Part shown: one piece after another, positions 1-64,000 of the stretch
How the letters are laid out: the number at the start of each line of letters is the position of its first letter
How positions within the stretch are numbered: the stretch's first letter is position 1
Origin: Aedoeadaptatus nemausensis
Lineage (GTDB): Bacteria; Bacillota; Clostridia; Tissierellales; Peptoniphilaceae
Direction of reading: 5' to 3'
Assembly: GCF_903819165.1 (NCBI RefSeq)
Contig: NZ_CAIJCS010000019.1
Location: 248,001-312,000 of the forward strand
Length of the DNA stretch: 64,000 nt
Position numbers and translations under genes: made by a program
Notes under the pieces: generated by a model
Told to the model about the DNA's origin: nothing
What the model saw: only the letters and a program-made list of their open reading frames with translations
The model's database searches: none

Positions 1-439
1 CCTTTTGATCGCGTATGGTAAAGATATCCGCCAGAGTTTGTGTGGGGTGAGCATGATCACCGTCCCCTGCGTTAATAAGGGGCATATTTTTAAGAACGCC
101 TACGGTCTCCGATTGAGTGTAGGGCACGGGATGGCGCATAGCACAAATATCGGCATATTGATCCACAATATGGAGCGTGTCCCTTACAGTTTCGCCCTTC
201 GCCATAGACGATACCTTCACATCGCCTAAATGAAGCACCTGCCCGCCTAAGCGGTACATGGCAGCATCGAAGGACATACGGGTCCTGGTCGAGGGCTCAA
301 AAAAAAGACTGGCTAAAATCTTTCCATCACACGCATGGGCATAGGACGATGGATTTTTTGCAATATCTGCTGCCAGTCTGAATAAATCATCATACTCTCT
401 TTCGTTGAAGTCACTCGGTTCTATAAAATGTCTGAGCAT
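1..439 (-). CDS. pyrB: Aspartate carbamoyltransferase catalytic subunit, N-terminal part (cut by window edge)
   Basis: Condenses carbamoyl phosphate with aspartate, the first committed step of pyrimidine synthesis. The reading frame stays open from an ATG at 439 to the window edge, so about 146 codons of the roughly 310 expected are present. The carbamoyl-phosphate loop FFEPSTRTR lies near residues 46-54, an RHPV segment near 102, and HPTQTLADI near 130; these are hallmarks of the ATCase/OTCase fold, and the surrounding sequence favours ATCase over OTCase. A GGAGG ribosome binding site lies four bases before the ATG. An intrinsic terminator-like hairpin ends 13 bases upstream of the start, so expression is probably controlled by attenuation. 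pyrF and pyrE lie far away at 53.4-54.8 kb, so the pathway genes are not in one operon here. Confidence 0.93.
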   Translation of the reverse strand, partial: MLRHFIEPSDFNEREYDDLFRLAADIAKNPSSYAHACDGKILASLFFEPSTRTRMSFDAAMYRLGGQVLHLGDVKVSSMAKGETVRDTLHIVDQYADICAMRHPVPYTQSETVGVLKNMPLINAGDGDHAHPTQTLADIFTIRDQK

Positions 440-451
440 ACGGCCTCCTAT

Positions 452-478
452 AAAAAAAGCTTTTATCGTCGATAAAAG
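452..478 (-). terminator. Attenuator-like terminator hairpin just before pyrB
   Basis: Read on the minus strand, an 8-bp perfect stem CTTTTATC/GATAAAAG with a three-base loop is followed by seven or more U residues and then, within 13 bases, by the pyrB ribosome binding site and ATG. A complete intrinsic terminator between the promoter (576-604) and the gene it serves is the signature of transcription attenuation. Leader hairpins upstream (about 470-560) could provide the alternative fold. A convincing PyrR box was not found, so the sensing mechanism is open. Confidence 0.72.
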
Positions 479-575
479 GCACAAAGAGAGACCTCTCCCC
501 TCGGGGAAAGGTATATTCTGTTTTGCAACCTTTTTAGTGTCTCGCACTAAATTAAAAGTATCATTTCTAAAACAT

Positions 576-604
576 AGTTTACGCTTAATCCCTTCGTTCG
601 TCAA
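576..604 (-). promoter_or_regulatory. Promoter of pyrB
   Basis: Minus-strand TTGACG (599-604), 17-base spacer and TAAACT (576-581). Predicted transcription start is near 569, giving a leader of about 130 bases that contains the hairpin TTTAGTG/CACTAAA and the attenuator at 452-478. Confidence 0.65.
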
Positions 605-636
605 GAACGAGAGGCCTTTTCTTTAAAAATTGCGCA

Positions 637-663
637 TAAAAAAAGATCCGGCGAACCGGATCT
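637..663 (-). terminator. Intrinsic terminator of the 6S-like RNA
   Basis: Perfect 8-bp stem AGATCCGG/CCGGATCT with a four-base loop, followed on the minus strand by seven U residues. Confidence 0.85.
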
Positions 664-847
664 TGGAATCCCGCCCGGCCGGACTTCGTATAATTCAGAC
701 CCGCCCTTACTGTAAGGTGGGTAATCTGTTAACTACTTCTAACTTCCACTCGGTGGAGGCTTGTTATAGGTAACTAAACACGATTTCCCGTGTCTGATTT
801 GTCGGTTGAATTAACAGAAGTAATCGAACCGGGCAGGAAAATTTCTT
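637..847 (-). ncRNA. Free-standing structured RNA of about 210 nt, 6S RNA (SsrS) candidate
   Basis: The unit has its own promoter (TTGATA at 877-882, 17-base spacer, TATAAT at 854-859) and its own intrinsic terminator (644-663 plus a U-tract). It contains no open reading frame of note. The ends can pair: CCTGCCCGG near the 5' end with CCGGGCGGG near the 3' end give a 9-bp GC-rich closing stem with one G-U pair. Internal hairpins include ACACG/CGTGT, TCCAC/GTGGA and CCTTA/TAAGG; the last sits on the 3' side just inside the closing stem, where 6S RNAs carry a small hairpin. Known 6S RNAs are long, about 180-200 nt, largely double-stranded rods with a central bubble that bind housekeeping RNA polymerase. 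The match is by architecture, not by sequence identity. SRP RNA, tmRNA and RNase P RNA were considered and do not fit. Confidence 0.5.
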
Positions 848-853
848 ATCTAC

Positions 854-882
854 ATTATAATACGACGTCTCTTAATTATCAA
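854..882 (-). promoter_or_regulatory. Promoter of the 6S-like RNA
   Basis: Minus-strand TTGATA (877-882), 17-base spacer, perfect TATAAT (854-859). It lies between the end of the OsmC-like gene and the RNA, so the RNA is an independent transcription unit. The 470 bases between 440 and 909 are fully accounted for by this RNA, the pyrB promoter and the pyrB leader. Confidence 0.72.
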
Positions 883-909
883 GGCGATGGATTTTCTCCG
901 CCCTCAATC

Positions 910-1416
910 TTAGAGCACCCATTCAATAAGAAGCTCCACAGGCCTTGCATCGGAAACCAGCCGGTAAATAGGATTGGCTTCCTGTGCCCCTCGAATCATT
1001 TCGTTCATTTCCTCGGGATCACCGTCTCCGTAATAAAATAATTTTACCTGAATCTCCTCAATATCGGCGGGATCGTCGTAGCCCCTCACGGGAATCATGC
1101 GCAAGGGATTGGTGATCTTTGCGCGCACGAGCCCTTCTATTTCGTCGAGAAGGATCCCTTTTGATTTAAGCTCTTTTACCGATGTAAAGAGAATGGATGA
1201 GAGAAAGCTCCCTAAAAAATAGGATATACTCGTCACTTTTTCGTATTCATTGTCGAAACTTACCGTATCACCTACGGAAAGTTCCACACGATCCGTATAG
1301 AGTTTCACATCTTTTAAATCGGGATAGGTTCCCCGCATGCTCATTTCAAAATAACGGGCCTCCGCCGGTTTTTCTTCTCGCTTTGCCACAGAAGAGAGAA
1401 TCTCCTTATTTTTCAT
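910..1416 (-). CDS. OsmC-like fold protein lacking the catalytic cysteines
   Basis: 168-residue protein with the overall pattern of the OsmC/Ohr superfamily: an N-terminal beta-rich part, a central helix around FLGSFLSSILF (about residues 67-77) and a C-terminal segment NPIYRLVSDARP (about 147-158). In OsmC and Ohr peroxidases the central helix and the C-terminal segment each carry a cysteine that reduces peroxides. Here those places hold Phe and Tyr, and the protein has no cysteine at all, so peroxidase activity is not expected. It is the last gene of a four-gene operon and overlaps the upstream core-MetE gene by 11 bases, implying translational coupling and a shared role. Function unknown; the fold assignment is by eye. 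Confidence 0.6.
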   Translation of the reverse strand: MKNKEILSSVAKREEKPAEARYFEMSMRGTYPDLKDVKLYTDRVELSVGDTVSFDNEYEKVTSISYFLGSFLSSILFTSVKELKSKGILLDEIEGLVRAKITNPLRMIPVRGYDDPADIEEIQVKLFYYGDGDPEEMNEMIRGAQEANPIYRLVSDARPVELLIEWVL

Positions 1417-2572
1417 AACAACTTCTCAATTCCTTTTTCACCGATTGTAAAACGGAAAGTTTTTCCTCAATATGGGCGAGTTCATTTACCGGCTTTTTAG
1501 CGAATGTGGCGAAGCCGCAATCGGGATTGAGCATAATCTGCTCAGGCGGCAGATAATTCATAACCTCTTCCACGCGCTCGATAATAGCTTCTTCCGATTC
1601 CGTGGCGTCTTGCCTCGGGTTCATTACGCCGAGGCCCAGTGTAGCCCGCTCGAAGATCTTCTTATTCTCGAAAAGGGAGGCAATGTCCCCTGCCCGATCC
1701 GTAGAATATTCCAGGAAATAAATATCCGCCTTCACCGCCTCGAAAAGTTCGAGAAGGGGGGTATAAGATCCCGTCAAGAGAATGGTCTCATCCTTGCTCC
1801 AGTTACCGCGGCAAACGTGGAGGGCGGCGCGGGATTTTTCCCGATCCACCGACGCCAAGACTTCCTTAATTAATCCCGTGGCGAAAATAAGCTCTTCCGT
1901 CGGGTCCTTCTTTTCCGAAAGAGAGGCGCACATAAAGGTGCGGGTATGGGCCGGAGAAAAGACAACTTCTGTGAGGACCGGCTCGTCGAATTGGATAATG
2001 TCCACGCCCTCTTCCTGCAGTTCCCGAATTTCCTCTTTAAAAATGGCCACCACATCGGCGCCGAGCTCTTCTTTGGAATCATAATAACCGTCGGAAAGGC
2101 CTTTAAGCCACATGGATCGGGTTACGAGATAGGGACCCGGAAGAGTGATTTTCTTTTTGCTCCCGGTCATGCGTTTCATGGCCCGCAGTTCTTCCAAAAC
2201 CATGGGCTTATCCCGGGTCACTTTCCCGGCGCAAATAGCGTTTTTTATACTGTTGGCGGGCACGTCTAAAATAGAGAGCATATCTTCATAGGCTTTCTTA
2301 TCTTCGATATAGGGGAGCATATCGCTCATGCTCATCATCTTCACGCCGCCTAAGGCGCCGGCGATAAAGGACACGTAATTATCTCTGGAAAGTTCGCCGC
2401 AGGTAATGTAATCCACATCGTATGCGTCTTGAAGCTTTACCACTTTTTCAGTTGCCTCTTCCACCATCTTGTCGTACTCTTCCCGGCTCATTCGGCCCTT
2501 GTCCACATCGCGAACGGCCTTTAATAGGGCATTGCCTCTCGGCATAGAGCCCATAAGGGATACTTCAAACAT
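1406..2572 (-). CDS. Cobalamin-independent methionine synthase family protein, core (C-terminal domain only) type
   Basis: 388 residues, equivalent to the C-terminal catalytic barrel of MetE, without the N-terminal half of the usual ~750-residue enzyme. The zinc and homocysteine ligands of MetE have visible counterparts: His and Cys in ALHVCRGNW, Glu in YFLEYSTDRAG, and Cys in LNPDCGFAT. Zinc-dependent methyl transfer to a thiol is therefore plausible. Single-domain enzymes of this family (core-MetE, MesD, archaeal MetE) do not use methyltetrahydrofolate polyglutamate in the same way as full MetE and often take methyl groups from other donors. Operon context (acyl-CoA dehydrogenase homologue, PhnD-like protein, OsmC-like protein) suggests a dedicated methyl donor or sulfur compound; that is inference. 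A GGAGG site precedes the ATG. Confidence 0.85.
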   Translation of the reverse strand: MFEVSLMGSMPRGNALLKAVRDVDKGRMSREEYDKMVEEATEKVVKLQDAYDVDYITCGELSRDNYVSFIAGALGGVKMMSMSDMLPYIEDKKAYEDMLSILDVPANSIKNAICAGKVTRDKPMVLEELRAMKRMTGSKKKITLPGPYLVTRSMWLKGLSDGYYDSKEELGADVVAIFKEEIRELQEEGVDIIQFDEPVLTEVVFSPAHTRTFMCASLSEKKDPTEELIFATGLIKEVLASVDREKSRAALHVCRGNWSKDETILLTGSYTPLLELFEAVKADIYFLEYSTDRAGDIASLFENKKIFERATLGLGVMNPRQDATESEEAIIERVEEVMNYLPPEQIMLNPDCGFATFAKKPVNELAHIEEKLSVLQSVKKELRSCYEK

Positions 2573-2589
2573 GAATACCTCCTTAATAA

Positions 2590-2618
2590 GGAAAGCCCAC
2601 CCTTTGATGGGCGGGCTC
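2590..2618 (-). other. Intercistronic hairpin between the PhnD-like and MetE-like genes
   Basis: In the 57-base gap an imperfect hairpin AGCCCGCCC/GGGTGGGCT with one mismatch can form on the minus-strand transcript, followed by only a few U residues. It may be a weak terminator that lowers expression of the two downstream genes, or an mRNA-stabilising structure. No other signal is visible in the gap except the MetE-like ribosome binding site. Confidence 0.4.
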
Positions 2619-2629
2619 TCTGTTTCTTC

Positions 2630-3451
2630 TTAGATTTCGAAGAAGTTCATATAGTCTACTGCTTTACGAATCTCTTCAAAGTTTGTGGTACGACCGGGTA
2701 CCCATTCTTTCAGGCCTTCCAGGTCGAGGATTTCTTTGTCTCGTTCCCTGGAATAATCCATGGTCAGCAAGACATCGTCGAATGCTTTTAAGTCTTCGTC
2801 GGCGACATCTTCGTGGGCGGTGAAGATGCAGTGGTCAAAGGAATTGGTTTTGCCGATAACTTCCAATTGATTGCCGTCTACGGTGCCGTCTTTAACCCAT
2901 GCGTTAAAGTTGCCTTCGATGGCAAAGCCCGCTACATTATCGCCGGCTTCAACGGATTGGATGGCGTCCAGTTCGCCGCCGGTGTGGTCGCCGTCGAGGC
3001 CCACGCCGATATCGTAGCGCACTTCTTCGTAATCCTTACCGAATTCAAGACCTTGTTCCCGCAAGTATTGAATGGGAATCAAGCGCGCTTGAGGGGAGTC
3101 GATGGCGCCGAAGGCGATCTTTTTGCCCTTTAAGTCTTCTACCGATTGAATGCCGCTGCCTTTTTTGGCCACGAGGACCGTGTGGAGATCTCTGTCCGTA
3201 TCTCGCATAAGGCCGTATTTTACTTTGCCGTTGAGGCGAAGTTCGGCTTCACGATTGGCGAGGGGCGAGTTCCACGCCACGTCGATTTCTTTGTCCATAA
3301 GGGCTTTAATTTGGCTGCGATATTCGTCGAAGAATACGGGCTCAATGACGATACCCATATCTTGATCTTCGATGTATTGGCGAATCATATCCCAAATAAC
3401 GGTGATCTTCGGGTCGTAAATTACGGCTCCGACTTTTAATTTAATGGTCAT
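2630..3451 (-). CDS. PhnD/SsuA-type substrate-binding protein without export signal
   Basis: 273 residues resembling periplasmic/lipoprotein phosphonate-binding proteins: an N-terminal lobe with IDVAWNSPLANREAE (about 57-71), the LVAKKGSGIQSVEDLKGKKI hinge (about 92-111) and a second lobe with VAGFAIEGNF. Family members are normally lipoproteins that hand ligand to an ABC permease. Here the protein starts directly at the mature fold, MTIKLKVGAVIYDP, with no signal peptide or lipobox, and no permease or ATPase gene is adjacent. It should therefore sit in the cytosol and act as a ligand sensor, chaperone or enzyme-like binder. It is 27 bases downstream of the acyl-CoA dehydrogenase homologue and upstream of core-MetE. 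Ligand unknown; oxyanion, phosphonate or sulfonate compounds are typical for the family. Confidence 0.8.
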   Translation of the reverse strand: MTIKLKVGAVIYDPKITVIWDMIRQYIEDQDMGIVIEPVFFDEYRSQIKALMDKEIDVAWNSPLANREAELRLNGKVKYGLMRDTDRDLHTVLVAKKGSGIQSVEDLKGKKIAFGAIDSPQARLIPIQYLREQGLEFGKDYEEVRYDIGVGLDGDHTGGELDAIQSVEAGDNVAGFAIEGNFNAWVKDGTVDGNQLEVIGKTNSFDHCIFTAHEDVADEDLKAFDDVLLTMDYSRERDKEILDLEGLKEWVPGRTTNFEEIRKAVDYMNFFEI

Positions 3452-3478
3452 TCTATGCTCCTAAACTGATTTCTGTTT

Positions 3479-4609
3479 TTACGGAATCATTTGTCCCGTT
3501 AAGACGCTGCCGATCCATTGATGCAAAATGTCGAGACTGGGCGCCATAACTTGTCCTGCAAGGGCATCTGCAAAGTAGTGAGCGAAGTCTCTGAATTGAC
3601 TGTACGCACGGCCGCCGCCTACTTGCATACCGAGCTTGCCGCTTTCCGTTACATTTTCGATGGCGATAACGCGAGCGGAAAGAATCTTCGCAAGGGCATC
3701 TTCGTCGCCGCGACGAGCTGCAAGAGCTGCTTCGCGAGTAGCGGAAACGCCTGCAAATGCGTTGTTGTAAATGGTGGAAAGGTGAAGTTTGATCGTATCC
3801 ACTTCAGACAATTTGCTTCCGTCGGGGAAGGTTCTGTCGGTAGCGTGCATAATGGCTTCGTTGGAAATAGCCACGTTCAAGCCGCTGTAAACCGATGCGA
3901 GACCTTGGATGAAAAGAGGTGCGACGAGGGTAAGGATTTGTTCCATACCGGAGTTGTTGTCGCCGGTGCGATACATTTCGTCGAGTTCCATATTGTCCAT
4001 GTACATGGGGCAGGAAACATTGCCTCTTAAGCCGATGCCGTTCCAGCGTTCCATCTTAAATTCCAAGCCTTCGCTTTCGATGGGAACACAGAAGTTGTCG
4101 GTGTCGGCACGGCCTTCGCCTGTTTTGGCGATAACCATGTAATAAGATGCGTATTCCGCAGAGGTAACCATGCTCTTGGAGCCGTTAAGGAGCCATTTGT
4201 CGCCCTTCTTTTCTGCAGTTGTTTCGGGATAGTAGAAGCTTACGCCGCTTCCGGATTCGGAGTATGCCAGGGCGAGGGTTTTGCCTTCTTCTACAACTTC
4301 TTTTACAATTTTTTGTTTTAATTCTTCCTTACCTGCATTGAGTACGATGTTCAAAGCCACATTGTGCATCATGTAGGTTAAGCCGACCGTTGCCGATTTT
4401 TCGGAGAATGCGCGAATAATTTCCGAGTGATCGTAAATATCGCCGCCTAATCCGCCCATTTCTTTAGGAATTAATAATTTTAAGTAGCCTTCTTTTTTAA
4501 GTTCGTCGTAGATGCCTGCCGGGAACTCTACCTTTTCAGAAAGTTCTCTTGCAACAGGCGCAATATGTTTTTCGGCAAATTCTTTTGCACCATTGTAGTA
4601 TTCCATCAT
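3479..4609 (-). CDS. Acyl-CoA dehydrogenase superfamily flavoprotein, atypical
   Basis: 376 residues with the acyl-CoA dehydrogenase layout: N-terminal helical domain, flavin-binding middle strand domain (ALAYSESGSG near 112-121 and NGSKSMVTSAEYASYYMVIA near 141-160), and C-terminal helical bundle. In classical short- and medium-chain enzymes the C-terminal bundle ends with an IYEGT motif carrying the catalytic glutamate. At the equivalent place this protein reads VMAPSLDIL, so that base is absent. Loss of this residue is seen in superfamily members that act on other substrates, such as the DszC/SfnB-type flavin enzymes. First gene of the four-gene operon, with a promoter and a predicted structured leader immediately upstream and a clear AGGAGG site. 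The first Met of MMEYY is used here; the second is also possible. Confidence 0.85.
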   Translation of the reverse strand: MMEYYNGAKEFAEKHIAPVARELSEKVEFPAGIYDELKKEGYLKLLIPKEMGGLGGDIYDHSEIIRAFSEKSATVGLTYMMHNVALNIVLNAGKEELKQKIVKEVVEEGKTLALAYSESGSGVSFYYPETTAEKKGDKWLLNGSKSMVTSAEYASYYMVIAKTGEGRADTDNFCVPIESEGLEFKMERWNGIGLRGNVSCPMYMDNMELDEMYRTGDNNSGMEQILTLVAPLFIQGLASVYSGLNVAISNEAIMHATDRTFPDGSKLSEVDTIKLHLSTIYNNAFAGVSATREAALAARRGDEDALAKILSARVIAIENVTESGKLGMQVGGGRAYSQFRDFAHYFADALAGQVMAPSLDILHQWIGSVLTGQMIP

Positions 4610-4624
4610 TTCCTCCTTATAAAT

Positions 4625-4690
4625 AAAATGACTCCTTCAGTTGCCGTGGGTTCGTTTTCCCAAATGCTAACTGAATCTCTACGGACTCAC
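4625..4690 (-). promoter_or_regulatory. Predicted pseudoknotted leader RNA, possible riboswitch, of the flavoenzyme/core-MetE operon
   Basis: On the minus-strand transcript TTCAGTT (4669-4675) pairs perfectly with AACTGAA (4636-4642), enclosing a TGGG/CCCA hairpin (4659-4662 with 4647-4650). In addition CCGT (4681-4684), outside the first helix, can pair with ACGG (4644-4647) inside it, which makes an H-type pseudoknot; the last base of ACGG is shared with the hairpin, so the two helices may compete. The element starts at the predicted transcription start and ends about 20 bases before the ribosome binding site. Size and position are those of small translational riboswitches such as SAM-II, SAM-III or preQ1 types. 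A short stretch ACGGCAACTG recalls the SAM-I core, but the rest of that consensus is missing. Class and ligand are unknown. Confidence 0.45.
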
Positions 4691-4694
4691 CATA

Positions 4695-4723
4695 GTTTTA
4701 GCAGAAATTACGGAAAGCTTCAA
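4695..4723 (-). promoter_or_regulatory. Promoter of the flavoenzyme/PhnD-like/core-MetE/OsmC-like operon
   Basis: Minus-strand TTGAAG (4718-4723), 17-base spacer, TAAAAC (4695-4700). The predicted start near 4688 coincides with the 5' edge of the pseudoknot element, so nearly the whole leader is the structured RNA plus the ribosome binding site. Confidence 0.55.
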
Positions 4724-4849
4724 CGGAAAAATTTTTCGATTTTCTCTGTTTTACTTGACAAATGACTGTCTTAAGCCATCTCTCGCCTTATATTTTAATT
4801 TATAATGTGAATCTTTTTATATAGATTATTTCTATAGTATCTATTCTTC

Positions 4850-5689
4850 TTATATAATACAAAAGCTTTTCGGCACTTCGGAACGGAAAACCATCGCCTT
4901 CCCGCTTCGAGGATGAATGATTTTCACAGATTCTACGTAAAGGTGAACCGTTCCCTCTCCGCCGCCGTAAAGCTCGTCGCCGACGATAGGGTGACCTATA
5001 TGGGCCATGTGGCAGCGAATCTGATGGCAGCGCCCGGTTTCGAGAGTCAATCTTACGAGGGAATTTTCGCCGGTATTTAAAGGCGCGTAATGAGTAATGG
5101 CCTTCTGCCCGTCCTCACGAACAACTCGCACGAGAGATCGCTCCCCGGGGCCCATGGGAGCGTCCACGGTTCCCCCTTCGGCCACTGTTCCCCGCACAAG
5201 CGCCACATAAGTCTTACTTTCCGTATGATGGTCCACGAGTTTTAAATAGGCGTAGGGATTTTTGCATACGAGCAACACGCCGGTGGTTTCCTTATCGAGC
5301 CTTCCGAGCATGCGCACTTTTCGCTTTAAATCGATGGTCTCAAAATAACCTGCGATTTCGTTGGCCAGCGTTCCCTCGGGATACATTTTGCAGGGCATGG
5401 AGGGAATGACGCCCTTTTCGATGACGAGAAGGTCTTCGTCTTCATAGAGTTTCTTCTGACGAAAGGGACTCGGCGAAAGATCCGTAGACTCTTCCTCGAA
5501 ATCCACGGTGATCTCGTCATCGGCATTTAAAGGGCTCGTTCGAAAAAGCACTTCCTCTCCCCTCTTGACGAGTCCGCCGCGAAAGGAGCGCTTCATCAAT
5601 GTATGGGAAAATCCCGCTCTATTTAAAAAACCGTCGGCTCGCTTATAATCTTTGTCAATTTTAAATTTTAACCGGTCTTTGCTTTCCAT
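4850..5689 (-). CDS. RluA-family pseudouridine synthase
   Basis: Isomerises uridine to pseudouridine in ribosomal or transfer RNA. The signature RLDKETTGVLLV, with the catalytic Asp, lies near residue 130, and the C-terminal RLTLETGRCHQIRCHMAHIGHPIVGD block is typical of the RluA/RluD branch; the RNA target cannot be told from sequence. An N-terminal S4-like segment (about 15-60) is present. A longer frame begins at 5704, but the start at 5689 (MESKDR) is preferred because AGAGGA lies five bases before it. The gene is divergent from nadK with only about 57 bases between the starts, so their promoters must overlap. It may continue transcriptionally into the operon below only weakly, since that operon has its own promoter. 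Confidence 0.87.
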   Translation of the reverse strand: MESKDRLKFKIDKDYKRADGFLNRAGFSHTLMKRSFRGGLVKRGEEVLFRTSPLNADDEITVDFEEESTDLSPSPFRQKKLYEDEDLLVIEKGVIPSMPCKMYPEGTLANEIAGYFETIDLKRKVRMLGRLDKETTGVLLVCKNPYAYLKLVDHHTESKTYVALVRGTVAEGGTVDAPMGPGERSLVRVVREDGQKAITHYAPLNTGENSLVRLTLETGRCHQIRCHMAHIGHPIVGDELYGGGEGTVHLYVESVKIIHPRSGKAMVFRSEVPKSFCII

Positions 5690-5746
5690 TTTTCCTCTTT
5701 TCATTTACCATATTATATGAGTCAAATATTAAGAACGGAGGTGAGT

Positions 5747-6544
5747 ATGAGTAAGATCATCAATATAATTTCCAATTCAAATTTTGAAAGTCGTCGCACG
5801 ACGAAACGTTTAATTCAGAAACTGAAGGAACACCACTTTAATCCTACCACGACGCTCTCGCCAAAAGCGGCCCTTACGATTACAGTGGGCGGCGACGGTG
5901 CCTTTATTAAGGCGGTAAACCGCACGAAATTTTCTTCCACGCCTATCGTAGGCATCAACACGGGCCATTTGGGTTTTTATCAGGAGATCAGCCCCGATAA
6001 GCTCGATGAATTTATCGAAGATTATAAAAATAATCGCTACCATGTGGAGCAGCTGCCCATTTTAAGCGCGGAGATTTTTACCAATCAGAAAAAGTATTAC
6101 GCCCAGGCCATAAACGAAATCGTCTTAAAGGCGCAAAATTCCAAGGTCATCCACATGAATATATTCGTGGATCGCAATCACTTGGAAAAATTTTCCGGGG
6201 ACGGCATGCTCGTCGCGACCCCGTCGGGAAGCAGCGGCTACAATCTTTCCCTCGGAGGGAGCCTCGTCCATCCGGAAGTGGACGCCATGGCCATGACACC
6301 TCTCGCCGGGATTTCTTCCTCGAGCTACCGCTCCATGAAATCTACGATCGTCATTCCGGGCCGACACGTTATCAGCCTCGTGCCCGAACGGCGCTATGCC
6401 AATTCCAATTTAGTCCTGATCGACGGAAGAGAACATAGCTATTCCCAGTTTAAACGCATCAATATTCAATTTTCGGATAAACGCATTAATAAACTCGTCT
6501 TCGAAAATAATTATTGGGAAAATATTAAAAGTAAATTCCTTTAA
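5747..6544 (+). CDS. nadK: NAD kinase
   Basis: Phosphorylates NAD to NADP. The 265-residue protein has the NADK motifs GGDGAFIKAV (near 50-59), NTGHLGFY and the glycine-rich SGSSGYNLSLGG, followed by the beta-sandwich C-terminal domain with LIDGREH. A frame upstream begins at 5717, but GGAGGT followed by four bases and ATG at 5747 fixes the start at MSKIINI. It is slightly shorter than many homologues (270-290 residues), which is normal for clostridial NADK. It ends at a bidirectional terminator shared with the convergent glycosyltransferase gene. Confidence 0.95.
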   Translation: MSKIINIISNSNFESRRTTKRLIQKLKEHHFNPTTTLSPKAALTITVGGDGAFIKAVNRTKFSSTPIVGINTGHLGFYQEISPDKLDEFIEDYKNNRYHVEQLPILSAEIFTNQKKYYAQAINEIVLKAQNSKVIHMNIFVDRNHLEKFSGDGMLVATPSGSSGYNLSLGGSLVHPEVDAMAMTPLAGISSSSYRSMKSTIVIPGRHVISLVPERRYANSNLVLIDGREHSYSQFKRINIQFSDKRINKLVFENNYWENIKSKFL

Positions 6545-6545
6545 A

Positions 6546-6590
6546 AAAAGCCCTTTCCAAAGGAGACTGCACTCCTTCAAAGGGCTTTTA
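6546..6590. terminator. Bidirectional terminator between nadK and the glycosyltransferase gene
   Basis: Long hairpin AAAGCCCTTT/AAAGGGCTTT with an inner AAGGAG/CTCCTT stem; U-rich tails on both strands suit convergent genes. Confidence 0.85.
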
Positions 6591-7829
6591 TTACGCTCTT
6601 TTTTCCTCGTAATTCTTATAGACCTCGCACATGAGGCGGTATTCCGTTTCCACGATTTCGCTCCAGGCATAGGAGCGAACGTGCTCGTAACAATCATCGG
6701 AGAAGGGACGCTCGTCCCGCAGGTTGAGGATCTGCTTTTCAATGGCTGCTTCAAGACCTTGAACGTAATCGTCGATCTCAAGCTTATAGGGCTCGTCCGT
6801 GTTGTAAAGCCTCGGGAGAGGCACTACTTCCACTACATCGCTCTTTAAAAAGTCGTCGCCGAGAAGCTCCAAAAGCCCCTCGAGCTCCGACGTCACAAGG
6901 CGCATGCGACAAGCCAGAGCCTCGATGGCGATCAGACCAAGCCCCTCGTAATAACTGGGCAAGACGAAAATATCGCAGGTCTTCATATGGGCGCCCAGCG
7001 CCTTTTGATCGATCACATTGTGGATCTTAAAGCCCTCTTTATAATGGGCACATTCGAAGATGCGGTCTTTCTTTTCCAGAGATTCCTCTCCGATCAGTTC
7101 CATTTCGATTTCCGGATACTTCCGCTTTAAATTGGGATAGGCTTTCGCCAATTCGTAGACGCCCTTGGCCCTGGAAAGTTTCCCGGCGTAAATGATCTTA
7201 ATGGTTTTTTCGTGGCGCCAGATGCCCTGATCGTTAAAGACAACCTGATTGTATCCTCCGCCCGTAACGGTGATTTTATTCTCGGGAATGGCGTACATTC
7301 TGGAGATGGCGGCCTTATCCTTTTCCGAAAGGGCGAAGACATAATCCAGCTCGTTCATGTGGGTAGTGTAGCGTTCCAAAAGATCGTCGTGCTTTTCCCC
7401 TTGGCGAAGGTCGGTGCCGTGGCAGACGCCGACCACCGGGATGTCGGGAAAAATCTCCAATACCATGTCCGTCAGATACCATAGGTGATGGGCCACGATA
7501 AGATCGGGCTGAAACTTTTCCTTCGCTTCGAGAAGGCGTTTTTTAAAAGCTGCACGCCAGGTAGCGATCATCTCTTCGGTCATCTCCGAGTACACCGTAT
7601 TTTTATAGGGCATTTCGTCGCTCATGCCGGCGATGGGAAAGGGAATCTCATCTGTTTGGAAGGTGACGGGGAATGTTTTTTGGGAAAAATCAAAACTATA
7701 GGGCTCCTGCACCGCATAGATCAGCGCCTGCTCCATTCCCTTTTTCTCCAAGCCGTCTACGAGATTTGAAAAGTAAACGCCGCTCCCCGTCCGCGTAGGA
7801 AGTTGGGCCAGGGTGTGTAAAATTTTCAT
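6591..7829 (-). CDS. GT4-family glycosyltransferase
   Basis: 412-residue GT-B fold enzyme. The N-terminal half begins MKILHTLAQLPTRTGSGVYFSN, the donor-domain half includes IIYAGKLSRAKGV (near 214-226), and the diagnostic FVLPSYYEGLGLIAIEALAC block (near 290-309) carries the EX7E glutamates that bind the nucleotide-sugar. VAHHLWYLTD near 115 is the conserved acceptor-domain region. No membrane segment or signal is visible, so it acts in the cytosol, probably on a lipid or cell-envelope acceptor; sugar and acceptor cannot be read. It is the last gene of a three-gene minus-strand operon after the metallopeptidase and the J-domain membrane protein. AGGAG precedes the ATG. Confidence 0.88.
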   Translation of the reverse strand: MKILHTLAQLPTRTGSGVYFSNLVDGLEKKGMEQALIYAVQEPYSFDFSQKTFPVTFQTDEIPFPIAGMSDEMPYKNTVYSEMTEEMIATWRAAFKKRLLEAKEKFQPDLIVAHHLWYLTDMVLEIFPDIPVVGVCHGTDLRQGEKHDDLLERYTTHMNELDYVFALSEKDKAAISRMYAIPENKITVTGGGYNQVVFNDQGIWRHEKTIKIIYAGKLSRAKGVYELAKAYPNLKRKYPEIEMELIGEESLEKKDRIFECAHYKEGFKIHNVIDQKALGAHMKTCDIFVLPSYYEGLGLIAIEALACRMRLVTSELEGLLELLGDDFLKSDVVEVVPLPRLYNTDEPYKLEIDDYVQGLEAAIEKQILNLRDERPFSDDCYEHVRSYAWSEIVETEYRLMCEVYKNYEEKRA

Positions 7830-7838
7830 TATTGTCTC

Positions 7839-8630
7839 CTAATTCTTATTTCCATACATTTGTTTATAGCGCGCAATGGCTTCGTCGGTTAAAAAGTCGT
7901 TGGCCGCATTGATCTCCTGAAAGATCTTCGTCGTGTCCTCCTCCGGGTTCAAATCCGGATGGTATTTTTTAGCGAGTCGCTTATAGGCCAGGCGCACTTC
8001 ATATTTATCCGCCGTAAGATCCAGGCCGAGACGGTGAATGGCCGCCTCATATTTTTCCTTAAAGCCGCCGTCGTAGGTGGGCCCGGAGTATCCTCCGGTA
8101 TTGTAACCGCCTCCGCCGTAATTACCAGTGTCGTAGCCGCCGAAGTTTTGCTGATTGAAAAAGGCTTCGAACTGGCGCCTGAACATTTCCTCTTCAAAAG
8201 CCGCCTGTTCCCGCTCCCTGCGGCGCCGCTCTTCTTCCATGCGGCGCTGATAGCGTCTGCCGTAATCTCCCATGGATTCGTAACTTACATCTTTTCCGAG
8301 GAGATAGTAATCGGCCCGCTCATAAAAATATTCCGTCACCATATATTGAACATACTTAAGTCTGGTGACGGCGAAGGATCCGATAATGGGAAATATCAAG
8401 ATCAAAAGAACAATTAAAGGCCAGGGCACGCCGCCGCTCGAGCGAAAGCTCATGGGAATCCAAAGAAGGATAAATACAAAGCAGCCACCGAAAAATAATA
8501 CCGAAAGGAGTAAACTTCTGAATGATCTCGTAAGCTCGGTGAGCAAACTGAAGATCGTAATTAAAAACTCCAACACATAGTCCAATGCCGTGCCGACAGT
8601 TTTAAAAAAGTTGCCGTAAAATTTATCCAT
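7839..8630 (-). CDS. Membrane-anchored J-domain protein
   Basis: 263 residues. Two or three hydrophobic segments lie in the N-terminal third (about 10-30, 40-58, 68-88), followed by a charged Arg/Glu-rich stretch (about 120-150), a Gly/Tyr-rich linker (about 165-190) and a C-terminal J domain (about 198-263) with the HPD tripeptide in KKYHPDLNPEEDT. J domains stimulate DnaK ATPase; the zinc-finger and client domains of DnaJ itself are missing, so this is a specialised co-chaperone that recruits DnaK to the inner face of the membrane. The C-terminal placement of the J domain is less usual than N-terminal. The 8-base overlap with the metallopeptidase gene indicates coupling. Confidence 0.85.
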   Translation of the reverse strand: MDKFYGNFFKTVGTALDYVLEFLITIFSLLTELTRSFRSLLLSVLFFGGCFVFILLWIPMSFRSSGGVPWPLIVLLILIFPIIGSFAVTRLKYVQYMVTEYFYERADYYLLGKDVSYESMGDYGRRYQRRMEEERRRREREQAAFEEEMFRRQFEAFFNQQNFGGYDTGNYGGGGYNTGGYSGPTYDGGFKEKYEAAIHRLGLDLTADKYEVRLAYKRLAKKYHPDLNPEEDTTKIFQEINAANDFLTDEAIARYKQMYGNKN

Positions 8631-8988
8631 TATCCCTCCTATAGCGTTCCATAAACGCCAGGTCGTCTAATTCCAAGTCATTTTCTCCTGCCAAGGTTTC
8701 CAAATGATGGGTGAGCTCGTGGTAGAGCGTCTCCCTTAAATGGTGCGCCAGAGCGTCGTGAGGGAGATTGCCGTAAAGGGCCATAAAGGATCCGTAGTAA
8801 AGCTCGATGGTACGCACCGTTCCCATGACGCGATAATGGCCGAGCACGTAAAGCTCGTCAAATTCCTCGTCGTGCATGGCGTCTCTTGAAAACAAGACTC
8901 CTCCGTTTAAGCCGTTAAAATAAGGTTCGGGAAGAGCGTCCACTGCATCGTCTAAAATTTCTGCCATTTCTTCAAATCGATCATCCAT
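8623..8988 (-). CDS. Small zincin-like metallopeptidase family protein
   Basis: 121 residues with YHELTHHLE near 89-97, the HExxH zinc site followed by a further His, as in the short bacterial metallopeptidase family (Pfam Zincin_1, PF06262). Function in this family is not established; members are cytosolic single-domain proteins. It is the first gene of the operon with the J-domain protein and the glycosyltransferase. A minus-strand TTTATA (9031-9036)/17/TATAAT (9008-9013) promoter and an AGGAGG site precede the ATG. Confidence 0.8.
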   Translation of the reverse strand: MDDRFEEMAEILDDAVDALPEPYFNGLNGGVLFSRDAMHDEEFDELYVLGHYRVMGTVRTIELYYGSFMALYGNLPHDALAHHLRETLYHELTHHLETLAGENDLELDDLAFMERYRRDNG

Positions 8989-9140
8989 TATAGCCTCCTG
9001 AACCTTTATTATATGGGATCTTTAAAGAATTATAAAGATCAATAGAGCCTTCCCGGAATCATTTGCCTTTTCCTTACCTTTGTTTTGCCGAAAAAAATAA
9101 TTCTTTCTATTTTATCCTTTAATATGTTTTAAAAGGACAT

Positions 9141-9170
9141 AAAAAGAGCGAATCATTTGATCCGCCCTCT
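9141..9170 (-). terminator. Terminator after the 35-residue membrane peptide gene
   Basis: Minus-strand hairpin AGAG-CG-GATCA/TGATT-CG-CTCT with a two-base bulge, followed by five U residues. Between it and the metallopeptidase start (8989-9140) only that gene's promoter is visible. Confidence 0.65.
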
Positions 9171-9182
9171 CTTACATACTCT

Positions 9183-9290
9183 CTATTTCTTTTTCAGCAA
9201 ATATTTTACGCAACAAGCGCCGAATAAAATCAAGACGATTAAACTGATGATGCCATAAACGGAACTGAAAATAAATGGCATTGCCGACAT
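9183..9290 (-). CDS. Predicted 35-residue single-span membrane peptide
   Basis: A short frame coding for 35 residues: a mostly hydrophobic stretch (about 5-27, with SSVYGIISLIVLILFGACC) and a basic tail ending KYLLKKK. A strong ribosome binding site (AAGGAGG, eight bases before ATG), a promoter with a perfect TTGACA box about 170 bases upstream, and a terminator immediately downstream make it a complete transcription unit and argue that it is real. Topology should be N-out or spanning with the lysine-rich end in the cytosol. It could be a regulatory membrane peptide, a transporter small subunit, or a type I toxin; there is no homologue I recognise. It is monocistronic, between the metallopeptidase operon and the lysine-transporter gene. 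Confidence 0.6.
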   Translation of the reverse strand: MSAMPFIFSSVYGIISLIVLILFGACCVKYLLKKK

Positions 9291-9434
9291 TGAATACGCC
9301 TCCTTTTAACACTGTAAATTAGACTCTTTCCATTTTCCCCTGCCGTTAACGTATCCTTTAAGCCACCGGCAGCCGAGAGAACATTATATTCCGGAACGGA
9401 TAGTCAATTACTTGTCGATCCTGTTGCCCATAGT
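9291..9434 (-). promoter_or_regulatory. Structured 5' untranslated region of the 35-residue peptide gene
   Basis: The transcript from the promoter at 9432-9461 should have a leader of about 135 bases, long for a 35-codon gene. It contains a CTGCCG/CGGCAG stem with a large loop (about 9342-9374 on the minus strand), ending about 45 bases before the ribosome binding site. No known riboswitch class was recognised. Confidence 0.4.
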
Positions 9435-9461
9435 TTACTCCATCGTCGGGCCATATGTCAA
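9425..9461 (-). promoter_or_regulatory. Promoter of the 35-residue peptide gene
   Basis: Minus-strand TTGACA, 18-base spacer and TAAACT, directly downstream of the terminator of the NhaC-family transporter gene. The -35 box is a perfect consensus match. Confidence 0.6.
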
Positions 9462-9479
9462 TATTCTTTGAATGGCGCA

Positions 9480-9517
9480 CAAAAAAAGAAGAGCGAATCA
9501 AAACATTCACTCTTCTC
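9480..9517 (-). terminator. Terminator of the lysine-transporter gene
   Basis: Minus-strand AGAAGAG-GAAT/ATTC-CTCTTCT hairpin followed by seven U residues. Confidence 0.8.
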
Positions 9518-9524
9518 TTCATTA

Positions 9525-11138
9525 TTATAATTCGTTGCGTAAGGGATCGTCTCCTCCGCGAACTTTTAAGAAAGTTAAGAGGCCCACGATTAACGCCACA
9601 CCTACGATCAACGGGATGATCGGCGATTGAACAAAGGCCGCGATCAGATAGCAAATGGAGCTTACACATGCCACGGTTAAGGCGTAGGGCAATTGGGTGG
9701 ACACGTGGACCACGTGATTGCAGCCGGCCCCTGCCGAGGACATGATGGTCGTATCACTAATGGGCGAGCAGTGGTCGCCGCAGACGGCACCTGCCAAGCA
9801 TGCGGATAAGCCGATAAAGAATACAGGTTCCTCTACGCTGAACATGCTGACGACGATGGGGATCAAAATACCGAAGGTACCCCAGCTCGTACCCGTAGCA
9901 AAGGCGAGAAGGGCCGCGACGATAAAGATAACCACCGGCAGGAAGTATTGAAGGCCGCCGGCCACGCCGCTCATTATATTGCCCACGTATTCGGCGCTGC
10001 CTAATAAATCGTTGGAAATATTTTTGAGAGCCGTCGCCATGGTTAAGATCATAATGGCGGCGACCATGGAGTTGAAACCTTCCGTTAAGCAGTTCATTGA
10101 TTCGCCGAAATCTATAACGCGGCGAATTAAAAGATAGGCGATGGTAACGATCAAAGTAATGAGGGCACCCCAGGGAAGGCCCACAGTGGCGTCGGTGTTG
10201 CCGAATGCGCCGACGAAATCGCCTTGGAAGCCGCTGGCGGGATCGAAGAAGCCGCCTACATAAATGAGAGCGATAACGGATACGACGATTAAAAAGATAA
10301 TGGGAAGAACGAGATCTAAAAGACTTGCGTGTTCCGCCGTCGCTTCCGGTACAGCTTCTTCTCTTAAGGCGCTGTGGTCGTTTCCACGAAGAGCGTCTTC
10401 TTCATACTTGAGCATGGAACCGTAATCGTCGTGCTTCCAAATTAAAACAACGACAAAGAGTAAGGTTAAAATCGAGTAAAAGTTATAAGGAATAGCTTTT
10501 ACAAACATGGTTATGCCGCTCATGCCCGTACCTTCGGCGTAGCCGGAAACGGCTGCTGCCCAAGAACTGATGGGGGCGATCATACAAATCGGCGCCGCCG
10601 TGGCGTCGATTATATAGGCGAGTTTCGCTCTGGAAATCTTGAAGCGGTCGGTTACGGGACGCATAACCGAACCGACGGTTAAGCAGTTAAAGTAGTCGTC
10701 GATAAAAATCAACAGGCCCAGGAAGAAGGTAGCCAATTGAGCTCCGCGACGGGAGGTAATATGGCTTGCGGCCCATTCGCCGAATGCCCGGGTGCCTCCG
10801 CTCTTGTTAATAAGGGCGACCATCATGCCCAGCAAGACGAGGAATAAGAAAATACCCGCCGTACCGGACACGGCCGAGATCAAACCTTCGTTGATCACGT
10901 GGTCCATGGTGGTGGTGAATGATCCGCCGGAAGATAAAATAGCGCCGACGAAAATCCCGATAAATAAAGAGGGGAAAACTTCTTTTGTAATAAGAGCCAA
11001 GCTGATGGCTACAATGGGCGGTACCAATGCCCAGAAAGTGGCGTGGGTTTCGACGCCGCTTGATGCTACGGCAAAGCTGCCTCCCACGGCGATAATGCCC
11101 AGTATCAGGGCGATAAGTAAACTTCTACGATTCGTCAT
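9525..11138 (-). CDS. NhaC-family transporter under lysine riboswitch control, probable lysine transporter (LysW-like)
   Basis: 537-residue polytopic membrane protein with about 12 hydrophobic segments, and the NhaC-type repeats AALLAFATGTSWGTFGI and GAVCGDHCSPISDTT, in which the conserved Asp/His pair sits. By family alone it would be called a Na+/H+ antiporter. However, a complete lysine riboswitch with terminator lies directly upstream, and NhaC-family proteins behind lysine riboswitches were predicted earlier to be lysine transporters (LysW). Uptake of lysine coupled to sodium or protons is therefore the best reading. A frame upstream begins at 11186, but AGAAAGGAAAATCTT before the ATG at 11138 (MTNRRSLL) fixes the start downstream of the riboswitch terminator. 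Monocistronic. Confidence 0.85.
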   Translation of the reverse strand: MTNRRSLLIALILGIIAVGGSFAVASSGVETHATFWALVPPIVAISLALITKEVFPSLFIGIFVGAILSSGGSFTTTMDHVINEGLISAVSGTAGIFLFLVLLGMMVALINKSGGTRAFGEWAASHITSRRGAQLATFFLGLLIFIDDYFNCLTVGSVMRPVTDRFKISRAKLAYIIDATAAPICMIAPISSWAAAVSGYAEGTGMSGITMFVKAIPYNFYSILTLLFVVVLIWKHDDYGSMLKYEEDALRGNDHSALREEAVPEATAEHASLLDLVLPIIFLIVVSVIALIYVGGFFDPASGFQGDFVGAFGNTDATVGLPWGALITLIVTIAYLLIRRVIDFGESMNCLTEGFNSMVAAIMILTMATALKNISNDLLGSAEYVGNIMSGVAGGLQYFLPVVIFIVAALLAFATGTSWGTFGILIPIVVSMFSVEEPVFFIGLSACLAGAVCGDHCSPISDTTIMSSAGAGCNHVVHVSTQLPYALTVACVSSICYLIAAFVQSPIIPLIVGVALIVGLLTFLKVRGGDDPLRNEL

Positions 11139-11184
11139 AAGATTTTCCTTTCTGATCCAAATATAATAGCGGAATAATCGAAAC

Positions 11185-11214
11185 AAAAAAAAGCCATGAT
11201 ACTATCATGGCTTT
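11185..11214 (-). terminator. Riboswitch-controlled terminator of the lysine leader
   Basis: Perfect 10-bp stem AAGCCATGAT/ATCATGGCTT with a three-base loop and a run of eight U residues, between the lysine aptamer and the transporter start. Lysine binding should favour this hairpin and switch the gene off. Confidence 0.88.
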
Positions 11215-11246
11215 TGAATCTTCGTATGAAAAGAAAATCCTCAAGA

Positions 11247-11416
11247 CACGATAGCCCTCCGTTCGCTCGGCGAACGACAGTACGTAAGATATTCTCCTAC
11301 GTCCCGGCGATAAGCATCCGTGGACACGAACGCTTAACCCTCGGCACGTTTCCCTTTCCCGAAAATCCATTGACCGGAGATAATCGGTACTGATGAAACA
11401 TGCGCCTCTATCACGC
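11247..11416 (-). promoter_or_regulatory. Lysine riboswitch (L-box) aptamer
   Basis: The minus strand carries the L-box landmarks in order: GTGATAGAGGCGC at the 5' edge, AAAGGGAAACGTGCCGA, GGGTTAAGCG, GCTTATCGCCGGGAC, GAATATCTTACGTACTGTC, and GGAGGGCTATCGTG closing the P1 stem with the 5' edge. It is followed by an intrinsic terminator at 11185-11214, so control is by transcription termination (OFF switch). It serves the NhaC-family transporter. Confidence 0.93.
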
Positions 11417-11436
11417 TTATTCGATTATTGTATATG

Positions 11437-11465
11437 AGTATACGGACCTTTCCCCGGAATGTCAA
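11437..11465 (-). promoter_or_regulatory. Promoter of the lysine riboswitch/transporter unit
   Basis: Perfect TTGACA (11460-11465), 17-base spacer, TATACT (11437-11442) on the minus strand; transcription would begin about 15 bases before the aptamer. The 342 bases from 11139 to 11480 are explained by this promoter, the aptamer and its terminator. Confidence 0.82.
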
Positions 11466-11480
11466 GAGAAAAGTTAAACT

Positions 11481-12275
11481 TTATAAAACAATAAGACTGA
11501 GCCCCATAACGAGCATGCCTAAGATCACGCCTATTAGTGACAGGTGGGTTTCGCCGTAAGCGCGGGATGCGGGTAAAAGCTCGTCGAAGGAAATAAGCAC
11601 CATAATTCCCGAAATGGCGGCAAACACGATGCCGAATAAAGTGGTCGTTAGGAACGGACGTAAGACCAAATACGCGAGAATGGCGCCCAAGGGTTCTGAA
11701 ACGCCGCTTAAAAAGGTGAGCCAAAGGGCTTTTTTCTTATCTCCCGTGGCGAAATAAATGGGCGCCGCCACGCCGATCCCTTCGGGGATATTGTGCATGG
11801 CAATGGCGATGGCGATGGTTACCCCCATGGCCGGGTCTAAAAGCGTGGTCATAAAGGTTACCATGCCCTCGGGAAAGTTGTGGACGCCGATGGCGATGGC
11901 GCTTTTAATCCCCACTTTCTCCAAGGCCTTTTCGTGGGCTTCCGCCTCCATTTCCTCCTCAGTTTTAATTTCGTGAGGCTCGTCGGCTTCCGGCACCAGA
12001 TGGGACACGAGGCCGAAGACGAGCATGGAACCGAAAAAGGCGGCCAAAGTGGCCATGCCGGCAGCGCGCTCGCCCATGGTCTGTTGGAAATTCTCTGTGG
12101 CCATAGGCATCATTTCCATAAAGGAAATATAGATCATGACACCGGCGGAAAAGCCCAGGGCGGAGGACAGAAATTTTTTATTATCCGATCCCGATAAAAA
12201 CACAATAACTGCGCCGAGCATAGTGGCGAGCCCGGCGAGGGCCGTGTTTAAAAACGCAACACCTACATTCGACAT
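11481..12275 (-). CDS. zupT: ZIP-family metal transporter
   Basis: 264-residue, eight-span membrane protein that imports divalent metals, typically zinc. The two metal-site motifs of the ZIP family are present: HNFPEGMVTF (near 132) and HNIPEGIGVA (near 161). An acidic, His-containing cytosolic loop (about 95-118, PEADEPHEIKTEEEMEAEAH) separates spans 3 and 4, a usual place for metal-binding residues. It follows the DUF4298 gene by nine bases and probably shares its transcript. No zinc-responsive operator (Zur box) was recognised. Confidence 0.9.
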   Translation of the reverse strand: MSNVGVAFLNTALAGLATMLGAVIVFLSGSDNKKFLSSALGFSAGVMIYISFMEMMPMATENFQQTMGERAAGMATLAAFFGSMLVFGLVSHLVPEADEPHEIKTEEEMEAEAHEKALEKVGIKSAIAIGVHNFPEGMVTFMTTLLDPAMGVTIAIAIAMHNIPEGIGVAAPIYFATGDKKKALWLTFLSGVSEPLGAILAYLVLRPFLTTTLFGIVFAAISGIMVLISFDELLPASRAYGETHLSLIGVILGMLVMGLSLIVL

Positions 12276-12284
12276 AAATTCCTC

Positions 12285-12590
12285 CTAGTAATGTTTCAAA
12301 AGTAAATGGGCAAGTTCCAGAAGATCCAGCCCCAATTCATAGCGATCGCCCATTAAATTATAGACTAAATCTTCCGTTAAGACGCCCCGATTTATATCGT
12401 CGAGCTTACCCGCTTCATCGGCTTCGAGATCTTCATTCATTTCTTCGCTGCCGTAGTAATCCCGTAAGATTACGTAGCGATCGTTCAGCTCGGCGACTTT
12501 TTCCATAGCTTCTCTAAGTTCTGTTTGGCACGCCATTTGTTCTTCTAAAATTTCTTCCATGCCCATAACGCGTTTTCTAATGGTTTCCAT
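12285..12590 (-). CDS. DUF4298 domain protein
   Basis: 101-residue, highly acidic, mostly helical protein with the DUF4298 core RYVILRDYYGSEEMNEDLEAD (about 39-59) and the RGVLTEDLVYNL segment. The family is common in Firmicutes and of unknown function; no catalytic motif is apparent. It lies between folT (terminator in between) and the ZIP transporter gene, with which it is tightly spaced. Confidence 0.8.
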   Translation of the reverse strand: METIRKRVMGMEEILEEQMACQTELREAMEKVAELNDRYVILRDYYGSEEMNEDLEADEAGKLDDINRGVLTEDLVYNLMGDRYELGLDLLELAHLLLKHY

Positions 12591-12610
12591 CGAAATCCTT
12601 CTTTCTTATA

Positions 12611-12633
12611 AAATAAAAGACGCCTTGCGGCGC
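12611..12633 (-). terminator. Terminator after folT
   Basis: Minus-strand GGCGCC/GGCGTC hairpin with a GCAA loop and one mismatch, then a TTTTATTTT tract, overlapping the end of folT. It may be leaky, letting some transcription reach DUF4298 and zupT. Confidence 0.7.
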
Positions 12634-12637
12634 CTCC

Positions 12638-13153
12638 TTAATCGCGGAAAAGGCGTATAGCCTCTTTCGACAAACGTTCTAAAATAAGTGCTTGAACGAC
12701 AATTTTAATGACATACATTAAAGCTTGGAAAGGCAGTTTGCTTATTAATACGGCATTAAAGGGATTGCCGTAAAGCATATGAACCCAATAGGTTCCCATG
12801 AGACAATTCACGAGTACGGTAACGACCGTGTTGGCGAGAATAATGCGTTTCAAGCTAAGTTCTTTCTTGTAAAAGAAAAGACCGTAAATAAAAGCGCCTA
12901 AAAAAGCATTCAAGGTAAATCCCGGGAAATAGGGGCCGGTGGGTTTTGTCATAAACCCGATAATATCCGCCACGGCCGATGCCGCCCCGCTGGCTACGGG
13001 TCCTAAAACTGTGGATGCTAAAGTAATGGGGATAAAGGAAAAGCTGATGCGCTGATAGTTTCCGAGATCGATCCCCAGTGTGCGCGAAAATACAATTTGC
13101 AGCGCCACCATGACGGCCAAAAAGGTCAGTTTCTTCGTATTAAATTGTTTCAT
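12638..13153 (-). CDS. folT: Folate ECF transporter S component
   Basis: 171-residue membrane protein with five or six spans that binds folate and docks to the shared energy-coupling module (EcfA1, EcfA2, EcfT, encoded elsewhere). The folate-subtype signature around ASAVADIIGFMTKPTGPYFP (about 58-77) and GFTLNAFLGAFIYGLFFY is present. Assignment is strongly reinforced by a tetrahydrofolate riboswitch upstream. An organism with FolT scavenges folate; the presence of a complete de novo pathway cannot be judged here. AAGGAGG precedes the ATG. Confidence 0.93.
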   Translation of the reverse strand: MKQFNTKKLTFLAVMVALQIVFSRTLGIDLGNYQRISFSFIPITLASTVLGPVASGAASAVADIIGFMTKPTGPYFPGFTLNAFLGAFIYGLFFYKKELSLKRIILANTVVTVLVNCLMGTYWVHMLYGNPFNAVLISKLPFQALMYVIKIVVQALILERLSKEAIRLFRD

Positions 13154-13164
13154 TTTTCCTCCTT

Positions 13165-13185
13165 AAAGCTGCTAAAGAGGATAGC
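13165..13185 (-). promoter_or_regulatory. Expression-platform hairpin before the folT ribosome binding site
   Basis: A 7-bp stem GCTGCTA/TAGCAGC lies between the THF aptamer and the Shine-Dalgarno sequence. Its loop reads TCCTCTT, complementary to the AAGGAGGA of the ribosome binding site a few bases downstream, so it could take part in hiding that site. No terminator U-tract follows, which favours translational control. Confidence 0.5.
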
Positions 13186-13276
13186 AGCGGATGCGGCAAA
13201 AGATAGCGAGCCTCTTATCTCTTCGTTTGAGGGCAACTTCCCATCCCTCAACACTTGACGCCTTTTGCCTACTCTA
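13186..13276 (-). promoter_or_regulatory. Tetrahydrofolate (THF) riboswitch
   Basis: On the minus strand the THF aptamer landmarks appear in order: AGAGTAGGCAAAAGGCGTC, AAGTGTTGAGGGATGGG, AGTTGCC, AAACGAAGAGATAAGAGGC, and the closing GCCGCATCCGCT. The layout matches the folT-type THF riboswitch of Firmicutes with its long-range loop contact. It sits between the folT promoter (13289-13317) and start codon. Confidence 0.88.
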
Positions 13277-13288
13277 CATAACGAAACT

Positions 13289-13317
13289 ATTATAAACTTT
13301 TTAATCCTCCTCTACAA
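13289..13317 (-). promoter_or_regulatory. Promoter of folT
   Basis: Minus-strand TTGTAG (13312-13317), 17-base spacer, perfect TATAAT (13289-13294); the transcript starts just ahead of the THF aptamer. Confidence 0.7.
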
Positions 13318-13330
13318 GGTGAACTTCGGA

Positions 13331-15076
13331 CTAAATGGCGTTGACGCTTCCCAGGAAAATTTCTCCTGTGTCGCCATTGACCGTAATCACATCGCCGGGA
13401 TGGAGACCGTCCGCAATACCGGGGCATCCCACGACGGTAATAACGCCTTCGTTAATCCCGGCAATGGCCGAGGGAGAGGTAAGTCCTTCTTCTTCCGAAA
13501 CGAAGGCCCCTGCTCGCCCGATAAAGGGTGCCAGCTCTTTGTGATATTGTTTCACCACGAGAATATCTCCATCGGTAAAATCCCGAACGAAATTCATATC
13601 TTCTTTTACGATGCGGGCTCGCCCCGTCTTAATACCGCCGCCGAGGCCCGTGCCCTTATGAAGTGTGGAGGCTACCTGATGAATTTTAATAACATTGGTG
13701 CTCCCGGCCACGCCCTGGGGAATTCCCGCCACCATGGCGATTAAATCCCCGTCGCGAATCCAACCGGCGCGCTTGACGATGCCCGCCGTGTCTTCAAAAA
13801 TATGTTTGCCTCGGGTACTGCCGAGGACGCCAGTTACGCCCCACTGAAGATTCATCTGGCGAAGAACCCGCTCGTCTTCGGTAACGGCAAATACATTCAC
13901 CTTCGGGCGAAATTTCGACAGGTTCCTGGAACTGTAGCCAGTGGCCGTGGCGATGACGATGGCATCGCATGATAATTGATCCGCCATTTCCACGGCGTGT
14001 TGCACCACTGTGTTGGTGGTACTTTTTTTAAAACTCGTCAGCTTTTTATAGGGCTCTTCTTCTTTTAATATGGGCTCCGTAATCTCGGCGATGCGAGCCA
14101 TGGTCTTTACCGCTTCCAAGGGATAGGCGCCCATGGCGGTCTCTCCCGAAAGCATGACGGCACTCGTGCCGTCGATAATGGCGTTGGCCACATCGGCCAC
14201 CTCCGCCCGTGTGGGCCTGGGGTTGCGGATCATGGAATCCAACATCTGCGTCGCCGTAATCACGGGAATTCCCTCGCCGATAGAACGGGCGATCAGTTCT
14301 TTTTGCACCACGGGCACCCGCTCCGTCTCGATCTCCACGCCCATATCGCCGCGGGCCACCATAATCCCGTCGGCGGTGGAAATAATATCGTCCATATTGG
14401 CGATGCCCTCTTCATTTTCAATTTTCGCAATAATTTTTATCCCGTCGCCGCCGTGATTTTCCAAGACGTCGCGAATGGCGAGGATGTCTTCTTTTTTGCG
14501 AATAAAAGAGGCGGCGATAAAATCCATATCCTCTTCGATGGCCAGGAGGATATCCTGAATATCTTTTTCCGTAAGGGCCGGCAGATTAATCTTCGCTCCG
14601 GGTACATTGATCCCCTTGTGATTGCTTACACTCCCGCCGTTTAAGACCTTCGTGTGAATCGTGGTCCTCTCGATTGAGGTAACTTCCAGGGCGATTAAGC
14701 CGTCGTCGATTAAAATCTTTTGCCCCGGGGCTACATCTCGATAGAGGTGTTCGTAGGTTTGATAGGCTCCCTTTTCATCGCCGAGGCGCTCTTCGCTGTA
14801 AAGGCTGAAGGAGGCACCCGGTTTCAGCTCTACCCTCTCTTCTTTAAAATCTCCTGTGCGGATTTCAGGTCCTTTCGTGTCGAGCATGGTGGCAACGGGG
14901 GTCTTCGTCACCTGCGCCGCTTCACGAATGGCGGCGAGCTCTTTTTTGTGGCTTTCGTGATTGCCGTGGGAAAAATTGAGGCGAAACACGTTCACCCCCG
15001 CTTCGATCAAGGCCCGAAGCATCTCCGGACTTGAAGATGCAGGCCCTATGGTGGCTACGATTTTCGTCTTTTTCAT
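13331..15076 (-). CDS. pyk: Pyruvate kinase with C-terminal PEP-utiliser domain
   Basis: Transfers phosphate from phosphoenolpyruvate to ADP, the last step of glycolysis. 581 residues, longer than the ~470 of the E. coli enzyme. The barrel begins KTKIVATIGPASSSPEML, the active-site block MVARGDMGVEIETERVP lies near 240, and MLDSMIRNPRPTRAEVADVANAI follows near 280. The extra C-terminal ~110 residues form the phosphohistidine-type mobile domain of Bacillus-type pyruvate kinases (TDGDILVVKQYHKELAP and GCPGIADGLHPGDVITVNGD); the catalytic His of true PEP-utilisers is not obvious. It follows pfkA by eight bases, making a glycolytic pair controlled together. Confidence 0.96.
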   Translation of the reverse strand: MKKTKIVATIGPASSSPEMLRALIEAGVNVFRLNFSHGNHESHKKELAAIREAAQVTKTPVATMLDTKGPEIRTGDFKEERVELKPGASFSLYSEERLGDEKGAYQTYEHLYRDVAPGQKILIDDGLIALEVTSIERTTIHTKVLNGGSVSNHKGINVPGAKINLPALTEKDIQDILLAIEEDMDFIAASFIRKKEDILAIRDVLENHGGDGIKIIAKIENEEGIANMDDIISTADGIMVARGDMGVEIETERVPVVQKELIARSIGEGIPVITATQMLDSMIRNPRPTRAEVADVANAIIDGTSAVMLSGETAMGAYPLEAVKTMARIAEITEPILKEEEPYKKLTSFKKSTTNTVVQHAVEMADQLSCDAIVIATATGYSSRNLSKFRPKVNVFAVTEDERVLRQMNLQWGVTGVLGSTRGKHIFEDTAGIVKRAGWIRDGDLIAMVAGIPQGVAGSTNVIKIHQVASTLHKGTGLGGGIKTGRARIVKEDMNFVRDFTDGDILVVKQYHKELAPFIGRAGAFVSEEEGLTSPSAIAGINEGVITVVGCPGIADGLHPGDVITVNGDTGEIFLGSVNAI

Positions 15077-15084
15077 ACTGCCTC

Positions 15085-16041
15085 CTAAATGGAAATTTTA
15101 TCCAGAATGTCGTAAAGTGCGCGATCGAAGGATTTTTCAACAGCTAACGCTTCTTTTAAATCGAAGGATTGAATCCTTCCTTCGGAAAAGCCCAAGGCCA
15201 TGGAGCGTTTTTCATCGCCGCAGAGAGAGACGGCTTCCGCCCCGAGCCTCGATGCGTTGATGCGATCTTTCCCCGTGGGAATGCCTCCTCTTTGAATATA
15301 GCCGAGAATCGTCACTCGGGTTTCCACCCCCGTGGCCTCTTCCAAATCTTTCGCCAAACCGTAGGCCGGAACCTGCTCCTCCGTCAGGAGAATAATATGG
15401 TGACGCTTGCCACGCTTCTTCCCGGCTAAGATTTTATTTTTAACCCCTTCAAAATCCAGGCCCACTTCGGGAATTATGACGCTTTCCGCCCCGCCGGCGA
15501 TGCCCGCATAAAGGGCTAAATCGCCGCATTCTCTTCCCATGACCTCGATAATATTGGCGCGCCTTAAGGCACTGGAGGTATCCCGAACTTTTCCCACGGC
15601 GTCTAAAATAGTTTCCACCGCCGTGTAAAAGCCGATGCTCGCCTCCTGATAGCCCAGATCGTTGTCGATGGTGGCGGGCAGGGTGATCACCGACTGCCCT
15701 ACGTCCGAAAGGGCCAGAGCGCCTTTCATAGAGCCGTCGCCGCCGATGACGATTAAATGCTCGATTCCCTCTTCTTTTAAAATCCGGCGAGCCCGCAGGA
15801 TGCCTTCCTCGGTTCGCATCTCTTCCGAGCGACTCGTGCCTAAAATCGTGCCCCCTTTATGGATAATATCCGCCACGGAGGAAAGATCCATAGCTTTAAA
15901 GTCTTTATCAAAAATGCCACTGAAGCCGTTTCGAATGCCGACTACATCGTGACCTTCATAAATCGCCACGCGCACTACGGCGCGAAGGGCGGCGTTCATT
16001 CCCGGAGCGTCCCCTCCGCTTGTCAATACGCCGATTCTCAT
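15085..16041 (-). CDS. pfkA: ATP-dependent 6-phosphofructokinase
   Basis: Phosphorylates fructose 6-phosphate, the committed step of glycolysis. 318 residues, the normal PfkA length. MRIGVLTSGGDAPGMNAALR opens the ATP site, IGGDGSMKGALAL (near 102) binds phosphate, and PATIDND (near 125) has the catalytic Asp. The Gly after GGDG is followed by Ser rather than a bulky residue, consistent with ATP use rather than pyrophosphate. A frame upstream begins at 16065 inside dnaE, but GTGAGGACGAG before the ATG at 16041 fixes the start, 7 bases after the dnaE stop. The order dnaE-pfkA-pyk is common in Firmicutes. Confidence 0.95.
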   Translation of the reverse strand: MRIGVLTSGGDAPGMNAALRAVVRVAIYEGHDVVGIRNGFSGIFDKDFKAMDLSSVADIIHKGGTILGTSRSEEMRTEEGILRARRILKEEGIEHLIVIGGDGSMKGALALSDVGQSVITLPATIDNDLGYQEASIGFYTAVETILDAVGKVRDTSSALRRANIIEVMGRECGDLALYAGIAGGAESVIIPEVGLDFEGVKNKILAGKKRGKRHHIILLTEEQVPAYGLAKDLEEATGVETRVTILGYIQRGGIPTGKDRINASRLGAEAVSLCGDEKRSMALGFSEGRIQSFDLKEALAVEKSFDRALYDILDKISI

Positions 16042-16048
16042 CTCGTCC

Positions 16049-19000
16049 TCACTTTCTGATCGCATCGGTTTCGGGATTCATAATCTCGCTTAAATCTCGA
16101 ATTAAGCCGTCGCCGTAGGATACGGAAAATTCTCTCGGCAATCCCACCGCCCGCTTTGTATCTTCGAAATAAAATACCACGGGCATGGATCCCGGCCATC
16201 TCTTTAAAATCTCTTCCCCTTCTTTTTGAAGGGATTCATCTTTCAATCGCAAATAAAGAGTCTCTCTGTCGTCCAGATCTCTGAGAGGCTTTACCGATTC
16301 CACTAAAATCTTACCCTCTTCCACATCGCTGCCTTCTATTCGGCCGGTAACGGTTATGAGCTCTCCTTCTTCGAAGACGCCGGATTCCAAGCCGGCATAG
16401 ACGCTCGGGAATAAGACGAGCTCGATGGTGCCGTAAAGGTCTTCTAAAATGCCGAAGGCCATCATTTGGTTCTTCTTCGTTACGAGGGTCCGCTTTTCAC
16501 GCAAAAGACCGCCGAGGGTCGCTCTGAAAATAGTATCCTGTCCCTCTAAAGTCTCCCGCACTTTTTGCGTATCGTAATCGGTTTGATTCTTCAAACTCTT
16601 TACATAAGACTCTAAAGGATGTCCCGATACATAAATTCCCATTACGTCCCGTTCGTATTCGAGTTTTTGCTTTTGATCGTAATCTTTCAATTTCGGCAGA
16701 TGATCTTTTTGAGTTTCCGCCGTCTGGAAAAGGCTGACCTGACCGGGAATATTTCGCTTATTTTCCCCTTGGACGCCGTCGATGAGTTTGTCGTACACGG
16801 CCAGGTATTGGGGCCGGTTGCCGCCTAATTCGTCGAAGGCGCCGGCTTTAATAAGAGATTCCATGCTCCGCTTGTTCATGGCGCCCGGGGCGACCTTGTC
16901 TACCCTTTGGATAAATTCACTCATAGAGCTGAAGGGTCCTCCCTCCCTGCGGGCCTTTTCGATGGCGTGGACGAAATTTGCGCCCACATTTTTGACGCCC
17001 TTTAAGCCGAATCGAATGGCGCCTTCCTCCACATTAAATTGCAAAAAGCTCTTGTTGACACTGGGAGGTAAAATCTTAATGCCGAGGCGCTTACATTCCT
17101 CGATGTACATGCGCACGTGGGCGGTGTCGGACATAAAGGAGGTAATCTGAGCCGCCATAAAGGCCGCCGGGTAATAGTGCTTGAGCCACGCCGTTCGGTA
17201 GGCCACTACGGCGTAGGCCACGGAGTGAGATTTATTAAAGGCGTAGTTTGCAAAGTCGATCATTAAATCGTAAATGACATTGGCGCTCTTTTCGTCGACG
17301 CCGTTTCGAATGGCTCCCGCCACGTCGATGGAGCCGTCGTCGTTTAAACTTCCGTAAATAAAATTCTGCCGCTCCTGTTCCATCACGGTCATTTTCTTTT
17401 TACTCATGGCGCGGCGCACGAGATCTGCACGGCCCAAAGAGTAGCCGCCTATTTTCCTGACGATCTCCATAACCTGTTCTTGATAGACGATGCAGCCGTA
17501 AGTTTCCTCTAAAATCGATTCCAGTGCCGGGTGGGGATAGGAGATCTTAGAGGGATCGTGTTTCGATTCCACAAATTTCGGAATCTGATTCATGGGCCCC
17601 GGTCTGAAAAGAGCGTTGGCGGCGGCGAGATCGGCGAATTTTGTGGGCTTCAATTCTTTTAAGAAGGCGCGCATGCCCCCGCTTTCAAATTGGAACACGC
17701 CGAGGGTTTCCGCTCGCTGAAAAATCTTCAACACCTCGGGATCGTCGTAGCGCATGGTATCGAAGTCCACGTCGATTCCATAGTCTCTCTTTATAAAATC
17801 CTTCGCATCCCTTATGACCGTAAGGGTTCTGAGGCCTAAAAAGTCCATCTTTAAAAGGCCCAGCTCTTCCAGCTCGATCATATTAAATTGGGTGGAGATA
17901 ATCTCCCCGTTCCGCGTTAGGGGCACGTAGTCCGTAATGGGATTTTGGCTTATTACCACCCCCGCCGCGTGGGTGGAAGTGTGGCGAGGTACTCCCTCGA
18001 TATGGAGCGCCAGATCCAAAAGCCTGTGAATTTCCTCTTCGCTTTCGTAGCTCTTCTTCAAAGAAGGAGAAATTTCAAGGGCCCGGGTGAGGGTAATGTT
18101 CAGTTCGTTGGGCACTTGCTTGGCTACGTAATCCACACGCCCGTAGGGAAGGTCCATAACCCGTCCCACGTCCCGAATGGCAGCTCTTGCCCCTAAAGTT
18201 CCGAAGGTGACGATTTGGGCCACGTGGTCTTCCCCGTATTTTTCGATGACGTAATCGATCACTTCTTCCCGCCGTTCGTAGCAAAAATCCACGTCGATAT
18301 CGGGCATGCTCACCCGTTCGGGATTTAAAAAGCGTTCGAAAAGCAAGCCGAAGGCCAGGGGATCCACGTCGATAATTTCTAAGGCGTAACTTACTACACT
18401 GCCCGCCGCGGAACCCCGCCCGGGGCCCACCTGAATATCTTTCGACCGGGCGAAGCGAATAAAATCCCAGACGATGAGGAAGTAATCGGTATAGCCCATG
18501 GAAAAAATCGTATTCAGCTCAAATTCGACGCGCTCGCGAATTTCGTCGCTTACAGTTCCGTAACGGCGAATGAGCCCCTCTTCCACGAGCTCCCTTAAAT
18601 AGCCTTCGTTGGTATAACCTGCCGGCAGCTCGAAGTGAGGGAGGTGAAGATTATGAAACTCCAATTCTACATTGCATCGCTCGGCTATTTTTACCGTGTT
18701 TTCCAAAGCCTCCGGGGCGAAGGAAAAAGTCTCCGCCATTTCTTCCGGGCTCTTGACGTAAAATTCGTCGCTGGGGAAACGCATCCGCTTTTCTTCACTT
18801 AAAATCGATCCCGTCTGAATACAGAGGAGGGCGTCGTGTACTTCGGCGTCTTCCCGGCTCAGATAGTGGCAGTCGTTGGTGGCGATAAGCTCGATGCCCG
18901 TCTCCTTGGAAAGGCGGAGCAAACGGCGGTTCACATCTTTCTGCTCCCGCATGCCGTGGTCTTGCAGCTCGAGGAAGAAATTTTCGGGCCCGAAAATATC

Positions 19001-19483
19001 CTTATAGCGCAGAGCGATTTCCTTGGCCCCTTCTTCATCTCCTCTCAAAAGAGCCTGCTGCACTTCCCCGCCGAGGCAGGCGGAGGTGGCGATAATGCCC
19101 TTATGATGTTCGCGAAGATCTTCCATGTCCACTCGCGGTTTATAATAAAATCCGTCGACGAATCCCGCCGAAACGATGGCCATTAAATTTTCAAAACCTT
19201 CCCGATTTTCCGCGAGGAGAATTAAATGGTAGCGAGGATTGGACGGATCTTTTAACTGCTTGTCCTTCTCCGTAACGTAAACCTCGCAGCCTAAAATCGG
19301 CTTGACCCCCGCCTCTTTCGCCGCTTTATAAAAAGCCACGGCGCCGTACATGTTTCCGTGATCGGTTAAGGCCACGGCGTCCATGCCCAGAGACTTTACC
19401 CGCTCGGGCAGTTCGCTGATTTTACTGAAGCCGTCTAAGAGAGAATATTCCGAGTGTAGATGTAAATGAACGAATGATGTCAT
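16049..19483 (-). CDS. dnaE: DNA polymerase III alpha subunit, DnaE type
   Basis: 1144-residue family C replicative polymerase. An N-terminal PHP domain starts at FVHLHLHSEYSLLDG (4-18), the polymerase active site shows GPGRGSAAGSVVSYAL and the catalytic PDIDVDF (near 400), the HhH motif lies in the last third, and an OB-fold segment (ITVTGRIEGSDVEEGKILVE) is near 1040. In Firmicutes DnaE works with PolC at the fork, extending primers on the lagging strand; in DnaE1-type lineages it is the main replicase, and the presence of polC cannot be judged here. First of the dnaE-pfkA-pyk gene run. Confidence 0.96.
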   Translation of the reverse strand: MTSFVHLHLHSEYSLLDGFSKISELPERVKSLGMDAVALTDHGNMYGAVAFYKAAKEAGVKPILGCEVYVTEKDKQLKDPSNPRYHLILLAENREGFENLMAIVSAGFVDGFYYKPRVDMEDLREHHKGIIATSACLGGEVQQALLRGDEEGAKEIALRYKDIFGPENFFLELQDHGMREQKDVNRRLLRLSKETGIELIATNDCHYLSREDAEVHDALLCIQTGSILSEEKRMRFPSDEFYVKSPEEMAETFSFAPEALENTVKIAERCNVELEFHNLHLPHFELPAGYTNEGYLRELVEEGLIRRYGTVSDEIRERVEFELNTIFSMGYTDYFLIVWDFIRFARSKDIQVGPGRGSAAGSVVSYALEIIDVDPLAFGLLFERFLNPERVSMPDIDVDFCYERREEVIDYVIEKYGEDHVAQIVTFGTLGARAAIRDVGRVMDLPYGRVDYVAKQVPNELNITLTRALEISPSLKKSYESEEEIHRLLDLALHIEGVPRHTSTHAAGVVISQNPITDYVPLTRNGEIISTQFNMIELEELGLLKMDFLGLRTLTVIRDAKDFIKRDYGIDVDFDTMRYDDPEVLKIFQRAETLGVFQFESGGMRAFLKELKPTKFADLAAANALFRPGPMNQIPKFVESKHDPSKISYPHPALESILEETYGCIVYQEQVMEIVRKIGGYSLGRADLVRRAMSKKKMTVMEQERQNFIYGSLNDDGSIDVAGAIRNGVDEKSANVIYDLMIDFANYAFNKSHSVAYAVVAYRTAWLKHYYPAAFMAAQITSFMSDTAHVRMYIEECKRLGIKILPPSVNKSFLQFNVEEGAIRFGLKGVKNVGANFVHAIEKARREGGPFSSMSEFIQRVDKVAPGAMNKRSMESLIKAGAFDELGGNRPQYLAVYDKLIDGVQGENKRNIPGQVSLFQTAETQKDHLPKLKDYDQKQKLEYERDVMGIYVSGHPLESYVKSLKNQTDYDTQKVRETLEGQDTIFRATLGGLLREKRTLVTKKNQMMAFGILEDLYGTIELVLFPSVYAGLESGVFEEGELITVTGRIEGSDVEEGKILVESVKPLRDLDDRETLYLRLKDESLQKEGEEILKRWPGSMPVVFYFEDTKRAVGLPREFSVSYGDGLIRDLSEIMNPETDAIRK

Positions 19484-19497
19484 GGCGTTCCTCTTTC

Positions 19498-19535
19498 AAA
19501 TAAAAAAAGAGCTTTTAAAGTGCAAGCTCTTTTTA
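19498..19535 (-). terminator. Terminator after the ptsH-type gene
   Basis: Minus-strand hairpin AAAAGAGCTT/AAGCTCTTTT with a U-run, overlapping the HPr stop codon and ending the murB-to-ptsH operon before dnaE. Confidence 0.85.
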
Positions 19536-19793
19536 TTCCAATTCGTTTTCGATAAAGTTGACCAGATACTTTACCGCCTCGTCTTCGTCGGCACCTTCGG
19601 CTTGCAGTGTGATCTCCTGGCCGGAATAAAGCCCAAGGCTCATAATGCCGATAATACTCTTGCCGTTGACCTCGTCGCCATCACTTACAATCGTAATGTC
19701 GGAGGCAAATTGATTGGCCGCCCGCACAAACATAGCCGCCGGCCTGGCGTGTAAACCCTCTTCGTTTCGAAGGGTAACTTTCAATTCTTTCAC
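19533..19793 (-). CDS. ptsH: HPr-family phosphocarrier protein
   Basis: 86 residues with the phosphorylatable His in GLHARPAAMF (His15) and the regulatory Ser in NGKSIIGIMSLG (Ser46), the two marks of Firmicutes HPr. HPr passes phosphate from enzyme I to sugar permeases; the Ser46 form acts with CcpA. The location at the end of the murB-rapZ-yvcK-whiA cluster is also the place of the HPr paralogue Crh in Bacillus, but Crh lacks His15, so this is HPr proper or a dual-role protein. It begins one base after the whiA stop, so it is translated from the same message. Confidence 0.92.
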   Translation of the reverse strand: MKELKVTLRNEEGLHARPAAMFVRAANQFASDITIVSDGDEVNGKSIIGIMSLGLYSGQEITLQAEGADEDEAVKYLVNFIENELE

Positions 19794-19794
19794 T

Positions 19795-20760
19795 TTAAAC
19801 TCCTCTCAACTTCTCAGCCAACTCGTGCAATTTCTTAAATCGGTGATTCACACCGCTTTTCGACATTTCAGGATCCATAGATTCTCCGATTTCGGCAAGA
19901 GTCGCCTCGGGATCGTTGATTCTGGCCTCGGCGACCCGTCTTAAATCGTCGGGAAGGTGCTTAAGCCCCATATGGCTTTCGATAGTTTCCAAATCTCGCA
20001 TTTGCCGCGTGGAGGCATTGACCGTCTTCGACAGATTGGCCGTTTCGCAATTGACGAGACGGTTTACATTATTGCGAACATCTTTTACGACCCGGGCCGA
20101 TTCAAATTGGAGTACCGATTGCCCGGCACCCATAAAGGCCAACAGATCGGAAATCTTTTCCGCTTCTTTCAGATAGACAATATAGTCGTCTTTTCGAAAC
20201 ACGCCCTTGGCTTGAATATGGCTGCGCTCGAGCCACTTAATGAGATCCTTGCCGTGGGCCTCGTCATGGGTAATAAACTCCAGATGGTATCTCTTGTTGG
20301 GCGCCGTTACGGAACCGGCGCCTAAAAAGGACGCCCGTATGTAGGCCCGAACGGCCTCGCTCGTTCTAAGGAGAGAGGGATCGACGGAATACTCCATCTG
20401 AAAAACATTCTCCGGCCTCAGGAAATCGCTATCCATTAAGAGAGACTTAACCGATCCTTCGTCGGCCAAGCTGATTTTATATTGCTTATTTTTTTTAAGT
20501 AACATGTTTTGCGTAGCGCTTACTTCCACTTCCCGGCCGTACACTCGTTTGTAGGCCGAGAGAATCCGCCGCGCCACCGAAGCATTTTCCGTTTGGAAAG
20601 AAAGCCCGATTTTCAAGCTTTCCGTAAGCTTAACCACGCCGCAGGTACGGATATAGGCGGCGAGCTCGGCGTGCAAAATATCCATGTCTTCCATGGGTAC
20701 GCGCGCTAATTCATTTTTTACATCCTTGGAAAAACTCACAATTGCCTCGATTCTGTTCAT
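19795..20760 (-). CDS. whiA: WhiA-family DNA-binding protein
   Basis: 321 residues with an N-terminal LAGLIDADG homing-endonuclease-like fold that lacks nuclease residues (about 100-200, including FLGAGSVTAPNKRYHLEF) and a C-terminal helix-turn-helix (about 270-315, LAEIGESMDPEMSKSGVNHRFKK). WhiA affects chromosome segregation and cell division in Bacillus and sporulation in Streptomyces. It is placed between yvcK and ptsH as usual, with a 6-base gap to yvcK. Confidence 0.95.
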   Translation of the reverse strand: MNRIEAIVSFSKDVKNELARVPMEDMDILHAELAAYIRTCGVVKLTESLKIGLSFQTENASVARRILSAYKRVYGREVEVSATQNMLLKKNKQYKISLADEGSVKSLLMDSDFLRPENVFQMEYSVDPSLLRTSEAVRAYIRASFLGAGSVTAPNKRYHLEFITHDEAHGKDLIKWLERSHIQAKGVFRKDDYIVYLKEAEKISDLLAFMGAGQSVLQFESARVVKDVRNNVNRLVNCETANLSKTVNASTRQMRDLETIESHMGLKHLPDDLRRVAEARINDPEATLAEIGESMDPEMSKSGVNHRFKKLHELAEKLRGV

Positions 20761-20766
20761 CCTTTA

Positions 20767-21783
20767 TTATAATGCAGTTCCCCATCCCGTGCAATGGATT
20801 TCATGATAACGATCACACAGACTTAATAATCGTTGAGCTACCATCAGTCCGTCGTGTCGAATATAGCCTTCTTTATAGAAAGCGAAGGAGCCGCTTTCCA
20901 CCTCGATGCCTCGGGATAAAAGCGTTGTCTTTTCTTCCTCACTTACAAAAATAGGCGCCACGCCTTTTTCGCTGTAACGGGAAAGGATATCGCTCTGTAC
21001 TTCCCCATCGTTTACCAGTGCGTAATCGATGGGGCGGGTAAGCCCGTGATCTTTTAAAGCCTGAATGTGATCGGTTAAGCTCATGCCTTCCGTCTCTCCT
21101 CGCTGCTCCATAACATTGGCCACGTAGACGAGTGGCGCCTCGGAGCGGGCAATGGCATCGGCGATGCCCGGCACGATCACATTGGGAATGAGGGAAGTGT
21201 ATAGACTGCCCGGACCCAAGACGATCATATTCGCCTCTTCGATGGCGTGAAGGCACTCGGGATTGACCTCCGGATTTTCCGTATCGAAGCGAATGGAGTT
21301 GATGGCGAGATCGTGTTCCCATGCGTATTTCGGAATGATGGATTCTCCCGTAAGTTCACTCTCATCGGAAAAGGTGGCCACGAGGCGAATGGATTCCGTG
21401 GTGACCGGGAGAACTTTTCCCGTAATTCTTAAAACCTGAGCCGCTTCCCCGACCCCTTCGGCAAAACCGCCGTAGAGATCGGAAAGGGCGGCGAGAATTA
21501 AATTCCCCATGTTCTGCCCTTCCAGCTTTCCGTCGGAAAAGCGGTATTGCAAAAGTTGCTCTAAAGAGGGCTCCGCGTTGGCGAGGGCCACTAAGCAGTT
21601 TCGAATATCTCCCGGCGGCAAGATGCCGTAATCCCTTCTGAGCATGCCGCTGCTGCCTCCGTCGTCGGCCATGGTGACGATGGCGGTAATATTTTTCGAA
21701 AAGCGCTTTAAGCCTCTCAGTAAAGTGGATATACCTGTACCGCCGCCTAAGACGACAAAGTTCGGATCGTAACGATCGATCAT
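20767..21783 (-). CDS. yvcK: YvcK/GlmR-type protein, gluconeogenesis factor family
   Basis: 338 residues, CofD-like fold, with the diagnostic N-terminal VVLGGGTGISTLLRGLK (about 10-26) and MADDGGSSGMLRRDYGILPPGD (about 38-59) that bind a UDP-sugar. In Bacillus the protein binds UDP-GlcNAc, steers carbon into cell-wall precursor synthesis and is needed on gluconeogenic carbon sources. Five bases separate it from rapZ. The clustering with murB fits a cell-wall precursor role. Confidence 0.94.
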   Translation of the reverse strand: MIDRYDPNFVVLGGGTGISTLLRGLKRFSKNITAIVTMADDGGSSGMLRRDYGILPPGDIRNCLVALANAEPSLEQLLQYRFSDGKLEGQNMGNLILAALSDLYGGFAEGVGEAAQVLRITGKVLPVTTESIRLVATFSDESELTGESIIPKYAWEHDLAINSIRFDTENPEVNPECLHAIEEANMIVLGPGSLYTSLIPNVIVPGIADAIARSEAPLVYVANVMEQRGETEGMSLTDHIQALKDHGLTRPIDYALVNDGEVQSDILSRYSEKGVAPIFVSEEEKTTLLSRGIEVESGSFAFYKEGYIRHDGLMVAQRLLSLCDRYHEIHCTGWGTAL

Positions 21784-21787
21784 ATTA

Positions 21788-22627
21788 TCACCGCTCTCCC
21801 AAATCCCGATGGCCTACGACGACGGGGAAATCCTCCGCTTTAAGCGCTTGCCCCAAAGCTTCCGCCACGGCCACGGAACGATGGAATCCCCCCGTGCAAC
21901 CGATGCCGATAGTAAGGGTCTCCTTCCCCTCCGCCACATAGCCCGGCCCGAAGGTTTTAATATAATTGACGATGTAATGAATAAATTCCTCGCTCATTTT
22001 TTGCCCCAATACATAGTTCGACGTCTCTTCACTCAGACCGTTGTGAGGCTTGAGTTCGGGAATGTAATAGGGATTGGGCAGAAAGCGCATATCGAATACG
22101 AGGTCCGCCTCTTCCAAGATCCCGTTTTTAAAGCCGAAGGAGACGACGGAAAGGCTCAGCCTTCCCTGTTCTTCCTGTAAAATCGACTTCAGGCGAATCT
22201 TCAAATTGTAATTGGTCATTTTCGAGGTATCGATAATATAATCGGCTCGCTCGCGCAAAGGTGCCATCCGCAAAATTTCCTCGTCGATTCCCTTGCCGAT
22301 GGAAGAACTTAGAGGATGGGGGCGGCGCAGTTCCTTGAACCGCTTGATCAGCACGTGGCGATCGGCCTCCAGATAAATGACCGTAACATCGTCCACCGTC
22401 TTGTTGAGAGTATCCATGGCCACATCCAGCTCTTTAAAAAAGAGTCCGCTCCGAATATCCAGTACTAATGCCACCAAGGGCATCTGAGCCTCTTCCACGA
22501 TGCTTATAAATTTCGGAAAAAGGGCCGGCGGCAAATTGTCCACGCAAAAATAGCCCAAGTCTTCCGCCGCCTTCAGCGCCTGGCTCTTTCCCGCGCCGGA
22601 AAGGCCTGTGAGCACAAGTAATTTCAC
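21788..22627 (-). CDS. rapZ: RapZ/YvcJ-type nucleotide-binding protein
   Basis: 279 residues with a Walker A GLSGAGKSQALK (8-19) and the invariant FCVDNLPP next to it, and the C-terminal IGIGCTGGFHRSVAVAE block (near 245). In E. coli RapZ controls GlmS levels through small RNA decay; in Firmicutes the homologue YvcJ binds GTP and its target is not clear. Part of the murB-rapZ-yvcK-whiA-ptsH run, 11 bases after murB. Confidence 0.94.
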   Translation of the reverse strand: MKLLVLTGLSGAGKSQALKAAEDLGYFCVDNLPPALFPKFISIVEEAQMPLVALVLDIRSGLFFKELDVAMDTLNKTVDDVTVIYLEADRHVLIKRFKELRRPHPLSSSIGKGIDEEILRMAPLRERADYIIDTSKMTNYNLKIRLKSILQEEQGRLSLSVVSFGFKNGILEEADLVFDMRFLPNPYYIPELKPHNGLSEETSNYVLGQKMSEEFIHYIVNYIKTFGPGYVAEGKETLTIGIGCTGGFHRSVAVAEALGQALKAEDFPVVVGHRDLGER

Positions 22628-22638
22628 CGGATACCCCC

Positions 22639-23523
22639 TTATTTTTCGCCGAGAACCTTAACCTCTGTTTCCAATTCCACGCCGTGTTTTTGGTAAACCG
22701 CCTCTTGTACCGTGCGAATAAGTTCCACCACTTCTCGGCAAGTGGCATTGCCTCTGTTAATGACGAAACCGCAGTGTTTTTCGGAGACCTGAGCATCGCC
22801 GTGGCGTAAGCCCCTAAGACCCGCCTGATCGATTAACTGGCCGGCGTAATATCCCACGGGGCGCTTGAAGGTACTTCCCGCAGAAGGATATTCCAAGGGC
22901 TGCTTCGTCGTCCGTCTGTTCCAAAGATCGTCCATTTGCTCCTGAATAAGGGCTCCGTCTCCGGGCTCCAGGATAAATGTAGCCGATAAGACGATGAGAT
23001 TATCCGTATAGACCCGGCTGTTTCTGTATTCGAAATGAAGTTCTTCGTTGGAAAGCACTTCGATAGTGCCGTCCCGGTGCAGAACCCGCACCGACTCCAC
23101 CACATCTTTCATCTCGCCGCCGTAAGCGCCGGCGTTCATGGTCATGGCGCCGCCGATGCCTCCGGGAATGCCGTGGGCAAATTCGAGACCCGCCAAACTC
23201 TCCCTTTGAGCCGCCTCGGCTACGCGACGCATGGAGGCGCCGCCCTCCGCAATGACACGATTGCCCTCAATTTTTATATCTTCGAAAAACGCACCCATGC
23301 GAATGACCGCGCCGCGAATCCCCTTGTCGGAAACCACCATATTGGTGCCCTTGCCCATGATCATCCAGGGAATTTTTTCTTCATCTAATCGTAAAACGGC
23401 GCGGATCAATTCCTCTTCCGTCTCCGGCTCGATAAAATAATCCACCGGTCCGCCGATTTCAAAACTCGTCACTTCTTTCATGGGGAAGTGCTCTTTTACC
23501 CGTCCTATATTTGTAAGATCCAT
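22639..23523 (-). CDS. murB: UDP-N-acetylenolpyruvoylglucosamine reductase
   Basis: Reduces the enolpyruvyl group to give UDP-MurNAc, the second committed step of peptidoglycan synthesis, using FAD and NADPH. 294 residues; FEIGGPVDYFIEP and MGKGTNMVVSDKGI line the FAD site, GLEFAHGIPGGIGGAMTMNAGAYGG (near 113-137) is the hallmark, and YPSAGSTFKRP holds the catalytic Ser. The C-terminal HCGFVINRGNATCREV is type IIb-like, as in Firmicutes. First gene of the cluster; a weak ATG context (TAGGAGG upstream) precedes it. Confidence 0.96.
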   Translation of the reverse strand: MDLTNIGRVKEHFPMKEVTSFEIGGPVDYFIEPETEEELIRAVLRLDEEKIPWMIMGKGTNMVVSDKGIRGAVIRMGAFFEDIKIEGNRVIAEGGASMRRVAEAAQRESLAGLEFAHGIPGGIGGAMTMNAGAYGGEMKDVVESVRVLHRDGTIEVLSNEELHFEYRNSRVYTDNLIVLSATFILEPGDGALIQEQMDDLWNRRTTKQPLEYPSAGSTFKRPVGYYAGQLIDQAGLRGLRHGDAQVSEKHCGFVINRGNATCREVVELIRTVQEAVYQKHGVELETEVKVLGEK

Positions 23524-23597
23524 TGATCATATCCTCCTAAGTCATGCTAACTATTTACATTGTACCAAATTATGTCTAAAAAAGTTCTAAAAAACGC

Positions 23598-23627
23598 TTG
23601 ACATCTCTCCTAATGGATTGGTATCAT
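23598..23627 (+). promoter_or_regulatory. Promoter of the metN-metI-metQ T-box unit
   Basis: TTGACA (23598-23603), 18-base spacer, TATCAT (23622-23627). It faces away from murB. Confidence 0.65.
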
Positions 23628-23634
23628 TGATCCA

Positions 23635-23887
23635 TCGAGTTTGACGAGGAGAGTACCTCGAATTTTCGGACTACAGAGAAGCTTCATTTGGTGAGAGGAG
23701 CTGTTTTGAGAATCGGGAGAACATGGCCTCCGACTCTGGCGATCGATAATAGATCGTCACAGGTGCGCCTGTTATAGCGCCGGGGTATGATAGTACCCGC
23801 TAAGGTGTAAATCGTGAGGTTTACATAAATAAAGGTGGTAACACGGTTTATATCGTCCTTTTCCCAATGGGAAAAGGACTTTTTTTA
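23635..23887 (+). promoter_or_regulatory. T-box riboswitch with methionine (AUG) specifier
   Basis: A leader of about 250 bases with T-box architecture. The specifier loop reads GAACATGGCC, in which AUG (23723-23725) occupies the codon position. The antiterminator bulge has the T-box core AAAGGTGGTAACACGG (23831-23846). A terminator GTCCTTTTCCC/GGGAAAAGGAC plus U-run follows (23855-23887). Uncharged methionyl-tRNA should stabilise the antiterminator and turn on the methionine importer. The specifier and the gene content agree. Confidence 0.88.
23855..23887 (+). terminator. T-box-controlled terminator
   Basis: Perfect 11-bp stem GTCCTTTTCCC/GGGAAAAGGAC with an AAT loop and eight U residues, ending 20 bases before the metN start. 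The 383 bases between murB and metN hold only this leader and its promoter. Confidence 0.9.
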
Positions 23888-23906
23888 TAGAATAAAGGAG
23901 GATCTC

Positions 23907-24947
23907 TTGATCGATTTAAAGAATATTTCCGTCGTCTTTAAACGAGACGGCAACGAATTTACGGCGGTGGACGATGTGTCCCTCACCGTAGAGAAAGGAG
24001 ATGTGTACGGCATCGTCGGCTACTCCGGCGCCGGAAAATCTACTCTCGTTCGTACCATTAATCTATTGCAACCTCCCACAGAGGGAAATGTCGTCGTGGC
24101 AGGGGAAGATCTGACGACTCTGCCCGTCAAGGAACTTCGAAAACGCCGCAAAAAAATCGGCATGATCTTCCAACACTTTAATCTTATGAATGCCCGCACG
24201 ATTTTAGGCAATGTCCTCTACCCTCTTCGCGACAGCAAGCTTTCCCAGGAGGAGCAGAAGGAAAAGGCCATGAAGCTTTTAAAGCTCGTAGGCATCGAAG
24301 AAAAGGCGGACAGTTATCCATCGGAACTTTCCGGCGGGCAAAAGCAAAGGGTGGCCATCGCCCGGGCCCTGGCCAACGATCCTCAGATCCTGCTTTGCGA
24401 CGAGGCTACCTCCGCTCTGGATCCGCGGACCACGACGTCCATTCTTCACTTATTGAAACGCCTCAATAAAGAAATGGGCCTTACCATCGTCCTCATTACC
24501 CACGAAATGCAAGCGGTGAAAGAGATCTGCAATAAGGTGGCGGTTATGGAATCGGGACGGGTGGTAGAATCCGGTTCCCTTATCGATATTTTCGCCAGTC
24601 CCAAAGAAACCATTACTCGCCAATTCGTGAATACGGCGAGCCACTGGGACGACACCATCGACAAGATGGAGGAACACGGCTACTTCGACAAGGTGGATCC
24701 TTCAAATCAGCTGATCCACTTGCAGTATGTGGGCACATCGGCAACCGATCCTATCTTAAATAATATTTACACCAAGTTCAAAGTGGAGACCAATATTTTA
24801 TCCGGCAGCATCGAATTTTTGGAAGACATCCCCTTCGGAAATCTCGTGGTTCTCTTCCAGGGCGATCCGGAAAATATCGAAAAGTCAAAAGCTTATTTAC
24901 GAGAAAACAATGTAGAACTTGAAGTCGTCAAAAGGGAGGTGATTTAA
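23907..24947 (+). CDS. metN: Methionine ABC transporter ATP-binding protein
   Basis: 346 residues. ATPase domain with Walker A GYSGAGKSTLVR (near 40), signature LSGGQKQRVAIARAL (near 140) and Walker B ILLCDEATSALD; C-terminal NIL/ACT-like domain (about 265-345) that in MetN binds methionine and inhibits transport. The start is a TTG at 23907 (product MIDLKNISVVF) preceded by GGAGG; upstream in-frame codons lie inside the T-box terminator and are not used. Powers methionine uptake with MetI and MetQ. Overlaps metI by one base. Confidence 0.95.
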   Translation: MIDLKNISVVFKRDGNEFTAVDDVSLTVEKGDVYGIVGYSGAGKSTLVRTINLLQPPTEGNVVVAGEDLTTLPVKELRKRRKKIGMIFQHFNLMNARTILGNVLYPLRDSKLSQEEQKEKAMKLLKLVGIEEKADSYPSELSGGQKQRVAIARALANDPQILLCDEATSALDPRTTTSILHLLKRLNKEMGLTIVLITHEMQAVKEICNKVAVMESGRVVESGSLIDIFASPKETITRQFVNTASHWDDTIDKMEEHGYFDKVDPSNQLIHLQYVGTSATDPILNNIYTKFKVETNILSGSIEFLEDIPFGNLVVLFQGDPENIEKSKAYLRENNVELEVVKREVI

Positions 24948-25612
24948 TGGGATTTTTTGAAAATGTCATCGCATCGAAACAGGATTTCGTCGTGGAGACC
25001 GGCGCCACCATTTACATGGTCGTGGTCACATCGATTATCGCAGGCATTATCGGCATGATCGTCGGTCTGCTCTTGACTCTTACGAAGGAGCGGGGGCTTT
25101 GGGAAAATCAAAAAGTCTATTGGTTCCTCGATAAAATTGTAAACATCTTCCGCTCCATTCCCTTTATCATCTTACTGGCGTTGATTTCCCCCTTTACCCG
25201 ACACTTAATCGGCACTACCATCGGCAACACCGCCGCCATCGTGCCTCTTGTCGTGGGAAGCGCCCCCTTCTATGCCCGTCAAATTGAAAACGCCTTGGCG
25301 GAAGTGGATCCCGGGATTATCGAAGCGGCGGAATCTATGGGAGACTCCCCCATGCAAATCGTCTACGGAGTCTATTTGAAAGAAGGGCTTCCCTCTATTT
25401 TAAGAGCCAGTGCTCTCACGATTATAAGCCTTATCGGCCTTACGGCCATGGCGGGCGCCGTCGGCGCAGGCGGCCTCGGAAACCTGGCCATTACCCGCGG
25501 CTACAACCGCTTCCAAAACGACATCATCGTCGTATCTACAGTCCTAATTCTTATTTTGGTATTTATTACTCAGGCCATATTCGATCTCTGGGTAAAGAAG
25601 ATACAACACTAA
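24947..25612 (+). CDS. metI: Methionine ABC transporter permease
   Basis: 221 residues with five transmembrane segments and the MetI-type EAA loop ALAEVDPGIIEAAESMGDS (near 114-132) that contacts the ATPase. FRSIPFIILLALISPFTR and the final span are typical of D-/L-methionine permeases. Overlaps the metN stop (TAATG), so it is translationally coupled. GGAGGTG precedes the start. Confidence 0.95.
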   Translation: MGFFENVIASKQDFVVETGATIYMVVVTSIIAGIIGMIVGLLLTLTKERGLWENQKVYWFLDKIVNIFRSIPFIILLALISPFTRHLIGTTIGNTAAIVPLVVGSAPFYARQIENALAEVDPGIIEAAESMGDSPMQIVYGVYLKEGLPSILRASALTIISLIGLTAMAGAVGAGGLGNLAITRGYNRFQNDIIVVSTVLILILVFITQAIFDLWVKKIQH

Positions 25613-25636
25613 TTAAAACTTGAAAGGAGTTTCATT

Positions 25637-26581
25637 ATGAAATCTATTTGGAAAAAAGTAACCTCCATTACCCTTTTAACCGCCCTTCTCCTTACGGGCT
25701 GCGGCGCACCTGCTAATAATGCAAATACAGGCGACGAAAAGGCCAACGCTGCCGCCGAAGAAAATCAAAAGCCCGAAGAAACAAAAGACGGAGAACAAGT
25801 CGTTAAAATCGGCGTCGTCGGCGACGACCAACGCCTCTGGGAAAAAGCGGCGGAGCTGGCTAAAAAAGACGGCATTACCTTGGATATTAAAGTCTTTACC
25901 GACTATAATCTCCCCAACGACGCACTGGCAGACGGCAGCATCGATTTAAACGCCTTCCAACACAAGGCTTTCTTGGACGAATACAATAAGAGCAAGGGCA
26001 CGGATCTTACGCCTATCGGCATGACCTATCTCTCACCCATCGGCGTCTACTCCAACAAGATCAAAGATCTGAACGAACTTAAAAACGGCGACACCGTCGC
26101 CATTCCCGACGACGCCACCAACGGCGGCCGCGCCCTTATCGTCCTCGAACAGGCAGGCGTCATTAAATTAAAAGACGACGCGGGCCTCACCCCCACGGTA
26201 AAAGATATTGCCGAAAATCCGAAAAACATTAAGATCGAAGAATTGGATGCTGCATCCGTGGCCCGCTCCCTACCCGACGTGGACGCAGCGGTTATTAACG
26301 GCGGCTTGGCAGTAGACGCCGGTCTCGACCCGAGAAACGATACGATCTTCGTCGAAGAAATGGGCGAAAGCATTGCCCCCTATATTAACTACGTCGTCGC
26401 CCGCCCGGAAGATAAAGACAACGAGCTTTACAAGAAAGTTGTAAGCTATTATCAAACCGACGAAGTGGACGAACTCTTGCAAGAACTTTACAAGGGCAGC
26501 CAATATGCCGCTTGGAAACTGGACTTAAGCAAGCTCGACCAATATAAAGACGGCAAAAGCGATTTAGAAGAATCTAAATAA
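25637..26581 (+). CDS. metQ: Methionine-binding lipoprotein, first copy
   Basis: 314 residues. A lipoprotein signal peptide ends in LLTGC, with Cys22 as the lipidation site, followed by a Asn/Glu/Lys-rich tether (about 24-52) and the NlpA/MetQ ligand-binding domain (IGVVGDDQRLWEKAAELAKK onward; DLNAFQHKAFLDEYN is the ligand-pocket segment). The GDDQRLWEK opening is shared with the second copy. Captures methionine outside the membrane for MetNI. Located 24 bases after metI. Confidence 0.94.
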   Translation: MKSIWKKVTSITLLTALLLTGCGAPANNANTGDEKANAAAEENQKPEETKDGEQVVKIGVVGDDQRLWEKAAELAKKDGITLDIKVFTDYNLPNDALADGSIDLNAFQHKAFLDEYNKSKGTDLTPIGMTYLSPIGVYSNKIKDLNELKNGDTVAIPDDATNGGRALIVLEQAGVIKLKDDAGLTPTVKDIAENPKNIKIEELDAASVARSLPDVDAAVINGGLAVDAGLDPRNDTIFVEEMGESIAPYINYVVARPEDKDNELYKKVVSYYQTDEVDELLQELYKGSQYAAWKLDLSKLDQYKDGKSDLEESK

Positions 26582-26604
26582 AACTTTATAGCACGCCATT
26601 ACCC

Positions 26605-26637
26605 TCTGCCCGTTCAGACGGCGGGCAGACTTTTTTT
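26605..26637 (+). terminator. Terminator between the two metQ copies
   Basis: TCTGCCCG/CGGGCAGA stem with a nine-base loop and seven U residues. It would reduce, but not necessarily abolish, readthrough into the second metQ; no separate promoter for that copy was recognised in the short gap. Confidence 0.8.
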
Positions 26638-26661
26638 ACTCAAAAATAGGATGGAATTACT

Positions 26662-27510
26662 ATGAAAAACACATTTAAACTTATTACGCTCACATTTTTA
26701 TCCCTTTTCCTCCTCGTAGGATGCGGGAATAAAGCGGAAAACGATCAGGTGGTTAAATTAGGCGTCGTCGGCGACGATCAACGCCTTTGGGAAAAAGCGG
26801 CGGAACTTGCGAAAAAAGACGGGATCACCATCGAGCTCGTGCCCTTCTCCGATTACAACACCCCGAACGATGCCCTTGTAAACGGCGATGTGGACCTTAA
26901 CGCCTTCCAACACAAGGCCTTCTTGGACGAATACAATCACTCCAAGGGAACCCACCTCGTTCCCATCGGAAGAACTTTCATCTCCCCTATCGGCGCCTAC
27001 TCCAATACCCTTAAGAATTTAAGAGACGTACCGGAAAACGGAAAAGTCTCCATTCCCAACGACACCACCAATGGGGGACGGGCCCTCTTTTTACTGGAAG
27101 CGGCAGGCCTTATCGAATTAAAAGATGATGTAGGCGTAAGCCCCACCCTTTCCGATATTGCGGCCAATCCGAAAAACATTGAGATCAACGAACTGGACGC
27201 CGCCCAAGTGGCCCGCACCCTTCCCGATGTGGACGCCGCGGTGATCAATACTAATCTCGCCATCGACGCAGGCCTTTCTCCGAAAGACGACGCTATTTTC
27301 ATGGAACCACTCAACGAAAACTCGGCTCCCTATATTAACTACGTCGTGGCGCGAGAAGAAGACAAGGACAACGAACTTTATAACAAAGTCGCAGCTTACT
27401 ACCGCACGCCGGAAGTAAAAGAACTTAACGACAAACTCTACGAAGAGACGCAAAAAATGGCATGGGAACTTACAAATATTCCCGACGCAGGCGATACGGC
27501 GGCAAAATAA
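26662..27510 (+). CDS. metQ: Methionine-binding lipoprotein, second copy
   Basis: 282 residues, a close paralogue of the copy just upstream (shared GVVGDDQRLWEKAAELAKKD, DLNAFQHKAFLDEYN, IPNDTTNGGRALFLLEAAG and NYVVAREEDKDNELY), but with a different signal peptide (LFLLVGC, lipidation at Cys21) and no long tether. A tandem pair made by duplication, probably with slightly different ligand preference (L- versus D-methionine or methionine peptides); this is inference. A terminator lies between the copies, so stoichiometry may differ. Confidence 0.92.
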   Translation: MKNTFKLITLTFLSLFLLVGCGNKAENDQVVKLGVVGDDQRLWEKAAELAKKDGITIELVPFSDYNTPNDALVNGDVDLNAFQHKAFLDEYNHSKGTHLVPIGRTFISPIGAYSNTLKNLRDVPENGKVSIPNDTTNGGRALFLLEAAGLIELKDDVGVSPTLSDIAANPKNIEINELDAAQVARTLPDVDAAVINTNLAIDAGLSPKDDAIFMEPLNENSAPYINYVVAREEDKDNELYNKVAAYYRTPEVKELNDKLYEETQKMAWELTNIPDAGDTAAK

Positions 27511-27555
27511 GAAAACGGCTGAGGGTTCTCGGCTGTTTTCTTTGTTTCTTTTATC
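27511..27555 (+). terminator. Terminator after the second metQ
   Basis: 13-bp stem GAAAACGGCTGAG/CTCGGCTGTTTTC (two wobble pairs) with a GGTT loop, then a U-rich tail interrupted by G and C. Confidence 0.82.
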
Positions 27556-27621
27556 GTCATAATGGGAACATGGTATAATGAGCCTATCATCTTAAGATAA
27601 TTTAATAGAAAGAGGTGTTCT

Positions 27622-28473
27622 ATGAGCATTTCCAAAAAATCGAAACTTCCCGTCGGCGACTTCCGGATTATTAAGGATAAATACGTTCCCGAAATCGAAT
27701 CTTCCCTGCGGAAGAAACCCGTACTTATGCCCAAGGCTATTTACAATGCGTCGGGTATCCGCATTCAGGGGACCCGTTTTAAATCCCTGATCTTTTCGAC
27801 GGACATCGCCATGATCCGCAACTCCAACGCCCAGGCAGTGTTTGCCGTCTATCCCTTTACGCCTCAACTTGCCATCGTGCAGTCCATTATTCAGGGTTCC
27901 TCCATTCCCGTCTTCGCGGGAGTCGGCGGCGGCACCACCTCCGGGGCGCGGAGCGTCTCCATCGCCTTGGAATGTGAGCTTTTGGGAGCTTACGGCGTCG
28001 TCGTCAACGCGCCTATGAAAAACGAAGTGATTCGAGATATGTACAATGTTTTGGACATCCCCATTATCGCCACCGTGGTTTCAAAAAACGACGATATCGT
28101 CGGAAAAATCAACGCCGGGGCGCGAATCCTTAATGTTTCCGGCGGTAAGAATACGGCAGAGCTTGTTGCCTATGTGCGGAGCATTATCGGAAACCGCTTC
28201 CCCATTATCGCCACCGGCGGCGACAACGAAACCCATATTCAAAACACCATCGACGCCGGCAGCAACGCTATTACCTACACGCCCCCTTCTATGGCCTCCC
28301 TTTTCAAGGAACTTATGGAAGATTACAGAAACGAAAGCGACGCGAGTGCAGATGTATCCCCCAACGATCCTAAAAAACTGCATGTACGGGAATACTTGAG
28401 AGACCTGGTCTTCCCGGCAGACGCTATCGAATACATCCAGAAAAAAGGTGAAAATAAAGATGACAAAGAATAA
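27622..28473 (+). CDS. Conserved TIM-barrel protein of unknown function
   Basis: 283 residues, no signal or membrane segment. The pattern is of a (beta/alpha)8 barrel: VFAGVGGGTTSGARS (near 92-106) and GKINAGARILNVSGGKNTAEL (two overlapping parts near 160-180), then IIATGGDNETHIQNTIDAG and a terminal phosphate-site-like NAITYTPPS. I recall similar proteins in clostridia annotated only as putative hydrolase; no reaction is established. GAGGTGTTCT before the ATG is a good ribosome site; a TATAAT box lies at about 27572-27577. It overlaps the AI-2E-family permease gene by 14 bases, suggesting a linked function, perhaps processing of what the permease moves. Confidence 0.7.
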   Translation: MSISKKSKLPVGDFRIIKDKYVPEIESSLRKKPVLMPKAIYNASGIRIQGTRFKSLIFSTDIAMIRNSNAQAVFAVYPFTPQLAIVQSIIQGSSIPVFAGVGGGTTSGARSVSIALECELLGAYGVVVNAPMKNEVIRDMYNVLDIPIIATVVSKNDDIVGKINAGARILNVSGGKNTAELVAYVRSIIGNRFPIIATGGDNETHIQNTIDAGSNAITYTPPSMASLFKELMEDYRNESDASADVSPNDPKKLHVREYLRDLVFPADAIEYIQKKGENKDDKE

Positions 28474-29554
28474 AAGCTTCACGACCCTCGTGAACATCGC
28501 CCTGGTTTTACTGATTATTTTACTCTTCAGTATGACACGGCAATTTTTAAGCCCGATTTACAATATCTTTCTGTTTTTAATCACGCCGTTAATTCTGGCG
28601 ATATATATCTTTTATGCCTTTCGCCCCATTCGCGACAAACTCGCCCAATGGACGAAAAAGCCCGGACTTTCGGCGGTCATAACCTTTTTGCTGTTCATCG
28701 CCTTCGCCATCGGCCTGTTTTACGTAACCTTCAGCATGATCTACGATCAGGCACAAAGCTTTTTACAAAATGTAAATATGAACGCCCTCGTGAAATATTC
28801 CGACACGGATATTTACAAGGAGCTCAGTCAATACATTCCCATTGGAGAGTACATCGATAAATTTGAAGCCTGGCTCCAGGGAATGGCGGGAAACATTCCC
28901 AATATGCTCAGCAGACTCTTCAGCAATATCGGCTCTATCGGCTCATTGTTCCTCCTCATTATCTTGGGTCTTTTCTACCTTTTAAAAGACGAAGAGCAAG
29001 CGGTAAAGACCATCCACTATCTGGCCCGTGGAAAATACTACGACCGCATTATGGAAGTCTTGAGCCAAATCCACAACACTCTTGAAATTTATATCTCGGG
29101 GCAAATCCTCGTGGCATGTGTTCTCGGCGTCTTAATGTTTATCGGCTACGCCATTATCGGCCTCCCCTATAAACTTTCTCTCGCTGCCATCGCCCTCGTA
29201 TTCAACTTTATTCCCTTTATCGGTCCCTTCCTCGGCGCTGCACCTGCGGTCCTTGTGGGCTTAACCATCAGCCCGGCTATGATCGTTAAAGTCATCGTCG
29301 TAAGCGTGATCGTACAACAATTGGAGGGTAATATTATCACTCCGAATATTATGGGTTCGAAACTTAATATTCACCCCTTCGTCGTCATCGTTGCCGTCAT
29401 GGTATGCGCCAATCTTTTCGGCGTCTTGGGCGCCCTTATCGCCTCGCCCCTTTACATGTGCATCAAAATCATCGTCAAGGGCATTCGCAACGAAAAATTC
29501 GACAGCCAAAACCAATGTGTCATTCCCTTAGATAACGATAAATCCGAATCCTAA
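28460..29554 (+). CDS. AI-2E family membrane protein
   Basis: 364 residues with about eight transmembrane segments: two pairs near the N terminus, then a large soluble part (about 95-150, amphipathic) and a C-terminal block of four with FNFIPFIGPFLGAAPAVLVG and QQLEGNIITPNIMGSKLNIHP, the family signature. Members export diverse substrates (AI-2 in TqsA, Na+/H+ or antimicrobial peptides in others); the substrate is not predictable. GTG at 28448 is also in frame, but ATG at 28460 with AAAGGTG upstream is preferred. Downstream partner of the TIM-barrel gene and upstream of the zinc-ribbon/SH3 gene. Confidence 0.88.
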   Translation: MTKNKSFTTLVNIALVLLIILLFSMTRQFLSPIYNIFLFLITPLILAIYIFYAFRPIRDKLAQWTKKPGLSAVITFLLFIAFAIGLFYVTFSMIYDQAQSFLQNVNMNALVKYSDTDIYKELSQYIPIGEYIDKFEAWLQGMAGNIPNMLSRLFSNIGSIGSLFLLIILGLFYLLKDEEQAVKTIHYLARGKYYDRIMEVLSQIHNTLEIYISGQILVACVLGVLMFIGYAIIGLPYKLSLAAIALVFNFIPFIGPFLGAAPAVLVGLTISPAMIVKVIVVSVIVQQLEGNIITPNIMGSKLNIHPFVVIVAVMVCANLFGVLGALIASPLYMCIKIIVKGIRNEKFDSQNQCVIPLDNDKSES

Positions 29555-29568
29555 AGAAAGGTGATCCT

Positions 29569-30519
29569 ATGAAGTGTCTACACTGCGGCAGCGAACAATC
29601 CCCATCGAACACCTTTTGCGGAGCCTGCGGCAAGCAACTGACGCCCCATAGGCCTGCAAAAAACGAAGAAGTGACGACTACACCGCCCTCCCCGAGGCGG
29701 AAACAAATCATCGTCGCCATTTGCATCCTACTCGCGCTCCTGGCCCTTATCGTAGGAAAAAGCGTCCACAAAAATCTGAAGATCAACCGACTGGACCGGC
29801 AAATGAACCGCGCAGTAGAAGACGAATCCTACGCCGAAGCATTAAATCATGCCCGTACCCTTTACGATTTAACCGGCGATGAAGAATATTTGGAGCGCGG
29901 GAAGGAAATTAAGACTATCGCAGAAATGAAGAAAGATTTAAATCGGGCCGAGAGCGCATTGGAAGACGGAGACTTTTCCTTCGCCCTCCGGATATTAAAA
30001 GACTATGGCGATCGCCGCGAGCTCCTTCCCGATAAATACGACGATCTGAAAAGAGGTTTCTACGCCGGGCTGGAAAAACAGGTATCGAAATACCGAAGTG
30101 CCGGCTCGAAAGATCAGGCCGTGGCCCTCGTCAACGACCTTCTCGCCATAGACGGCGGCAATGAACGCCTCCTGGCCATTCTCGCCGAAGCGAAGGCATC
30201 CACGGGAGCGTCCGCTCAATCGGTCGATGCGCCGCCCAAACCGAAGGCTGAAGCGAAGCCGAATCAAAGGCAAGTTTCTTCAAATGGAAGTAAACTTTCA
30301 AAAGTGGCATCCAATCTCCTGGACAAGGACATAACCTCCACGGCCCTTCACACCAATGTAAGGAGCGAGCCCTCCATTAACGCTCCCGTCGTCTACGCAC
30401 TGGAAAAAGGCTCCACCGTCCACGTCTACCGCACGGTCATCGAGGGAAATATTATTTGGCTCGACATCGGAGACGGATGGACATCTCACAAAAACTTTAA
30501 CGGCGATTTAACCTATTAG
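29569..30519 (+). CDS. Zinc-ribbon membrane protein with C-terminal SH3 domain
   Basis: 316 residues. Residues 1-25 form a zinc ribbon with two CxxC pairs (CLHCGS, CGACGK). One transmembrane helix lies near 47-64. The middle (about 75-200) is helical and TPR-like, with paired LEDGDFSFALRILKDYGD and KYRSAGSKDQAVALVNDLL repeats. A Lys/Pro-rich spacer (about 215-240) leads to a bacterial SH3 domain (about 255-312, TNVRSEPSINAPVVYALEKG). The ribbon should be cytosolic and the SH3 domain outside, binding peptidoglycan. Function unknown; a signalling or wall-sensing role is possible. Confidence 0.8.
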   Translation: MKCLHCGSEQSPSNTFCGACGKQLTPHRPAKNEEVTTTPPSPRRKQIIVAICILLALLALIVGKSVHKNLKINRLDRQMNRAVEDESYAEALNHARTLYDLTGDEEYLERGKEIKTIAEMKKDLNRAESALEDGDFSFALRILKDYGDRRELLPDKYDDLKRGFYAGLEKQVSKYRSAGSKDQAVALVNDLLAIDGGNERLLAILAEAKASTGASAQSVDAPPKPKAEAKPNQRQVSSNGSKLSKVASNLLDKDITSTALHTNVRSEPSINAPVVYALEKGSTVHVYRTVIEGNIIWLDIGDGWTSHKNFNGDLTY

Positions 30520-30526
30520 TCGCCTC

Positions 30527-30552
30527 GCCCCCCTATGGGGGCTTTTTCTTTA
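30527..30552 (+). terminator. Terminator after the zinc-ribbon/SH3 gene
   Basis: GCCCCC/GGGGGC hairpin with a CTAT loop, followed by TTTTTCTTT. Confidence 0.85.
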
Positions 30553-30574
30553 CGCCGAACTGAGAACTTTTCGC

Positions 30575-30617
30575 TTTACAACAATAAAATTACTTTATAT
30601 AATGGAGTAAAGTAATT
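30575..30617 (+). promoter_or_regulatory. Promoter with a large palindromic operator at the -10 box
   Basis: TTTACA (30575-30580), 17-base spacer, perfect TATAAT (30598-30603). The -10 box lies exactly between the arms of a perfect 10-bp inverted repeat, AATTACTTTA (30588-30597) and TAAAGTAATT (30608-30617). A dimer bound here would block RNA polymerase. A matching half-site GTTACTTTA occurs at 31253-31261 upstream of the XRE regulator gene, which is a candidate for the cognate repressor. Confidence 0.72.
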
Positions 30618-30631
30618 AGAAAGGAGCGCCT

Positions 30632-31135
30632 ATGCACTGTACTCATTGCGGAGAAGTCGTCGATCCCAAAGATCGTTTCTGCACCCATTGCGGCCAAGCG
30701 AATCCCTCTTACGGCGAAGACGCCCGCGAATCTTCAGACGACCATTTTAAAACTCAAGCTTACGACAATTATCAAACTCCACCGTCTTATGCCCCGTCGA
30801 ATCAAGACTATCCCCAAAGACCGGGGAAATTTAACTGGGGCGCCTTCACATTTACAGTGGCATGGGGCATCGGAAATAATTGCTATCTCTGTTTGCTCGC
30901 CCTCATTCCCGGACTGAATATTATAATGTCTTTTATTGCGGGCTTTATGGGCAATCGATGGGCCATGGAAAATAACACTTATCGTGACATGGAAGAATTT
31001 TCAAAAATTCAACAGACGTGGAATCGGGCCGGCTTTATCTTCTTTATTATCGCCGTCATTCCCCTCGCCTTCTTCATGTTTATCGGCTTTATGACTCTCA
31101 TAACAGCCCCTACCTTAAGCAATAACTGGCTATAA
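30632..31135 (+). CDS. Zinc-ribbon membrane protein
   Basis: 167 residues. An N-terminal zinc ribbon (CTHCGE and CTHCGQ, residues 3-24), a hydrophilic Tyr/Pro/Gln-rich linker (about 27-66), and a membrane part with FNWGAFTFTVAWGIGNNCYLCLLALIPGL (two segments; quoted only in part in databases of this kind as a DUF2628-like region) and a final span near 135-158. No enzyme motif. It is expressed from a promoter overlapped by a palindromic operator, so it is tightly regulated. Role unknown. Confidence 0.75.
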   Translation: MHCTHCGEVVDPKDRFCTHCGQANPSYGEDARESSDDHFKTQAYDNYQTPPSYAPSNQDYPQRPGKFNWGAFTFTVAWGIGNNCYLCLLALIPGLNIIMSFIAGFMGNRWAMENNTYRDMEEFSKIQQTWNRAGFIFFIIAVIPLAFFMFIGFMTLITAPTLSNNWL

Positions 31136-31152
31136 TTTAAAACTCTATTTCT

Positions 31153-31182
31153 AAAAAACGACGAAGTCCTCGCCGTTTTTTT
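31153..31182 (+). terminator. Terminator after the zinc-ribbon membrane protein gene
   Basis: AAAACG-CGA/TCG-CGTTTT hairpin with one mismatch and a seven-base U-run. Confidence 0.65.
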
Positions 31183-31299
31183 ATTTACTTGAAAAAAATA
31201 AGGCCTCAACCGAAAGTTGCGGCCTAGTTGCTTGTAAGGGCATTCTCTTTTTGTTACTTTATGAGTGAACGTTATCGAGAAAAAGAAAAGGAGCAGATC

Positions 31300-31809
31300 A
31301 TGTACGGTCAAAAAATAAAAGCAAAACGCCGAGCTCTTCATATGTCTCAGGAAGACTTGGCGAAAAAATTAAATCATACCCGCCAGGCGATTTCCAAATG
31401 GGAAATGGATAAAGCCCAGCCGACCATGGCAAACCTTCGGGAGCTTTCACGGGTATTCGACGTGGATATGGCCTATTTTATCGGCGAAGATAAAATAACG
31501 GATGATGAAGAATCCCCTGCAGCGGGAATCTTTTGGTGGATGCTCTATTCCATTATAGGTTTCGTCTTCTTCGCACTCTATTATTTTGCCATTATGGAAT
31601 CTGTTTTAAAAATAAATCCAAAAGAGATGCCCTATCTTCTCATCACCCTTTATATGATCGCCGCCACTATCGCCTTTCCCCAGGCTTACAAAGACGAAGG
31701 CCATCGCCTCGAGAATTTGGATTACTTCCTGTTCAGCAAATTGGCACTGCCCGTGTTCTATGTCCTCTCACCCGTTATTGTGGCGAGAGGAGTGATTAAA
31801 AATAAATAG
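31300..31809 (+). CDS. XRE-family regulator with membrane-spanning C terminus
   Basis: 169 residues. Residues 1-62 are a Cro/C1-type helix-turn-helix (MSQEDLAKKLNHTRQAISKWE). The rest has three hydrophobic segments (about 78-98, 108-126, 144-163), so the DNA-binding domain is tethered to the membrane, as in other membrane-bound XRE regulators of Firmicutes. A frame begins upstream at 31228, but AAAGGAG before the ATG at 31300 fixes the start. A half-site of the palindrome at 30588-30617 overlaps its own promoter region (31253-31261), suggesting autoregulation and control of the neighbouring zinc-ribbon gene. No terminator hairpin was recognised after it. Confidence 0.85.
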   Translation: MYGQKIKAKRRALHMSQEDLAKKLNHTRQAISKWEMDKAQPTMANLRELSRVFDVDMAYFIGEDKITDDEESPAAGIFWWMLYSIIGFVFFALYYFAIMESVLKINPKEMPYLLITLYMIAATIAFPQAYKDEGHRLENLDYFLFSKLALPVFYVLSPVIVARGVIKNK

Positions 31810-32301
31810 ATCTACGGAAGAAGATTTCTCACAAAATATAATTGTGAATCGGTCTCAGATATTCCACGATCGCATCACGAGGAAGAAGCCCTTCCGGACG
31901 GCATTTTCCACACCGGATGGCATTCAAACGCAAGTTGGGCTCTTCGTATGGAAGAAAAATCTTCGCACACATTTTGCGGGCGGGCAGGCCCGCCCCTACA
32001 TTGGGACTCATCCGGGACGTGGTTTTTGTGTCGGGCAACCAATCTCACAAACCGCTAAAATAAAAAACCATTACAACTTATCCACCGGCTCCGTAGGGGC
32101 GAGCCCTTAGACGATGGAGACGAAAAATCTAATTTAGAAAAAATACAAGGATGCCCAATACAAATTAAACGGCGTTAGCCGTTTAGACATATAGAAAGCA
32201 TCAGGGTGGAAAAAATCGGTCCCTGAAAAGTTTTTACAGATATTGTTTGCTTCTAAAAGAGAAAATCTTCAGGAAAAGTAATAAAAGCATTTCCACATAA
32301 A
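31810..32301. repeat. Gene-free stretch with repeat-like, GC-rich inverted elements
   Basis: No credible coding frame in about 490 bases. GGCCCGCCCCTAC (31987-31999) and GTAGGGGCGAGCC (32093-32105) form a 13-bp inverted repeat with one mismatch around about 93 bases; a smaller GCGGGC/GCCCGC hairpin sits at the left arm. Further right is a perfect 8-bp hairpin TAAACGGC/GCCGTTTA (32166-32185) without a U-tract, then ATCAGGG/CCCTGA. Such gtaggggcggg-type motifs are often dispersed repeats or remnants of small non-autonomous elements. No transposase remnant was seen. Confidence 0.5.
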
Positions 32302-32336
32302 AAGACCTTACCCCTTTCGGGCAAGGTCTTTTTTCT
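32302..32336. terminator. Bidirectional terminator at the end of gltX
   Basis: AAGACCTT-CCC/GGG-AAGGTCTT hairpin with one mismatch and U-runs on both strands; it overlaps the gltX stop region. Confidence 0.87.
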
Positions 32337-33813
32337 ATGCGAAATATCCTTTCGCCTTTTCCAATCTTTTTAAAATCTCTTCTTTTCCGAGGAGATAGAT
32401 GATATTGCTGAGCTCGGGTCCGTGGACATTGCCCGTCATAGCGGCACGGGCCGGCATGTAGAGGTTCTTTCCTTTGACGCCGCTCGCTTTTTGAACTTGC
32501 TTCATAAGCTTTCCGGCATCTTCTAAGGTAATCTCGTCCATTTCTCCGAGAATTTCTTCGAGCCCTGTGACGACTTTCGGCGCCGATTCGGATTTTAATT
32601 GCTCGAGAGCTGCCTCTTCCGTTACATCATATTCGTCGTAGAGGAAACCGCAGGCTTCGGGAACTTGCTCCAAGCGATCCAGCCCGTCTTGAATGGTTTC
32701 CATTAAGACGCGGTAATGCTCGGGATTTTTTTCTACATCTTCTTTAGTGAAGAGGCCCGCTTCTTCGATATAGGGCATGGCCATTTCCAGGAGTTCGTCG
32801 GTGGAGAGTTCCTTCATGTAATGGCTGTTGACCCAGTCCAGTTTCTTCACGTCGAAGACGCCGCCAGTTTTGGCGATGCGCTTCGTATCGAAGGCTTTAA
32901 TAAGCTCGTCCATTGTGAAGATTTCCTGATTATCTTCGGGTGACCAGCCCACGAGGGCCAGGTAGTTGACCAGGCCTTCCGGCAGGTAGCCGTGGCCGCG
33001 GAAGTCTTCGACGGACACGTCCCCTTGACGTTTGGAAAGCTTTTTGTGATCGCTGTTCAAGACGCCGGGCAGGTGAATATAGGTGGGCACTTCCCAGCCC
33101 AGAGCTTCGTAAAGATAGACGTGTTTCGGCGTGGAGGGTAGCCACTCTTCCCCGCGAATAATGTGGGTAATCCCCATTAAGTGGTCGTCCACGACGACGG
33201 CCATGTGATAGGTGGGGAAGCCGTCGCTCTTCATAAGCACCTGATCGTCCATTTCATTACTATTGATGGTGATCGTGCCGCGAGCTTCGTCTTCGAAGGA
33301 AATATCACGGTCGTGGGGAAGTTTTAAACGCACGACATAATCTTCGCCATTGGCGATGCGCTCTTTCGCCTCTTCCATGGACACGCCGCGGCAAAGACCG
33401 TCATAGCGGGGAACCTTGCCCTTGATTTTTTGCTCTTCGCGCAGGGCGTCAAGACGCTCTTTGGTGCAGAAGCAGTAATAAGCGTGGCCCGATTCCAAAA
33501 GTTGGTCCACGTATTTTTTATAAATATCGAGACGCTTCGATTGAATATAGGGGCCGCAATCGCCCTTCTCTACAACTTCGCCGCCTTCCATCATGACGCC
33601 TTCGTCGATTTCGATTCCCGACCAGGTCAGGGAGCGAATTAAGTTTTCGATGGCTCCTTCTACAAAGCGGGTTCTATCCGTATCTTCGATGCGAAGTAAA
33701 AATTTACCATTATGTTGTCTGGCGTATAGATAGTTGTATACGGCGGTTCGCAAGCCGCCGATGTGCAAATACCCCGTCGGCGACGGAGCAAAGCGTACGC
33801 GTACATTGTCCAT
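32335..33813 (-). CDS. gltX: Glutamyl-tRNA synthetase
   Basis: Charges tRNA-Glu. 492 residues, class I synthetase. The HIGH-type motif is FAPSPTGYLHIGGLRTAVYN (8-27) and the KMSKS-type motif is KLSKRQGDVS (near 257-266); FLLRIEDTDRTR (38-49) is the glutamate-site block. Where GatCAB is used, a non-discriminating GltX also charges tRNA-Gln; sequence by eye does not settle which type this is. It follows the PHP hydrolase gene by nine bases. Confidence 0.96.
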   Translation of the reverse strand: MDNVRVRFAPSPTGYLHIGGLRTAVYNYLYARQHNGKFLLRIEDTDRTRFVEGAIENLIRSLTWSGIEIDEGVMMEGGEVVEKGDCGPYIQSKRLDIYKKYVDQLLESGHAYYCFCTKERLDALREEQKIKGKVPRYDGLCRGVSMEEAKERIANGEDYVVRLKLPHDRDISFEDEARGTITINSNEMDDQVLMKSDGFPTYHMAVVVDDHLMGITHIIRGEEWLPSTPKHVYLYEALGWEVPTYIHLPGVLNSDHKKLSKRQGDVSVEDFRGHGYLPEGLVNYLALVGWSPEDNQEIFTMDELIKAFDTKRIAKTGGVFDVKKLDWVNSHYMKELSTDELLEMAMPYIEEAGLFTKEDVEKNPEHYRVLMETIQDGLDRLEQVPEACGFLYDEYDVTEEAALEQLKSESAPKVVTGLEEILGEMDEITLEDAGKLMKQVQKASGVKGKNLYMPARAAMTGNVHGPELSNIIYLLGKEEILKRLEKAKGYFA

Positions 33814-33822
33814 GGTTCCTCC

Positions 33823-34542
33823 TTATTTTTCCATCAGTGTAAAGGCGGAAAGAATGTCTTCATCTCGCCAAGTATTGACGATAAGCTCTTCGGGATAATC
33901 CATCTCTTCGAGGAGCGCCCTCGCGAGATCGAAATTTCCCACCTCTACATCCATGTGGGCGTCGCTGCCCACGATGACTTTCATGTTTTTTTCTTTTCCT
34001 AATTGCAACAGCACCTTTAGGTTTTCCCTCGCCCCTAGACGCGGCCCATTGACTTTCAAAGATGAATTATTGACCTCACAAAAAAGATCACGCTCTACGA
34101 TAAAATCGGAGAGCTGATCGTAATCTAAAGGAAAGCGCGCATCGTCGGGATGGCCGACGATTTTTACCAACGGATGATCGCAGGCTTTTATAATGGCCTG
34201 CGTGTTTTCTTCCGCAGTTTTGGAACTGTAACATTGTCTGTGTAAACTTACGATGGCGTAATCGACTCGCCCTCTACTGAGGTCGATATCGATATCTCCG
34301 TCTTCGTTTAAAATATTAGCTTCTACGCCGCATAGCACGCAAATGCCGTCGATATAGCGGGGAATTCCCCGATAATTACCGAAAGTGGAATTACTGTAAA
34401 CACCGGGCATGGCCTTGGCGTGGTCGCTCGTTCCAAAAATCGTCAATCCTTTTTCTTTGGCGACGTTTATATTCTCTCTAAGAGTTGAGTAAGCGTGTCC
34501 GGAGGCGATGGTGTGCGTATGCAAGTCCATGTGTAATTGCAT
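33823..34542 (-). CDS. PHP-domain phosphatase, YcdX-like
   Basis: 239 residues forming a polymerase-and-histidinol-phosphatase domain. Metal ligands are visible: MDLHTHTIASGH at the N terminus, DHAKAMPG (near 40), the CGVEANIL glutamate, SLHRQCY, and GSDAHM near the C terminus. YcdX-type enzymes hydrolyse phosphate esters with a trinuclear zinc/manganese site; the physiological substrate is unknown. It is the first gene of the two-gene run with gltX. Confidence 0.86.
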   Translation of the reverse strand: MQLHMDLHTHTIASGHAYSTLRENINVAKEKGLTIFGTSDHAKAMPGVYSNSTFGNYRGIPRYIDGICVLCGVEANILNEDGDIDIDLSRGRVDYAIVSLHRQCYSSKTAEENTQAIIKACDHPLVKIVGHPDDARFPLDYDQLSDFIVERDLFCEVNNSSLKVNGPRLGARENLKVLLQLGKEKNMKVIVGSDAHMDVEVGNFDLARALLEEMDYPEELIVNTWRDEDILSAFTLMEK

Positions 34543-34702
34543 AATGCCTCCAATCTATCTCAATTATTATAGCATAGGCACGGAATATGGACAAAAACCC
34601 GAGGCCGAAATTTGTATTTTTCCACAAAAAAAGCCCGACATGGGGCATATTGAATTAGGGGTTTTAGAAAAACTAATTTAGAAAGCCTTTAGATGGCAAA
34701 AG
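34543..34702. other. Intergenic stretch upstream of the PHP hydrolase, nothing further seen
   Basis: AT-rich, with a TATTATAG-like -10 candidate for the PHP gene near 34563-34572. Together with the terminator at 34703-34733 and plain sequence to 34848 it makes a 306-base gap. The left end marks the border of the AT-rich island. Confidence 0.4.
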
Positions 34703-34733
34703 AAAAGGCTATGAGTTTAATGCTCATAGCCTT
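34703..34733 (-). terminator. Terminator after the CPBP protease gene
   Basis: Perfect 11-bp stem AAGGCTATGAG/CTCATAGCCTT with a CATTAAA-like loop, followed on the minus strand by TTTTCTTTTG. Confidence 0.82.
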
Positions 34734-34848
34734 CCCACTAACTTTTATAAGTTTCCGCCTGCTCTAAAACCATGTCAACTACTTCTTAACTCCTTTAAAG
34801 AGAGTATCTGTTTTTATAAGGTTGAATTCTTAAATAAACTATTTTTTA

Positions 34849-35703
34849 TCATCTATTTCTTATTTCCTTTCTTCTTTCTAAGTAAAATATGGCAAGAATG
34901 CTGATAATTTCAATAACTGTTACTACTATGCTGCCCTCAGGTCCATATATCTCATCGTACAAGCTATAATTTAAAATCTTAAAGTTAAGTAAGCTATCAA
35001 ATCCACTAAAGCCACTTACGTTTAAACCATAAATCATTGCCATGGAGAAATTCCAACCTGCGTGAACTCCAGAGGTCAACATAATATTTTCTTTGTAAAA
35101 TAGTAATTTTCCAAAAAATATGCCCACTAGGATTGTGTTAAGGGTGGACAAAATTGTAACTCCCTCATTACTCAGGTGTAAAAGTCCAAAAAAAATCGAA
35201 GGAAGTAAAATTGCAACATTTCTTCCAAATCTATCACATAGAACTCTCGTTAGGATTCCTCTTACCAAGACTTCTTCTGATGTTGACTGGATAAAAAATG
35301 CTATAAAGTAGGCAAGAAAAATCAAATTGAAATTGCCATAACTACTTCCACTGTATCCAAGGGCTCCCCTCCCCACGTCTAATAAGACATAAATTGAAAT
35401 TTGCAAGAATCCAAGGAAAAGTCCAATGCCAGTGGTCTTGGCAAGACTTTCCCTCTTAAAGAAGATGTAGTCACTTTTCTTTTTCAAAATAAATTTTACA
35501 AAAAAGATGGCCGCCAATAGTTGACCAGTAGTTCCCATTAACATCACTAGGTTTGCATTTTTATAGTCGTTGTTAAAATAGGTTTTTCCATAAAAAATGA
35601 GTGACAGAGCAAGCATAATTCCACCAGTGAAGATGGCGATTGCCAGTAGCAAAATAAAAATATTTAAGATAATTTTAGAAAAATCCTTTACTTTGTTTTC
35701 CAT
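34849..35703 (-). CDS. CPBP-family intramembrane metalloprotease (AT-rich island)
   Basis: 284 residues with about seven transmembrane segments. The CPBP/Abi motifs are EEVLVRGILTR (near 144, glutamates and Arg), FFGLLHLSNEG (near 170, His) and GVHAGWNFSM (near 217, His). Such proteases process prenylated or lipid-linked substrates in eukaryotes (Rce1) and give immunity to bacteriocins in several Firmicutes. Codon use and base composition are clearly more AT-rich than the rest of the window, which with the recombinase remnant nearby points to horizontal gain. No partner bacteriocin gene was recognised. Confidence 0.85.
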   Translation of the reverse strand: MENKVKDFSKIILNIFILLLAIAIFTGGIMLALSLIFYGKTYFNNDYKNANLVMLMGTTGQLLAAIFFVKFILKKKSDYIFFKRESLAKTTGIGLFLGFLQISIYVLLDVGRGALGYSGSSYGNFNLIFLAYFIAFFIQSTSEEVLVRGILTRVLCDRFGRNVAILLPSIFFGLLHLSNEGVTILSTLNTILVGIFFGKLLFYKENIMLTSGVHAGWNFSMAMIYGLNVSGFSGFDSLLNFKILNYSLYDEIYGPEGSIVVTVIEIISILAIFYLERRKEIRNR

Positions 35704-36033
35704 AGTCTTCTAACCTTTCTTTTTTAATCTTCTCCCATTTTAGCTATAGTGTGAGGAGTTGTACTTGCGACTTTTGTAAGCCCGGTTTATTCATCTTGTC
35801 ATTTATTATTTTTTCCATAATTTATCATATGAAATCGCATTGCACTTTGTATGGTTTTTCTGTCATATTATACTACATTCTATGACTTAATCTTTCCATA
35901 TTTCTTAAGACGAATCTGTTTCCGTCTTCTTTTCTAATCAAAATCACTGCTTTTATTTTGGGCTAGTGAAGGGAGAATACGGCCATCAAGAGAAAATATC
36001 TAAACTAGGGAAACTTTTACAAAATCGCAGTAA
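35704..36033. other. AT-rich stretch without a recognisable gene
   Basis: About 330 bases of low GC between the CPBP gene start and the recombinase remnant. Only a short stretch near 35985-36040 is compatible, in another frame, with decayed recombinase sequence (EKISKLGKLLQN). No RNA gene, attachment site or convincing repeat was found. Confidence 0.4.
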
Positions 36034-36207
36034 GAAGAGCTTAATGTAGAATCATTAATAAAACTTCTTAGGAAGTACATGGGTATTAAAGAAATTGAAC
36101 AAGAAATAATAAGAACTTTTATAGAGAAGATTTATGCAGTCAAATCAGAAAAAGCTCCAGGTACAAAGTTAAGGAAGCAAACTGTCTTGATTTATGCAAC
36201 TTTATAG
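36034..36207 (+). pseudogene. C-terminal remnant of a large serine recombinase (TnpX-like)
   Basis: A 57-codon open stretch ending in a stop, without a start or any N-terminal catalytic domain. It reads LIKLLRKYMGIKEIEQEIIR, then FIEKIYAVKSEKAPGTKLRK, then TVLIYATL. This is the pattern of the DUF4368 tail of TnpX/Tn4451-type serine recombinases (a helix, FIxKIxV, then a short variable loop and IYxxF). An in-frame stop lies just before it at 36031-36033, and related-looking sequence in another frame precedes it, so it is a decayed end of a mobile element. It fits the AT-rich, apparently imported character of the region. Confidence 0.7.
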
Positions 36208-36223
36208 GGAAAATTGACATTTA

Positions 36224-36262
36224 AAAATCGGCACGAAATTTAATACCTTCATGCCGATTTAA
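36224..36262. terminator. Hairpin at the right end of the AT-rich island
   Basis: Perfect 9-bp stem AAATCGGCA/TGCCGATTT with an 18-base loop and AT-rich flanks. Either a terminator for the lost mobile-element transcript or part of a repeat end. Confidence 0.5.
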
Positions 36263-36282
36263 TATTAAGGAATAAAATCCCT

Positions 36283-36308
36283 AATTAAAAGCCCGACGAA
36301 TCGGGCTT
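36283..36308 (-). terminator. Terminator after the first SLH gene
   Basis: Perfect 8-bp stem AAGCCCGA/TCGGGCTT with a TTCG tetraloop, followed on the minus strand by TTTTAATT. Confidence 0.82.
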
Positions 36309-36315
36309 CCGTTCT

Positions 36316-37854
36316 TTATTGAGGTTGTCCTGTCGCTTCTAAGATATGATAGTAGCTCCACATGCTTTTGTTTACGTCCTTAAAAGAGTTGACGGCATAG
36401 GTGTCGAGGAACTCCTTATTCGCTTCTCGTCCCTGGGCTTTATTGAGGGCGACACAAACTTCCTGGCGGGTAATATTTTCAGAAGGGGCAAAGCGTCCCT
36501 TGCCGCGTCCGCTCATTAAGCCTGCCTGTTCAACGGCGGCAATGTAACCGCTCGCCCAGTGGCTCGACTTAACATCTCTATAATCGGTGCCGCCGTTTAT
36601 CGGCGTGAGGTTTGCGTATCCCGCTAAAATTCTTGCGAACTCCGCACGGGTTATGGTTTTTTGCGGCTTAAAAGTGCCGTCTTTGTAGCCGTTGATCAGG
36701 CCTTTTTTCTCCATATAGCCTACGGAGGATGCGTACCATTTACTGTCGTCGATATCCCTAAAGGAACTGAAGGCGCCGACCTTTTCCCCATGGGTCATAA
36801 TGCGGGTAAAGACGGCGGATACTTCCGCGCGGGTCATGGCCTTTTTCGGCTTAAAGGTCTTATCGGGATAGCCCGTCATATAGCCCGGGCGGGCGACTTT
36901 CAAGGCCTCTTCCAAAGCTTTTTGCACGCTCGCCATTTCGCCGGGATATGTTTCGTCTTTCGCTAAGGCAAATTCCGCCGTGGCCATGGCGGCATTTACT
37001 TGGAGCTGATCCACATGGGGGCTGTTTGTCGTGGGAACGGACTTTAACACGTCCAGGTAATCCTGCATTTTTTTACGGGTGGGGTTTTCCTCTGCGGGAA
37101 CGACCTCCGCTCCCTGAACTTTTACTTTTACGGTTTCCTCGGTTTTGCCCGAAGCAAATTCAAAGCTGAGCTCCGCTCCCTCCGGTTGAGGATTAATGAC
37201 GATGGCGAAGGTGCCGTTGTTTTTCGCCACGCCGCTTCCGATAAGGGTTCTGCCTCTAAAGACGCGGACGCGGGTCTTCTTCGGCGCCTTTCCCGTCAGG
37301 GTATTATCCGTCGGCTCGATAGGATCCACTGTAAAGAGCCCGGAAGGTTTCGGTTGCCCCTTTTCGCTGATTACATCTTTTTGAATGCTCTTCGTCTTTC
37401 CGCTCCGCTCTACGATACTGTAGGCATAAGACATTTTAACTTCATCGATATTTTTGACGCCCTTTTTAAACTTTCCGTTTAATTGAAGGGTCATCTCTTC
37501 TCCCCTTAAATTTCGAACATCGGGAATGACCAGGGTAATGATCTCCTGACCCGGCCCGTCGCCGCTTTTTGTGGCCGAAAGTCGATAGTCGTTGTCACTC
37601 AAGGGCCCGTCCAGTTTAAAATCATCTACACGCACCGATTTATCCACGAGAAAAGACAGGGAAAATGTCTTTATATTCTGTTTGTAATCAGTAGGCAGCG
37701 CAATGGAAAGGGTCATCGGATAGCTGTCTCCACCTTTTTGCTTATAGGTTTCGGGAATAGACAGCGCCGTCTGTACATCTTCAACCGCATAGACCCCGGT
37801 GGTCACGCTTAGAAAGAGACAGAGCATCGCCCATAATAATACTCTTTTTCTCAT
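36316..37854 (-). CDS. S-layer homology domain protein with Ig-like region
   Basis: 512 residues, exported and wall-bound. A signal peptide (MRKRVLLWAMLCLFL... cleaving near YA, residue 23) precedes a cohesin- or Ig-like N-terminal region (about 30-180), an Ig-like segment with FRGRTLIGSGVAKNNGTF (about 205-225), a helical segment rich in Ala/Glu (about 255-315), and three SLH repeats (about 325-385, 386-450, 451-512) with GYPDKTFKPKKAMTRAE and GYKDGTFKPQKTITRAE. SLH domains bind pyruvylated secondary wall polymers. The start at 37854, with GGAGG before it, is preferred over the upstream frame at 37899. Adhesion or wall structure is likely. Confidence 0.88.
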   Translation of the reverse strand: MRKRVLLWAMLCLFLSVTTGVYAVEDVQTALSIPETYKQKGGDSYPMTLSIALPTDYKQNIKTFSLSFLVDKSVRVDDFKLDGPLSDNDYRLSATKSGDGPGQEIITLVIPDVRNLRGEEMTLQLNGKFKKGVKNIDEVKMSYAYSIVERSGKTKSIQKDVISEKGQPKPSGLFTVDPIEPTDNTLTGKAPKKTRVRVFRGRTLIGSGVAKNNGTFAIVINPQPEGAELSFEFASGKTEETVKVKVQGAEVVPAEENPTRKKMQDYLDVLKSVPTTNSPHVDQLQVNAAMATAEFALAKDETYPGEMASVQKALEEALKVARPGYMTGYPDKTFKPKKAMTRAEVSAVFTRIMTHGEKVGAFSSFRDIDDSKWYASSVGYMEKKGLINGYKDGTFKPQKTITRAEFARILAGYANLTPINGGTDYRDVKSSHWASGYIAAVEQAGLMSGRGKGRFAPSENITRQEVCVALNKAQGREANKEFLDTYAVNSFKDVNKSMWSYYHILEATGQPQ

Positions 37855-37921
37855 ACATACCTCCTTTCGTCTATTATAAAGGTTTTTCTCTCCCCTCACG
37901 TTACGTTTTTATAACATTCAG

Positions 37922-37953
37922 ATAAAAGAAAAACCTCGTTTGCCGAGGTTTTC
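37922..37953 (-). terminator. Terminator after proS
   Basis: AAACCTCG/CGAGGTTT hairpin with a five-base loop and a TTTTTCTTTT tail on the minus strand. Confidence 0.85.
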
Positions 37954-37957
37954 TACA

Positions 37958-39622
37958 CTATGAAAGAGCGTCCGTAATGAAATCCACTACACCTGTCAGG
38001 GGGAGTTTTTCCGCTTCTTCTCCCCGGCGCTTACATTCGTACAGGCCTTCGCCTATATCTTTTCCCGCCGTCACCTGGAGGGGGATGCCTAAAAGGTCTC
38101 GGTCGTTATATTTGACGCCGGCCCTTTCGTTTCTGTCATCTAACAGGACGGAGATTCCTTTTTCCTTCAGAGCACGGTATAGCTGGAGTCCGCCTTCCAG
38201 CTGATCTTCTTTTTTTGCATTGGCTATGGTAATCGCCACATCATAAGGGGATAGACCGACGGGGAAATTCAATCCTTTATCGTCGTGATGAGCTTCTAAA
38301 ACAGCCGCCATAATACTCGTCACGCGAGCGGAGACGCCGGTAGTGACGAAGGGCGCTTCCTTACCCGATTCGTTAATGAATTGAACTTTCATAGATTTTG
38401 CAAATCCGTCGCCGGGTTTTTTCACGCGAAGGAGCTCAAATCCCGTGCCGAAAGTGTAAGCTTCTCCTTCCGGCGTCTCGTCCCCTTCTTCCACGGAGAG
38501 AAGATCCTCCGCAATTTCCGCTTCGAAATCGCGTCCATAGTTTACATTTTTTCTGTGATAATCCACGCGATTGGCGCCGACTACCATATTATCGATCTTC
38601 GTCACGGAACGATCGACGATAATGCGGGCCTTTTCGCTGAGGCCGATGGGGCCCGTAAAGCCCGGGAAAGAACCCATTTCGCTAATGGTCTCTTCGTCGA
38701 GCATATCGATGGCTTCCTCATCTACCTTTAAGTAGGCTGCCAATTTTTTAAGACTTAAATCTCTGTCCCCGGGCACGAAAACGAAGACCGCATCTCCGTT
38801 AATGTTCAGGTCCACGGCCTTGGCGCAGCGCGCGGGCTCCACGCCGATCATCTCGGCCAGATCTTTAATGGTCGCCGCATCGGGGGTGTGTATGTCTTCT
38901 CTTTCCAAGGGTTCTTCTGCACTCGGCAAGGCATAACCAATGGGCGCCAAATCCTTATAGAAGGATTTTTCGCCACACCACGCCAATTCCACCGGATAGC
39001 CCTCGCCCGTGCCGTAGAAAATAAAGGCGTCGTCGGTTTCCACGATTTTATATGAAATGTCCCATCCATCGAGCAGAGATTTCGCCCTTTCGATCTTCTC
39101 CAGGTAAAAACCTTCGCTCTCTTCGATGGAAGTATTAAATTCATAGCCGTCGATTACATTGGCTTCGCGGGCATCGCCGAAGCCCGCCTTAGGCTTTTCG
39201 ATATTGTTAAATTCTTTTTCCACTTCGTAAAGGAAGAGGGGCAATTGCTTGTAGCTCTTCAGTTCTCCGCTTACGAGGTTTAAAAAAGCTTCTTCCGATT
39301 CCGGCGCCAGAGCGGCCTGACGATAATAGCGGTCCGCCACTTTATACATATTCGATCCGTAACTGTCCCAGCGTCCGCTGGCCTCCCAAAGCGCCCTCGG
39401 TTGAAGGCGAGAGGTGGACACTTTCAAGCCGCCTTCAAATAAGGCGCGGATAATTTCCTCTTGCAACTTCTCCATCATTTCCACGCCATAGGGAAGAAGA
39501 CTGTAGACGCCGACGCCGGTCATGCGGGCCATGGCGCTTCTCGCCATAAGACCGTGGGCGCGGGTGACGGCTTCCGCCGGTTCTTCGCGAAGGGTCGGTA
39601 AATAATAATGAGATAATTTCAT
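37958..39622 (-). CDS. proS: Prolyl-tRNA synthetase (bacterial type with editing insertion)
   Basis: Charges tRNA-Pro. 554 residues, class II synthetase. The N-terminal catalytic part includes LRTPSRLQPRALWE-like motif 2 surroundings (STSRLQPRALWEASGRW near 68-84), an INS editing domain (about 235-385) that removes Ala-tRNA-Pro, and the C-terminal anticodon-binding domain (about 460-554, with LPLTGVVDFITDALS at the end). The inserted domain distinguishes the bacterial type from the archaeal/eukaryotic type. It lies upstream of the SLH gene and 10 bases downstream of the flavin-binding lipoprotein gene. Confidence 0.94.
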   Translation of the reverse strand: MKLSHYYLPTLREEPAEAVTRAHGLMARSAMARMTGVGVYSLLPYGVEMMEKLQEEIIRALFEGGLKVSTSRLQPRALWEASGRWDSYGSNMYKVADRYYRQAALAPESEEAFLNLVSGELKSYKQLPLFLYEVEKEFNNIEKPKAGFGDAREANVIDGYEFNTSIEESEGFYLEKIERAKSLLDGWDISYKIVETDDAFIFYGTGEGYPVELAWCGEKSFYKDLAPIGYALPSAEEPLEREDIHTPDAATIKDLAEMIGVEPARCAKAVDLNINGDAVFVFVPGDRDLSLKKLAAYLKVDEEAIDMLDEETISEMGSFPGFTGPIGLSEKARIIVDRSVTKIDNMVVGANRVDYHRKNVNYGRDFEAEIAEDLLSVEEGDETPEGEAYTFGTGFELLRVKKPGDGFAKSMKVQFINESGKEAPFVTTGVSARVTSIMAAVLEAHHDDKGLNFPVGLSPYDVAITIANAKKEDQLEGGLQLYRALKEKGISVLLDDRNERAGVKYNDRDLLGIPLQVTAGKDIGEGLYECKRRGEEAEKLPLTGVVDFITDALS

Positions 39623-39632
39623 GAGGCTCCTT

Positions 39633-40037
39633 TCATTCCGCTTGGCGAATACAGTTCTTCGCCGCCTCTAAAAAGCCGTAGCTGGCTTCCGTGGCGCCGG
39701 AGACCGTATCCACATCGGCGGATTGTTTCTTTATAACGCGGTCTTCGAGGGTTTCAAAGGCATCTTCCACGACGCCTACATTTTCCGTGTGATCCACGAC
39801 CCGGACACTGTCGATATAGCCGTCGCGCACCCGCATTTCCACGCGAATGTCTCCTTGCATCCCCCTACCTTCCGAGGAGTAGGTGCCGTCTTCTAAAAGG
39901 CGACGCCCCTCCGCCCGTTCTTCCACGGGCAGGGTATTTGTTTCTTCTTGTACCGGCTCTTCCGCACTATAACTTACAGAGGATCCGCATCCCGTAAGCA
40001 ATAGACAGGCCGTTAAACTCATTAAGAGTTTTTTCAA
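39633..40037 (-). CDS. FMN-binding domain lipoprotein, probably flavinylated
   Basis: 134 residues. A lipoprotein signal ends at LLLTGC (Cys17), then a Glu/Thr-rich linker, then an FMN_bind domain (about 50-130). The domain ends in VDTVSGATEAS (about 108-118), matching the D-x2-SGA-T motif in which ApbE covalently links FMN to Thr. The mature protein would sit outside the membrane and carry a flavin for extracellular electron transfer or a reductase. No apbE or Rnf/Nqr-like partner lies in this window. It is upstream of proS by 10 bases, which may be an accidental operon. A GGAG-type site precedes the ATG. Confidence 0.85.
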   Translation of the reverse strand: MKKLLMSLTACLLLTGCGSSVSYSAEEPVQEETNTLPVEERAEGRRLLEDGTYSSEGRGMQGDIRVEMRVRDGYIDSVRVVDHTENVGVVEDAFETLEDRVIKKQSADVDTVSGATEASYGFLEAAKNCIRQAE

Positions 40038-40117
40038 TGGACTGGCTCCTTTATAATCAATGAATGAATCCTTTTAATTTCTTCTTATTTAAAGTATAAC
40101 GAATAAGCTGAGTCGCT

Positions 40118-41158
40118 TCAATCTTCCGATTCGCCCTTTTCCTTCGTAAGATCCCTTACACTTTGGCGCTTAATAATTTCAACAGGCAGGAGAATCATCT
40201 CGTCGTCGCGATCGGGATTTTTCTCGTCTAAAATCTTAAAGAGTTTGCGAATGGCCACGGCGCCGATATCGTAATAAGGCTCTTTTACCGTGGTCAATTT
40301 CGGGCGATAAATCTCAGAAAGCGCGGTACCGCCGAAGCCCGCAAAGGAAATATCCTCGGGAATCTCCACCCCATGATCCCGCATGACGTTCATTAAGTGA
40401 ATGGCCATTAAATCCTGGCTGCAGAAAAGAACGGAATATTTTCCCCCGAGCAAATCCTCTTCGTGCTCTTCGAAGACGTCCATGGCGTCTTTTTCCGTCA
40501 AGCCTTCGCAATATAAAATAGAAGGCTTGAGCCCGGCGGCGCGCATGGCGTCGCGATAACCGCGGATCTTAAATTTTTCATTGGTACGGTCCATGTCTTT
40601 TCGCATGGCCACATAGCCGATGGATTTGTGCCCCAAATTAATGAGATAATCGGTCATATTGAAGCTCGCCGCTTTATTATTGGTGGTAACTGTCGGCGCT
40701 TCGTCGATATTATAGAAGCGATTGATGACCACACAGGGAATTTTAAATTCGTCTAATTTATAAAGTAACTTTTGATTTAAAATCTCTGAAATAATAATGA
40801 TCCCTTCCACTTGCTTTTGGCTGAAGAGATTGGCAAATTTCAATTCCACTTCGGGATCGTCATAGGAAGAAGACAGGAAAATATCATAATTGTACATTCT
40901 TCCGATCTCTTCTACACCGCGAAGCACTTGAGATACATATTGGTTCCCCACATCGGAGACGATGACGCCGATAATATTACTTTTTTTCGTTACGAGGCTT
41001 CTCGCCACTTCATTGGGCTTGTAGTCCAAAACGCTGATAGCGTGGAGCACCCGGCGTCTCGCCTCGGGACTTACAGGTTTTGAGTCGTTGATTACGCGAG
41101 AGACGGTGGAAATGGATACATCCGCCATCTTCGCCACGTCTTTAATTGTCGATGCCAT
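40118..41158 (-). CDS. LacI-family transcriptional regulator
   Basis: 346 residues. The N-terminal helix-turn-helix ATIKDVAKMADVSISTVSRVIN-type segment (2-25) and hinge SLVTKKSNIIGVIV are followed by a periplasmic-binding-protein-like effector domain (about 60-330). The sequence around MADVSISTVSR is close to CcpA/PurR types, but effector residues cannot be assigned. It lies nine bases after the lipid kinase gene and probably shares its message, which is unusual for this family; no sugar-uptake gene is adjacent. Confidence 0.93.
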   Translation of the reverse strand: MASTIKDVAKMADVSISTVSRVINDSKPVSPEARRRVLHAISVLDYKPNEVARSLVTKKSNIIGVIVSDVGNQYVSQVLRGVEEIGRMYNYDIFLSSSYDDPEVELKFANLFSQKQVEGIIIISEILNQKLLYKLDEFKIPCVVINRFYNIDEAPTVTTNNKAASFNMTDYLINLGHKSIGYVAMRKDMDRTNEKFKIRGYRDAMRAAGLKPSILYCEGLTEKDAMDVFEEHEEDLLGGKYSVLFCSQDLMAIHLMNVMRDHGVEIPEDISFAGFGGTALSEIYRPKLTTVKEPYYDIGAVAIRKLFKILDEKNPDRDDEMILLPVEIIKRQSVRDLTKEKGESED

Positions 41159-41166
41159 AATTCCTC

Positions 41167-42054
41167 CTATTTCGTAATAATCTGAATTGCGCCGGGCACC
41201 ACCCGGATGGTTTCCGGTAAAAGGGGACCTTTTTCGCCGTCGATGTCGATGTGCATTTCCTTATCTGCATTTAAAGATACGCGCTTTACTTTTCGATAGA
41301 TAAAATGATCGTGATCCACATGCTTTCCGAGGCCGATGGATGTAAAGAGCTCGAGAAGTTTCGAGAGGCTCATTTTTTCGATGACGATCAGTTCGAGCTG
41401 TCCGTCTTCCACATCGGCCGTGGGGCTGATTTTCGAAAAGCCGCCGACGCTGGAGGAATTGGAAACCATGGCGATGAGCGCCTGGGTTTCGAAAGTCTCC
41501 TCGTCGGTTTCCACCGTAAGTTTAAAGCTGTCCCTGGAAAGGTCGGTAACGCGAAAAGCTCGAAGTCCTTCGGCATAATAGGCGAGCCTACCCATAGTGG
41601 ATTTGGCGTCTCCCGCCACATTGTATCCGATTTCTGTAAAGAGCCCGGCAGCACATACATTGACAAAGGCTCTGTCGCCGCATAGGCCGATGTCGATTGT
41701 GCGCCGCTTGCCGTAAAAGACCATGGCGTAAAAATCGTAGGGGTCCTTCGGAATACCCAAAGACTCGGCGAAATCGTTCACCGTACCTCCCGGATAAATG
41801 GCGAGGGGCACGTCCCGTTTGGCGGCGTAAAGACCGCTTACCACTTCGTTGACCGTGCCGTCGCCGCCCATAGAAATAATACAGTCTTCCCCGTCGTCTT
41901 CCATGGCGAAACGCTTGGCGTCCCCCGCTTTTTGCGTAAACTCCAAAATCACCGTGGCGCCTTTGGCCGCAAAGGGAACGATTAATTTTTTTATAACTTC
42001 TATCGCCTCTTCTCTGCCGCTGGACGGATTGGCGATAATTTTAATACGCTTCAT
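41167..42054 (-). CDS. Diacylglycerol kinase-family lipid kinase (YegS/BmrU type)
   Basis: 295 residues. Contains the phosphate-binding GGDGTVNEVVSGL (near 66-78), YPGGTVNDFAESLGIP (near 88-103) and the N-terminal IANPSSGREEA. The NADK/DAGK fold uses ATP to phosphorylate a lipid alcohol; in Firmicutes DgkB recycles diacylglycerol from lipoteichoic acid synthesis. Substrate cannot be fixed by sequence alone. It lies before the LacI-type gene. The promoter is TTGTGG (42099-42104)/17/TATAAT (42076-42081). Confidence 0.9.
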   Translation of the reverse strand: MKRIKIIANPSSGREEAIEVIKKLIVPFAAKGATVILEFTQKAGDAKRFAMEDDGEDCIISMGGDGTVNEVVSGLYAAKRDVPLAIYPGGTVNDFAESLGIPKDPYDFYAMVFYGKRRTIDIGLCGDRAFVNVCAAGLFTEIGYNVAGDAKSTMGRLAYYAEGLRAFRVTDLSRDSFKLTVETDEETFETQALIAMVSNSSSVGGFSKISPTADVEDGQLELIVIEKMSLSKLLELFTSIGLGKHVDHDHFIYRKVKRVSLNADKEMHIDIDGEKGPLLPETIRVVPGAIQIITK

Positions 42055-42075
42055 TCCACACCTCTATTCCCTTTT

Positions 42076-42104
42076 ATTATACGCCATGGCGAACGATTCC
42101 ACAA
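42076..42104 (-). promoter_or_regulatory. Promoter of the lipid kinase/LacI operon
   Basis: Minus-strand TTGTGG (42099-42104), 17-base spacer, perfect TATAAT (42076-42081), 21 bases before the start. The remaining gap from 42105 to 42321 shows nothing recognisable apart from AT-rich sequence. Confidence 0.68.
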
Positions 42105-42321
42105 AAGAACTTTCCCGCCGTTTGCAATAAAAATAATGACGGAAAATAATTTGAAAATATCGAAAATATCTATGAAAGTTTTTCCTATGAATTAAAGTGT
42201 TCTCTATTTTATGAGCTTCCTATTCTGTTTTTCTTTTAAAGTTTGTGATATTGGGAAAAAACAAAAATTTTCCTCACCTCATCGCCGCCAATTATTATGC
42301 GGAAAGCGTTTGATTTTTGCA

Positions 42322-42352
42322 CAAAAAAAGAAACGGCGAACCGTTTCTTTTT
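42322..42352 (-). terminator. Terminator after the YtxH/DUF948-like gene pair
   Basis: Perfect 10-bp stem AAAGAAACGG/CCGTTTCTTT with a TTCG tetraloop and a U-run on the minus strand. Confidence 0.87.
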
Positions 42353-42361
42353 ATCCTCGTA

Positions 42362-42856
42362 TCAGCGCGTCTTCACGACGTCGCGAATGGACTCCAATAC
42401 TTCACGCATAATATAGAAGTAATCGACTACATTATTAGCGTTAAAAGAGATTGTCTTCGCCGTGTCGGAAATAGAATCCGACACCACATTGGCCGTGTTT
42501 TGAAGCTTCAAAGAGGTTTGATCCACTTTTCTCGCCACGGAATCTACCGTGCCGGTCACTTCGCCTACGGTAACGGCGATCTTTTCAACCTCCGGTTTAA
42601 CCACTTCCACCATTTCGGTGGCGTCGGTAGTAATGCGGGATGCATTGGAAGAAATAATAGTGGCATTATCCGTAATGGTGGGAAGCTTTTGGAACGTGTC
42701 GTCGATAACGGCTTCGTGTGTCTCCAATTTATTCTTCACTACCTTTAAGATACCCGCTATGTTTTTCAGCGCCATCATTAAAAAGACAAGTGCGCCGATA
42801 CCTGCAACGTATAGCAGAAAACGTAAGAGGTCATTTAAAGTAATCATCGTATCCAT
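42362..42856 (-). CDS. Membrane-anchored helical protein, DUF948-like
   Basis: 164 residues. One transmembrane helix (about 10-30) is followed by a long heptad-patterned helical part rich in Val, Thr, Asp and Ser (about 45-160). Such proteins resemble the DUF948 family found next to YtxH proteins in Firmicutes, linked to general stress. It follows the YtxH-type gene by 15 bases, and the two are probably co-translated. No enzymatic motif. Confidence 0.7.
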   Translation of the reverse strand: MDTMITLNDLLRFLLYVAGIGALVFLMMALKNIAGILKVVKNKLETHEAVIDDTFQKLPTITDNATIISSNASRITTDATEMVEVVKPEVEKIAVTVGEVTGTVDSVARKVDQTSLKLQNTANVVSDSISDTAKTISFNANNVVDYFYIMREVLESIRDVVKTR

Positions 42857-42871
42857 GGTGACCTCCCAGTT

Positions 42872-43435
42872 CTATTTATTGTTTTTGTCTTCCTTTACAA
42901 CTTTTTCGCTTTTTTTGCCTGCATCTTCGGCAGCTTTTGCGATTTTATCGGCACTTTTTTTAACTTGGTCTTTAGTATCTTCCGCTTGAACCTTGACTTC
43001 GTCGCCGACTTCTTTAGCGGAATCGCCGATAGCGTCTGCCGTGTCTTTTACTTCCGCTTTTACATAAGCGCCTTCTTCGCGGACAATTTCGCCGATTGCT
43101 CTTGCCTTCGCCTTTGCGATTTCGGCATCGTCGCGAACTTCGTCGGCTTTAATCGCTGCACGAAGTTTTAAATCATCATAAGTGTCTTGAACGGCTTGTT
43201 GAGCTTCATAAGCGCGGATGCTCAGTTCATCGGCCGTGTCCAGTGCTAAATCTTTTGCGTTTTCAGCATAGTCTCTGGAGCGTTCGGCGATATCTTCGCG
43301 AGTTTTTCTTCCGCTTTGGGGAGCGAATAAAATACCTGCTGCCGCACCAAGGGCTGCACCTAAGGCAAATTTACGCGCACGTTCTTCACGCCAGTATTGT
43401 TCTCTTTCACGAATTCCAAAAAAATCAAAAATCAT
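42872..43435 (-). CDS. YtxH domain-containing protein
   Basis: 187 residues. FALGAALGAAAGILFAPQSGRKTRE (about 23-47), a glycine/alanine-rich membrane segment followed by the APxSGxxTR motif, is the YtxH hallmark. The rest is a long charged helix with Lys/Ala/Glu/Asp repeats (about 60-180), LEA-like, ending in a Lys-rich tail. YtxH proteins are general-stress proteins in Bacillus; the biochemical role is unknown. First of two genes; an AGGAGG site precedes the ATG. Confidence 0.85.
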   Translation of the reverse strand: MIFDFFGIREREQYWREERARKFALGAALGAAAGILFAPQSGRKTREDIAERSRDYAENAKDLALDTADELSIRAYEAQQAVQDTYDDLKLRAAIKADEVRDDAEIAKAKARAIGEIVREEGAYVKAEVKDTADAIGDSAKEVGDEVKVQAEDTKDQVKKSADKIAKAAEDAGKKSEKVVKEDKNNK

Positions 43436-43551
43436 AATTAACCTCCTGTTTGATATATCTTACTACAATTGTACCCCGACCGTGTTGAAATTATTCAACT
43501 TGGGTAACGATTTATTGAATAAAGTAATAAATTGCGAAAAAGGAGAGATAA

Positions 43552-44349
43552 ATGCTTATAGATTCACACACCCACTGCCGCTATTCTCCGGATTCAAAAT
43601 CGGATCCCGAAGAAAATATTTTAGCGGCCATAGAAAATAAAATACAGGTGCTAGCCTTTACCGATCACGTGGACCGGGTAGACAATGCCTTGGATTATAC
43701 CTTCGATTTCGAGGCGTATCTAAAAGAACTGAATAATTTAAAAGAGCGCTATCAAGATCGAATCCGGATTTTAATCGGCTGTGAAATGGGCCTGAACCGC
43801 TCCATGAACCATCTGATCGAGAAGACCATGGCCGACGATCGCTTCGATTTTTTCATCGGCTCTATGCACACTTTAGACGACGAGGACATCGCCTCCACCC
43901 TTCGCAAGATGAATGGCGACTTTTTAAATTATTTCCTCCATTACTACGAGGAGATGTTCGAAAATATTCGTTCCACCGAAGGCTTCCATATTTTGGGCCA
44001 CATGGATTATGCGGATCGCTATGTACCGGATAAATCTGCGATCCCGGATTTTTCCGCCTATCGAGATGCAGTGGCCGCCGTTTTGGAAGCGGTGATTAAA
44101 AAAGACATCGTCGTGGAATATAATACGGGAGGTCTTTTCAGAGGCCTGCCCTACGCCAATCCCAAGGATGAAATTTTAAAACTTTACAGAGATCTCGGCG
44201 GCGAAGGAGTCTGCCTCTCCTCCGACGCCCACCTTCCGAACCATATCGGCCGCGGCTTTCCCGAGGGTCGGGAACATTTAAAATCATTGGGCTTTAAAAA
44301 ACTCACCTATTTCAAAAATAAAAAGCGAATAGAAGTCCCCATAGGCTAG
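43552..44349 (+). CDS. PHP-domain histidinol-phosphatase-like hydrolase
   Basis: 265 residues, PHP family of the HisJ type. Metal-site motifs: IDSHTHCRYSPDS (3-15), FTDHVDR (near 38), GCEMGL (near 83), GSMHTLDD (near 104), HMDYADRY (near 154) and SSDAHLPNHIGRGF near 225. HisJ hydrolyses L-histidinol phosphate; no his operon lies nearby, so another phosphate ester is possible. AAGGAGAG precedes the ATG. The 115-base gap to the divergent YtxH gene holds a TTGAAATTATTCAA palindrome that may bear on either promoter. Confidence 0.85.
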   Translation: MLIDSHTHCRYSPDSKSDPEENILAAIENKIQVLAFTDHVDRVDNALDYTFDFEAYLKELNNLKERYQDRIRILIGCEMGLNRSMNHLIEKTMADDRFDFFIGSMHTLDDEDIASTLRKMNGDFLNYFLHYYEEMFENIRSTEGFHILGHMDYADRYVPDKSAIPDFSAYRDAVAAVLEAVIKKDIVVEYNTGGLFRGLPYANPKDEILKLYRDLGGEGVCLSSDAHLPNHIGRGFPEGREHLKSLGFKKLTYFKNKKRIEVPIG

Positions 44350-44357
44350 GGACTTTT
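44333..44357 (+). terminator. Terminator after the PHP hydrolase gene
   Basis: AAGTCCC/GGGACTT stem overlapping the stop codon, then six U residues. Confidence 0.75.
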
Positions 44358-44504
44358 TTCATTTTTCAGTAAATATATAGTCGACATCATTTTTTCTCTA
44401 TGAATTTACCGAATTAAAGTGTATACTGTAAAAAAGAAACGATCATATGATTTCTAGAACGCTATTGTCGTTTTTAGGATTTCGGTTTACATATAGGAGG
44501 TAAT

Positions 44505-46430
44505 ATGGCATCTATTGCTTATCAATTATTAAGAGATCATTTATTGGAAGGGGAGCTGCGCCAAGGGGAAGAGATTAAAATCAAAATCGATCAAACCCTT
44601 ACCCAAGATTCCACGGGCACCATGGTCTATCTTCAATTGGAAGCCATGGATATCGAAGATATTCGCACGGAACTTTCCGTAGCCTATATCGATCACAATA
44701 TGCTCCAGGCAGGTTTTGAAAATCCCGACGATCATCAATTTATTCAATCGGCGGCCGAAAAATATGGCCTCGTGTTTTCGAAACCCGGCGGCGGCATTTG
44801 CCATCAGGTCCATTTAGAGCAGTTCGCCCGTCCGGGAAAAACTTTGGTGGGAAGTGACTCCCACACTCCCACGGCAGGAGGCATCGGATCCCTGGCCATC
44901 GGCGCCGGCGGCTTGGACGTGGCCGTGGCCATGGCGAGCGGCTTTTATTATTTGAATGTGCCGAAGATTTTAAACATTAAACTTTCCGGAAAACTTCGCC
45001 CCGGCGTCAACGCAAAAGACGTGATCCTTACCATTCTCGGCAAAAAAACCGTCAAGGGCGGCACCGGCTACATCGTAGAATATTCCGGCGACGGCGTGAA
45101 GAATCTTTCCGTTACCGATCGCGCCACCATTTGCAATATGGGCGCGGAACTGGGTGCCACTACGTCCATCTTCCCCGCCGACGACATTACGAAAGAATTT
45201 ATGAGTCGCCACGGAAGGGCCGACGATTTCAAAGCTGTTTCCGCCACGGAAGACGCCGTTTACGACGAAGTGATGGAGCTGGATCTGGGAACTGTCGTGC
45301 CCGCAGTGGCCAAGCCCCATCTCCCCGACCAATACGAGGCCATCGACACCCTCGGCGAGGTCAAGGTGGATCAGGTGGCCATCGGCAGCTGCACCAATTC
45401 TTCCTACACCGATATGATGAAGGTGGCCCACATTTTAAAGGGACGCAAAGTTCACGAAGACGTGAGCCTCGTCATTTCCCCGGGAAGTGCCACGATTTTA
45501 CAGGCCCTTTCGGAAAACGGCGCATTGGCTACCATGATTCAGTCCGGCGCGCGGATTTTGGAAAGCGCCTGCGGACCCTGTATCGGCATGGGACAGGCTC
45601 CGAAAAGCGGCGCCACGAGCCTCCGCTCCTTTAACCGCAATTTTAAAGGTAGAAGCGGCACGAAAGATGCGAAAATTTATTTGGCGAGCCCGGAAACCTG
45701 CGCCGCATCGGCCATTAAGGGATATATCGCAAGCCCCGCGGATTTGGAAGGGCTCGAAGATATTAAAGAACCGGAATCCTACGATCACGCCACCAATTAT
45801 TTAATCTATCCGAAGGAAAAGAACGAGCGGCCGAAAGAGACCGTTATGGGCCCGAATATTAAGCCCTTCCCCTTGGCAAAGCCTATCGGCGACAAAATCG
45901 AGGGAGACGTGCTCCTAAAGGCGAAGGACAATGTCACAACCGACGACATCTGCCCCTCTACCGCCAAACTTTTACCCTATCGCTCCAATATTCCCAAGCT
46001 TTCAAATTACGCCTTCTCCACACTGGTGGACGATTTTAAAGAGCGGGCCGAAAAACACGGCGGCGGCATCGTCGTCGGCGGCGACAATTACGGTCAGGGA
46101 TCGAGCCGGGAACACGCCGCCCTCCTTCCCCTCTACCTCGGCGTAAAGGCCATCGTCGCCAAAAGCTTTGCCCGCATTCACAGATCCAATCTCGTAAACT
46201 CCGGCATCCTTCCCCTGGTCTTTAAAAATCCTGCAGATTACGACAGAATCGCCGAATGGGATCACCTCGAGCTCGAGGATGTTAAAAAATCTCTCGAAAG
46301 CGGAAACTTTGTACTGAAGACCCCGGCCGGAGATGTGGAACTTCTCGGCGAATTCAGCGAAAGAGAACGGGATATGCTCCTGGAAGGCGGCTACCTGAAC
46401 TACACGAAAAACAGAAGGGAGAGCCAATGA
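44505..46430 (+). CDS. acnA: Aconitate hydratase
   Basis: Isomerises citrate to isocitrate. 641 residues, shorter than the ~890-residue AcnA of proteobacteria and in the clostridial/mitochondrial-like size class. Substrate and cluster residues: GSDSHTPTAGGIG (near 117), GSCTNSSYTDM (near 296), the 4Fe-4S cysteines in GPCIGMG (near 360), and a swivel domain with DNYGQGSSREHAALLPLYLG (near 527-546). A [4Fe-4S] enzyme, sensitive to oxygen. First gene of an acn-icd-cit operon; its stop overlaps the icd start by four bases. TATACT at 44422-44427 is the -10 candidate. The symbol denotes the family rather than strict orthology. Confidence 0.93.
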   Translation: MASIAYQLLRDHLLEGELRQGEEIKIKIDQTLTQDSTGTMVYLQLEAMDIEDIRTELSVAYIDHNMLQAGFENPDDHQFIQSAAEKYGLVFSKPGGGICHQVHLEQFARPGKTLVGSDSHTPTAGGIGSLAIGAGGLDVAVAMASGFYYLNVPKILNIKLSGKLRPGVNAKDVILTILGKKTVKGGTGYIVEYSGDGVKNLSVTDRATICNMGAELGATTSIFPADDITKEFMSRHGRADDFKAVSATEDAVYDEVMELDLGTVVPAVAKPHLPDQYEAIDTLGEVKVDQVAIGSCTNSSYTDMMKVAHILKGRKVHEDVSLVISPGSATILQALSENGALATMIQSGARILESACGPCIGMGQAPKSGATSLRSFNRNFKGRSGTKDAKIYLASPETCAASAIKGYIASPADLEGLEDIKEPESYDHATNYLIYPKEKNERPKETVMGPNIKPFPLAKPIGDKIEGDVLLKAKDNVTTDDICPSTAKLLPYRSNIPKLSNYAFSTLVDDFKERAEKHGGGIVVGGDNYGQGSSREHAALLPLYLGVKAIVAKSFARIHRSNLVNSGILPLVFKNPADYDRIAEWDHLELEDVKKSLESGNFVLKTPAGDVELLGEFSERERDMLLEGGYLNYTKNRRESQ

Positions 46431-47431
46431 AAACCGTAACCTTAATCCCCGGCGACGGCATCGGCCCTGAAATTACAGATGTCGTAAAAGAAATCTTTTC
46501 CGCCGTGGACGCTCCTGTAGAATTTGAAGAGGTCAATGCGGGCAGCACGGTCTTCGAAAAAGAAGGCAGCTATTTGCCCGACGCCCTCTTCCGTTCCCTT
46601 GAAAAAAATAAACTGGCACTGAAAGGCCCCATTACCACCCCCATCGGCCACGGCTTTCGAAGCGTCAATGTGGAGCTCCGTAAAAAATACGATCTCTACC
46701 AAAACATTCGGCCCATCCGTCCGGCCGCCAAACTCCCCATGAAGTTTGATCATGTGGACATGGTCCTCTTCAGAGAAAACACGGAAGATCTCTACGCCGG
46801 CGTGGAAAAAATCATCTCCGAAAACGAAGCCCACTCCATTAAAATCATTACCCGAGAAAAATCGGAGCGCATCGTGCGCGCCGCCTTCGATTACGCGGTG
46901 CGGTTTAATCGCCGCAATCTTACCGTGGTCACCAAGGCCAATATTATGAAAGCCACCGACGGCCTCTTCCTCGATGTAGCGCGGGAGGTTGCAAAGGATT
47001 ACGACCTGCCCATGAAGGAAATTCTCGTAGACAATATGGCCATGCAGATGGTAATGAACCCGGGGCAGTTCGATGTGGTTGTCACAGAAAACCTATACGG
47101 CGACATACTCTCCGATTTAGGCGCCGGTTTAATCGGCGGGCTGGGCATGATTCCCGGCGTCAATAAAGGAAAAGATATGGCCATATACGAAGCGGTTCAC
47201 GGCTCCGCCCCCGATATTGCGGGTAAGGGCCTCGCCAATCCCACGGCCATGCTTCTTTCCGCCTGTCTCCTCCTGGACGACATAGGGGAAAAAGAAAGAG
47301 CCGACAAAATTCGCCGCGCCATCGACGAGGTGCTTTCAAATCCCGAAACCCGTACCCAAGATTTAGGCGGCAGCCTTACGACAAAAGAATATACTGAAGC
47401 CTTAATAGAGAAAGTTGGTGGAAAATGTTAG
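46427..47431 (+). CDS. icd: Isocitrate/isopropylmalate dehydrogenase family, probable NAD-dependent isocitrate dehydrogenase
   Basis: 334 residues with the family motifs LIPGDGIGPEIT (6-17), FRENTEDLYAGVE (near 106-118), VDNMAMQMVMNPGQFDVVVTENLYGDILSD-region metal ligands (near 204-232) and HGSAPDIAGKGLANPTA near 269. The RENTEDLYAG form is that of isocitrate dehydrogenases rather than IPMDH. The residues after HGSAPDIAGK suggest NAD rather than NADP use, though that is inference. It is shorter than E. coli Icd (416), as in the NAD-IDH branch. Oxidative decarboxylation gives 2-oxoglutarate. Overlaps aconitase upstream and citrate synthase downstream. Confidence 0.9.
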   Translation: MKTVTLIPGDGIGPEITDVVKEIFSAVDAPVEFEEVNAGSTVFEKEGSYLPDALFRSLEKNKLALKGPITTPIGHGFRSVNVELRKKYDLYQNIRPIRPAAKLPMKFDHVDMVLFRENTEDLYAGVEKIISENEAHSIKIITREKSERIVRAAFDYAVRFNRRNLTVVTKANIMKATDGLFLDVAREVAKDYDLPMKEILVDNMAMQMVMNPGQFDVVVTENLYGDILSDLGAGLIGGLGMIPGVNKGKDMAIYEAVHGSAPDIAGKGLANPTAMLLSACLLLDDIGEKERADKIRRAIDEVLSNPETRTQDLGGSLTTKEYTEALIEKVGGKC

Positions 47432-48783
47432 ATATAAAAATGGATCATCGATTAGACGAGTACGCCGATAAAATCACCCAGCGCGATTATATTAACCGGG
47501 AGCTTTACCAAAAATACGATGTAAAACACGGCCTCCGGGACAGTGACGGCACCGGCGTTCTCGTCGGCATTACCCGCATCGGTTTCGTCACCGGTTACGA
47601 AAAAAAAGACGGCAAAAAAATCCCCGTAGAAGGGGATCTCCTCTACCGTGGCTATTCCGTAAAAGATATGGTACAGGACTTTAAAGAAAACAATCGTTTC
47701 GGATACGAAGAAGTGGCCTATACCCTTCTTTTCGGAAACCTTCCGACGAAAAACGATATCGGACTTTTTAAGGAAATGCTCCGCGAAGAGAGAAGCCTTC
47801 CGAGAAATTATTTAGAAGACACGATCTTGAAGGTGCCGGGAAAAGACGTTATGAATAAAATGATGCGCTCCACTCTTTGCCTCTATTCTTTCGACGTGGA
47901 TCCCGACAGCACCACCACCGCCAATGTTCTGCGCCAAAGTATGAGCCTTCTCGCCAAGACGCCTCTTATTATGGCCTACAATTATCAGGCGAAAAAGCAC
48001 TACATCGACGGCGACAGCTTGGTTATTCACTATCCGGAAAAAAATATGTCCACGGCGGAGCTCATTCTTCACTTGATTCGCAAAAATTCCGATTATACCG
48101 ACGAAGAGGCGAAAATGCTGGACTTAATGCTCACCCTCCACGCCGAACACGGCGGCGGGAACAACTCCACATTCGCCACCCACGTGGTCTCCTCCTCAGG
48201 CACCGATACATACAGTGCTATTTCGACCGCCCTCGGCAGTTTGAAGGGTCCCCGCCACGGGGGCGCGAGCCTCATGTGCTCCGCCATGCTCGACGATATC
48301 GCATCCAATGTGCGGGACATTCACAACGAGGCGGATATTGAAGATTATCTGCGCCGCATTCTCGCCAAACAGGCCTTCGATAACAAGGGCTTAATTTACG
48401 GCTTGGGCCACGCAGTCTACACACTTTCCGATCCCCGTGCAGAACTTTTAAAGCAACAGGCTAAGGAGCTGGCGGAACAGAAAGGTTATTCGGACCAATT
48501 TAATTTCGTTCGCCTGGTGGAAACCATCGGCGGCCGCCTCTTGCAAGAGCGAAACGGCACCTCCTACCCCCTTCCCGCCAATATCGACCTGTATTCGGGC
48601 CTCGTTTACCAAATGCTCGGCATTCCGAGAGATCTCTACACCCCCCTCTTCGCCACGGCGCGCATGGCGGGCTGGTGTGCTCACCGTTTGGAACAGGTAC
48701 AGGATACGAAAATCATCCGCCCGGCCTATGTCCACTTAAACTCCAGAAAAAAATACCTTTCCATGAACGATCGCAGCAATTAA
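47425..48783 (+). CDS. Citrate synthase
   Basis: Condenses acetyl-CoA with oxaloacetate. 452 residues. Catalytic residues are visible: His in HAEHGGGNNSTFATH (near 234), His in GPRHGGASLM (near 275) and Asp in ANIDLYSGLVY (near 389). The protein is longer than the usual ~370-residue Gram-positive type, with an N-terminal extension (about 1-60). It belongs to the clostridial citrate/2-methylcitrate synthase-type branch by sequence feel, which cannot be settled by eye. Seven-base overlap with icd; a GGTGG-type ribosome site lies inside icd. The three genes supply 2-oxoglutarate; no further TCA genes are seen. Confidence 0.92.
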   Translation: MLDIKMDHRLDEYADKITQRDYINRELYQKYDVKHGLRDSDGTGVLVGITRIGFVTGYEKKDGKKIPVEGDLLYRGYSVKDMVQDFKENNRFGYEEVAYTLLFGNLPTKNDIGLFKEMLREERSLPRNYLEDTILKVPGKDVMNKMMRSTLCLYSFDVDPDSTTTANVLRQSMSLLAKTPLIMAYNYQAKKHYIDGDSLVIHYPEKNMSTAELILHLIRKNSDYTDEEAKMLDLMLTLHAEHGGGNNSTFATHVVSSSGTDTYSAISTALGSLKGPRHGGASLMCSAMLDDIASNVRDIHNEADIEDYLRRILAKQAFDNKGLIYGLGHAVYTLSDPRAELLKQQAKELAEQKGYSDQFNFVRLVETIGGRLLQERNGTSYPLPANIDLYSGLVYQMLGIPRDLYTPLFATARMAGWCAHRLEQVQDTKIIRPAYVHLNSRKKYLSMNDRSN

Positions 48784-48788
48784 TCATT

Positions 48789-48816
48789 TCCCCTCGCCTT
48801 TGCGAGGGGATTTTAT
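48789..48816 (+). terminator. Terminator of the acn-icd-cit operon
   Basis: Perfect 8-bp stem CCCCTCGC/GCGAGGGG with a four-base loop, then ATTTTATT. Confidence 0.85.
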
Positions 48817-48863
48817 TGTCCTTTTTTAAAATCAACTATTTATATGAATAGATAACAATACTA

Positions 48864-48914
48864 TAGACAAGTTGTGCTCGCGGGAATACAATAAATTTGA
48901 TAAATGATATCAAA
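48864..48914 (+). promoter_or_regulatory. Promoter and overlapping operator-like palindrome of the ABC/FtsX genes
   Basis: TAGACA (48864-48869), 17-base spacer, TACAAT (48887-48892). The predicted start near 48899 lies in a perfect inverted repeat TTTGATA (48896-48902) and TATCAAA (48908-48914). A regulator dimer bound there would block transcription; none is encoded next to it. AAAGGAGG follows before the ATG at 48934. Confidence 0.6.
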
Positions 48915-48933
48915 TATTTTAAAGGAGGCTCCC

Positions 48934-49629
48934 ATGATCACTGTTCATAATCTACATAAAAGTTACGGTTCGAAAACACAACGACTCCACGTTTTAAAAG
49001 GCATTACATTTTCACTCCCGGAGGGGTGTCTCGCCTGTTTATTGGGCCCGTCCGGATCAGGTAAGTCCACCTTGTTGAATATTTTAGGTGGCATCGAATC
49101 CATGGACGAAGGGGATATTATTGTGGCGGGAAATCATCTGGCGCCTATGAATAAAAAAGAGCTGGAACATTACCGTAGAAAACAATTAGGCTTTGTCTTT
49201 CAGTTTTATAATTTAGTGGAAAATTTAACCGTACGGGAGAATATCCTGACCGGCGCTTATCTTTCCGACGATCCTTTGGATGTGGATGCTTTAGCGGAGG
49301 AATTGGACATCGCCGATCAGCTCCATAAATTCCCCACGGAAATTTCCGGCGGCCAGGCACAGCGCGTTTCCATTGCCCGCGCCATGGCAAAAAAGCCCGC
49401 TCTCTTTATTTGCGACGAGCCCACCGGCGCCTTGGACTACGAAAGCGCTAAAAGCGTATTGCATTTGATTGAAGAACTGAATCGAAAATACAAAACCACC
49501 ATTATCATCGCCACACACAATGAAGCCATCGCCTCCATGTGTCACGTCGTCCTCCGCCTCCACGACGGCGGTTTAAAATCTTACGAAGAAAACGAACACA
49601 TTCTCTCCGCCGAGGAGGTGCAATGGTAA
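48934..49629 (+). CDS. ABC transporter ATP-binding protein (MacB/LolD-like)
   Basis: 231 residues. Walker A GPSGSGKSTLLN (near 37), signature ISGGQAQRVSIARAMAKK (near 138), Walker B ALFICDEPTGALD (near 158) and the switch His in IIATHNEAIA. The family pairs with FtsX-like permeases in lipoprotein or antimicrobial-peptide resistance (MacB, BceA) systems. An upstream in-frame start exists at 48904, but AAAGGAGG six bases before the ATG at 48934 (MITVHNLHKSYG) is preferred. It overlaps the permease gene by seven bases. Confidence 0.92.
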   Translation: MITVHNLHKSYGSKTQRLHVLKGITFSLPEGCLACLLGPSGSGKSTLLNILGGIESMDEGDIIVAGNHLAPMNKKELEHYRRKQLGFVFQFYNLVENLTVRENILTGAYLSDDPLDVDALAEELDIADQLHKFPTEISGGQAQRVSIARAMAKKPALFICDEPTGALDYESAKSVLHLIEELNRKYKTTIIIATHNEAIASMCHVVLRLHDGGLKSYEENEHILSAEEVQW

Positions 49630-51890
49630 TGAAAAACCCCATTCATCGACGGATTCCACGACTGTTTTTGAAAAAGCCCGGCGCCTACTTACCGCTGTTT
49701 TTCATTTCCCTTCTGACGGTGACCTTTGCATCTTCCTTTTTCATCAGCCAAAATTCCATTAAACCCCTTTACTATAAGGGGCTTCGGGAAAATAAAGTGG
49801 AAGACGGGCAATTTCTCATGGCCAATCCGATGACAAAAGAAAGGTCAGACGCCATTAAAAAACGAGATGTAGATCTCGCTAAGAATTTTTACAAAGATCT
49901 CACATGTCGCGTGCCGGGTGACGACGATACGCGGGAGAAAATTCTCCGTATCTTCGTCAATCGGGAAAAAATCAACACCGCCGCCATTCACGCCGGCCGC
50001 CTTCCCGCAGCGAAGGGTGAAATCGCCGTCGCCGCCAATTTTGCAAAAGCCGAAAATCTCGCCCCCGGAGACAAGCTGATTCTAAACGGCAAGGATTATA
50101 AGATCACGGCCTTGGTGGCCACGCCGGATTACTCCACGATTTTGAAAACCCAAGGGGATCTGGCAATGGATACGAAACATTTTTCCGTCGCCTTCGTCAC
50201 AGACGATGTGTTTGATTCCCTGAAGGAAAAAAATCATTACCTCTACTCTTATAGAAATCGCGAGCGCCTTTCGGAAGGAAAAGCCCGGGATCGATTTGAA
50301 GATATTCTCTCCGATGCCGAAAAATCCGGACCTATTTTAGGCGCCACCACTTTCTACGATAACCGCTGCATTCAATACTTTATCGACGACATGGGCGGCG
50401 ATGTGCCCATGATGACCATCACCCTCGTCATTCTCTTTATCTCTCTGGGGTTTATCAGCGCCCTTCAAACCCGCGGGCTGCTGCGGGAAGAGGCACCGGT
50501 CATCGGCACGCTCCTTTCCATGGGGTACGGAGCGAAAACATTAATTCGCCACTACAGCCTTGTGCCCACCTGCCTGGTTATTTTGTCGGGCATTTTCGGC
50601 AATATCCTCGCCTACACAAAAGGCTATACTCTTTACGCTGACCTATATTACACCTCTTATAATCTTCCACCCTTTGTTCCCATTCTTTCGTTGAAGGCCT
50701 TCGCCATTACCACCCTCATTCCCTTGGGTATTGTGTGGCTCGTCAATCGTATACTCCTTCTGCGCTACTTCCGTCTGTCGCCTCTACGCTTTTTACGGCG
50801 GGAATTTTACCACAAGAAAAGGAAGAACGCCCCGACATTCGACGGATTTTCCTTTAAGCGCGCCGCCCGCCTGCGCATCTTGTCTGAAAACCGCTTAAAT
50901 ATTTTCGCCCTCTTTTTCGGAATGTTTGTGGGAAATCTCCTGCTCCTCTTTTCCGTCGCCCTTGGCCCCATGTTCGACGACTATGCGGATTCCGTTAAAA
51001 AAGACATGAAATACAATTATACCTATCTTGTGAAGGCGGCCGACCCCGACGTTCACGGAGCTAAAGGGTTGAGTCTCACCATGGATTACAAAAAAGACAC
51101 TGAGAAAACACAACTCAATGTGCTGGGCCCCGATCAACATACGGCCTTTAGCGATGACTTGCCCTCATCTATGAAGCCACATGACGTGGTCATTTCCACA
51201 GGCCTCGCCCATCGAGATCACTTGAACATCGGCGATGCTATCGAGGTAAAACTTCCCGGCTCGAAATACTACAAAACATTACATGTCGCCGCCATAGCCC
51301 ACGACATTCACTCGATCCAAGCCCTTATGCCCATGGACAATCTCAACCGATTAATCGACAAAGACCCGGGGAATTTTAATCTCTACTGGTCCGATACGCC
51401 CTTAAAAATTAACGACGACCTGCTGATTACCACCATCGATCGTGATAAAACGGGAGCCTACTTGGAAGCTTTTCTGGAAAACTTCGACGGTGCCCTACGT
51501 ACCACCTGTATTTTGGCCATTGTTTTCTACTTTACTCTGGTCTACACCGTCAGCAAGCTGATCTTGGAAAAATCGCAAAAAGATATTTGCTACCTGAAAA
51601 TTTTCGGCTACGGAGACGGCGAAGTGGCCTCCATTTATTTACTGGGCATGACCATCGCCGTGGCTCTCTTTTATCCCTTGAGTCTCCCCATCTTCGATCG
51701 CCTTGTGCGCTATCTCTTCGCCCTTTCCATTTCTAAACTTTCCGTCTACATGGAACCCCACTTCGCCATGACGAGCTACCTTTACATTTACGCCCTCGAT
51801 CTTGCAGTCTTTGTCGCCGCCCAATGGTTGGGACGAAGGAAGATTAAGGCTTTAAATATGGTGGTAGAACTGAAAAAAGTCAGCGGCTAA
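49623..51890 (+). CDS. FtsX-like ABC permease, two-half type
   Basis: 755 residues with an N-terminal transmembrane segment (about 18-40), a large external domain (about 60-260), three C-terminal spans of the first FtsX block (about 280-390), then a second long soluble domain and a final four-span block near 650-740. This two-block layout is that of MacB/BceB-like permeases in which the extracytoplasmic domain holds substrates such as lipoproteins or peptides. The start is ATG at 49623 inside the end of the ATPase gene, with GAGGAGGTG before it. No two-component system lies nearby, so it is not a clear BceAB-type resistance module. Confidence 0.88.
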   Translation: MVMKNPIHRRIPRLFLKKPGAYLPLFFISLLTVTFASSFFISQNSIKPLYYKGLRENKVEDGQFLMANPMTKERSDAIKKRDVDLAKNFYKDLTCRVPGDDDTREKILRIFVNREKINTAAIHAGRLPAAKGEIAVAANFAKAENLAPGDKLILNGKDYKITALVATPDYSTILKTQGDLAMDTKHFSVAFVTDDVFDSLKEKNHYLYSYRNRERLSEGKARDRFEDILSDAEKSGPILGATTFYDNRCIQYFIDDMGGDVPMMTITLVILFISLGFISALQTRGLLREEAPVIGTLLSMGYGAKTLIRHYSLVPTCLVILSGIFGNILAYTKGYTLYADLYYTSYNLPPFVPILSLKAFAITTLIPLGIVWLVNRILLLRYFRLSPLRFLRREFYHKKRKNAPTFDGFSFKRAARLRILSENRLNIFALFFGMFVGNLLLLFSVALGPMFDDYADSVKKDMKYNYTYLVKAADPDVHGAKGLSLTMDYKKDTEKTQLNVLGPDQHTAFSDDLPSSMKPHDVVISTGLAHRDHLNIGDAIEVKLPGSKYYKTLHVAAIAHDIHSIQALMPMDNLNRLIDKDPGNFNLYWSDTPLKINDDLLITTIDRDKTGAYLEAFLENFDGALRTTCILAIVFYFTLVYTVSKLILEKSQKDICYLKIFGYGDGEVASIYLLGMTIAVALFYPLSLPIFDRLVRYLFALSISKLSVYMEPHFAMTSYLYIYALDLAVFVAAQWLGRRKIKALNMVVELKKVSG

Positions 51891-51919
51891 ATTACGTCTT
51901 TTTGTCAATTTGCCCATTA

Positions 51920-51946
51920 AAAAAAGCCCTCTCGGGGGCTTTTTCT
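51920..51946. terminator. Bidirectional terminator between the FtsX permease and the second SLH gene
   Basis: AAAAAGCCC/GGGCTTTTT hairpin with U-runs on both strands; it overlaps the SLH gene stop codon region. Confidence 0.85.
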
Positions 51947-52973
51947 ATTTTCCTACTTGTACCCAACGATCGACGTCCTTTTTGTTTTGTTTTTTCATTA
52001 CCCGATGGGTATTGGCGCCATCCAGCAAATCGTAATATGCCCAGTGATTCGGGCGCACGTCGATAAAGCTTATCATGCGATCCATGTGTGTGGCTTCTCG
52101 GAAACTTTCGGCTTTCGTATTCCTTCCTACTGCGCGGTTCAACATGGCCACAGCTTCCGCCCGCGTGACCCGGCGATTGGGATGGAATTTTCCGTCGCCG
52201 TAGCCGGAGATCCATCCGCTGTTATAGGCCCTTCCGATGGAGCGGCTCGCCCAGTGGCCGTAGCTGTCCTTAAAGGGATGATTCGTAGATTGGCTCGCAG
52301 GCATCAGGCGGCAGAGCATGGCGGCAAATTCCGCCCTCGTCATGCCGCGATTGGGATGGAATGTATTGTCCGGATAACCTCTCAAGACGCCCTTCCGACT
52401 CACGTGATCCACGGCGGCTGTGTACCAGCCATTTGAACAATCGCGAAAACCGCTTCTTCTCATTCTCTTAAAGCTCGTCCGACCGGTTTGCAGGCGGGCC
52501 ACCATCATGGCCACTTCCCCTCGGCTCACGACGGCATTGGGGTTCATGTAGTGGCGATGGCCGGAAATATAGGCGCGACGTTCGATGGTCGCCAAAGTTT
52601 CCGCCGGCGCCTTAAATTCGCCGTCCCGATCGTCCTTTGCCACGAGCACGTCGCCGATCTGAATGGCGCGGGTCAGCGTAATTTGAAAGTGTCCGTTTTC
52701 GTCGCTGGTGCCACTTCCGATGACGACGGATTTTTCGTCGTAAATGGTTACATTGGCGTTCGGCGCACTGAAACCCGTCACCGATCGACTTCCTGTAAGA
52801 ATGGGATCCATAAATACCCCGTGAGGTTTCTCTTTTTCTACGGCAAGCTCGCGGGAAATGGTAATCTCACCGGTCTTCACTTCATTTTCGGTACCTACAC
52901 TTTCCATATCCGTTGCCAAGACGGGCGTCGTCCAGAGCAAAAGGCAAACTATTGCCGCACTTAACCTTTTCAT
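51945..52973 (-). CDS. Basic SLH-domain protein with Ig-like region
   Basis: 342 residues, exported (signal peptide MKRLSAAIVCLLLWTTPVLA, cleaving near residue 20). An Ig-like segment (about 55-115, VTGFSAPNANVTIYDEKS and IGSGTSDENGHF) mirrors the IGSG...NGTF segment of the other SLH protein at 36.3 kb. Three SLH repeats follow (about 140-200, 200-262, 265-330) with GYPDNTFHPNRGMTRAEFAA and GYGDGKFHPNRRVTRAEAVA. The SLH part is unusually rich in Arg, His and Lys and so very basic. Likely wall-bound structural protein; function unknown. Confidence 0.88.
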   Translation of the reverse strand: MKRLSAAIVCLLLWTTPVLATDMESVGTENEVKTGEITISRELAVEKEKPHGVFMDPILTGSRSVTGFSAPNANVTIYDEKSVVIGSGTSDENGHFQITLTRAIQIGDVLVAKDDRDGEFKAPAETLATIERRAYISGHRHYMNPNAVVSRGEVAMMVARLQTGRTSFKRMRRSGFRDCSNGWYTAAVDHVSRKGVLRGYPDNTFHPNRGMTRAEFAAMLCRLMPASQSTNHPFKDSYGHWASRSIGRAYNSGWISGYGDGKFHPNRRVTRAEAVAMLNRAVGRNTKAESFREATHMDRMISFIDVRPNHWAYYDLLDGANTHRVMKKQNKKDVDRWVQVGK

Positions 52974-52982
52974 AAGCCCTCC

Positions 52983-53414
52983 TTATGCGTCTTCTTCGAT
53001 GACGGTGTATCCTTCCAAATCGGGAGTTTCCACTTCCTCTTTCTGTGGCTTTTTCCATTGGCGATACCGGGCGATCTCTTCAGATAATCTGGAAATTACG
53101 TAGACGAGAACGCCGAGATCGTCGGCAAAGCCGATGCCGAATATAAAATCGGGGACGATGTCCATGGGATTGACGAGATATAAAAGACCGGCCACGATCA
53201 TGATCACATTCTTCTTGCCGAGCCCCTTGTAACGTCCCTTCACCGTGTCCTTCACCATGTTGATGAGAAGCACCGCCTCCGATTGCACTTCGGAAAATTT
53301 TTTCTTTCCCCTTATAAGGGAAAAACTGTCCTTGGCCAATCGTTCCATCCGCTCGGGATCGGATATGATCCTCTGCGCACGATGAGATTTGCTGTTAAGT
53401 ATGGATTCCCACAT
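52983..53414 (-). CDS. DUF1232 (YkvA-like) protein
   Basis: 143 residues. The DUF1232 core IVAGLLYLVNPMDIVPDFIFG (about 73-93) carries the NPxDxxPDF motif, followed by a short hydrophobic segment. The family is widespread and of unknown function. It is upstream of the SLH gene by nine bases and downstream of pyrE by nine bases, so a pyrF-pyrE-DUF1232-SLH readthrough is possible; the functional link is not obvious. Confidence 0.85.
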   Translation of the reverse strand: MWESILNSKSHRAQRIISDPERMERLAKDSFSLIRGKKKFSEVQSEAVLLINMVKDTVKGRYKGLGKKNVIMIVAGLLYLVNPMDIVPDFIFGIGFADDLGVLVYVISRLSEEIARYRQWKKPQKEEVETPDLEGYTVIEEDA

Positions 53415-53423
53415 AGTAACCTC

Positions 53424-54050
53424 CTAGTGAATCCAGCTGCTGTCGTAGGGATCTTGACGCCACATATTGAGGCGATCCCGCTCTTCTTCGGTGAGTTTTC
53501 CGCTCTCCACCGCCACGTCGGCCAGTTCCGGGAAATTGGCGAGAGAAACGTAGTTAAAGCCCGACGACTTAAAGTTCTCCTCGGCCACTTTTAAATCGTA
53601 GCTGAAAATGGCCACGATGCCGAGGACTTCCAGCCCTTCCGCTTCACAAGCCTTAGCGGCGTCGATGGAGCTGCCTCCCGTGGAGAAAAGGTCTTCGATG
53701 ACGACGACCTTCTCTCCTTTTTTAAAGGCACCTTCGATGCGCTTGTTCTTCCCGTGGTCTTTCGCCTTCCCGCGAATAAAGCCCGAGGGTTTATTTAAAA
53801 TCCATGATACATAGGACGCGTGGGGAATGCCTGCCGTCGCCGTGCCTAGAATCCCTTCGGCTTCGGGGAAATGTTTTTCTACAAGTTCGGCTAAGCCTTC
53901 TTCGATGATCTTTCGCTCCTCGGGATAGGAAAGAATCAGGCGATTATCGCAGTAAATCGGGCTCTTGATTCCCGACGCCCAAGTGTAAGGCTCGTTGGGC
54001 GAAAGGCTGACGGCGCCGATCTTAAGTAAAATATCGCAAACAGATTTCAT
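53424..54050 (-). CDS. pyrE: Orotate phosphoribosyltransferase
   Basis: Joins orotate and PRPP to give orotidine 5'-monophosphate. 208 residues. The PRPP-binding motif is KVVVIEDLFSTGGSSIDAA (about 113-131), with YCDNRLILSYPEER (near 33) and GTATAGIPHASYVSW (near 69) as other conserved blocks. The start overlaps the end of pyrF by four bases (ATGA), so the pair is coupled. Its substrate path is shared with pyrB at the left edge of the window. Confidence 0.95.
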   Translation of the reverse strand: MKSVCDILLKIGAVSLSPNEPYTWASGIKSPIYCDNRLILSYPEERKIIEEGLAELVEKHFPEAEGILGTATAGIPHASYVSWILNKPSGFIRGKAKDHGKNKRIEGAFKKGEKVVVIEDLFSTGGSSIDAAKACEAEGLEVLGIVAIFSYDLKVAEENFKSSGFNYVSLANFPELADVAVESGKLTEEERDRLNMWRQDPYDSSWIH

Positions 54051-54760
54051 TCATTACCTCCTAAAAAATCACGTCGAATAGTGCGGTAAGCGCTTAAGGG
54101 ATCCTCCGCTTTTGTAATGGGACGACCTACGACGATAAAATCGACGCCTATTTTCCGCGCATCTTCCGGCGTAACCACCCTCTTTTGATCCCCGGCACTC
54201 GCCCCCTTCGGGCGAATGCCCGGGCATACGAGGGGGAAAGGAGAGTCGATGGTCTTCCTCAAATACTCCCCTTCCATGGCCGAGGAGACGATGCCGTCGC
54301 AGCCGGCGGAAAGGGCCATTTCAGCAAGCCCCTCTACGGTTTCTTCTACGCTTCGGCTCTCGCCGAGGAGCGCCTCTTTACGCCCTTCGTCGGAAAAGGA
54401 GGTAAGCACCGTCACCCCGAGAAGAATGGGAGGATGCTCTAAATCTTTTACCGCTTCTTTCGCGCGGGCGAACATTTCCCGCCCGCCCGATGCGTGGAGC
54501 GTAAGCATATCGACGCCTAAACCTTTGAGGGAGTTCACGGCCCCCGCCACCGTATTGGGAATATCGTGGAGTTTTAAATCTAAAAAGACCCGATAGCCTT
54601 CCGCCTTCAGTTTCTTTACAAATTCCGGACCGGCGGCGTAAAAGAGTTCCATGCCTACTTTGACGAAGGGTTTTTCTTCTAAAGATTTAAAGCCTCCTAA
54701 AAACGTCCACGCCTTTTCCTCCGATGGAAAATCCAGGGCGATAATAAGATCAGATTTCAT
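54047..54760 (-). CDS. pyrF: Orotidine 5'-phosphate decarboxylase
   Basis: Makes UMP from OMP. 237 residues, the TIM-barrel type I class. Catalytic Lys/Asp network in FLDLKLHDIPNTVAGAV (about 59-75), IIALDFPSEEKAW at the N terminus, and the phosphate-site DFIVVGRPITKAEDP near 207. Followed by pyrE with a four-base overlap. Promoter TTTACC (54820-54825)/17/TATACT (54797-54802); AAGGAGCG precedes the ATG. Confidence 0.95.
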   Translation of the reverse strand: MKSDLIIALDFPSEEKAWTFLGGFKSLEEKPFVKVGMELFYAAGPEFVKKLKAEGYRVFLDLKLHDIPNTVAGAVNSLKGLGVDMLTLHASGGREMFARAKEAVKDLEHPPILLGVTVLTSFSDEGRKEALLGESRSVEETVEGLAEMALSAGCDGIVSSAMEGEYLRKTIDSPFPLVCPGIRPKGASAGDQKRVVTPEDARKIGVDFIVVGRPITKAEDPLSAYRTIRRDFLGGNE

Positions 54761-54796
54761 GCAGCGCTCCTTTTTAATCCTTGTTTCTTTTCATTT

Positions 54797-54825
54797 AGTA
54801 TATACCGAAATACCCCATGGGTAAA
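54797..54825 (-). promoter_or_regulatory. Promoter of pyrF-pyrE
   Basis: Minus-strand TTTACC (54820-54825), 17-base spacer, TATACT (54797-54802). No attenuator hairpin lies in the roughly 30-base leader, unlike pyrB. Confidence 0.6.
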
Positions 54826-54841
54826 ACCGTAAAAAGTTAAG

Positions 54842-54872
54842 TAAAAGAAAAGACGCCCCGAAGGGCGCCGTC
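54842..54872 (-). terminator. Terminator after the TM-anchored alpha/beta hydrolase gene
   Basis: Minus-strand GACG-GCCC/GGGC-CGTC hairpin (two-base bulge, TTCG loop) with a TTTTCTTTT tail, about 77 bases after the stop codon. Confidence 0.75.
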
Positions 54873-54949
54873 AGATATCACTATAAATTAAGGTCGGAAT
54901 CGTCCCCGAGGGACGAACCGTAAGCTGTTATGGTCGATGGCAGGTCGGC

Positions 54950-55891
54950 TTATTGGAAATATTGATCCAAAAAATCGCCTACCGTCTTCATATACTCACC
55001 ATTCTTTCTATAAGGGTATGTGGCATGTTTGTAGCCGGTTACTGTCTCCATTTTCTTTTGATCGTGGCTTACGGCGGAGAATAAATCATTCGCCATGGAA
55101 GGCGGCGTCAGCTTGTCGTCTTTTGAATTCGTAATTAAGACAGGTTTCGAGATCTTTTTCATAGCGCGAACGCCGTCCATATCCTTGAAGGACACGCCGA
55201 TCTTAAACTTTGAATAAAGACTTCCCGTCGCCGATAGATAGTCTATGGGAATGTTCTGACTTTCGGCAATGGACGCCATTTCATTTTCTATCATAACGCG
55301 CCCGTCGGAGACCGGCGAATCCAGTATAAGGCAATCGATTAGAGAATCGTCTTCTCCCGCCGCCAGAACGGCCGTAAGAGCTCCCATGGATTCGCCCCAT
55401 AAGGCCACCTTGCCGCCTTTGTAGGCGGGGGCAATATAATTTAAGATCGCCAGAGCATCTCGGGATTCCAAAACCCCGAAGGTATTATATTCTTTTTGAT
55501 TCTCCCCGGAGTTTCGTTGGTCATAAGCTAGTACATCGAAACCTTTTTGTAAAAAGCCTTCCATAAGAGGAGCCAAAGTTTCTTTGGTTCCGCCCATGCC
55601 GTGAACCATACATACGACATTTTTGTTGCCCGCTTTTTTTATATAGAGAGCCGGAATCCGGGATGAATCCTCGGGATCTTCAATTTGAAGTTCTTTCACC
55701 TCATACTTGTTTTTAAGTTCACCGATCCGCTCTATAAAACCCTTCGAATTTTTTACCGTTTCCTCTCTGCTGACCGCATTGGAAAAGCCGTCGAATACCT
55801 GTCCCCCGATATAGAAAGAAAAACCTGTAAAGGCAATTAAAACGACGATGAGTACGATGATGACAGCTCTTAATACCTTATTCATAGCCAC
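54950..55891 (-). CDS. Membrane-anchored alpha/beta hydrolase
   Basis: 313 residues. An N-terminal transmembrane helix (about 8-28) places the catalytic domain outside the cell. The nucleophile elbow is GESMG (near 168), the oxyanion region VHGMGGTKE (near 94-102) precedes it, and a terminal His is in TGYKHATYPYRK. DQRNSGENQ marks the family common in Firmicutes. Substrate unknown. It is followed by a terminator about 80 bases downstream and preceded, four bases away, by the Mrp-like ATPase gene. Confidence 0.88.
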   Translation of the reverse strand: MAMNKVLRAVIIVLIVVLIAFTGFSFYIGGQVFDGFSNAVSREETVKNSKGFIERIGELKNKYEVKELQIEDPEDSSRIPALYIKKAGNKNVVCMVHGMGGTKETLAPLMEGFLQKGFDVLAYDQRNSGENQKEYNTFGVLESRDALAILNYIAPAYKGGKVALWGESMGALTAVLAAGEDDSLIDCLILDSPVSDGRVMIENEMASIAESQNIPIDYLSATGSLYSKFKIGVSFKDMDGVRAMKKISKPVLITNSKDDKLTPPSMANDLFSAVSHDQKKMETVTGYKHATYPYRKNGEYMKTVGDFLDQYFQ

Positions 55892-55895
55892 CTTT

Positions 55896-56672
55896 TTATT
55901 TGAATTTTTCCACCTTGTCGCCGATGGTCTTTAATCCCTCGTTTTCATAAAATTCAATACTGCTCCGGTCCGCCGCTTCGGCAAGTTTCGGATCGATGGG
56001 AAGGCCGCCTAAATAGGGAATGCCTTTCTCCTCGGCGATGGCTTTCGTCTTGCTTTCGCCGAAAATATCGTAGCGCACACCGGTGTCCGGCGCGATAAAG
56101 TACTGCATGTTTTCCACAATGCCTACCACGGGAATGCCCATCATCTTCGCCATTTTAAGGGCTTTTTCTACGATCATGGCCACTAAATCCTGAGGCGAGG
56201 TGACGATGATAATCCCGTCGATGGACATGGTTTGGAACACCGTAAGGGCTACATCCCCGGTTCCCGGCGGCATATCCACGAAGAGATAATCCTTCTCTCC
56301 CCAATAAACATCGCTCCAGAAGGTGGTGAGCATATTTCCCACTACGGGCGCCCGCCAAAGCACCGGGTCCGTCGGGGAATCCAGAATCAGATTCACGCTC
56401 ATAACATCGATGCCCGTAGAGGTCTTAATGGGGCGAATGCCCTTTTCCGTTTGAAAGACCTGCTCGTCGGCGCCGAAAATTTTCGGGATGGAGGGGCCTA
56501 AAATATCCGCATCCAATACGCCGACGCTATGGCCCCGGCGACGCATTTCAGAGGCCATAAGCCCGGTCACCATAGATTTCCCCACGCCGCCCTTGCCGCT
56601 CAACACGGCGATGGTGTGTTTTATCTTCGAGTGTTCGTTTAAAGGTTTTTTAAGTGATTGTTTTTTCTCCAT
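55896..56672 (-). CDS. Mrp/NBP35-family ATPase without the CxxC motif
   Basis: 258 residues. The deviant Walker A LSGKGGVGKSMVTG (about 24-37), the DADILGPSIPKIFG switch (near 52) and MPPGTGDVALT place it with Mrp/ApbC, which carries and transfers iron-sulfur clusters. In those proteins a CxxC pair just before the IFG segment binds the cluster between two subunits. Here the corresponding segment is NMQYFIAPDTGVRYDIFG, with Ala and Thr where the cysteines should be, and the protein has no cysteine. Cluster binding in the canonical way is thus unlikely; an ATPase with another role is more plausible. Neighbours are an MTH1187-family protein and an alpha/beta hydrolase. Confidence 0.85.
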   Translation of the reverse strand: MEKKQSLKKPLNEHSKIKHTIAVLSGKGGVGKSMVTGLMASEMRRRGHSVGVLDADILGPSIPKIFGADEQVFQTEKGIRPIKTSTGIDVMSVNLILDSPTDPVLWRAPVVGNMLTTFWSDVYWGEKDYLFVDMPPGTGDVALTVFQTMSIDGIIIVTSPQDLVAMIVEKALKMAKMMGIPVVGIVENMQYFIAPDTGVRYDIFGESKTKAIAEEKGIPYLGGLPIDPKLAEAADRSSIEFYENEGLKTIGDKVEKFK

Positions 56673-56684
56673 AATACTTCCTAA

Positions 56685-56999
56685 CTACTTTTCAGAATTC
56701 ATGACCTTATCCATAACGGAATTGATCTTTTGATCCAGATTGCCCTTCTTGTCTCGTCGATCGTCGATTTTAACCACCGAATAGACACGGTCGGCGCCGG
56801 ATTCAAAGACGGCCTCCTGCATTTTCCGCACGCAGGCGAAGAGCTCGTCGATGTCCCCTTCCAAGACGGTGCCCATGGGATTGAGACGAATTTCGACCTT
56901 GTCATTATCTTTGACGGCATCGTATGCTGCTGCCACATAGGGACTGCAGGAAGTGGATTCCGTTCCGATGGGAATAAGTGTAAGTTCTACAACGGCCAT
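56685..56999 (-). CDS. MTH1187/YqgV-family thiamine-binding-like protein
   Basis: 104 residues, ferredoxin-like fold. VELTLIPIGTESTSCSPYVA (about 4-23) and LNPMGTVLEGDIDELFACV (about 40-58) are typical of UPF0045/MTH1187 proteins, some of which bind thiamine or hydroxymethylpyrimidine. A longer frame begins at 57035, but GGAGG before the ATG at 56999 (MAVVELT) is preferred. The gene is 12 bases upstream of the Mrp-like ATPase. Confidence 0.85.
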   Translation of the reverse strand: MAVVELTLIPIGTESTSCSPYVAAAYDAVKDNDKVEIRLNPMGTVLEGDIDELFACVRKMQEAVFESGADRVYSVVKIDDRRDKKGNLDQKINSVMDKVMNSEK

Positions 57000-57067
57000 A
57001 TTAACCTCCAAAAATTTCTCGCGACGAACTGTCACGCTGATGTTTTCGCGTTTAAAATCGTGCTCTA

Positions 57068-58108
57068 TTACTTCTCCAAAAAACCGATTATATCCTTCAT
57101 AACATATTCCGTAGCCTCCTCGTGGAGAAGGTCGTGTTTCATAAGGGGGAATACCCGGTTTTCGTAATCTCTATACCCTAAATTATAAAAAGTGTTCGCC
57201 GTATCCGTAAGGCCTTCTACGCCGCCGGTCAGGGGATCTTCCGATCCGTTTAAAGCGAGTACCTTGAGACCCGGATTTTTCACTTTATAGCGACGGCAAT
57301 CCTTTAATCGGCTCGCCGCTTCCCAAATGGCCATGGCGCCGCCGTTTAAATAATGAGTAACGAGTTTTTCGTCTTCTTTAAAGGAATCTAAAAACTCCGG
57401 ACTGTTGCTGATGGTATTCAACGCCGCCTTGGTCTTCGAGTCCATCATGGTCACCAATGCGCCTCTTCGCTTGCCATTTGTAAAAAAGCGCTCGATATTG
57501 CCGAAGGCCAGGCCGATTTTTGCCGAGGGCGGATAGCAGACGACGCCCGTTAAAATTAATTTATCGATCATGTCGTCGTGATCCATAATATAGTTTCTGG
57601 CGATTAAAGAGCCGAAAGAATGGCCGAAAAGGGCGAGGGGAAGGCCGGGAAAGCGGCGCTTGAAATACACGGTCAGACTGTACTGATCCACGAGCAAATC
57701 GTCGATGGAAGAAATATAGGCCCTGGGGTGATCCGCCGATACGGAATCGCCGTGGCCCCGATTATCCGAAAGGAAAACCGTATAGCCTTCCTTCGCCAAG
57801 GCTGCTGCGAAATCTAAATAATAGCCTCTGTGTTCCTGGGCACCGTGAATGATTTGCACGAGCCCTTTGGGATCTTCCGCCTTTATTATCGTAAAGGCCA
57901 GGGGAAGACCGTCTACAATCGAAGGGTAAATCCCCTCTTCCCGATGGTCGCTTGCACTCAAAAGAAGTGCGTCGTCATTCATGCCCTCTTCTACCCAGCG
58001 ATAATAGGCTTTATCCGTGCGCACCTTGTCCATTCGGCGTGCCAATTGAGGGAGGATAGCCCCTGCTGCCAGGGCGCCCTTTAACCATTGTTTATTCTTT
58101 CGTCCCAC
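57068..58108 (-). CDS. Alpha/beta hydrolase, lysophospholipase/monoacylglycerol lipase-like
   Basis: 346 residues. HGAQEHRGYY (near 88) with the oxyanion hole, the nucleophile elbow FGHSFGS (near 160), and the final His in LMKHDLLHEEATE (near 322) form the Ser/Asp/His arrangement. SDNRGHGDS (near 114) is typical of monoacylglycerol lipases and lysophospholipases. No signal peptide is seen. It probably hydrolyses membrane-derived lipid esters; the exact substrate cannot be read. The 68-base gap to the MTH1187-family gene is without a clear terminator. Confidence 0.88.
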   Translation of the reverse strand: MGRKNKQWLKGALAAGAILPQLARRMDKVRTDKAYYRWVEEGMNDDALLLSASDHREEGIYPSIVDGLPLAFTIIKAEDPKGLVQIIHGAQEHRGYYLDFAAALAKEGYTVFLSDNRGHGDSVSADHPRAYISSIDDLLVDQYSLTVYFKRRFPGLPLALFGHSFGSLIARNYIMDHDDMIDKLILTGVVCYPPSAKIGLAFGNIERFFTNGKRRGALVTMMDSKTKAALNTISNSPEFLDSFKEDEKLVTHYLNGGAMAIWEAASRLKDCRRYKVKNPGLKVLALNGSEDPLTGGVEGLTDTANTFYNLGYRDYENRVFPLMKHDLLHEEATEYVMKDIIGFLEK

Positions 58109-58129
58109 AACTGCCTCTCTTTCTACTGT

Positions 58130-59389
58130 TTAAAAGTTGTCGTCTTCGTAAAACGCCTTCATGGCGCTATAAAAATCCTCTACATCCCGTACGTGGACCA
58201 CTTCCCTGAGGGAGTGCATGGCCCATGTGGCAATGCCCACGTCGATGGCTTCGATGTCTACATGGCGCACACTCAAAGGCCCGATGGTGGATCCGCCCCG
58301 TTGGCCGTGGGGATTGGCGAAGTATTGCACCTTGAGGTTTTGTTTTTTCATCAGAGATTTAAAGCGGGCGCTGCTATGGCCTTGGGTGGCGTAACTTCTC
58401 GCGGCGCCGGTCTTAATGGCTACGCCCTCTCCGAGCTTCGGCGACGCCGAGGGATTGGAGCGATCCAAGTAATTCGGGTGATAGGCGTGGGCCATGTCCG
58501 CGCTCATTAAGAAACTGCGTGAAAGGGCGCGATAAAAAGCCTCTTCCCCGGCGGGGAGGGTGATTCTCTTTAATACATTGGCAAAAAAACTGCTGTCTCC
58601 GCCGCTTTTCGTCAAGCTTCCTACTTCTTCATTGTCTGTAATATAGAGCATGATCGTCGCCTTGGACTTCTCCGCTTCCATAAGGGCGCGAAAAGCCGGG
58701 TAGGCCGTGGCGAGATTATCTAATCGGGGAGCGGAAAGCCATTCTCCCTCTTTGCCCACGGTCTCCGATTTTTCCGCGGCGTAAAAATAAAGATCGTAAT
58801 CTAAAATAGCGTCCTCTTTCACGCCGGCCACATGAGCCAGTTCCCTTAAAAATCCTCCGTCCTTAAAGCTTTCGCCGCCGAGAGGCACAAGATCCTTCCC
58901 CGGCTCGTAGACGTGGCCCGTGTTCACTTCTCTATGAAGATGGGGCGCAAGATTGGGGATGGTAGCCAGAGCGTATCCGAAATCCAACGGAATGCTCTTC
59001 ACTCCATTATCTTCCACGAGGACCCGTCCCGCCAAAGAAAGGGGACGATCCAACCAGGTGGAGCGAATAATGGCGCCGTAAGGTTCCACGTCGAAGCGCA
59101 CGCCGCCGTCAAAATCGTGTACGCCGCCCGGGAGCAGCTTCAAGAGCGGGCTGTCCGTGTGGCTCAACACCGCCTTAAAGGCCATCTCGTCCTCTTTCAA
59201 ACTGCCTAAGTGGAAAAGCAGAATGCCGCCGTCGTCGACGACCATACTGTATCTTTTCCCCTCTTCCAAGTTCCAGGCATCCTCGGGATTTAAGGGCGTA
59301 AAGCCTTCCGCCTCTTCTATAAAATGACGCGCCACCTGATAAGAGGTGGGGCTTTTGTCGATAAAGTCCATGAATTTTTGAATATCCAT
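58130..59389 (-). CDS. M18-family aminopeptidase
   Basis: 419 residues, aspartyl aminopeptidase family (ApeB/DAP2 type). Metal ligands are visible: VLSHTDSPLLKLLP (near 67-80), DNEEVGSLTKSG (near 270) and SADMAHAYHPNY (near 311), with a C-terminal YATQGHSSARFK and HSLREVVHVRDVEDF. The enzyme removes N-terminal acidic or neutral residues from peptides in the cytosol, as part of peptide catabolism. A frame begins at 59455, but GAAAGGAGAG before the ATG at 59389 (MDIQKFM) fixes the start. Confidence 0.93.
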   Translation of the reverse strand: MDIQKFMDFIDKSPTSYQVARHFIEEAEGFTPLNPEDAWNLEEGKRYSMVVDDGGILLFHLGSLKEDEMAFKAVLSHTDSPLLKLLPGGVHDFDGGVRFDVEPYGAIIRSTWLDRPLSLAGRVLVEDNGVKSIPLDFGYALATIPNLAPHLHREVNTGHVYEPGKDLVPLGGESFKDGGFLRELAHVAGVKEDAILDYDLYFYAAEKSETVGKEGEWLSAPRLDNLATAYPAFRALMEAEKSKATIMLYITDNEEVGSLTKSGGDSSFFANVLKRITLPAGEEAFYRALSRSFLMSADMAHAYHPNYLDRSNPSASPKLGEGVAIKTGAARSYATQGHSSARFKSLMKKQNLKVQYFANPHGQRGGSTIGPLSVRHVDIEAIDVGIATWAMHSLREVVHVRDVEDFYSAMKAFYEDDNF

Positions 59390-59508
59390 ATGCTCTCCTT
59401 TCTCTTTTCTCATTGTATAGCAAAAATTTCGGTGATTCCACGATATTTCCCGCACACTCCCCTTTTTCGGGGTATAATCTAATGTATATAAAGGAGGATT
59501 TTATTTAA

Positions 59509-60837
59509 ATGGAAATTGCCGATCTCGTACCGGAACTGATACTCATCGTCGCCCTTACCGTCGTGCACGGTTTTTTTGCATCGGCGGAAATCGCCATGGT
59601 GTCTTTAAATCGCCAACGCATCGAGGATATGGCCGAAGAGGGAGACAAGCGCGCCGCCACTCTTTTACAATTGACGGAAGACCAGACCCGCTTCCTCTCT
59701 TCCCTTCGCGTGGGAATGACTTTAGCGGGATTTTTCTCCGCAGGTCTTGCGGCGAGAAGTTTGAGCGCCCTTTTGGCCTATCGCATTGCATCTCTCGGCG
59801 TCCCCTACGCCGGCACCATCGCCTTTATTTTAATCCTCTTTATTCTCTCTTATCTTACTTTGGTCTTCGGAGAATTGGTACCCAAGCGAGTAGCTCTTCA
59901 ACACACTGAAAAGACGGCGCTGAAATCCGCAGGATTTATCGCCTTCTTTTATAAGATCGCCTCTCCCTACATTCGCTTCCTCGCCCTTTCCACCACCCTC
60001 GTCTTAAAGGCCACGGGAAAATATTCCGAAGACGTGGAGAAAAATATCAGCGAGGAAGAAATAAAGAGCTATCTCCGCGTAGGCCATCAACACGGCGTCA
60101 TCAACGAAAGCGGCGAGGTCATGATGGTCAATATTATGGCCTTCGACGACAAACTCGCCTATGAAATCATGACACCGCGCACTTCTCTGTACATGATCGA
60201 TTACGACGATTTCGATAAAAACATGATTCAGGATATGCTGGAATCCGGGTATTCCCGGGTGCCCGTCTACCGCGACGGACCGGACAATATCGTAGGCACG
60301 ATTTACATTAAGGACCTATTCGTGGAATACGCCAAGCAGGATTACAAAACCATCGACATCGACAAGGTCATGAAGAAACCTTACTTCGTGCCGGAGACGA
60401 AAAACATCGACCGCCTGCTTCAGGAACTTCAAAACACGAAAAATTACCTGGCCATCTTAATCGACGAATACGGCGGGCTGGCCGGCATGGTCACCATCGA
60501 GGACATCGTCGAAGAAATCGTCGGCGAAATCGAGGACGAATATGACGACGATATGCCCCCCATTTTGAAAGTAAATAATTCCACTTATGTCGCCGACGGC
60601 ATGATGGAACTGGATACTATTAATGAGGAGCTGGATATCGAGTTGGAAAGCGAAAACCACGAAACTATTTCCGGCCTTACCATCGAGCTTCTAGGCTTTA
60701 TTCCCGAGCCGGAAGACACGAAAAAACACAGTGTCCTTTACAAAAATTCCATTCGCCTCACCACCCTCGCCGTTTCCGACAAGCGCATTTCCCGCGTGGA
60801 AATCAAGCTCTTGGAAGAAGAGGAAGAACAGGCCTAA
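59509..60837 (+). CDS. CNNM/CorC-family hemolysin-like protein
   Basis: 442 residues. DUF21 transmembrane domain (about 1-190, three or four spans), a CBS pair (about 205-330, with IMTPRTSLYMIDY and YLAILIDEYGGLAGMVTIEDIVEEIVGEI), and a C-terminal CorC_HlyC domain (about 345-430, with YVADGMMELDTINEEL). The family transports magnesium and related ions or controls their efflux; hemolysin is a historical name. AAGGAGG precedes the ATG. A TATAAT box lies at 59473-59478, but its -35 is weak. It is followed by a short terminator hairpin before the SLH-CAP gene. Confidence 0.92.
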   Translation: MEIADLVPELILIVALTVVHGFFASAEIAMVSLNRQRIEDMAEEGDKRAATLLQLTEDQTRFLSSLRVGMTLAGFFSAGLAARSLSALLAYRIASLGVPYAGTIAFILILFILSYLTLVFGELVPKRVALQHTEKTALKSAGFIAFFYKIASPYIRFLALSTTLVLKATGKYSEDVEKNISEEEIKSYLRVGHQHGVINESGEVMMVNIMAFDDKLAYEIMTPRTSLYMIDYDDFDKNMIQDMLESGYSRVPVYRDGPDNIVGTIYIKDLFVEYAKQDYKTIDIDKVMKKPYFVPETKNIDRLLQELQNTKNYLAILIDEYGGLAGMVTIEDIVEEIVGEIEDEYDDDMPPILKVNNSTYVADGMMELDTINEELDIELESENHETISGLTIELLGFIPEPEDTKKHSVLYKNSIRLTTLAVSDKRISRVEIKLLEEEEEQA

Positions 60838-60843
60838 ACTTTT

Positions 60844-60864
60844 AAGCGGCTTTCGAGCCGCTCA
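60844..60864 (+). terminator. Hairpin after the CNNM/CorC gene
   Basis: Perfect 7-bp stem AGCGGCT/AGCCGCT with a TTCG loop, then CATTTTAT, a weak U-tract; readthrough into the SLH-CAP gene is likely. Confidence 0.6.
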
Positions 60865-60882
60865 TTTTATAAGGAGCTATAT

Positions 60883-62016
60883 TTGAAACGACTATTTTTA
60901 CTTGCCCTCGCTTTCCTACTTGCCCTTCCCCTCCCCGCCTTTGCGAAGCAGGTGGGAGAGGAGGAGAAGATCGAGCATTTCGTTAAAAACCGTGTCGTAG
61001 AGGGGGACGGCACGGGCCTGTCTTTGGATCGCCCCATTACCCGAGGAGAACTGGCCAAGGTGATCGTCAGTCTGGAAGATCGACGGGAAGATGCCTCGGC
61101 TATGAAGTATAAAAAGAGCCCCTACGCCGACGTAAAGGAAAACCACTGGGCCAACGGGTTTATTAACGCCCTCTCCCTGGCGGATAAGGGCAAACTTCCC
61201 CTACTGGCGGGCTATGAAGACGGGAGCTTTCGCCCGGACAGACCGGTAAGTTATGGCGAGGTGGCGAAAATCGCCTGTCTTATGGCGGCGCCCGCTACGA
61301 GCCCGGAGGATATAGCCTTTATTCCATGGCCTTCAGGCTGGATGGAACTGGCGGGATCCTTCGAATTTTCCGTCTCGTCCTTTCCAGCGAATACACCTGC
61401 CCTCCGCCGCCACGTCTTTACCACCCTTTACGACGCCCGGGAAATGTCGGACCCCGAGAGGAAAATAAAGTACACCCCCTCACCGAAGGGATTGTATCTG
61501 CAGCAGATGAAGGGATTTAATGAGGGCTCTACTTTCGACAAGGCTCTTTACCGGGAAGAGATGCTCCGTCTGATAAACGATGTGCGGAGAAATAACAATC
61601 TCAAACCTCTGCAATACATGATCTCTCTGGAGCGGGGCACGAAAACTCGCGCCGAGGAACTGGCGAAATACGGCGACATCCGCATAAAAGGCCACCGCCA
61701 TAAGCGAACAGACGGCGCGCCTTTTTACACCGCCTTCGATTATCTTCCCTTCGATCCCCGTCCCCATCTCGGAGAAAATCTCTTAATGTACGGCTTGCCC
61801 TATGGCGATGGGAAGAATCCATCCTATCTCGCCGATCCTAAATTTCTCGCCGAAGAATCCTTCCGCCTTTGGATGGCGAGCCCGAGCCACCGCGCCAATA
61901 TTCTCGATCCGGAGAATCGCTTCGTGGCCTGCGGAAATTACGCGGATAACACATACGGTGACAAAGATTACCCGAACACGGGCATTCTCGTCGTCGCCAT
62001 GAGTTTTTATAAATAA
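60883..62016 (+). CDS. SLH-CAP protein, secreted cell-wall-bound CAP-domain protein
   Basis: 377 residues. Start is a TTG at 60883 with AAGGAG eight bases upstream. A signal peptide (MKRLFLLALAFLLALPLP, cleaving near AFA, residue 21) leads to two SLH-like repeats (about 28-95 and 95-150) and a C-terminal CAP/SCP domain (about 225-377). CAP hallmarks are present: RINDVRRNNNLKPL-like first helix, GHRHKRTDG (near 267), HLGENLLMYG and MASPSHRANILDP (near 328-340). CAP proteins bind sterols, lipids or act in surface defence; in Firmicutes they are common wall-associated proteins of unknown role. The SLH count is two rather than three. Confidence 0.9.
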   Translation: MKRLFLLALAFLLALPLPAFAKQVGEEEKIEHFVKNRVVEGDGTGLSLDRPITRGELAKVIVSLEDRREDASAMKYKKSPYADVKENHWANGFINALSLADKGKLPLLAGYEDGSFRPDRPVSYGEVAKIACLMAAPATSPEDIAFIPWPSGWMELAGSFEFSVSSFPANTPALRRHVFTTLYDAREMSDPERKIKYTPSPKGLYLQQMKGFNEGSTFDKALYREEMLRLINDVRRNNNLKPLQYMISLERGTKTRAEELAKYGDIRIKGHRHKRTDGAPFYTAFDYLPFDPRPHLGENLLMYGLPYGDGKNPSYLADPKFLAEESFRLWMASPSHRANILDPENRFVACGNYADNTYGDKDYPNTGILVVAMSFYK

Positions 62017-62022
62017 ACGCAA

Positions 62023-62058
62023 AATCCCCCTCTCCATGTAGGAAAGGGGGATTCTTTT
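62023..62058 (+). terminator. Terminator after the SLH-CAP gene
   Basis: Perfect 10-bp stem AATCCCCCTT-type arms (AATCCCCCT/AGGGGGATT) with a 12-base loop, then CTTTTTTC; convergent with the DUF1015 gene end. Confidence 0.87.
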
Positions 62059-62060
62059 TT

Positions 62061-63287
62061 CTATTTCGTTTCCAAAGGATGGATAAATAGGCCGCTTCTC
62101 GGTTTCGGTTCAAACCAAGTGGATTTCGGCGGCATAACCTTGCCGGCATCGGCCACGGCCATTAAATCTTCGAGGGATGTAGGATACACGGAAAAGGCGA
62201 TGGTCATGTCCTCATTCACTCGGCGCTCCAATTCTTTTAAACCGCGCACACCGCCGACAAAGTCGATGCGCTCGTCGCTTCTCGGGTCGCCGATGCCCAA
62301 GACGGGGGCGAGCAAAAAGTTTTGTAAAATGGAAACGTCCAAGCCGTCGATAACATCGTCGATAGCTTCGCCCTTGTAGCGCAGGCGATACCATTTGCCG
62401 TCAGCAAACATGCCGAACTCGCCCTTCTCGCGGGGATGAACTGCGGCTGTTTCTTCTTCTACGGAAAAGTTTTCGCCGATTTTTTCGAGAAGCTCATCAA
62501 TCGTCAGGCCGTTTAAGTCGGCCACCACCCGATTATAATCGTAAACTTTCAATTCCTCGGAGGGATAGACAATGGCCATAAAATAATTGTAAGGGGTCTC
62601 GTCGTTCCCGGGGCCGTAGGCTTTTCTGCGCATTTCACCGACCCGCACCGCCGATGCGGAGCGGTGATGGCCGTCGGCGATGTAGAGGGAATCCAGGGAC
62701 TCGAAATTCTCCTCGATCTTTTGAATAATGCTCTCGTCGTCGATGGTCCAGAGGCGATGCGTCGTCTCATCATCGGTGGTAAAGGCCAAGGGCTCTTTTT
62801 TCGTCGACTCGTCGATTAATTCATCGATTGATTCTTGACTACGGTAGGTTAAAAAGATGGGCCCGGTTTGAGCGTCCAACGTGTCGATATGATCCACGCG
62901 ATTTTCTTCTTTTTCCCTACGGGTCTTTTCGTGCTTTTTAATTCTATCGTCGAGATAATCGTCCACAGAGGCGAGGCACATTAAGCCTCGCTGCTTATGG
63001 CCGTCTCTTTCCAATTCGTAGACATAAAGGGAGGGAGAATCTTCTCTGTAAAAAATGCCTTCTTCCTCGAGCCGATCGAAATGCTTCTTTCCGATTTTAT
63101 TGACCGAACCCTCTACATCGCCTTCGATGGTGGCCTCCGGAAGATCCACCTGCAGGAAAGATTTCGGGTGGCGACGAATTTCTTCCCGCGCTTCCTCTAC
63201 GGAATAGACATCGTAGGGAAGGGCGGCCACTTCTTTTGCGTACTCCTCTTTTGGGCGAATGGCCCGAAATGCTCTGATTTTAACCAT
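62061..63287 (-). CDS. DUF1015 family protein
   Basis: 408 residues, no signal peptide. The family is widespread in Firmicutes and some anaerobes, often beside serA/serC, and of unknown function. Conserved blocks seen: AALPYDVYSVEEAR (near 21), LYIADGHHRSASAVRV (near 197) with the HHR motif that may form an active or metal site, and FKVYDYNRVVADL-like region near 255. It is nine bases downstream of the serA-type gene on the same strand, so co-transcribed with it. Confidence 0.88.
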   Translation of the reverse strand: MVKIRAFRAIRPKEEYAKEVAALPYDVYSVEEAREEIRRHPKSFLQVDLPEATIEGDVEGSVNKIGKKHFDRLEEEGIFYREDSPSLYVYELERDGHKQRGLMCLASVDDYLDDRIKKHEKTRREKEENRVDHIDTLDAQTGPIFLTYRSQESIDELIDESTKKEPLAFTTDDETTHRLWTIDDESIIQKIEENFESLDSLYIADGHHRSASAVRVGEMRRKAYGPGNDETPYNYFMAIVYPSEELKVYDYNRVVADLNGLTIDELLEKIGENFSVEEETAAVHPREKGEFGMFADGKWYRLRYKGEAIDDVIDGLDVSILQNFLLAPVLGIGDPRSDERIDFVGGVRGLKELERRVNEDMTIAFSVYPTSLEDLMAVADAGKVMPPKSTWFEPKPRSGLFIHPLETK

Positions 63288-63295
63288 AATACACC

Positions 63296-64000
63296 TTATA
63301 TAAAGCGAACCCGCACCACGCCGTCGATAGCGAGGATTTTTTCCCGAAGTTCTTCATTGACAGGAGAGTCTACATCGATCATGGTGCACGCCCATTCCGT
63401 GCGGTGGCGGTTTAAAAGATTGGCGATATTTATATGCTCTTCTGCAAGCACCGCCGTAATTTGCCCGATCATATTGGGAATGTTCCGGTGATTCACCGTG
63501 ACCCGAGCCGCACTTTTGCACACGCCCATATTGGTGTCCGGGAAGTTGACGGAGCAGCGGATATTGCCGTTGGTGAGGTAATCTACCGCTTGGCGCACCA
63601 CCATCTTCGCCGAATTTTCCTCGCTCTCCGGCGTGGAGGCGCCCAGGTGAGGAATGTTGATAGTATTGGGGAGCGTGATGGACTCGGGATCCGGGAAATC
63701 CACTACATACTTCGCCACTTTTCCCTCTTCCAAATACTTTCTCAGGGCCTTTAAATCCACGAGACCGCCCCGGGCAATATTGATGAGGCGCATGCCGTCC
63801 TTTGCCACGGAAAGGAGTTCTTCCCCTACGAAATTTTTCGTATCCGGAGTGTAGGGAATATGGATCGTAATATAGTCGCTCACTTTAAATAAATCCTTCG
63901 CCTCTTCCACTACATTGACGCGAGTATCCAGGTGAAGGGCGTTTCCGATGGAGAGGAAGGGGTCGTATCCGTAAACTTCCATGCCCATATCGATGCCCAT
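63296..64000 (-). CDS. serA: D-3-phosphoglycerate dehydrogenase, C-terminal part (cut by window edge)
   Basis: First step of serine synthesis, 3-phosphoglycerate to 3-phosphohydroxypyruvate. 234 residues are present, and the frame runs to the window edge, so the N-terminal ~150 residues are probably outside. The NAD-binding region continues from MGIDMGMEVYGYDPF; LINIARGGLVDLKAL (near 92), PHLGASTPESEENSA (near 138, His of the catalytic pair) and a C-terminal ACT-type domain (about 163-234, NIPNMIGQITAVLAEEHINI) identify the short type. Grouped with DUF1015, the usual clostridial pairing. Confidence 0.92.
   Translation of the reverse strand: MGIDMGMEVYGYDPFLSIGNALHLDTRVNVVEEAKDLFKVSDYITIHIPYTPDTKNFVGEELLSVAKDGMRLINIARGGLVDLKALRKYLEEGKVAKYVVDFPDPESITLPNTINIPHLGASTPESEENSAKMVVRQAVDYLTNGNIRCSVNFPDTNMGVCKSAARVTVNHRNIPNMIGQITAVLAEEHINIANLLNRHRTEWACTMIDVDSPVNEELREKILAIDGVVRVRFI

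Follow-up and report, generated by a model that had tools for sequence, protein, structure and literature searches.

A set of four genes in Aedoeadaptatus nemausensis forms a conserved unit that is tied to selenium use across phyla. The genes lie in the window, the whole stretch of 64,000 nucleotides analyzed here (contig NZ_CAIJCS010000019.1, positions 248,001 to 312,000), and encode a flavoprotein related to acyl-CoA dehydrogenases, a PhnD-like protein, a core-MetE protein and an OsmC-like protein (Table 1). The results suggested that the set is an undescribed way to obtain or recycle selenium.

Gene layout and upstream region

The four open reading frames occupy positions 910 to 4609 of the minus strand, with gaps of 27 and 57 bases and a final overlap of 11 bases, exactly the spacings given in a preliminary description of this DNA. 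The family labels of that description were backed by Pfam matches above cut-off (Acyl-CoA_dh_N, Acyl-CoA_dh_M, Phosphonate-bd and Meth_synt_2); the OsmC match was slightly under the cut-off (24.1 versus 27.5 bits), but the fold was backed by the structure model (Z 12.0, 124 aligned residues, rmsd 3.0). In a PHROGs search, core-MetE alone of the four proteins matched, to a family of unknown function, and there was no sign of phage origin.

Table 1. Features of the four-gene set and its flanks (window coordinates)
Feature	Coordinates	Strand	Basis
Acyl-CoA-dehydrogenase-fold flavoprotein, 376 aa, first gene	3479..4609	-	Pfam, NCBIfam
PhnD-like substrate-binding-protein fold, cytosolic, 273 aa	2630..3451	-	Pfam, NCBIfam, structure model
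Core-MetE-type Zn methyltransferase, 388 aa	1406..2572	-	Pfam, residue alignment
OsmC-fold protein without cysteine, 168 aa	910..1416	-	Structure model, alignment
Terminator-like hairpin between the PhnD-like and core-MetE genes; candidate attenuator or mRNA processing site	2595..2612	-	
Leader 5' of the first gene, with no more than a modest folding signal	4610..4700	-	

The preliminary description had also named one promoter and one structured leader, both of which proved to be weak claims. The promoter scan found five sites in the region versus 5.1 expected, and no minus-strand site among them was 5' of the first gene. The leader did fold modestly better than shuffled sequences (z = -2.35; 5 of 200 shuffles equally good), but by eye its sequence looks different in the nearest relative, and it gave no match at the Rfam gathering score. 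Riboswitch control was rejected as a lead, as a permissive search of the leader returned chance-level matches only. When 8 of 80 related loci were scanned with Rfam, five matches were obtained and no regulatory RNA was found directly 5' of the set; TPP and c-di-GMP matches were located elsewhere, and one match was the tRNA-Sec of locus L110. Terminator-like sites in the region (8 versus 5.7 expected) were not clearly above chance. Since one such hairpin lies inside the 57-base gap, a single continuous transcript remains putative.

A common upstream motif, TATAGAAA/TTTCTATA, was judged too weak to use. Among the regions 5' of 56 Bacillota-like loci, 10 contained it versus 2.2 expected, the maximum of 100 shuffles being 9, where the shuffles were first-order Markov resamples and four motifs were tried after the sequences had been seen. 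This longer motif occurred in 4 of 16 loci viewed (the window, L045, L046 and L055), while the shorter TATAGA/TCTATA showed no enrichment (13 versus 12.4 expected).

Conservation of the four-gene set

We analyzed the 80 loci most like that of the host among 243 relatives, each found in one genome scan. All four genes were close together on one strand in 73 of the 80 loci, in several phyla and with several gene orders (APMO 45, OAPM 11, OPMA 7, plus others). Five of the seven incomplete loci were near contig edges, and in L118 core-MetE was absent near the other three genes. Because the set is conserved across loci, chance is excluded as its origin, and the four homologues do occur together elsewhere, in line with the single functional unit proposed in the preliminary description. 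The set is nevertheless patchy, since a phylum scan with an 8-row model at E 1e-20 matched only 2 of 398 genomes, the host itself and one weak match. None of the other three genes was located near three weaker PhnD matches from the host's order (L029-L031). Carrier genomes include ones labelled Paenibacillus, Neobacillus and Planctomycetota, which are largely aerobic groups. No description of the four-gene set was found in open-licence papers, and the preliminary description likewise knew of no such pathway.

Association with selenium use

SelD scored above cut-off in 48 of the 50 carrier genomes tested (of the 80 loci), and the remaining two have SelA, so that SelD or SelA was found in all 50; four of these genomes (L096, L100, L104 and L110) had been picked with adjoining selD already known. 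SelA or SelU was found in 47 of the 50.

The association also held within families. In the host family, SelD was present in 24 of 24 genomes with the PhnD-like gene versus 62 of 106 without it (Fisher p = 2e-5, uncorrected for shared ancestry); some of the 50 carrier genomes recur in the family samples. The 62 SelD-positive genomes without the gene indicate that selenium can be used in its absence. Within the host genus, SelD is present in all five genomes that carry the PhnD-like gene and absent from the three that do not; the two genes are far apart, yet they are present or absent jointly. In a Paenibacillus-group family, all 7 carriers have SelD, while SelD overall was found in 98 of 197 genomes. 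In the Lactobacillaceae (assigned from record titles), SelD is rare (17 of 397), and all four carriers among the loci have it.

Selenium genes also adjoin the set in some loci. In Alloiococcus and Aerococcus, the set is inside selenocysteine islands, and in two Chloroflexota loci and one Nitrospinota locus it adjoins selD. In L110 the set is surrounded by selD, yedF, selB, selA and tRNA-Sec, and in L096 the ACAD-PhnD pair is followed by selD-yedF-selB-selA, with MetE-OsmC within a glycine/sarcosine reductase cluster. In L104 and L120, selD lies 5' of OsmC, and in L100 it is close to OsmC; a selenium-metabolism LysR (NF040786, above cut-off) adjoins the set in L100 and L070. In 75 of the 80 loci, there was no selD in the locus sequence examined.

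Taken alone, a link of the four-gene set to selenium is very likely. The preliminary description had proposed that the operon could take methyl groups or sulfur from a small organic donor to methionine. This purpose was not supported as stated: the set tracks selenium use and, in some loci, adjoins selenium genes.

Properties of the four proteins

Three of the four proteins had been said to deviate from their families; this was true, and the same deviations were found in their relatives. In the flavoprotein, the Pfam N-terminal and middle domains were above cut-off and the C-terminal domain slightly under (20.5 versus 22.4 bits). The best NCBIfam match was Rv1679_FadE16 (NF049984), at 207 bits versus a cut-off of 600. 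The canonical catalytic glutamate, which we take to be at the YEG segment position of MCAD-type enzymes (the isovaleryl type has an alternative position), is replaced by alanine within a Met-Ala-Pro segment, and the alanine was found in 76 of 77 aligned sequences. Sulfur acquisition of the SfnB/DszC type was rejected, as the NCBIfam scores were far under cut-off and the best relative was Rv1679.

The PhnD-like protein shares its fold with the substrate-binding proteins PhnD, PtxB, ArrX and AioX, and its model (pLDDT 96) was nearest to phosphite, methylphosphonate, arsenate and arsenite binding proteins in structure comparison. However, it has neither the export signal nor the partner permease or ATPase of an ABC-transporter PhnD: the first strand of the fold begins at residue 3, leaving no space for a signal peptide, and Pfam placed none of the four proteins in a permease or ATPase family. 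The Ser-Thr-Ser segment of PhnD and PtxB, on the ligand side, has a role in oxyanion binding; in the PhnD-like proteins it is replaced by an invariant Asp-Ser-Pro-Gln. The best NCBIfam match was the Rv1680 family (NF049985; 198 bits versus a cut-off of 400), and a putative selenate binding protein scored 89.9 bits (cut-off 250).

The OsmC-like protein of the window contains no cysteine, and no cysteine was found among columns conserved in at least 60% of 71 aligned sequences. Individual relatives have up to five unconserved cysteines. OsmC/Ohr peroxidases have two conserved catalytic cysteines, so that this protein has the fold without the catalytic pair; R28 and E94 are invariant among the aligned relatives.

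In the locus alignment of core-MetE, the zinc ligands H252 (72/73), C254 (73/73), E288 (73/73) and C352 (72/72) and, by alignment to solved MetE, the homocysteine-binding residues S9 (76/76), E60 (75/76) and D196 (75/75) were kept. Core-MetE thus has both the zinc His-Cys-Glu-Cys and the homocysteine Ser, Glu and Asp of Mes-type core methionine synthases, in which these residue roles are described (excerpts of PMC7857596). At 388 residues and 95.3 bits (cut-off 930), it is not a canonical two-domain MetE (TIGR01371), and its score fell short of cut-off for all NCBIfam methionine synthase models matched (best 128.9 versus 406 bits). It is the only MetE homologue of the host genome at E up to 0.001. 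Since the zinc and homocysteine residues are kept, it is plausible that core-MetE could move a methyl group to homocysteine.

Proposed role in selenium supply

We tentatively favor, at somewhat short of an even chance, a selenium-supply or recycling module that feeds SelD, with core-MetE demethylating methylated selenium. The PhnD-like protein would bind a small selenium compound in the cytosol and pass it to the flavoprotein. Core-MetE would then demethylate a selenium species (methylselenol, dimethylselenide and a selenonium are candidate donors) with zinc-bound homocysteine as the acceptor, yielding methionine, and the selenide or selenol set free would enter selenophosphate synthesis by SelD. 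The cysteine-less OsmC-fold protein may be a non-peroxidase binding or handling partner. The set would thereby parallel the type I MGCs of anaerobes, which are corrinoid methyl-selenide clusters, but without the need for a corrinoid. Since 47 of the 50 carriers have an existing selenium user, SelA or SelU, the set is probably a supplier rather than a consumer. Against the mechanism, a MetE-type enzyme can hardly use neutral selenoethers as methyl donors unless these are activated, and three actinobacterial plasmid relatives have the flavoprotein and PhnD-like pair without annotated core-MetE or OsmC nearby. The mechanism also assigns no defined chemistry to the dehydrogenase-fold protein, and a selenium compound is only a putative ligand for the PhnD-like protein. 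A MetY-like gene adjoining selD in the host (L155:7951-9303; O-acetylhomoserine sulfhydrylase) was dropped as a homocysteine source because a homologue was found in just one of the 80 loci (L105).

A more novel reading, somewhat less likely still, is that selenium users of many phyla, including aerobes, have an undescribed corrinoid- and folate-independent release of selenide from methylated selenium. Here Se-methyl transfer onto homocysteine would be primed by an acyl-CoA dehydrogenase put to new use, together with a binding protein in the cytosol. As far as we found, this would be the first dedicated SelD supply route outside anaerobes.

Alternatively, the set may be a new selenium-using trait that consumes the selenophosphate of SelD and makes or methylates a selenium-containing metabolite. 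This would account for both the SelD link and core-MetE; selD adjoins the set in L104, L120 and L100, and orphan SelD genomes have been reported (excerpts of PMC5029168). We consider it rather unlikely, as such a consumer should often occur with SelD and no other selenium trait, and only 3 of the 50 carriers are without both SelA and SelU. In one of these three (L165, Synergistaceae), YqeB-like and molybdenum-hydroxylase-like genes were seen by eye near selD, which suggests a selenium-cofactor trait. It is also unlikely that the set handles or reduces selenium oxyanions or seleninates in the cytosol, either as an uptake chaperone or to detoxify them, methyl transfer then being a side role. The nearest structures and the sub-cut-off selenate match of the PhnD-like protein agree with such a role, but the loss of the Ser-Thr-Ser segment speaks against it, as does core-MetE, whose three homocysteine residues are kept in all but one sequence.

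The intact zinc and homocysteine residues would also fit a folate-independent methionine synthase system without selenium, in which the other three proteins supply the methyl donor, as MesX does for MesD. Core-MetE enzymes take non-folate donors (excerpts of PMC7857596), and core-MetE was the host's only MetE homologue at E up to 0.001. However, this reading, which we regard as improbable, leaves the SelD/SelA link and the selenium islands unexplained, and core-MetE reaches no methionine synthase cut-off. A very improbable explanation is an indirect link, in which the set and the selenium genes would go together through a common lifestyle or because they were transferred jointly between species. 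Many carriers are anaerobes, where selenium use is common, and some loci are within selenium islands that could move as blocks, but the association holds in Paenibacillus-group genomes with SelU and without SelA, in Lactobacillaceae, and in the host genus despite the distance between the genes. As most loci have no selD within the sequence examined, block transfer does not explain most cases.

Comparison with known systems

MesA-MesD (Price et al., excerpts of PMC7857596) have a single catalytic domain and the same zinc and homocysteine residues as core-MetE, and MesD needs a partner protein too. Core-MetE is set apart from them by its partners, namely the flavoprotein, PhnD-like and OsmC-like proteins, and by its sub-cut-off NCBIfam scores.

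Type I mlp gene clusters (Kountz and Balskus, preprint, excerpts of PMC10418091) resemble the four-gene set in zinc methyltransferases and selenium association. In those excerpts, 87% of carriers have selenocysteine genes, the clusters sometimes adjoin selABCD and glycine reductase genes, and methyl-selenide recycling is proposed, with the methyl group possibly going to methionine. However, the enzymes of these clusters are MtaA-like (UroD superfamily) and are accompanied by a corrinoid protein and a reductive activase; Pfam found none of these protein types among the four proteins. They are reported from anaerobes only, whereas the four-gene set is also in Paenibacillus, Neobacillus and Planctomycetota genomes.

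The selenium candidate genes YedE, YedF, DUF3343 and LysR_Se (excerpts of PMC5322559) were identified by the same logic of neighbourhood and SelD co-occurrence; the families of the four-gene set differ from these, and the PMC5322559 text available contains none of the terms OsmC, methionine and phosphonate. As to how bacteria acquire selenium for SelD, excerpts of two reviews state that prokaryotes have no identified transport system with specificity and high affinity for selenium (PMC9312934, PMC13188914). Since the four-gene marker is nearly always with SelD, in selenocysteine and selenouridine users of differing lifestyles, the supply question becomes directly testable.

The actinobacterial Rv1678-Rv1681 set (NF049986, NF049984, NF049985 and NF049973), for which no described function was found in the open-licence text available, has an adjacent flavoprotein and PhnD-like pair in common with the four-gene set. 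In Mycolicibacterium vanbaalenii, the pair is flanked by a membrane protein of the Rv1678 type and a radical SAM protein of the Rv1681 type, and no core-MetE or OsmC is annotated in the 16.8 kb examined. The Chloroflexota member L104 scored 445 bits for Rv1679 and 252 bits for Rv1680 (cut-offs 600 and 400), and in Miltoncostaea a related pair lies about 6 kb from selD. For actinobacteria, whose Rv1679/Rv1680-type proteins are uncharacterised, the four-gene set provides a lead on their function.

The four-gene set and its conservation

The preliminary description proposed one operon encoding an acyl-CoA-dehydrogenase-fold flavoprotein (ACAD), a PhnD-like protein, core-MetE and an OsmC-like protein, and the measured intergenic gaps (27 and 57 bases) and overlap (11 bases) agreed with it. 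The genes occupy the first 4.6 kb of the window, from a genome of 1.8 Mb. A pseudouridine-synthase-like gene lies upstream, and a 6S RNA gene with its own near-consensus promoter-like site lies directly downstream. A THF riboswitch, a lysine riboswitch and a T-box leader were also located in the window.

Features of the window and of related loci (L-numbers denote stretches of DNA around the set, its relatives or selenium genes, with internal coordinates)
Feature	Location	Strand
ACAD	window 3479-4609	-
PhnD-like protein	window 2630-3451	-
core-MetE	window 1406-2572	-
OsmC-like protein	window 910-1416	-
6S RNA gene	window 664-842	-
Promoter-like site of 6S RNA gene	window 882-854	-
Lysine riboswitch	window 11244-11418	-
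THF riboswitch	window 13183-13278	-
T-box leader	window 23632-23863	+
Split core-MetE frame, Companilactobacillus versmoldensis	L059:8814-9999	
Several broken set genes, Campylobacter MAG	L097:2030-5172	
O-acetylhomoserine sulfhydrylase gene and selD, host contig C26	L155:7951-10452	+
Proline racemase and D-proline reductase genes, host selD region	L155:11146-17913	-
PhnD-type ABC transporter, Paenibacillus-group genome	L163:7006-9427	+
DUF2064/TIGR04282-like gene, Aerococcus	L096:14669-16231	
DUF2064/TIGR04282-like gene, Loigolactobacillus	L160:11320-13623	
DUF2064/TIGR04282-like gene, Miltoncostaea	L177:3601-6764	
Rv1678-Rv1681 homologues, Mycolicibacterium vanbaalenii plasmid	L179:2336-9814	

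Among the host and 60 relatives, 8 of 61 genomes had a PhnD-like match at E < 1e-90, and in all eight, the host included, the four genes stood together in identical order. The order was kept even where OsmC-like identity fell to 25%, and ACAD was sometimes present in two or three copies. Near three weaker PhnD-like matches (L029-L031), the other three genes were not found. The closest named record in the genome scan, which may omit records very near the host, was Aedoeadaptatus coxii (PhnD-like protein, 92% identity).

Scanning the PhnD alignment against 84,980 species genomes yielded 243 relatives, and the 80 best of these were retained as loci. The preliminary description had suggested a search for conserved neighbourhoods across Firmicutes; in 73 of these best 80 loci, profile searches found the complete set on a single strand, with gene centres no more than 5.5 kb apart, and they recovered several OsmC genes that an initial BLAST look had overlooked. 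Five of the seven incomplete loci (L092, L093, L108, L114 and L119) lie near an end of the available stretch. The other two are L096, where MetE-OsmC is several kb from ACAD-PhnD inside a glycine/sarcosine reductase cluster, and L118, where the profile search of the locus did not find core-MetE. The orders included ACAD-PhnD-MetE-OsmC (45 loci), OsmC-ACAD-PhnD-MetE (11 loci) and OsmC-PhnD-MetE-ACAD (7 loci). Because the genes have been reordered yet the neighbourhood retained, the arrangement is a strong sign that the four proteins share a function.

Duplicate or triplicate ACAD genes, inside the set or next to it, occur in L023, L024, L026, L060 and L110. The split or broken frames in L059 and L097 reflect either sequencing errors or decay.

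Association with selenium genes

selD was present in 5 of the 80 loci. In Alloiococcus otitis (L110), a yedF-like gene and a tRNA-Sec flank the set and its two additional ACAD copies at one end, and selD-selB-selA flanks them at the other. In an Aerococcus MAG (L096), ACAD-PhnD is followed by selD-yedF-selB-selA, with MetE-OsmC on the same contig. In two Chloroflexota loci (L104 and L120) selD precedes OsmC in the same orientation, and in a Nitrospinota locus (L100) it is divergent from the set. In the latter, a LysR gene after MetE exceeds the cut-off set for the selenium-metabolism LysR model, and a second such gene, also above the cut-off, adjoins OsmC in L070.

We then profiled SelD, SelA and SelU in the genomes of 50 of the 80 loci, four of which (L096, L100, L104 and L110) were already known to have selD nearby. 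SelD was above the cut-off in 48 of 50; the exceptions, the L116 genome with no match and the L123 genome with a sub-cut-off match only, both had SelA. SelA was found in 42, SelU in 19, and one or the other in 47. The three carriers with neither were a Veillonella, a Nitrospinota MAG and a Synergistaceae MAG, the last with YqeB-like, YedF-like and DUF3343-like genes (by eye) in its selD region.

In the host family, Peptoniphilaceae, SelD occurred in 86 of 130 genomes and the PhnD-like gene (E up to 1e-40) in 24, whose neighbourhood was directly checked in a part (8 genomes and named loci). SelD was present in 24/24 genomes with the PhnD-like gene versus 62/106 without it (Fisher p 2e-5, kinship ignored). 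Within the host genus, both were present in five genomes and both absent in three. In a Paenibacillus-group family, all 7 holders among 197 genomes (neighbourhood seen for 2) had SelD, versus 98/197 overall (p 0.007, kinship ignored). SelD was found in 17 of 397 Lactobacillaceae genomes, yet in all four of that family's carriers among the 80 loci (L059, L084, L094 and L095), one of which lies outside the 397-genome draw. These samples overlap in part, and their statistics ignore shared ancestry. In the 50 carrier genomes, the set nearly always accompanied another selenium-using trait.

In the host, selD is followed by yedF on another contig (C26), with a selenium LysR gene and, by eye, selA nearby. 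Since the proline racemase gene and the D-proline reductase genes (the latter by eye) share the selD region, the host probably uses selenocysteine and ferments proline. The O-acetylhomoserine sulfhydrylase gene, which exceeds the cut-off of TIGR01326, lies about 105 bases upstream of selD.

Other genes were observed near selD or selA. The transporter in L163 (permease and ATPase, but not the binding protein, labelled by eye) is directly upstream of selD and selU and is a candidate selenium uptake system. The DUF2064/TIGR04282-like gene, which turns up repeatedly in the vicinity of selD or selA, either alone or together with a family 2 glycosyltransferase, possibly belongs to a selenosugar-type pathway; its labels were given by eye, except that L177 was scored and fell just below the TIGR04282 cut-off.

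Features of the four proteins

None of the four window proteins passed any NCBIfam model (June 2026), and core-MetE missed every methionine synthase cut-off. Nearly all of some 75 core-MetE sequences retain the four zinc ligands and the three homocysteine-holding residues, with roles taken from the portion of PMC7857596 consulted. The zinc of this protein is therefore the probable binding site for homocysteine or a close analogue. Cys114 and Cys215 are also invariant.

In ACAD, the segment that carries the catalytic Glu in medium-chain dehydrogenases reads Met-Ala-Pro in 76 of 77 sequences, so ordinary acyl-CoA dehydrogenation is unlikely. The nearest matches to the PhnD-like structure model (pLDDT 96) are PhnD, PtxB, ArrX and AioX, which bind phosphonates, phosphite, arsenate or arsenite. 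In place of their Ser-Thr-Ser, which has an oxyanion role, the PhnD-like family has an invariant Asp118-Ser119-Pro120-Gln121, together with invariant His156, Glu160, Asp206, His207 and Cys208 (50 sequences). Since the first strand of the model starts at residue 3, there is no room for a signal peptide. A structure model supports the OsmC fold of the fourth protein; its family alignment revealed no conserved cysteine, and Arg28, Glu94, Val110 and Gly112 are invariant (41 sequences).

A possible role in selenium supply

We propose that a selenium compound, methylated or oxidised, may be bound and activated by the PhnD-like protein and the flavoprotein, that core-MetE would move the methyl group onto homocysteine, and that selenide would be passed to SelD. 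Beyond the selenium link, we infer every step. The set could supply selenium or consume it; its near-constant company with another selenium-using trait favours supply. The strongest points against the proposal are that it leaves the flavoprotein chemistry unexplained, that neutral selenoethers are poor methyl donors, and that actinobacterial relatives keep the flavoprotein and PhnD pair but lack an annotated core-MetE in the vicinity. This last arrangement was seen in three plasmid records, one stretch being cut by the record start, and the Rv1678-Rv1681 models (an actinobacterial gene set sharing the pair) were passed in one of them. These relatives suggest a core formed by the pair, with the methyltransferase as its partner.

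In the Mycolicibacterium vanbaalenii plasmid, the Rv1678, Rv1679, Rv1680 and Rv1681 homologues score above NCBIfam cut-offs. Nearby genes carry the annotations deiodinase-like and carboxymuconolactone decarboxylase; selenoprotein members of both families are listed in the consulted section of PMC13188914.

Comparison with known systems

The preliminary description knew of no pathway using this set, and none was found in the portions consulted of PMC8562490, PMC9312934, PMC13188914, PMC5322559, PMC5029168, PMC7857596 and PMC10418091; the selenium candidate lists seen in PMC5322559 and PMC5029168 name families other than the four. According to the sections consulted of PMC10418091, methyl-selenides arise from selenols reacting with S-adenosylmethionine, the type I mlp clusters of anaerobes are proposed to recycle them via corrinoid methyltransferases, and one type I mlp enzyme has been assayed with selenide. 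In contrast, the four-gene set has no corrinoid protein but a zinc/homocysteine methyltransferase of the MetE class, and by analogy it may thus represent a corrinoid-independent version of the type I mlp function.
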